Positions 1 through 22,115 of a stretch of DNA of 22,115 nt are shown one piece after another. The number at the start of each line of letters is the position of its first letter. Position 1 is the stretch's first letter. The notes under the pieces are model-generated. The model did not search any database, had not been told where the DNA came from, and saw only the letters and a program-made list of their open reading frames with translations. The position numbers were made by a program, and so were the translations under genes. Source of the stretch: Jatrophihabitans sp. (GTDB taxonomy: Bacteria > Actinomycetota > Actinomycetes > Mycobacteriales > Jatrophihabitantaceae); contig JAOPVG010000588.1 of NCBI GenBank assembly GCA_025966255.1, positions 1 to 22,115 of the forward strand, given 5' to 3'.

Positions 1-2497
<2,497 letters not shown>

Positions 2498-2562
2498 ATG
2501 CGCTCCGGGGACGGACCGACGCCGTCACCTACCGCGGTGACCGCGCCCCGTCTGTCGGGAAA

Positions 2563-2676
2563 ACCCCTCCAGAGTGGCCTCACCCGCGCGGTCCTGGTGC
2601 CTGAGAGGTTCCGGGGAAGTTGCCCCTTCGGCGCTGGCGCATCGTCGTCGATGCTGGTGCCAGCTCTCCCGCGCGG
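2563..2676 (-). ncRNA. Glycine riboswitch (gcvT motif), single aptamer
   Basis: Cis-regulatory aptamer in the gcvP leader, about 65 nt upstream of the start codon. On the minus strand the family landmarks occur in order: GCGGGAGAG, a hairpin with stem GCATCG/CGATGC, CGCCGAAGGGGCAA, then CTCTCAGGCACCAGGACCG and ACTCTGGAGGGG. I see only one complete aptamer core. Downstream, GTCACC and GGTGAC (about 2530-2550) can form a 6-bp hairpin before the GGAG ribosome site, a possible expression platform. An extended -10-like TGG-TAACGT (2695-2703) would start transcription about 10 nt before the aptamer, but I see no clear -35. Whether glycine turns expression on or off cannot be read directly; ON control is usual for gcv genes. 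Confidence 0.93.
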
Positions 2677-2759
2677 TGTTATCAGCCACCGTCGACGTTA
2701 CCAGCGGCGTTGCGCTACGCGCGACACGGAGGGTGGACGCGCCGGTGTGTCGCGGTCGG

Positions 2760-3320
2760 TCAGGCGGTCGCAGAGCGCTGCTGGCGGCGCCGCGACAGCT
2801 CGTCCTGCGGGGTGCCGGCCGACTCGTCGGTCCCCACCACTTCCGCCCGCTCGCCGGGCATCTGGGCCAGCGAACCACGTACCTCGCGCAGGGCGCCGCT
2901 GACCGCGATGCCGAACACGCCCTGTCCCCCCTGCAGGAGATCCACGACTTCTTCCGACGACGTGCACTCGTAGACCGTGGTGCCGTCGGAGAGCAATGTG
3001 ACTTGGGCGAGGTCCGCGACGCCGCGCGACCGCAAGGCCTCGACCGCGACGCGAATGTTCTGCAGCGAGACACCGGCGTCGAGGAGTCGCTTGACGACCT
3101 TGAGGACGAGGATGTCCTTGAACGAGTAGAGCCGCTGACTGCCCGAGCCGGTGGCCGTGCGGATCGTCGGTACGACGAGCGCGGTGCGGGCCCAGTAGTC
3201 GAGCTGACGGTAGGTGATTCCGGCGGCCGAGCAGGCGGTCGGGCCCCGGTAGCCGAGGAGTTCGTCGTGAGCTGGCGATGGATCGGCGAACAGCGTGCCC
3301 TGCTCCGGAGAGTCATCCAT
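2760..3320 (-). CDS. MerR-family transcriptional regulator, ResR/Rv1830-like
   Basis: DNA-binding regulator of 186 residues. The N-terminal winged-helix MerR domain (about residues 23-90) contains GYRGPTACSAAGITYRQLDYW and later GSQRLYSFKDILVLKVVKRL. The region after it, with SDGTTVYECTSSEEVVDLLQGGQGVFGIAVSGA split over residues 110-145, closely matches M. tuberculosis Rv1830 as I recall it (ResR, linked to recovery from antibiotics and to growth and division). No metal-binding cysteine pattern of CueR or MerR type is present. The start is ATG 3320, with an AGAGG box upstream. It has its own promoter (3404-3432), which separates it from the bifunctional-nuclease gene. The small Rv1831 gene of M. 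tuberculosis is absent between this gene and gcvP. Function is inferred from orthology and synteny. Confidence 0.9.
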   Translation of the reverse strand: MDDSPEQGTLFADPSPAHDELLGYRGPTACSAAGITYRQLDYWARTALVVPTIRTATGSGSQRLYSFKDILVLKVVKRLLDAGVSLQNIRVAVEALRSRGVADLAQVTLLSDGTTVYECTSSEEVVDLLQGGQGVFGIAVSGALREVRGSLAQMPGERAEVVGTDESAGTPQDELSRRRQQRSATA

Positions 3321-3403
3321 GGATAGCCACCTCTTCCGGTCCGGTCGGCGTCGTCGCCGCTGCGGACCTACCCGAATCCCACTGTCGTGATTCGCTGGGC
3401 CTG

Positions 3404-3432
3404 ACGGTAGGTCGGTCCAACCCCGGGGTCAA
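3404..3432 (-). promoter_or_regulatory. Predicted sigma-A-type promoter of the ResR-like gene
   Basis: On the minus strand, TTGACC (3427-3432) is followed after 17 bp by TACCGT (3404-3409). The spacing is optimal and the -10 fits the actinobacterial TANNNT pattern. Transcription would start about 75-80 nt upstream of the MerR start codon. It is a sequence prediction only. Confidence 0.6.
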
Positions 3433-3452
3433 TGCGACGCGCCGGTGTCGAT

Positions 3453-3470
3453 AACCCTCATGTAGAGGTT
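3453..3470. promoter_or_regulatory. Imperfect dyad, possible MerR-type operator
   Basis: Minus-strand reading AACCTC-TACAT-GAGGGTT: two arms related by inversion with one extra base, lying about 20 bp upstream of the -35 box of the ResR-like promoter. The CCTC/GAGG half-sites resemble those bound by many MerR-family proteins. Two MerR genes flank the site, so auto- or cross-regulation is plausible. Binding is inferred from form and position alone. Confidence 0.35.
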
Positions 3471-3486
3471 TACCCCGGACGGGCGA

Positions 3487-3957
3487 CTATCCGCCGGACG
3501 CGAAGTCCTCAGGCGAGATGTTGTCGAGGAACTCGCGGAACTTCTCCACCTCGTCCTCCTGCTCGTCCGGGATCTCGATCCCCGCGGCGTCCAGGACGGC
3601 GTCCGAGCCCAAAATTGCGACGTCCGAGCGCAGCGCCAGCGCGATCGCGTCCGACGGGCGGGCGCTCACGGTGACGCCGCCGCTGAAGCGCAGCTCGGCG
3701 TAGTAGATGTCATCGCGCATCTCGGTGATGTGTACCGCTTCGAGCCGCACGCCGAGCGCCTTGATCACGTCACGGAGCAGGTCGTGGGTCAGTGGCCGCA
3801 CGGTCTGGACGCCCTGCTGCTGAAACGCGATCGCGGACGCCTCGACGGCGCCGATCCAGATGGGCAGATAACGCACGCCATCTTCTTCGCGGAGCAGGAC
3901 GACCGGCTGGTTGGCCGGGAGTTCGACCCGAACTCCGACAACTCTCATCGGATGCAC
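3487..3957 (-). CDS. Bifunctional nuclease (BFN/DUF151) domain protein
   Basis: Single-domain protein of 156 residues, ortholog of M. tuberculosis Rv1829 by sequence and position. Typical family stretches are visible: NQPVVLLREEDGVRYLPIWIG near the N-terminus, RPLTHDLLRDVIKALG in the middle, VSARPSDAIALALR, and the acidic tail EDEVEKFREFLDNISPEDF. The plant BFN members have DNase/RNase activity; the role of the bacterial proteins is unsettled, so nuclease activity here is only a family inference. I chose GTG 3957 because a GGGGG tract (3967-3971) lies 9 nt upstream; ATG 3948, three codons downstream, is the main alternative, and the longer TTG start at 3978 has no good ribosome site. It lies 81 bp after the FtsR-like gene. 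Confidence 0.9.
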   Translation of the reverse strand: MHPMRVVGVRVELPANQPVVLLREEDGVRYLPIWIGAVEASAIAFQQQGVQTVRPLTHDLLRDVIKALGVRLEAVHITEMRDDIYYAELRFSGGVTVSARPSDAIALALRSDVAILGSDAVLDAAGIEIPDEQEDEVEKFREFLDNISPEDFASGG

Positions 3958-4038
3958 GATGAGGAACCCCCTGCCCAAGCCGACAGCCTGACGATCGACG
4001 TCGACGCTACACGTTTCGGCGAGCGGACGGGCGGGACC

Positions 4039-4800
4039 TCAGCTCCCGCCAACGACCTCGCGGAGGCCGATCTGGACGAGGGCGGCATGCAGCCGAACTG
4101 AAAGCGCGGCGAGCTCGCGCACCGTCTCCTCGGCCCGCGCCTTCGCCTCTCCCCCACGCTGGCGACCCATCGGGCCGACAACCTGAGAGAACAGGCCGAC
4201 CTCGCGTTCGGCGGCCGATCGGAAGGCGCGCAGGTGCCGACCTTCGAGCCCGAAACGGGCCAGGTCGGCGACGATCTTGGCGACGGCGAGAGCGTCGTCG
4301 TCGTAGTGGCCGCCGGGCTTGGAGCTGATCAGGCCGAACTGCTCGAGCTCGGTGAGTTGCTCGCTGCGCAGGCCGGCCGCGTTGAGCAGTTCCTCCTTGG
4401 ACAGGCGCATCGCAGCGGGCGCCGGCCGGAAGTGTTCGGCCGTCGGGGCGTTGCCCTGGATCGAGGCCACTGCGACGTGCGCGGCCCGGGGACTGTCCGT
4501 CGACGTGCCGGGCGGCACGAGCCCGCGGTCGATCGCGTCGAGCTGGTCCTTGATGACCCGCAGCGGCAGGTAGTGATCGCGCTGCTGCGAGAGGACGTAG
4601 TGCAGGCGCGCGACATCGCCGGAGGAGAACTTGCGATACCCCGACGGCGTGCGTTCGGGCTGCACCAGCCCCTCGGTCTCGAGGAAGCGGATCTTGCTGA
4701 TGGTGAGATCGGGGTACTCGACCTTGAGGTGGGCGAGGACGTCGCCGATCGTGAGTGTGGCTGTCGAGGTGCCGCTCGCCGCAGCCCCCAACGGAGTCAT
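4039..4800 (-). CDS. ftsR: MerR-family regulator, FtsR/Rv1828-like
   Basis: Transcriptional regulator of 253 residues. An N-terminal MerR winged-helix domain (TIGDVLAHLKVEYPDLTISKIRFLE, then GLVQPERTPSGYRKFSSGDVARL, within about residues 16-75) is followed by the QRDHYLPLRVIKDQLD helix and a C-terminal domain (HLRAFRSAAEREVGLF...). It matches M. tuberculosis Rv1828 and Corynebacterium FtsR; FtsR is known to activate ftsZ, so a role in cell-division gene control is inferred. I prefer ATG 4800, because CGGAGTGAGG sits just upstream and the ATG overlaps the stop of a micro-ORF (ATGA). ATG 4821 would add seven residues but has no ribosome site. The start region lies at the end of a tandemly duplicated 65-bp unit. 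Confidence 0.9.
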   Translation of the reverse strand: MTPLGAAASGTSTATLTIGDVLAHLKVEYPDLTISKIRFLETEGLVQPERTPSGYRKFSSGDVARLHYVLSQQRDHYLPLRVIKDQLDAIDRGLVPPGTSTDSPRAAHVAVASIQGNAPTAEHFRPAPAAMRLSKEELLNAAGLRSEQLTELEQFGLISSKPGGHYDDDALAVAKIVADLARFGLEGRHLRAFRSAAEREVGLFSQVVGPMGRQRGGEAKARAEETVRELAALSVRLHAALVQIGLREVVGGS

Positions 4801-4865
4801 GCCCTCACTCCGTTCGGCCATGCGGAGACGTTATGCCGCCGAATCGCTCCGCAAGCGTCGCTCAT
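4797..4865 (-). CDS. Candidate 22-codon micro-ORF (copy 2), coupled to ftsR
   Basis: ATG 4865 to TGA 4797-4799. The peptide begins MSDACGAIRRHN and ends WPNGVRA. CGGAGTGAGG lies just before its ATG, a good ribosome site. Its ATG overlaps the stop of the previous micro-ORF and its TGA overlaps the ftsR ATG (ATGA at both ends). It differs from copy 1 at three bases: one silent change, D to N and Y to N. That pattern gives no evidence of selection on the peptide. It may serve only to carry ribosomes from garA to ftsR, or may be a by-product of the duplication. Confidence 0.35.
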   Translation of the reverse strand: MSDACGAIRRHNVSAWPNGVRA

Positions 4866-4927
4866 GCCCTCACTCCGTACGGCCATGCGGAGACGTCATG
4901 CCGCCGGATCGCTCCGCAAGCGTCGCT
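4798..4927. repeat. Tandem direct repeat, two copies of a 65-bp unit
   Basis: Units 4798-4862 and 4863-4927 are identical except at three positions. Each contains a ribosome site plus start codon (CGGAGTGAGGGCATGA on the minus strand), an inverted pair GCGGAG/CTCCGC about 19 nt apart, and the core GCGACGCTTGCGGAGCGA. The unit boundaries fall exactly at GCATGA stop/start overlaps, and the unit length equals a 69-nt ORF minus the 4-nt overlap. It fills the whole space between the garA-like stop and the ftsR start. Confidence 0.95.
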
Positions 4928-4930
4928 CAT
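4862..4930 (-). CDS. Candidate 22-codon micro-ORF (copy 1), coupled to the garA-like gene
   Basis: ATG 4930 to TGA 4862-4864. The peptide begins MSDACGAIRRHD and ends WPYGVRA. Its ATG overlaps the garA-like stop codon (GCATGA) and its own TGA overlaps the ATG of copy 2. I recognise no domain. Together with copy 2 it makes an unbroken series of overlapping stop and start codons from garA to ftsR. Whether the peptide is made or useful cannot be judged from one genome. Confidence 0.33.
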   Translation of the reverse strand: MSDACGAIRRHDVSAWPYGVRA

Positions 4931-5448
4931 GCCTTCGCGCCAACGCCGGTGCGGACCGCGGCGGTGAGGTAGACGAGCCGGAACTTGCCGATCTGCACCT
5001 CGTCGCCCCCGGACAGGGGTGCGGCGTCGATGCGCTCTCGATTGACGTAGGTGCCGTTGAGCGAACCCACGTCGTGGACGGTGTAGCCGCTGCCTTCGCG
5101 GCGGAACTCTGCATGCCTGCGGGACACCGTCACATCGTCCAGGAAGATGTCGCTGTCCGGGTGACGACCCGCCGAGGTGACGTCCTGATCGAGCAGGAAT
5201 CGGCTGCCGGCGTTGGGTCCGCGCTTGACCACGAGCAGCGCCGAACCCGGCGTGAGCGCATCCACCGCGCCCTGGTGCGCCTCGGCCGAGAACTCGGTGT
5301 CGACATCCGGAAGCGATCCGGTCGTGCTGATCGTGCTCGTCACATCGGGACCCGACGCAGCCACGGGCAGTGCGGCGCCACAGTTGGCGCAGAAGTGACT
5401 GCCAGGCAGGTTCTCCGTGCCACAAGCGGTACAGAACACGCGCGTCAC
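4927..5448 (-). CDS. garA: FHA-domain protein, GarA/OdhI-like, with N-terminal zinc ribbon
   Basis: Protein of 173 residues. GarA/OdhI proteins bind and inhibit 2-oxoglutarate dehydrogenase and redirect glutamate metabolism when unphosphorylated, under control of Ser/Thr kinases. The FHA domain (about residues 68-162) is nearly that of GarA: LLVVKRGPNAGSRFLLDQ, GRHPDSDIFLDDVTVSRRHAEF and SLNGTYVNRE, with the phosphothreonine-binding residues R95, S109, H112 and N131. The N-terminus differs: a CxxC...CxxC zinc ribbon (C6, C9, C20, C23), and no ETTSVF phosphorylation motif; a TSTISTTG stretch (residues 38-44) lies in the equivalent linker. GTG 5448 is the longest plausible start; GTG 5439 (second residue F) sits better behind the GAAGG box. 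It lies between gcvH and ftsR as in mycobacteria. The gene name rests on synteny and the FHA domain. Confidence 0.88.
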   Translation of the reverse strand: MTRVFCTACGTENLPGSHFCANCGAALPVAASGPDVTSTISTTGSLPDVDTEFSAEAHQGAVDALTPGSALLVVKRGPNAGSRFLLDQDVTSAGRHPDSDIFLDDVTVSRRHAEFRREGSGYTVHDVGSLNGTYVNRERIDAAPLSGGDEVQIGKFRLVYLTAAVRTGVGAKA

Positions 5449-5518
5449 CCTTCGTCTTCGGTCACGGTCGATCGCGGGGAACGCCGTCGCAGCAAGTGCG
5501 GATTCGGTCGGTGGGCCG

Positions 5519-5548
5519 AGCCTAGGACGGGCTCGTGGGGAGGGTCAA
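5519..5548 (-). promoter_or_regulatory. Predicted promoter of the garA-like gene
   Basis: Minus-strand TTGACC (5543-5548), an 18-bp spacer, then TAGGCT (5519-5524), matching the actinobacterial TANNNT -10. It sits in the 171-bp gap between gcvH and garA, about 70 nt upstream of the GTG, and would drive garA and the micro-ORF/ftsR chain separately from gcvH. A short inverted pair (CGAGCC...GGCTCG) overlaps the -10. Confidence 0.6.
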
Positions 5549-5619
5549 TCGAAAGCCACCTCCACCACGTCGTCTCAGTTGATCATGCTTCCAAGCAGTG
5601 CGGTCGCAACGAGACCCGC

Positions 5620-6006
5620 TCAACCGGCGACGGTTCCGTACGCCGCCGCGTCGAGCAAGTCCTGCGACTCACTCTCATCCGTTACTTCGATTTCGAGTAT
5701 CCAACCCTCACCGTACGGGTCGGAGTTGATCAACTCCGGCTGGGCGTCGAGGGCCTCGTTGCGGGCCGTCACCGTGCCGGTCAGCGGCGCGTAGATGTCG
5801 GACACGCTCTTCGTCGACTCGATCTCGCCGACCGCCGCGCCCTTCGCGACATCGGCCCCGACCTCGGGGAGCGACACGTAGACGACGTCGCCCAGCGCCT
5901 CTTGCGCGTAGTCGGTGATGCCGACCCGCACGGTGGTCGAACCCTTCGCGGCGCGGACCCATTCGTGCTCGGCCGTGTACTTCAGGTCGTCGGGTACGTC
6001 GGACAT
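5620..6006 (-). CDS. gcvH: Glycine cleavage system H protein
   Basis: Lipoyl carrier of the glycine cleavage system, which shuttles the aminomethyl group between the P, T and L proteins. It has 128 residues, the usual length. The conserved N-terminus DDLKYTAEHEWVR, GITDYAQEALGDVVYVSLPEVG and the lipoylation motif GEIESTKSVSD (modified Lys66) are intact, as is the family C-terminal stretch ELINSDPYGEGWILEI. ATG 6006 is preceded by AGAGAGG at 9 nt; the longer frame to 6036 has no support. It stands 83 bp downstream of DUF881, where a TAGGGT -10-like element without a convincing -35 occurs. Its partner gcvP lies 3 kb further down the cluster. Confidence 0.97.
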   Translation of the reverse strand: MSDVPDDLKYTAEHEWVRAAKGSTTVRVGITDYAQEALGDVVYVSLPEVGADVAKGAAVGEIESTKSVSDIYAPLTGTVTARNEALDAQPELINSDPYGEGWILEIEVTDESESQDLLDAAAYGTVAG

Positions 6007-6089
6007 CCTCGAGGGCCTCTCTGGTCGGTGCGGCAAACGCGTCTGACCCTACCCACCCGGCTCGACAGCGTTCGGCCGGGCGGACGCCG

Positions 6090-6839
6090 CTAGTGCCCCG
6101 GCTTCGCGTACTTCGGCGTGGGCAGTGCGCGGGTGACGCGGATGACCACCTTGCTCTGCTCGGCGATGGTCAGGTTGCCGCCCGCCGTGCGGACGGTCGC
6201 CGCGACGCCACCGGGAATGTTCAGGGCCGTGTCGAGGGTCTTCGACTCGCCGATTGCTGTGACGCGGTAGGGCGCGGTCAGCGTCGTCCCGTCGACGGTC
6301 ACGCTGCCGCCACCACCGCCGAACGCTGTGGAGGTACTCACCCGGACACTGCCGAACTGGATGGCCTCCGCGCCCGCACCGCGCAGTTCCTCGACGACGT
6401 CGAGCAGGTCCTCGCCGCTGAGCTTGCCGACCGGGTCGGTCACGACGACGGTGACGCCCGGACCGGTCGCGGGCAGCGTGCCGAGCAGCACGCCGAGCGC
6501 TTGCGCCTCCTGCTGCGCCTGCTGGCGGGCGGCAGCGGAGCGGTTCCCGCTGTCCTGCAATCGGCGAAGGCTGTCCTGCAGATCGATGATCTGGGCGCGC
6601 AGCCGGTCGGCGCGGTTGTTCTGGTTGTCGAGGATGCCGATCAGATCGTCCTCGCGCAGTCCGGAGAGGCTGTCCGAGGACGAGTTCGCCCGCACCTGGA
6701 CGACGATCGCGAATCCGAGCAGCAGCGTCAGCACGCCGATCACGGCGGCCGAGGCGTGGCGCCCGTGCAGTCGCCGTACGGGAGGCGTCGGCGGTAGGTC
6801 CGCCGGCTTCGGCGTCGCTTCCTCGTTCGCTTCGTCCAT
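6090..6839 (-). CDS. DUF881 family membrane protein (Rv1825-like)
   Basis: Protein of 249 residues. After a Pro-rich cytoplasmic N-terminus comes one transmembrane helix (about 31-48, AAVIGVLTLLLGFAIVVQV), then a predicted coiled coil (about 60-115, rich in Q, R, L and A) and the DUF881 domain (GPGVTVVVTDP..., EELRGAGAEAIQFGSVRV..., APYRVTAIG). The topology suggests that most of the protein is outside the membrane. In mycobacteria the two DUF881 genes and the small basic protein between them form a conserved trio near pgsA2; their function is unknown, with division or envelope roles proposed from context. It starts 9 bp after the small-basic-protein stop with an AGGAG box very close to the ATG. 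Confidence 0.9.
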   Translation of the reverse strand: MDEANEEATPKPADLPPTPPVRRLHGRHASAAVIGVLTLLLGFAIVVQVRANSSSDSLSGLREDDLIGILDNQNNRADRLRAQIIDLQDSLRRLQDSGNRSAAARQQAQQEAQALGVLLGTLPATGPGVTVVVTDPVGKLSGEDLLDVVEELRGAGAEAIQFGSVRVSTSTAFGGGGGSVTVDGTTLTAPYRVTAIGESKTLDTALNIPGGVAATVRTAGGNLTIAEQSKVVIRVTRALPTPKYAKPGH

Positions 6840-6848
6840 CTCTCCTGC

Positions 6849-7181
6849 TTACGCCCGGAACAAATGCCGGCGAATAGCCGCGGCGTTGCCAAAGATACGG
6901 ATGCCCAGCACGACGACCACTGCGGTGGACAGTTGGCCGCCCACGCCGAGTTTGTCGCCGAGGAACACGATAAGCGCCGCGACGAGCACGTTCGAGATGA
7001 ACGAGACCACGAACACCTTGGCGTCGAAGATTCCGTCGAGGCGGGCCCGCACGCCACCGAAGACGGCGTCGAGTGCGGCTACCACGGCGATCGGCAGGTA
7101 GGGCTCGAGCCAGGTCGGAACCGTCGGCCGCAGCACCAGACCGAGCACGATGCCGGCAACCAGGGCGAAGGCGGCAATCAT
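6849..7181 (-). CDS. sbp: Small basic protein (DUF1290/sbp family)
   Basis: Membrane protein of 110 residues with three hydrophobic segments (about residues 2-17, 28-41 and 57-73) and a fourth around 85-98. The family signature PYLPIAVVAALDAVFGGVRA followed by KVFVVSFISNVL is clear. Homologs occur in Firmicutes and Actinobacteria beside DUF881 or division genes; biochemical role unknown. Its ATG overlaps the stop of the upstream DUF881 gene by 4 bp, so the two are probably translationally coupled, and a second DUF881 gene follows after 9 bp. Confidence 0.92.
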   Translation of the reverse strand: MIAAFALVAGIVLGLVLRPTVPTWLEPYLPIAVVAALDAVFGGVRARLDGIFDAKVFVVSFISNVLVAALIVFLGDKLGVGGQLSTAVVVVLGIRIFGNAAAIRRHLFRA

Positions 7182-8065
7182 CGGCGCACCCGGGTGGGTG
7201 AAGGCAGCGGGGTCGCGTAGCGGGGCGTCACGGCCCCGCTGGCGGCGAGGGAGAGGTGCGTGCTCTCGGTGAACGTGAAGCCGATGTGGTCAGCGCCGGA
7301 CAGAGTCTGGTACCGGCTGGCAACGGGGCTGGACGCGAATCCCGTGGACAGGTCGTTCGGGTTGCCAATGGCTTCGATCCGGTACGGCGAGGTGATGGGC
7401 TGGAAGTCGACCAGCACGGCCTGACCGGCGAATCGGATCGCGCTCGTGGGCGTGAGTCGGACGCCGTTCACCGCGATCGCCTCGGCGCCGTCGCCCCAGA
7501 GCTCGTTGACGACACTGCGCACATCACGGTCGGTGAGGATATTGGTCTGCCCGATCGAAGTCGTGCCGCCGCGCCCGACGGCGTCGGTCGAGGTTGCCGC
7601 GGGGGGTTCGCGCAGGGTGACCACCAGGCCACCGCCTGTCACGGCCGTCTGCCCGGCGGCCAGTTTCGCGCGATCGAGCCCCTGGGCGAGCGCTCCGGAC
7701 GCCGGCAGGTCCTTGGCCTGCTCGGCCGCGAGCTGTTTCTCAACGCGGGCCAGCTCCTTCGACAGGTCGTTCGCGCTCTGCTGCGCTGAGCGCACCCGGT
7801 TGACGAGGCCGTCGTGCACCTTCTGAGCTTGCGGGGCGCCGCGGTTGGTATGGACGTAGGCCACGACGAGCATGAAGCCGATCAGCAGGCAGCCGATGGA
7901 GACGATGGGCTGCTCATACCACCGGCGCGGCGTGTCCGGCCCCCGCCGCTTCGCCGCCGCCGCGTATCCCGGATCGAGCGTGTTGGTGACGAGATCGAGC
8001 AGCAGCCGCGCGGACACGAGGCTGCGTTCGTCCGGCGCATCGACCGGCCGCCGAGGACTGCTCAC
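7178..8065 (-). CDS. DUF881 family membrane protein (Rv1823-like)
   Basis: Protein of 295 residues. A cytoplasmic N-terminus of about 50 residues precedes one transmembrane helix (about 54-70, IVSIGCLLIGFMLVVAYV), a coiled coil (about 80-118) and a DUF881 domain (GGGLVVTLREPP..., ELWGDGAEAIAVNGVRLTP, SPYRIEAIGNPNDL). It starts at GTG 8065, overlapping the pgsA2-like stop (GTGA), and its stop overlaps the small-basic-protein ATG, so translation of the three is linked. It resembles the second DUF881 protein but is longer at the N-terminus; the two probably arose by old duplication. Function unknown. Confidence 0.9.
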   Translation of the reverse strand: MSSPRRPVDAPDERSLVSARLLLDLVTNTLDPGYAAAAKRRGPDTPRRWYEQPIVSIGCLLIGFMLVVAYVHTNRGAPQAQKVHDGLVNRVRSAQQSANDLSKELARVEKQLAAEQAKDLPASGALAQGLDRAKLAAGQTAVTGGGLVVTLREPPAATSTDAVGRGGTTSIGQTNILTDRDVRSVVNELWGDGAEAIAVNGVRLTPTSAIRFAGQAVLVDFQPITSPYRIEAIGNPNDLSTGFASSPVASRYQTLSGADHIGFTFTESTHLSLAASGAVTPRYATPLPSPTRVRR

Positions 8066-8661
8066 GTGCTCGCGCGCTCACGCACCGGATTGCGGACCAA
8101 GCCCACAACCTGATTCAGATAGACCACGCCGGCCCAGACGTAGAGCGCCGTCCCCCAGATCGTGAAGCCCCATGCGACCGCCCGGCAGACGTCGGCCACC
8201 GGACCGTGGTACGTGCCGAGCAGCAGTAGCGGGAAGGCGTAGAGCAGGCAGAACGTCGCAGCCTTGCCCAGGTAGTGCACGGCGGGTGGCCCGTAGCCGG
8301 CGCGCCGCAGGAACACGAGCGCGACGGCAAGCACCGCGTCCCGTCCGACGATCACGATCGCCAGCCACAGCGGGATGACATGGCGCAGGACAAGCCCCAG
8401 CAGCGTGGCCAGGATGTAGAGCCGGTCGGCGAGCGGATCGAGTAGCTCGCCCAGCCGGCTGCGCTGATTGAGCTTGCGAGCGAGCACGCCGTCGGCCCAG
8501 TCGGTGAAGCCGGAGATCACCAGGATGACCAGCGCCCACCCGTCGGCGTGCGGGCCGAGCAGCAGATACAGGAACAGTGGCACGCCGAGCAGCCGCAGGA
8601 TGCTCAGGCCGTTCGGGATCGTCCAGAGCCGGTCTGTCCCGTCCGCGGCGGCGTCGCTCAA
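8062..8661 (-). CDS. CDP-alcohol phosphatidyltransferase (PgsA2-like)
   Basis: Integral membrane enzyme of 199 residues that transfers a phosphatidyl group from CDP-diacylglycerol to an alcohol. The full family motif is present: D54-x2-D57-G-x2-A-R62-x8-G71-x3-D75-x3-D79, which binds the metal and CDP. About six hydrophobic helices are visible. By position it is the counterpart of M. tuberculosis Rv1822 (pgsA2); members are variously labelled phosphatidylglycerophosphate or cardiolipin synthase, and the acceptor cannot be read from sequence, so I give no gene symbol. The only reasonable start is TTG 8661, with GGAGG 4 nt upstream. It begins 30 nt after the 3' end of tRNA-Pro and overlaps the DUF881 gene. 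Confidence 0.92.
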   Translation of the reverse strand: MSDAAADGTDRLWTIPNGLSILRLLGVPLFLYLLLGPHADGWALVILVISGFTDWADGVLARKLNQRSRLGELLDPLADRLYILATLLGLVLRHVIPLWLAIVIVGRDAVLAVALVFLRRAGYGPPAVHYLGKAATFCLLYAFPLLLLGTYHGPVADVCRAVAWGFTIWGTALYVWAGVVYLNQVVGLVRNPVRERAST

Positions 8662-8691
8662 CGAACCTCCCGCGCCGTGATGCTTCTTCTG

Positions 8692-8765
8692 TCGGGACGA
8701 CAGGATTTGAACCTGCGACCCCCTGACCCCCAGTCAGGTGCGCTACCAAGCTGCGCCACGTCCCG
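8692..8765 (-). tRNA. tRNA-Pro (anticodon GGG)
   Basis: A 74-nt cloverleaf. The acceptor stem CGGGACG (8759-8765) pairs with CGTCCCG (8693-8699), with discriminator A at 8692. The D arm reads GCGCAGCTTGGTAGCGC. The anticodon stem CCTGA/TCAGG carries loop CTGGGGG with anticodon GGG. The T arm is CGCAGG-TTCAAAT-CCTGTC. The 3' CCA is not encoded. It lies between der (45 bp upstream) and the pgsA2-like gene (30 bp downstream), all on the same strand, so it may be cut out of a shared transcript. Confidence 0.98.
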
Positions 8766-8810
8766 GTGCTGGAACCCCAGCCACCGCCGGTAACACTATC
8801 GCAGCAGGGC

Positions 8811-10205
8811 TCAGCGCTTGCGCTTCTCGCGGACGCGCACCGAGATCTCCAGCGGCGTGCCGGTGAAGTCGAAGTCCTCGCGCAGCTTGCGCTCGATGAA
8901 ACGGCGGTAGCCGGCCTCGAGGAAGCCGGTGGTGAACAGCACGAAGCGCGGTGGCCGGGTATCGGCCTGGGTGGCGAACAACACCCGCGGTGCCTTGCCA
9001 CCCCGCGGCGGCGGTGGGGTCTGGGCCACCACCTCGGTCAGCCAGGCGTTGAGCCGGCCGGTGGAGATCCGCCGGTCCCACGAGGCCAGCGAGGTGTTCA
9101 GCGCCCCGGCCAGCTTGTCGACGCTACGTCCGGTGCGGGCCGAGACGTTCACCCGCGGGGCCCAGGCCACGCGGGCGAGATCCCGAGAGATTTCCTTGGT
9201 GAGTTGGTCGCGGCGGTCCTCGTCGACGAGATCCCACTTGTTGAAGGCGAGGACGAGCGCCCGCCCGGCCTCGACCACCTCGCCGATCACGCGCTGGTCC
9301 TGCTCACTGAGCCGTTCGGAGGAATCGATCAGCACGACCGCGACCTCAGCCGCTTCGATGGCCGCCGCGGTCCGCAGGCTCGCGTAGTACTCCATGCCGC
9401 TCGCCTGGTGCACGCGGCGGCGCAGGCCGGCGGTGTCGACGAAGCGCCAGGTCTGCCCGCCGAGCTCGACGAAGCTGTCCACCGGGTCGATGGTCGTGCC
9501 GGCCACCGAGTCGACAACTGACCGGTCCTCGCCGGTGAGCTTGTTGAGCAGGCTGGACTTGCCGACGTTCGGCCGGCCCACCAGCGCGACCCGGCGCGGC
9601 CCGGCCTCCTGATCGGTGTCCATCGGGGCGTCCGGCAGGCGCTCCAGCACGGCGTCGAGCAGGTCGCCGCTGCCGCGTCCGTGTAGGCCGCTGACCGCGA
9701 ACGGCTCCCCCAGGCCGAGTGACCACAACTCGGCGGTGTCCGACTCGAGACGCTCGTCGTCGACCTTCGTCACCGCGAGGACGACCGGCCGCTTGGCCCG
9801 GCGCAGCGTGCGGGCGACGTCGAGGTCCGCGTCTGTGGCGCCGGTCCGTCCGTCGACCACGAACATCACGAGATCGGCGGTGGCCACGGCTCGTTCGGCC
9901 TGGGCCGACACCATGGCCTGTAGGCCCCGCGCGTCCGGCTCCCAGCCGCCGGTGTCGACGAGCGTGAAGCGGCGCCCGTTCCACAGCGCGTCGTAAGCGA
10001 CGCGGTCGCGGGTGACGCCGGGGATGTCCTGCACGACGGCCTCGCGGCGGCCCAGGATCCGATTGACCAGGGTCGACTTGCCGACGTTGGGTCGGCCGAC
10101 CACCGCCACGACCGGCGCCAGCTGCGGGCCGGACTCCTCGGTTGCGTCGGCGCCTAGCTCGCCTGCGCTTCGCTCGTCCGTGCTTCGCTCGTCGTGCTCG
10201 GTCAT
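8811..10205 (-). CDS. der: Ribosome-assembly GTPase Der (EngA), double G domain
   Basis: GTPase needed for 50S subunit maturation, 464 residues, the usual length. G domain 1 (about residues 31-190): P loop GRPNVGKST (37-45), VTRDR, DTGGWE and TKVD. G domain 2 (about 205-375): [26 protein letters not shown] and NKWD. The C-terminal KH-like domain ends [15 protein letters not shown] 10205 overlaps the plsC stop (ATGA); the frame stays open upstream but only as the plsC shadow. The first 28 residues are a low-complexity extension ([20 protein letters not shown]) encoded by a 12-bp direct repeat and not part of the fold. In mycobacteria der directly follows cmk; here a plsC-type gene lies between. 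Confidence 0.97.
10167..10193. repeat. Short direct repeat in the Der N-terminal codons
   Basis: The 12-mer GCTTCGCTCGTC occurs at 10167-10178 and 10182-10193 (plus-strand reading), 15 bp apart. On the coding strand this gives GACGAGCGAAGC twice, the DERS residues of the Der N-terminal extension. The period is a multiple of three, so the frame is kept. Confidence 0.85.
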
Positions 10206-10879
10206 GCCGCCGTCGCCTTCCGAAGTTGTGGCCGCCGCGTCGTCCCGGCGACGAGGTCGGCCAGCGCGACGCGGATCTGCTCCGTCGTGTCCGCGACGAG
10301 CCGGCGGTTGAGCGGCCGGCTCGTGGGGTAGCGCTCGACAGCGATCGGTTCGCCGAAGATGATCTGTGCGCCGGGGCGGCCCAGCGTGTTCCGATGCGAC
10401 ATGGCGTCGGTGCCGTGACAGGCCACCGGGACCACGACCGCGCCCGCCCGCATCGCGAAGTAACCGACGCCGGGCTTGGCGACCCGGGCGAGCCCGTCCC
10501 CACGGCTGCCTTCCGGGAAGATCCCGACGACACCGCCGGCCTGCAGCACGCGCAGCGCAAGTCGCACGGGAGCCGCGTCGACCCGCGTGCGGACGACCGG
10601 CACCTGGCCGGCGCTCAGCAGCACTGGCCCCATCAACCGGCTGAACGCCTCGGTCTTGACGAGGAAGGACGCGGGACGGCGGAGCACGCCGAAGATCAGC
10701 GGTCCGTCGAGCAGCGAACGGTGGTTGACGGCCAGCACCACCGGACCGTGCGCAGGCACGTGCTCGAGCCCGTCGACCTCCAGGCGGCCGAGGAGCACGG
10801 CGATGCCCCGCCCGAGCGCCTGACGGCGGCCGAGCGCGACGGATCCGACAACCCGGTCCGCGAGGGATGGTGTGTACAT
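10202..10879 (-). CDS. 1-acyl-sn-glycerol-3-phosphate acyltransferase (PlsC family)
   Basis: Membrane-associated acyltransferase of 225 residues, expected to convert lysophosphatidic acid to phosphatidic acid; other glycerolipid acceptors are possible. The catalytic NHRSLLD motif (H53-x4-D58) and the acceptor-binding FPEGSRG motif (121-127) are intact, with VPVVR (93-97) between them. ATG 10879 shares one base with the cmk stop (TGATG) and the gene's own stop overlaps the der ATG, placing it firmly in a cmk-plsC-der operon. It feeds the same phospholipid pathway as the CDP-alcohol transferase downstream of der. Confidence 0.92.
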
Positions 10880-11583
10880 CAGCCGCCCGCACTCGCGGCC
10901 AGGTCGGCCAGTCGAGCGACAACCTGGTCGATATCGAGGTCGGTGGTGTCGAGTTCGATGGCGTCCGCCGGGCGCACGAGCGGGCTCGCGGCCCGGCTGC
11001 TGTCGAGGTTGTCCCGGCGGGCGATGTCCTCGGCGACGGCCGACACGTCCGCTCCGAGTTCGCCGGCGCGGCGGCGGGCCCGGGCTTCGGCGCCGGCGGT
11101 CAGATAGACCTTCGGACGGGCCGTCGGCCACACCACGGATCCGATGTCGCGGCCCTCCACCACAATGCCGCCGTCGGAGATCAACTCCCGCTGCGCGGCC
11201 ACGAGGATGGCCCGTACCGCGGGGACCGCTGAGACCGCGCTGACCGCGGCCGTGGTCTCGGCCGAACGGATCTCCTCGTCGACCGACTCGCCATCGAGCC
11301 GGATGGACACGCGATCCGGGTCGGTCGAGATCTCGATCTTCGCCGCTTCGACGATGCGGGTGATGGCCACGCGGTCGGCGAGGTCCACCCCGCTGCGCAG
11401 TGCCGCGACCGTCGCGGCCCGATACATCGCGCCGGTGTCGAGGTAGCGGGCCCCGAGGTTTATTGCGAGACGGCGGGCGACCGTCGATTTGCCCGTGCCG
11501 GACGGACCGTCGAGCGAGATCACCCCAGCGAACGCGGCGTCGGGAGTGGCCTGCGAATCGGGATTCGGTTCGGCGTTGGTCAC
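10879..11583 (-). CDS. cmk: Cytidylate kinase
   Basis: Phosphorylates CMP/dCMP with ATP, in the cytoplasm. It has 234 residues. P loop GPSGTGKST (26-34), followed by the typical [14 protein letters not shown], the DEEIRS segment of the NMP-binding region, [27 protein letters not shown], and [14 protein letters not shown] near the C-terminus. The start is GTG 11583, with only a weak ribosome site; the first about 17 residues are a non-conserved extension. It is separated from aroH by 182 bp containing a perfect AT-rich dyad, so it may have its own control. Its stop overlaps the plsC start. Confidence 0.96.
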
Positions 11584-11659
11584 TCCACGAGGATACGGAC
11601 CCGCCGGGGTGCTCTATGCCGATCGCCACGACCGGGTGATGACAGGCGCGTTGCCAGCT

Positions 11660-11681
11660 CTGTATTACCGCCGTAATACAG
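11660..11681. promoter_or_regulatory. Perfect 9-bp inverted repeat, likely operator
   Basis: CTGTATTAC-N4 (CGCC)-GTAATACAG: a perfect AT-rich palindrome in a G+C-rich gap, 77-98 bp upstream of the cmk start and just after aroH. Form and size fit the binding site of a dimeric repressor such as a TetR- or GntR-type protein. It overlaps a plausible plus-strand promoter (TTGCCA 11651-11656, 17 bp, TAATAC 11674-11679) for which I see no downstream gene. No T tract follows on either strand, so it is not a typical terminator. Confidence 0.5.
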
Positions 11682-11765
11682 TTCCGAACGGACCCTGCAT
11701 GTGATCGGTGCGACGCCGCTCGCACCTGAGCGTCCTGCGTCGCTGCCGGCACCGCGGGGCTATCG

Positions 11766-12128
11766 CTACTGCGGCAGATCGGTCCTCAGCGCGGCCGCTC
11801 CGCGCAGATAGACGTGGCGGATCTCCGCCCGCGGCCGTGGCGTCTCCACGTGAGCCATGAGCCGCAGCACCCGGGGCATCGAGCCGGGTACCGCGATCTC
11901 GGTCGTGCACAGCAGCGGCACGTCGTCGAGGCCCATCAGCCTGGCGGCGTAGGCCGGAAACTCGGCAGTGAGGTCCGGGGTTGCCGTGAAGACGATGCTG
12001 ATGAGGTCCGCGGGCTCGATGTCGTTGCGGTGCAACACCTCTTTCACGAGCTCGGACGTGCCCTCGAGGATCTCGTCGCGGTCGTTGGCCTCGACCTGAA
12101 TCGCGCCCCGAACGGCTCGTATGGGCAT
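11766..12128 (-). CDS. aroH: Chorismate mutase, AroH type
   Basis: Converts chorismate to prephenate, the first step of Phe/Tyr synthesis. It has 120 residues and the trimeric AroH fold of Bacillus subtilis rather than the all-helical AroQ type. Conserved pieces: MPIRAVRGAIQVEAND, FTATPDLTAEFPAYAAR, CTTEIAVPGSMPRVLRLM and RHVYLRGAAALRTDL. Expected active-site residues R7, R63, C74, E77, R89 and Y107 line up with the B. subtilis enzyme (R7, R63, C75, E78, R90, Y108). GGAGG lies 6 nt before ATG 12128. It interrupts the rluB-cmk pair that is adjacent in mycobacteria, and its 88-bp leader has overlapping hairpins. Confidence 0.95.
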   Translation of the reverse strand: MPIRAVRGAIQVEANDRDEILEGTSELVKEVLHRNDIEPADLISIVFTATPDLTAEFPAYAARLMGLDDVPLLCTTEIAVPGSMPRVLRLMAHVETPRPRAEIRHVYLRGAAALRTDLPQ

Positions 12129-12158
12129 GTTCCGCCTCCGAGATCTCTCTGTGTTTGT

Positions 12159-12185
12159 GGTCGCTTTCCAGCGACCCGTCGCTGA
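12159..12185 (-). promoter_or_regulatory. Overlapping hairpins in the aroH leader
   Basis: On the minus strand, CAGCGAC-GG-GTCGCTG is followed by a hairpin using the same middle arm: GGTCGCT-GGAA-AGCGACC (12159-12176, perfect 7-bp stem, GNRA-type tetraloop). The two pairings exclude each other. The structure ends about 30 nt before the aroH start. No poly-U follows, so an intrinsic attenuator is not evident; control of ribosome access or a repeat-element remnant are alternatives. Confidence 0.45.
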
Positions 12186-12216
12186 TCTGTTGCCTGCGGC
12201 TTCCAGCGTCAGCTCA

Positions 12217-12969
12217 TCAGCCTAACGGCGCCGACTCGGCTAGGCGGTGGAGGTCGGCTAGCTCGGTGCGGGTAAGCGGACGCAGGGTGCCAACCCGCTG
12301 CCCGCCGAGGTTCACCGGACCGATCCGGGTGCGAACGAGGCGCTCGACCGGGTGCCCGACCTCGGCCAGCATTCGGCGCACGATGTGCTTGCGCCCTTCG
12401 TGCAGCACGACTTCGACGATCGCGCGGTCGCCCTGCGTCTGCACGATGTGGAACCCGTCGACGGAGACCGGCCCGTCGTCCAGGACAACACCGGCCTTCA
12501 GTCGCCGGCCGACCTCTTTGGGGACGGGCCCGGGCACGGTAGCGAGATAGGTCTTCAGGACCCCGAACGACGGGTGCATCAGGCGGTGGGCAAGTTCACC
12601 GTCGTTGGTCAGCAACAACAGGCCTTCGCTGTCGGCGTCGAGGCGACCGACGTGGAAGAGCCGCTCCGGCTGGTCCTTGACGAGATCGCCGACCGTGCGC
12701 CGGCCACGGTCGTCACTCATCGCGCTGAGGACGCCGCGGGGCTTGTTCAGCGCGAAGTACACGAGGTCTTCACGCACGGTGATCCGGTCGCCGTCCACGT
12801 GGATCACCGCGGTCATCGGATCGACGCGCGCCCCAAGCTCGATCGCCAGCCCGTTCACCGTCACCCGCCCGGCCGCGATGAGCTCCTCGCAGGCCCGCCG
12901 CGAGCCGACCCCGGCCGCGGCCAGTACCTTCTGCAGCCGGATGCCTTCGGCGGACGGCTCAGAGCTCAT
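12217..12969 (-). CDS. rluB: 23S rRNA pseudouridine synthase, RluB/RsuA family
   Basis: RNA-modifying enzyme of 250 residues that isomerises a uridine in rRNA; the exact position (RluB-type 23S site) is inferred from family and synteny. An N-terminal S4 RNA-binding domain (about residues 9-66, IRLQKVLAAAGVGSRRACEEL) precedes the catalytic domain (about 70-240) with FALNKPRGVLS, the catalytic aspartate D111 in HVGRLDADSEGLLLLTNDG, and the C-terminal EGRKHIVRRMLAEVGHPV. ATG 12969 lies inside the end of scpB (11-bp overlap) with GGAG 4 nt upstream, so it is coupled to scpB. Equivalent to M. tuberculosis Rv1711, which also follows scpB. Confidence 0.94.
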   Translation of the reverse strand: MSSEPSAEGIRLQKVLAAAGVGSRRACEELIAAGRVTVNGLAIELGARVDPMTAVIHVDGDRITVREDLVYFALNKPRGVLSAMSDDRGRRTVGDLVKDQPERLFHVGRLDADSEGLLLLTNDGELAHRLMHPSFGVLKTYLATVPGPVPKEVGRRLKAGVVLDDGPVSVDGFHIVQTQGDRAIVEVVLHEGRKHIVRRMLAEVGHPVERLVRTRIGPVNLGGQRVGTLRPLTRTELADLHRLAESAPLG

Positions 12970-13618
12970 CGGTCTCCAGGCCCTCGATGTCGGGCAGGAG
13001 CGGAGCCAGCGAGGGCAGGTCGTCCAGCGACTGCAGCCCCATCTTCTCCAGGAACAGCTCGCTCGTGCGGAACAGCCCGCCGCCGGTCTCGGGATCGCTG
13101 CCCACCTCGACGATGAGTCCGCGCGCGAGCAGGGTGCGCACGACGCCGTCGACATTGACGCCCCGGATCGCCGACACCCGCGACCGGGTGACCGGCTGCC
13201 GGTACGCGATCACGGCGAGCGTCTCGAGCGCGGCCTGGGTGAGGCGGCTGCGCTGCCCGTCCTGCAGGAAGTGCTCGACGATCTCGGCGTGATCGGGCCG
13301 GGTGAACAGCCGCACTCCCCCGGCGATGTCACGCAGTTCGAAGCCGGCGTTGCGCTCGTCGTAGGCCGCGCGCAGCGTGTCGATCGCGGTCTGGACGGCG
13401 TCGGTGGTCTGTTGCAGCGACACCGCCAGCGAGGCCACGGGGATCGGCGATTCGACGACGAACAGGATGGCCTCGATCGCCGAGACGAGGTCGACCGGAT
13501 CGGCGAGCCGCGCCGCGAGCACGCCCGGAATCTCGGCGACCGTGCCGTCCTCCTGGTCCGGCGAGGTGACGTCCTCGACCAACTCGCTCGCCTTGATGTC
13601 GCTCACGGTCTCGCTCAT
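12959..13618 (-). CDS. scpB: Segregation and condensation protein ScpB
   Basis: Winged-helix (kite) subunit of the SMC-ScpAB condensin that compacts and separates chromosomes. It has 219 residues. An acidic, variable N-terminus (1-38) precedes two winged-helix domains with SAIEAILFVVESPIPVASLA, FELRDIAGGVRLFTRPDH, LTQAALETLAVIAYRQPVTR, IRGVNVDGVVRTLLARGLI and TSELFLEKMGLQSLDDLP. ATG 13618 overlaps the scpA stop (ATGA). The longer open frame to 13822 is rejected because it lies inside scpA. Gene order parA-scpA-scpB-rluB is the usual actinobacterial one. Confidence 0.96.
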   Translation of the reverse strand: MSETVSDIKASELVEDVTSPDQEDGTVAEIPGVLAARLADPVDLVSAIEAILFVVESPIPVASLAVSLQQTTDAVQTAIDTLRAAYDERNAGFELRDIAGGVRLFTRPDHAEIVEHFLQDGQRSRLTQAALETLAVIAYRQPVTRSRVSAIRGVNVDGVVRTLLARGLIVEVGSDPETGGGLFRTSELFLEKMGLQSLDDLPSLAPLLPDIEGLETDEL

Positions 13619-14502
13619 GCGTACTCCTCGTCGACGTCCTTGTCGCTCGGCACCACAGCCTCGCCGGTCGTCGTCGCCGTCTCGGCGTCGACGCGCTGCG
13701 GGCCGGTCCAGCGCACCCGCAGCTCGGTCAAGGCCTCGGCCTGGTCGAAGGCCACCCACCCACCTTGATACAGCTCCAGCAGGCCGAGGAAGCGGGCCAC
13801 CACCTCGATCGTGAGCGTGCATTCGCTCACCAACGCCCGGAAGGTCGCCGAACCGCTGCGCTGTAGCCGTTCGGCCAGGATCGCCATGTGTTCGGCCACG
13901 CTCACCTGCGGTGCGTGCACGTGATCGGTCATCACGATCGGCACCGGCTTGGGCGCGAGAGCCCCGGCGGCGATCGCGGCGAACTGCTGCGGGCTGACGC
14001 CGATCAACACCTCGGGCAGCAGGTCGGCGAAGCGACCCTCCATCTCCACCGAGCGGCCGTGCCGACGCGCCTGGGTGCGATCCAGCTCCTCGAGGTAGGC
14101 CGCCGCAAGCTTGTAGGCGCGGTACTGCAGCAGCCGCGCGAACAGCAGGTCGCGCGCCTCGAGCAACGCGAGATCCTCCTCGTCCTCCACCTCCGCGGCC
14201 GGCAGCAGGCGGGCGGCCTTGAGGTCGAGCAGCGTCGCCGCGACGACCAGGAACTCGGTCGCCTTCCCGAGGTCCCAGGTCTCCATGCCGGCGAGATAGC
14301 TGATGAACTCGTCGGTCACCTGCGACAACGACACCTCGGTGACGTCCAGTTGGCGGCGGCTGATGAGGTTCAGGAGCAGGTCGAACGGCCCCTCAAAGTT
14401 GGCGAGGCGAACTCGGAAGGACCCGTCGTCGGGGATCGGACTCGCCTCGGCGGCCAGCTCCTCGATCTCGATCGCGTCCTCGGCGGAGAGCGGCGGCGTC
14501 AT
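13615..14502 (-). CDS. scpA: Segregation and condensation protein ScpA (kleisin)
   Basis: Kleisin bridge of the SMC complex, 295 residues. After an acidic leader (1-25) comes the conserved N-terminal kleisin region FRVRLANFEGPFDLLLNLIS, RQLDVTEVSLSQVTDEFISYL and ATEFLVVAATLLDLKAARLLP, then the middle linker and the C-terminal winged helix (SECTLTIEVVARFLGLLELYQGG at about 245-267). ATG 14502 overlaps the parA stop by 4 bp, and the scpA stop overlaps scpB, giving a translationally coupled parA-scpA-scpB unit. The open frame extends upstream to 14568 but that part is inside parA. Confidence 0.96.
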   Translation of the reverse strand: MTPPLSAEDAIEIEELAAEASPIPDDGSFRVRLANFEGPFDLLLNLISRRQLDVTEVSLSQVTDEFISYLAGMETWDLGKATEFLVVAATLLDLKAARLLPAAEVEDEEDLALLEARDLLFARLLQYRAYKLAAAYLEELDRTQARRHGRSVEMEGRFADLLPEVLIGVSPQQFAAIAAGALAPKPVPIVMTDHVHAPQVSVAEHMAILAERLQRSGSATFRALVSECTLTIEVVARFLGLLELYQGGWVAFDQAEALTELRVRWTGPQRVDAETATTTGEAVVPSDKDVDEEYA

Positions 14503-15401
14503 GAGCGGGAGATGACCTCGCGGGCGAGATCCCGGTAGGCCTTGGCGCCGGACGAGGTCGGCGCCCACGACGTGATCGGCTCGCCCGCGACCGTGGTCTC
14601 CGGAAAGCGGACGGTGCGGGAGATGACGGTGTCGAAGACGTCGTCACCGAAGGCTTCGACGACCCGGGCGAAGACCTCGCGGCTGTGCAGGGTTCGGCCG
14701 TCGTACATCGTGGCCAGGATGCCGTCGAGCTTGAGGTCAGGGTTCAGCCGCTGCTGCACCTTCTCGATGGTGTCGATCAGCAAGGCGACACCGCGCAGGC
14801 TGAAGAACTCGCACTCGAGCGGGATGATCACGCCGTGCGACGCCGTCAGCGCGTTGATCGTGAGCAGGCCGAGCGAGGGCTGGCAGTCGATCAACACGAA
14901 GTCGTAGTCGCCGAGCACCGGCGCCAGCGCGCGGGCCAACGTCTGCTCGCGGGCGACCTCGCCGACGAGCTGGATCTCGGCCGCCGACAGGTCGATGTTG
15001 CTGGGCAGCAGGTCGACGCCCGGGACCGCCGTCTTGAGCAGCGTGTCGTCGATGCCGACGTCTCGTTCCATCAGCAGGTTGTACGTGGTGCGGTCGAGCT
15101 GATGGGGCTGCACGCCCAGGCCGACCGACAGCGCCCCCTGCGGGTCGAAGTCGACCAGCAGCACGCGGCGCCCGACCTCGGCGAGCGCGGCCCCGAGGTT
15201 GATGGCCGAGGTCGTCTTGCCGACCCCGCCCTTCTGGTTGCACAGGGAGATGACGCGCGCGGGGCCGTGGCGCTGCAGCGGCGGCGGCTCGGGCAGCGCG
15301 CGCTTCACGCGAGCGAGCGCGGGATCGGCGGGCTTGTTCGCCTCGACGGGGAACAGCGCGCCCGGGTCGGCTTGACCCTCGTTCCGCCTCGAGCTGGTCA
15401 T
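14499..15401 (-). CDS. ParA/Soj-family ATPase (orphan, beside scpAB)
   Basis: MinD/ParA-type P-loop ATPase of 300 residues. A basic, Pro-rich N-terminus (1-46) precedes the deviant Walker A motif QKGGVGKTT (56-64) with its signature lysine, then VLLVDFDPQGALSVGLG, DFVLIDCQPSLGLLTINAL and EFFSLRGVALLIDTI. It is the counterpart of M. tuberculosis Rv1708, which also precedes scpA, and is distinct from the parA of the oriC-proximal parAB pair; no parB is present here. It is likely to act in chromosome positioning together with condensin, but this is inference. ATG 15401 has AGGAGG 12 nt upstream. A 117-bp gap with a tandem repeat separates it from xerD. Confidence 0.94.
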   Translation of the reverse strand: MTSSRRNEGQADPGALFPVEANKPADPALARVKRALPEPPPLQRHGPARVISLCNQKGGVGKTTSAINLGAALAEVGRRVLLVDFDPQGALSVGLGVQPHQLDRTTYNLLMERDVGIDDTLLKTAVPGVDLLPSNIDLSAAEIQLVGEVAREQTLARALAPVLGDYDFVLIDCQPSLGLLTINALTASHGVIIPLECEFFSLRGVALLIDTIEKVQQRLNPDLKLDGILATMYDGRTLHSREVFARVVEAFGDDVFDTVISRTVRFPETTVAGEPITSWAPTSSGAKAYRDLAREVISRS

Positions 15402-15429
15402 CTACTGCGCTGCCCTCCTGCCGGGGTGC

Positions 15430-15522
15430 TCACCACTGGCCGGACGCCGAGGTTACCGCAGCGCGCGGGGTCATCCTCGAGCCTGCGACTCTGCTCATCG
15501 ACCCGCCCGCGACTCTGCTCAT
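15430..15522 (-). CDS. Candidate 30-codon micro-ORF between xerD and parA
   Basis: ATG 15522 overlaps the xerD stop (ATGA) and the frame ends at TGA 15430-15432, 28 nt before the parA start. The peptide opens [16 protein letters not shown], encoded by a 24-bp tandem repeat, so it has two in-frame ATG codons one repeat apart. No ribosome site other than coupling to xerD is evident and no family is recognised. It could equally be non-coding spacer that happens to be open. Confidence 0.25.
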
Positions 15523-15532
15523 CTACCCGCCC
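15485..15532. repeat. 24-bp tandem repeat at the xerD 3' end
   Basis: Two adjacent copies, 15485-15508 and 15509-15532, differ at one base (ATCG versus ATCT after CTGCTC). The second copy includes the last codons and stop of xerD; the first extends the pattern into the gap. Each copy holds a TGATG/ATGA-type stop/start overlap on the minus strand. Confidence 0.93.
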
Positions 15533-16463
15533 GCGGGTGTGCACTCGCATACACCTCGCGCAGCCGGTCGACGGTCACGAGCGTGTAGATCTGGGTGGTC
15601 GTGACCGACGCGTGCCCGAGCAGTTCCTGCACCACCCGAACGTCCGCGCCGCCCTCCATGAGGTGGGTGGCGAAGGAGTGACGCAGCGTGTGCGGCGAGA
15701 TCCCGGCCGCCAGCCCGGCGCGCTCAGCGGCCGTACGCAGAACCACCCACGCCGACTGCCGCGACAACGGACCGCCGCGCGCGTTCAGGAACAGCCGCGG
15801 CGTACCCCGTCCCGCGCTGGCCAGCTCGGGCCGGGCCTTGGCCAGATACGCCGAAACGGCCTTGGCCGCGAACGATCCGACCGGGACGCGCCGCTGCTTG
15901 CCGCCCTTTCCGGCCAGCACGACGCTGTTGTCGATGAGGTCGAGTTCGTCGATGTCGAGGCCGACCGCTTCGGAGATGCGCGCGCCGGTGCCGTACAGCA
16001 GTTCCAGCAGGGCGCGGTCGCGCATCGCCAGAGACGTGCGGGCGTACCCGGCGGCGTCCAGCAACCGCTCGACGTCGTCGACGGTGATCGCCTTGGGCAG
16101 GCGGCGGGGCGGGGCGGCCGGGCGCACGTCGCTGGACACGTCGACCGGCACCAGGCCCTCGCGCAGCGCGAACCGGTGCAGGCCACGAACCGCGACCACG
16201 GCCCGCGCCGCCGACGTGGCCGACAGGGCTGGGTGATCGTCGTCGCCCTCGCGCAGGTGGGCGAGGAAGCCCCCCACCGTGGCCGCGTCGATGTCGCTGA
16301 CCGACCCGATGCCATGCGCATCGAGGTAGTTCACGTAGCGGGCGAGATCGCGCCGGTAAGAGCTCAGCGTGTTGGCGGCGACGCCCCGCTCGACGGCGAG
16401 GTGGTCGAAGTAGCCGCGCACCACTGCGCCCGTCGTCAGCCGGCTGGTCGCCGCGGTCGGCAT
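15519..16463 (-). CDS. xerD: Tyrosine recombinase XerD
   Basis: Site-specific recombinase that resolves chromosome dimers at dif, 314 residues. The N-terminal SAM-like DNA-binding domain (about 10-105) is followed by the catalytic domain with all expected residues: R162 ([12 protein letters not shown]), K186 ([11 protein letters not shown]), H258 and R261 ([13 protein letters not shown]), H284 ([14 protein letters not shown]) and the nucleophile Y293. ATG 16463 starts 4 bp after the NUDIX stop. It occupies the position of M. tuberculosis Rv1701. Nothing suggests an integrase of a mobile element: it lies within a conserved core operon. Confidence 0.96.
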
Positions 16464-16467
16464 CGGC

Positions 16468-17081
16468 TCAGCGTCCCGGCCGGGCCGGCCACTTGGCGTC
16501 GGCCGGCCGCAGGTCGCGCCAGCCGGTGGCGCGGCCGTGGACGGCCGCAAGCAGACCGGCGACCGCGCTCGCGTTCGTCAGATTGCCCGACAGCACCTGG
16601 TGGACCGCCTCGGCGAGCGGCACCCGCTCGACGGTGAGCGTGAGTTCCTCGTGCTCGGGCTGGAACACGTCGCCGTCGTCGACCGGGCTGAGGCCCCGGG
16701 CCAGGTAGACGCGAACCGCCTCGTTCGAGAAGCCGGGCGAGGAGTGCAGGTCGACCAGCACGTCCCACTCGTCGGCGGCCAGGGCCGTCTCCTCGGCCAG
16801 CTCGCGCTTGGCCGCGTCCAGGGCGGACTCGCCCTCGACGTCCAGGAGCCCGGCCGGCAACTCGTCCAGACGGGCGCGCACCGCGTGCCGGTACTGGTTC
16901 ACCAGCACCACGTTGCCGGTCTCGTCGAGCGCAACCACAGCAACGGCGCCGGGGTGCGCGACGACCTCGCGCTCGGCGGTCGAGCCGTCACTCATCCGCA
17001 CGATGTCGCGACGCAGGGTCACGACCCGGCCCTTGTACATGACCTCGGAACCGACGACGTCGTACTCGTCCTGATCGCTCA

Positions 17082-17082
<1 letters not shown>
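16468..17082 (-). CDS. NUDIX hydrolase, ADP-ribose pyrophosphatase type
   Basis: Hydrolase of 204 residues, ortholog of M. tuberculosis Rv1700, an ADP-ribose pyrophosphatase; it probably cleaves ADP-ribose to AMP and ribose 5-phosphate. Upstream of the box is [21 protein letters not shown], typical of this subfamily. The Nudix box spans about residues 78-102 ([21 protein letters not shown], then TALAA): the catalytic REL-x-EE glutamates are kept, while the usual glycine after EE-x is alanine (A100) and the first spacing is one residue longer than the textbook pattern. The spacing variant is shared by the family. ATG 17082 shares one base with the pyrG stop (TGATG). Confidence 0.93.
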
Positions 17083-18860
<1,778 letters not shown>

Positions 18861-18896
18861 TCACGCTAACACGCACACCCCAGAGGGCCCGCATCG

Positions 18897-19244
18897 TCAG
18901 CGCGGCGCGCCGGAGGCGTCGGTGTCGGAATTGGCTTCGGCGTCGAGCACCGACGAGGTGCGGCGGACCTCGTCGGCCGACAGCAGTCCGCTGGCGTGCA
19001 TCTGCCGGATCAGCCGAGCCCGCGAGTACGACGTGGGGGCAAACGGTGCAGCGGCCCCGACGATCACCAGCGCGAGCTGGCGCGCCGCCCCCACAACGGA
19101 GTGGTCCGGCCCGATCGCCGGCAGCACCTCCACGTCGTCGCGGCGGTTCCACAGGGGCCCGATGGTTCCGGACACCTCGGCCAGGCGGTCGCGGACGAAC
19201 GCCGCCAGCGCTACAACGGCCTGCGGCGGCGTGGGAAGGTCCAT
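18897..19244 (-). CDS. Hypothetical protein between mctB and pyrG
   Basis: A 115-residue protein I do not recognise. It reads MDLPTPPQAVVALAAFVRDRL at the start, has a hydrophobic stretch at about 53-70 (GAARQLALVIVGAAAPFAP) too Ala-rich and short to be a clear membrane helix, and ends in an acidic, Ser-rich tail. It has no cysteine. ATG 19244 follows the mctB stop by 7 bp; the longer frame to 19286 overlaps mctB. The 42 bp to pyrG hold no clear promoter. In M. tuberculosis, as I recall, mctB and pyrG are neighbours with no gene between, so this is an insertion relative to that order. Codon use looks like its neighbours, and the coupling to mctB supports a real gene. Confidence 0.7.
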   Translation of the reverse strand: MDLPTPPQAVVALAAFVRDRLAEVSGTIGPLWNRRDDVEVLPAIGPDHSVVGAARQLALVIVGAAAPFAPTSYSRARLIRQMHASGLLSADEVRRTSSVLDAEANSDTDASGAPR

Positions 19245-19251
19245 GAGCGGC

Positions 19252-20169
19252 CTACTTGGTCGGCGACGGGAAGAGGGCGTCGGCACCCTGCTCAGTACCG
19301 TAATGCCCCTGCTGCCCCTTCATCGCGGCGGACAGAGCGAGCACCGAGGACACCTGGCCGAAGGCCGAGTTCGCATCGTCCACGCTCGATACCCCGCTGC
19401 GGGTGGTCGCCGAGTCGCGAACAAGCGCCACGAGCCCGCCCGCCTTGGCCGACGCCACATCACCTGCCACCACGACCTTCGCGCCGCCATGGGCCAGCGC
19501 GCCGACGAGCGCGAGTTCGGCCGCGCCGCCGTAGTCCTTAGCCGGCAATGTGCCCGTGCCCAACACGACCACCGACGTCGACGGCGTCACACTTCCGCCG
19601 GCCACCGTCACCATGTGCAGCTCGGCGAAGCCGCCGAGCACCTGGGTGAGGTCGGTCTGCTGGCCCTTGCCGAGCAGCACGTAGGCCAACAGCGACCCGC
19701 CGAGCTGCCCGGCGTCGCTGGTTTCCGGCGCGGTCCAGGCGATCGGGTGGGCCGGACCGGTCGCCAGCGAGCTGATGCCACTGCCCCGGCGCGGGTCGAG
19801 ATAATCCTTGGTGAGCGTCACCTGGCCGCCGATCTTGCCGCCGGCTGCCGAGATCTGCTTGGAGATGCCGTCCTGCATCGCGCTGGACGTCCCCGGCATG
19901 CTCACCACGATCACCGACTGTCCGGTCAGCGTTTTGGCGACGAGCTGAGACCCGTAGGTCGAGGCGAACTGGCTGGCGTCGTCGACCTGTCCCTGAAGCG
20001 CCTTGACCTGCGTGGTCAGGCCGTCGCGCTGCTTCTTCAGGTCGTTGACCTGATTGCGCAGATCCTTGGTGATCGGCCCGTTGAGTGCCGTGGTCCCGAC
20101 GACGATGCCCAGCGCGAGGGCCAGGAAGATCGCAACGATGGAGACGAGGTGGTACCGGAAGGAAATCAT
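19252..20169 (-). CDS. MctB/SteB-like membrane-anchored protein
   Basis: Protein of 305 residues. It opens MISFRYHLVSIVAIFLALAL, an uncleaved signal anchor (about 7-28), then a coiled coil (about 33-66) and a large outer domain rich in V, A and G, closing with the conserved GHYGTEQGADALFP. M. tuberculosis Rv1698 was described as MctB, a copper-transport channel; in Corynebacterium the same gene next to steA is steB, needed for proper septal division. The steA partner here favours the second role. The protein has no cysteine to bind copper. ATG 20169 has GGAG 7 nt upstream and overlaps a micro-ORF stop (ATGA). The frame is open to 20244 but that part overlaps steA. Confidence 0.9.
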   Translation of the reverse strand: MISFRYHLVSIVAIFLALALGIVVGTTALNGPITKDLRNQVNDLKKQRDGLTTQVKALQGQVDDASQFASTYGSQLVAKTLTGQSVIVVSMPGTSSAMQDGISKQISAAGGKIGGQVTLTKDYLDPRRGSGISSLATGPAHPIAWTAPETSDAGQLGGSLLAYVLLGKGQQTDLTQVLGGFAELHMVTVAGGSVTPSTSVVVLGTGTLPAKDYGGAAELALVGALAHGGAKVVVAGDVASAKAGGLVALVRDSATTRSGVSSVDDANSAFGQVSSVLALSAAMKGQQGHYGTEQGADALFPSPTK

Positions 20170-20213
20170 TGGTCGCTCCGCAAACGTCGCTGCGTGATCA
20201 CGAACTCCGTCAT
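20166..20213 (-). CDS. Candidate 15-codon micro-ORF between steA and mctB
   Basis: ATG 20213 shares one base with the steA stop (TGATG); TGA 20166-20168 overlaps the mctB ATG (ATGA). Peptide: MTEFVITQRRLRSDQ. It contains GCGACGTTTGCGGAGCGA, which matches 17 of 18 bases of the core of the 65-bp repeat before ftsR, and the GGAG of this core also serves as the mctB ribosome site. It is probably part of a dispersed repeat rather than a gene with its own function, but the coupling at both ends is exact. Confidence 0.33.
   Translation of the reverse strand: MTEFVITQRRLRSDQ
20173..20190 (-). repeat. 18-bp core shared with the repeat upstream of ftsR
   Basis: Minus-strand GCGACGTTTGCGGAGCGA here; GCGACGCTTGCGGAGCGA at 4844-4861 and 4909-4926. 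One mismatch in 18, same orientation relative to the genes, and in each case inside a micro-ORF at a gene junction. Confidence 0.85.
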
Positions 20214-21391
20214 CACGAGAAAAGGTCCTGTAGCCAACCGACAAAGTTCGCCCAGCCGTGGTCGAAGCTGTTCAGGTAGGTGCGTCCGGCGTCGGACACG
20301 GCGAGCGCCGCAACGATCGCGACCATGGCGGCGATGACCAGCAACAGCAGCGCCGCACCGGAGATCCGGTTGCGGTAGAGCCGGTTCACCGTCTTGGCGT
20401 CGACGAGTTTGGCGCCCAGCCGCAGGCGGGTGAGGAACGACGACGCCATGCCCGCGCGGCCGCGGTCGAGGAATTCGGTCAGGTTGGCATGGCTCCCGAC
20501 GGCCACCACCAGCTCGGCCCCCTGCTCGTCCGCCAGCAGCATCGCGGCGTCCTCGCTGGTACCCGAGGTGGGGAAGGTGATCGCGTCGATGCCGAGGTCC
20601 TGGACGCGGGCCAGGCCGGGGGCCCGGCCGTCCGGATAGGCGTGCACGACCACCTCGGCCCCGGTGGCGAGGGCGGCATCGGACACCGCGTCCATGTCGC
20701 CCACGATCAGATGCGGCTTGTGCCCGGCCTCGAGCAGCGCGTCGGCGCCGCCGTCGACGCCCACGAGCACCGGCTTGTACTCGCGGATGTAGTGCTTGAG
20801 CGATTTGAGGTCGGCGGCGTGCTCATGGCTCCGGACGACGATGAGCACGTGGCGGCCGGTCATCGAGGTCTTCACCTCGGGAATGCCGATGCCGTCGAGC
20901 AGCAGTGACCGCTCGGCGCCCATGAACTCGGCGGTGTTGACCGCGAACGCCTCGAGTTGCGAGGACAGGCCGGCCTTGGCCTCGACCATCAGGGCTTCGA
21001 CGGTCTCGATGTCCTGCAGCGTGCCCGTGACCACCGGAGTGTCGCCGAGGAACACCGTGTGTCCGTCGATGCGGACCTTCGTGCCCTCCTTGACCGAACC
21101 GAAGATCTCCGCGCCGACGTTGTCGAGCAGCAGGATCCCGTGCGAGACGATCAGCTGCGGGCCGAGGTTCGGATACCGGCCGGAGATGCAGGGCTGGGCG
21201 TTGATGATGGCCGCCGGCTTGGCGGCGAGGAGCGCTTCGGCCGACGTCCGATCGAGGTCGACATGGTCGATAATTGCGATGTCACCGGGGTTGAGCCGGC
21301 CGGCGAGACGTGGAGTTCGGCGGTCCAGCCGCGCGACCCCACTGACGCCCGGAAGGGCATCGTTGCGCCGGCGCAGGGGTGCGAGCTTCAT
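20213..21391 (-). CDS. steA: SteA-like cytokinesis protein (TPK-like fold)
   Basis: Protein of 392 residues, counterpart of M. tuberculosis Rv1697 and Corynebacterium SteA, which works with SteB in the final steps of cell separation. The N-terminal part holds KPAAIINAQPCISGRYPNLGP and SHGILLLDNVG. The middle has VGVDGGADALLEAGHKPHL followed by IVGDMDAVSD (210-238), which resembles the thiamine pyrophosphokinase catalytic core, and FPTSGTSEDAAMLLADEQGA. One C-terminal transmembrane helix (about 343-366) leaves a short outer tail. ATG 21391 is chosen over the longer frame to 21421, which adds ten unconserved residues. It lies 89 bp after recN; the stop overlaps the micro-ORF that leads to mctB. 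Whether it binds a nucleotide is unknown. Confidence 0.9.
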   Translation of the reverse strand: MKLAPLRRRNDALPGVSGVARLDRRTPRLAGRLNPGDIAIIDHVDLDRTSAEALLAAKPAAIINAQPCISGRYPNLGPQLIVSHGILLLDNVGAEIFGSVKEGTKVRIDGHTVFLGDTPVVTGTLQDIETVEALMVEAKAGLSSQLEAFAVNTAEFMGAERSLLLDGIGIPEVKTSMTGRHVLIVVRSHEHAADLKSLKHYIREYKPVLVGVDGGADALLEAGHKPHLIVGDMDAVSDAALATGAEVVVHAYPDGRAPGLARVQDLGIDAITFPTSGTSEDAAMLLADEQGAELVVAVGSHANLTEFLDRGRAGMASSFLTRLRLGAKLVDAKTVNRLYRNRISGAALLLLVIAAMVAIVAALAVSDAGRTYLNSFDHGWANFVGWLQDLFS

Positions 21392-21480
21392 GGCTGCCAA
21401 TGGTGCCACTTGAATCCGCACAGGCCGACTATCGCCACGCGGGTGGCCGCGACCTGTGAACTCGCCTTGTTGCGGCGTGG

Positions 21481-22115
21481 TCAGCTGCTGCGGACGGGCC
21501 GTCGGCGCGCCGGTTTTCGGCCGGCCAGGGGCTTGCCCCGCGCTTCGGACGCGGCATCGGCCAAGAGTTCGGCGGCGTGTTCGCGGGCCGTCGCGGTGTC
21601 CGAGCCGGCCAGCATGCGGGCCAGCTCGGCGACGCGGTCTTCGTCGGTGACCAACCGCACGTCGCTGGCCGTGACGCCGCCGGCCTCGGTGTCGGATCTG
21701 GGTTTGTCGACCACGATGTGCCGGTCGGCGAAGGCGGCCACCTGCGGCAGGTGGGTCACCACCAGCACCTGGCGCTCCCGGGCCAGCCGGGCCAGTCGCC
21801 GCCCGACCTCCACCGCGGCCCGACCGCCCACGCCGGCGTCGACCTCGTCGAACACCATGGTGGGGACTGGGTCAGTGCCGGCGAGACACACCTCCAGGGC
21901 AAGCATCACCCGGGACAGCTCGCCGCCGGACGCGCCGCGGCCGATCGGCAGGGCCGGGGCGCCGGGGTGCGGCTGGAGCAGCAGATCCACCTCGTCGGCG
22001 CCGTCGGCAGTGATTCCGACTGATTCGCCGCCCATGATGAGGACGGGCGTCCCCGCAGTGGCCGGGCGGAGGTGGACGTCGACGTCGAGCCGCGCATCGG
22101 GCATGGCCAGGCCGG
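21481..22115 (-). CDS. recN: DNA repair protein RecN, C-terminal part (5' end outside window)
   Basis: SMC-like ATPase of double-strand-break repair. Only the last about 211 residues are in the window; the frame continues past base 22115. The C-terminal ATPase lobe is clear: GASGGELSRVMLALEVCL (ABC signature), TMVFDEVDAGVGGRAAVEVG (Walker B and D loop) and VLVVTHLPQVAAFADRHIVV (switch histidine), then a basic tail ending KPARRRPVRSS. It heads block 1, as Rv1696 does in M. tuberculosis. Expected full length is about 570-590 residues. Confidence 0.97.
   Translation of the reverse strand, partial: GLAMPDARLDVDVHLRPATAGTPVLIMGGESVGITADGADEVDLLLQPHPGAPALPIGRGASGGELSRVMLALEVCLAGTDPVPTMVFDEVDAGVGGRAAVEVGRRLARLARERQVLVVTHLPQVAAFADRHIVVDKPRSDTEAGGVTASDVRLVTDEDRVAELARMLAGSDTATAREHAAELLADAASEARGKPLAGRKPARRRPVRSS

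Follow-up and report, generated by a model that had tools for sequence, protein, structure and literature searches.

A dispersed 65-bp repeat, probably of the MIRU class, with a stop/start-coupled micro-ORF between garA and ftsR in a Jatrophihabitans-like genome

Introduction

Two tandem copies of a 65-bp unit, each holding a 22-codon micro-ORF, lie between garA and ftsR on a 22,115-nt stretch of DNA from Jatrophihabitans sp. (contig JAOPVG010000588.1, positions 1 to 22,115; hereafter the window). Stop codons and start codons overlap at every boundary, so that one frame could hand over to the next all the way from garA to ftsR. This raises the question of whether the array belongs to these two genes or is one instance of something more widely spread.

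MIRUs are best known as markers for typing tuberculosis. The use of DTGA as a target-site name comes from Supply et al. 1997. MIRUs have been characterised as short repeats of apparent mobility whose insertion at a start codon couples an ORF inside the repeat to the following gene at -4, with an impact on that gene that is likely minimal (PMC12548453). Repeats of this type measure 40-100 bp and occupy 41 locations in H37Rv; the same source calls their exact function not well understood and reports that the fpg1 mRNA level depends on the length of the repeats in front of the gene (PMC2734929). MIRUs are also present in 5′ UTRs of M. bovis (PMC4128351).

Results

A two-unit array between garA and ftsR

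Minus-strand positions 4930-4797 are filled by the two units (Table 1), and reading that strand bears out a preliminary description of two tandem 22-codon micro-ORFs that form an unbroken stop/start series. The garA TGA lies inside the ATGA at 4930-4927 and thus overlaps the first micro-ORF start. Unit 1 translates as MSDACGAIRRHDVSAWPYGVRA followed by a stop, whose TGA lies inside the ATGA at 4865; unit 2 translates as MSDACGAIRRHNVSAWPNGVRA followed by a stop, whose TGA lies inside the ftsR ATGA at 4800. The duplication of a 65-bp unit, also described earlier, is confirmed by TRF on the window (period 65, 2.1 copies), and its score of 253 with 95% matches argues against a chance repeat. The units are alike at 62 of 65 bases, and two of their three differences alter the peptide.

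Table 1. Features at the garA-ftsR junction, in window positions; duplex energies were computed against an assumed anti-Shine-Dalgarno sequence
Feature	Position	Strand	Remark
garA, upstream gene, FHA domain and zinc ribbon	4927..5448	-	Pfam run on the longer open frame 4927-5544
Unit 1, 22-codon micro-ORF, 69 nt with stop	4862..4930	-	ATGA overlap with garA stop and unit 2 start
Unit 1 core, 22 nt conserved, ATGAGCGACGCTTGCGGAGCGA	4909..4930	-	part common to mycobacterial units
CGGAGTGAGG, Shine-Dalgarno-like site of unit 1, before unit 2 ATG 4865	4868..4877	-	duplex -8.9 kcal/mol
Unit 2, 22-codon micro-ORF	4797..4865	-	ATGA overlap with unit 1 stop and ftsR start
Unit 2 core, 22 nt conserved	4844..4865	-	
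CGGAGTGAGG, Shine-Dalgarno-like site of unit 2, before ftsR ATG 4800	4803..4812	-	duplex -10.4 kcal/mol
ftsR, downstream gene, MerR-type regulator	4039..4800	-	

Each copy had also been credited with its own ribosome site. CGGAGTGAGG does occur in each copy, but it precedes the next start: the ribosome site of the first micro-ORF is GAAGG within garA (-4.1 kcal/mol against the same assumed anti-Shine-Dalgarno sequence), so each unit holds the site for the next start and not for its own. An alternative in-frame ftsR ATG at 4821 (minus strand), within unit 2, had been overlooked. A start there would add an MAERSEG extension to FtsR if a gene caller takes the longest frame.

The gene order on this strand is gcvH, garA, ftsR, a bifunctional nuclease, a second MerR-type regulator and gcvP, which fits the conserved odhI/garA-ftsR-nuclease-MerR cluster described in PMC6683498. 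The gcvP gene (2-2497, minus strand), which shares this cluster with gcvH, garA and ftsR, has a glycine riboswitch aptamer just upstream of it (window 2579-2681, minus strand, 66.5 bits). We also observed a 24-bp tandem repeat at window 15481-15535 (2.3 copies, score 96).

Copies precede unrelated genes across the genome

What the preliminary description had missed above all is that the unit has copies elsewhere. We searched the genome, a draft of 3.79 Mb in 631 contigs that is 79% complete, and obtained 18 matches, some partial, with the 17 others at E values from 2e-22 to 8e-4; all 18 were inspected with their surroundings. The 65-bp unit is thus a short repeat, within the MIRU range of 40-100 bp, that occurs at many chromosomal places.

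Behind 17 of the 18 copies lies an ORF in the same direction that is at least 106 codons long (the exception is L005), and 16 of these 17 ORFs carry a Pfam domain (L006 is without). The upstream ORF stops inside the 5′ DTGA of the unit in 10 of the 18 (L001, L004, L005, L008, L009, L010, L013, L014, L016 and L018). The micro-ORF TGA overlaps the downstream start at -4 in 14 of the 18, which is the MIRU arrangement of an insertion at a start codon with a coupled internal ORF; 12 of these overlaps were flagged by script, and L001 (a chain of two) and L004 (72 nt) were identified by eye. L010 lacks one base and ends 4 nt ahead of the downstream start, the micro-ORF of L016 stops directly before it (0 nt), and L015 is missing its 5′ end. 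Although L016, L017 and L018 match the window's unit over the core only (21 to 35 bases), L017 and L018 hold coupled micro-ORFs of 26 codons with stop.

The proteins encoded downstream include SmpB, a phosphoribosyltransferase, BacA, a cupin, a UvrD-like helicase and a thiolase-like protein. They also include a DUF2469 protein behind RNase HII, a thioredoxin behind a ClpB-like protein, an FAD oxidoreductase behind an ABC ATPase and a PLP decarboxylase behind an arginyl-tRNA synthetase. Because copies precede so many unrelated genes, neither garA nor ftsR is a fixed partner of the unit. Of the same-genus genomes, G001 gave no match and G002 matched mostly over the core only.

Relatives have empty sites at the same junctions

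We compared 30 garA-ftsR loci, including that of the window, and the unit was absent from all 29 other junctions examined. At L020, in the sister genome G002 of the window's genus, garA and ftsR overlap by a bare ATGA with no unit, an empty site; L021 to L025 likewise have a 4-nt overlap (GTGA or ATGA). The array had been proposed as a device linking GarA to FtsR, to be checked by counting units at this junction in relatives. With the unit in front of unrelated genes and a count of 0/29, that proposal is not supported.

Three further junctions of the window's genome were examined in up to seven relatives each. Between the luciferase-like gene and bacA, a bare ATGA overlap is present in L188, L189, L192, L193 and L194, and spacers of about 50 bases are present in L190 and L191. 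At the ABC/DAO junction, L206 has an in-frame GTGA overlap and L208 a GTGA in the same phase; L204, L205 and L209 have other short spacers, and L207, being incomplete, was left out. At ftsX-smpB, four of seven relatives were usable (L196, L201 and L202 were set aside), and in these (L197 to L200) a TAG or TAA is followed by 2 bases and the start codon, while the window's genome has TAG, 2 bases and then the unit. Empty sites in relatives were therefore found at all four of the junctions examined, with other spacers in some relatives. Such junctions are the trace expected if units insert into start codons, many of which overlap a stop.

Some of the unrelated spacers are themselves micro-ORFs. 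Those at the garA-ftsR junctions L033/L034 and L035 and at the bacA junction L191 (30, 19 and 18 codons) have stop/start overlaps at both ends, with L034 read by eye. Searched against three genomes, the L033 insert matched itself, its G018 counterpart and two weak partial stretches, with no clear repeat, and the L035 insert matched only itself in three genomes. These spacers may be remnants of old elements that have decayed, or may be solutions that arose independently.

A wider family in mycobacteria and relatives

Among 298 genomes of the order, 13 contain the exact 21-nt core, the window's being one of them, and none contains a reversed control pattern. In named genomes we found the core in at least 110 stretches, of which 80 are listed; these listed matches come mostly from Mycolicibacterium and Mycobacterium, with some from Pseudonocardia and Jatrophihabitans and single records from Catelliglobosispora and a Geodermatophilaceae MAG. 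A full-unit pattern had no match in the named genome contigs, a set from which the own or very near records may be excluded.

The 80 listed arrays hold 101 cores. The spacing between neighbouring cores among these matches (n=21) is 65 in 12 cases, 30 to 33 in eight and 133 in one. The mycobacterial unit and the window's unit have in common the core, the 65-bp period, the 69-nt micro-ORF and both DTGA ends. Their consensus sequences agree at 22/22 core positions, an identity that on the mycobacterial side is by construction because copies were chosen by exact core (those of the window's genome were not), and at 19 of the other 47 positions ungapped; a gapped alignment of the 3′ parts gives p 0.01 against shuffles. 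A search with a mycobacterial unit gave matches in 32 of the 118 genomes in the genus of G296, and in 21 of these the match spans at least 58 of 69 bases. We infer that this genus is mycobacterial from the units and match positions that it shares with listed records (e.g., G147 with L142).

Among the matches listed, the 80 arrays fall into 52 junction clusters. Copy number (1 to 3) differs between species in 8 of the 16 multi-member clusters, where the eight include one 33-bp core pair, one contig-edge copy, one truncated second unit and one cluster with partly masked arrays. As with MIRUs, the tandem copies thus vary in number, here between species.

Core-only tandem arrays were seen at L065/L135 (30 bp), L055 (31 bp), L083 (32 bp) and L127 (33 bp), and some of them follow stop codons as CTGA, uncoupled; they are probably a shortened form of the element. 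By eye, two junctions (L051 in G020 with L002 of the window's genome; L054/L111 with L016 of the window's genome) seem to hold core-bearing units both in the window's genome and in a different genus; each may be an old insertion or a site that was used more than once.

Stop/start phase is mostly kept, also by length variants

Taking the best downstream frame on the same strand, which could be scored in 67 of the 80 listed arrays (CTGA and masked arrays included; nine antisense arrays and four with too little sequence excluded), we found 51 coupled, 13 fused and three in the third phase (binomial P 1e-8, a value that, like the P value given below, overstates the evidence because junctions recur across species, with 52 clusters among 80 listed arrays, and copies are not independent). 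Among the matches listed, the upstream frame ends in the unit's TGA in 63 of 65 arrays.

A start-based test, with three masked and nine CTGA arrays set aside, covered the 68 unmasked DTGA arrays among the matches listed and gave 48 coupled, 14 fused, three other and three at contig edges. With the edges excluded, 62/65 are coupled or fused, compared to 502/1002 control sites, which are gene-ending ATGA or GTGA sites that include spurious open frames of high-GC DNA and so serve as a rough yardstick. Length variants, defined as unmasked DTGA arrays whose micro-ORF is not 69 nt, comprise six coupled, 14 fused, three other (L088, L094 and L116) and one at a contig edge among the matches listed; 20/23 are coupled or fused (P 4e-4 against the same 502/1002). 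L116, scored as other, looks coupled by eye. One junction (L089, L107, L116 and L150, with L107 masked) presents three forms, namely a coupled unit of full length, a shortened one and a fusion in frame.

Nine of the 80 listed arrays begin with CTGA, which offers no start codon, and six of these nine are neither coupled nor fused. The earlier expectation that coupling would survive any copy number holds for most of the relatives' arrays, at 1 to 3 copies, but not for all.

Ribosome site, peptide and RNA structure

The ribosome site that a unit carries is on average stronger than the one before it: mean duplex energies, all against the assumed anti-Shine-Dalgarno sequence, are -9.65 versus -6.56 for 12 units of the window's genome and, among the listed core-bearing units, -9.17 (54) versus -7.23 (46). 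The native ftsR start of the empty site L020 has a duplex of -6.5 kcal/mol.

Site entropy outside the core, taken by codon position (1/2/3), amounts to 0.72/0.63/0.56 in 13 units of the window's genome and 0.74/0.76/0.75 in 50 mycobacterial units among the matches listed. The lack of a third-position excess disfavours selection on the peptide. No in-frame stop was found in the distinct 69-nt units (0/13 from the window's genome and 0/50 mycobacterial, among the matches listed), where a neutral substitution simulation expects 2.5 and 11. In a column-shuffle control, the absence of stops in the units of the window's genome gave p 0.80, and among the mycobacterial units both other frames were likewise short of stops. 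Because this control does not make the lack of stops specific to frame 0, we take the stop-free frame as weak evidence by itself and do not rely on it.

Rfam at the gathering threshold returned nothing at the unit. Short pairings were noted by eye, namely CGCT/AGCG (4 bp) in the core and a CCTCGC-TT-GCGAGG hairpin in some mycobacterial units.

Discussion

We favor, at a probability of roughly 0.85, the reading that the unit belongs to the MIRU class, as a small and dispersed insertion element that would sit in operons by carrying ribosomes across itself. Because the scattered copies each hold a micro-ORF that could serve for hand-over, the unit resembles the mycobacterial repeat class and not a special garA/ftsR switch. 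With the MIRUs as described in PMC12548453 and PMC2734929 it has in common that it is a dispersed short repeat, in tandem at some loci, placed at start codons, with an internal ORF at -4 and a variable copy number; it differs in being 65 bp with a core of its own and in occurring in a Jatrophihabitans-like genome as well as in many other mycobacteria, and it is likened to the M. tuberculosis MIRU by description. As in ordinary overlapping stop/start coupling, every boundary here is ATGA or GTGA with a nearby Shine-Dalgarno-like site, but here an inserted, repeated micro-ORF takes the place of an ordinary gene as the coupled upstream frame. Searches of open-access literature, a scope that leaves subscription papers mostly outside, returned no mention of the 16-nt string GACGCTTGCGGAGCGA, none of MIRU-like actinobacterial repeats, and none that joined MIRU copy number, gene expression, senX3 and translation. 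On this reading, the element is a new case, in a Jatrophihabitans-like genome, of a kind already known.

We propose that the element inserts into the start codon of a gene, in many cases one that overlaps the stop of the gene before it (DTGA), and that insertion would occur in one orientation and leave DTGA at both ends. The copy at garA-ftsR would then have doubled in tandem. Because each unit ends in a Shine-Dalgarno-like site and a TGA overlapping the next ATG, ribosomes finishing garA could restart via units 1 and 2 and so reach ftsR; the units would part two overlapping genes by 130 bp with the coupling preserved. Dispersal and empty sites, both legible in the genomes compared, point to mobility, and the spread would be by transposition or recombination. 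The constant orientation and the stop/start phase, kept also by most length variants, suggest selection for coupling if the micro-ORFs are actually translated. The 22-residue peptide is probably a by-product.

The idea that the array is a dedicated translational relay, in which the number of units sets the GarA:FtsR ratio, draws on several observations: the overlap phase holds whatever the copy number, copy number varies at similar junctions in relatives, and ftsR is reported to lie always downstream of odhI/garA, so that a functional link might exist (PMC6683498). Repeat length can also go with a neighbor's expression, since M. tuberculosis fpg1 mRNA is higher behind longer repeats (PMC2734929); however, the effect described there is on mRNA level and not on translation. 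A relay of this kind would not account for units in front of unrelated genes or for 29/29 other garA-ftsR junctions examined, the sister genome's included, without a unit, and we consider it very unlikely. A change in the GarA:FtsR ratio is a conceivable side effect, but nothing in these results points to it as what the element is for. That the 22-residue peptide is a functional small protein, produced from many loci, is also very unlikely: the frame is open in 63/63 distinct 69-nt units examined, but third codon positions show no excess of change, units are often fused or shortened, two of the three bases that distinguish the window's units alter the peptide, and between the window's genome and the mycobacteria the peptides resemble each other mainly in MSDACGA, the start that the core encodes.

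REP elements with RAYT transposases are short dispersed repeats near gene ends, and the present element is likewise short, dispersed and near gene ends. A REP/BIME- or terminator-like element that acts through DNA or RNA structure and is moved by a RAYT (Y1) transposase would suit this distribution, the CGCT/AGCG pairing of the core and the hairpin read by eye in some mycobacterial units. The dyad symmetry appears weak, however, with the two-unit RNA folding no better than shuffles (z 0.56); no Y1_Tnp match was found in 24 family genomes, made up of the window's (79% complete) and 23 others, several of them incomplete; and the fixed orientation and phase to genes would be left unexplained. We regard this origin as very unlikely too. 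An artefact of a fragmented draft could come to mind with 631 contigs and 79% completeness, and yet the window's two units differ at three sites and 65-bp-spaced units recur in other assemblies, some of few contigs (e.g., G325 and G379), which makes it scarcely credible.

Beyond the reading of a MIRU-class insertion element, we tentatively suggest, at clearly less than even odds, that mycobacteria and the Jatrophihabitans-like lineage have one family of start-codon elements in common. Its target would be the stop/start overlap, and its decay would be filtered by translation, with micro-ORFs of 36 to 87 nt coupled, or else fused, and the third phase rare. Because the unit's ribosome site is stronger than the one before it, such an element might act as a portable ribosome reloading station.

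These units also call for care in annotation, since the internal ATG may give ftsR and other genes false N-terminal extensions. If the suggestion of a reloading station is true, inserting or multiplying a unit could retune one gene of an operon. A related element outside mycobacteria, with empty sites, arrays of 1-3 copies and length variants that keep the phase at similar junctions, offers a natural library for tests of ribosome hand-over in hosts that are harmless.
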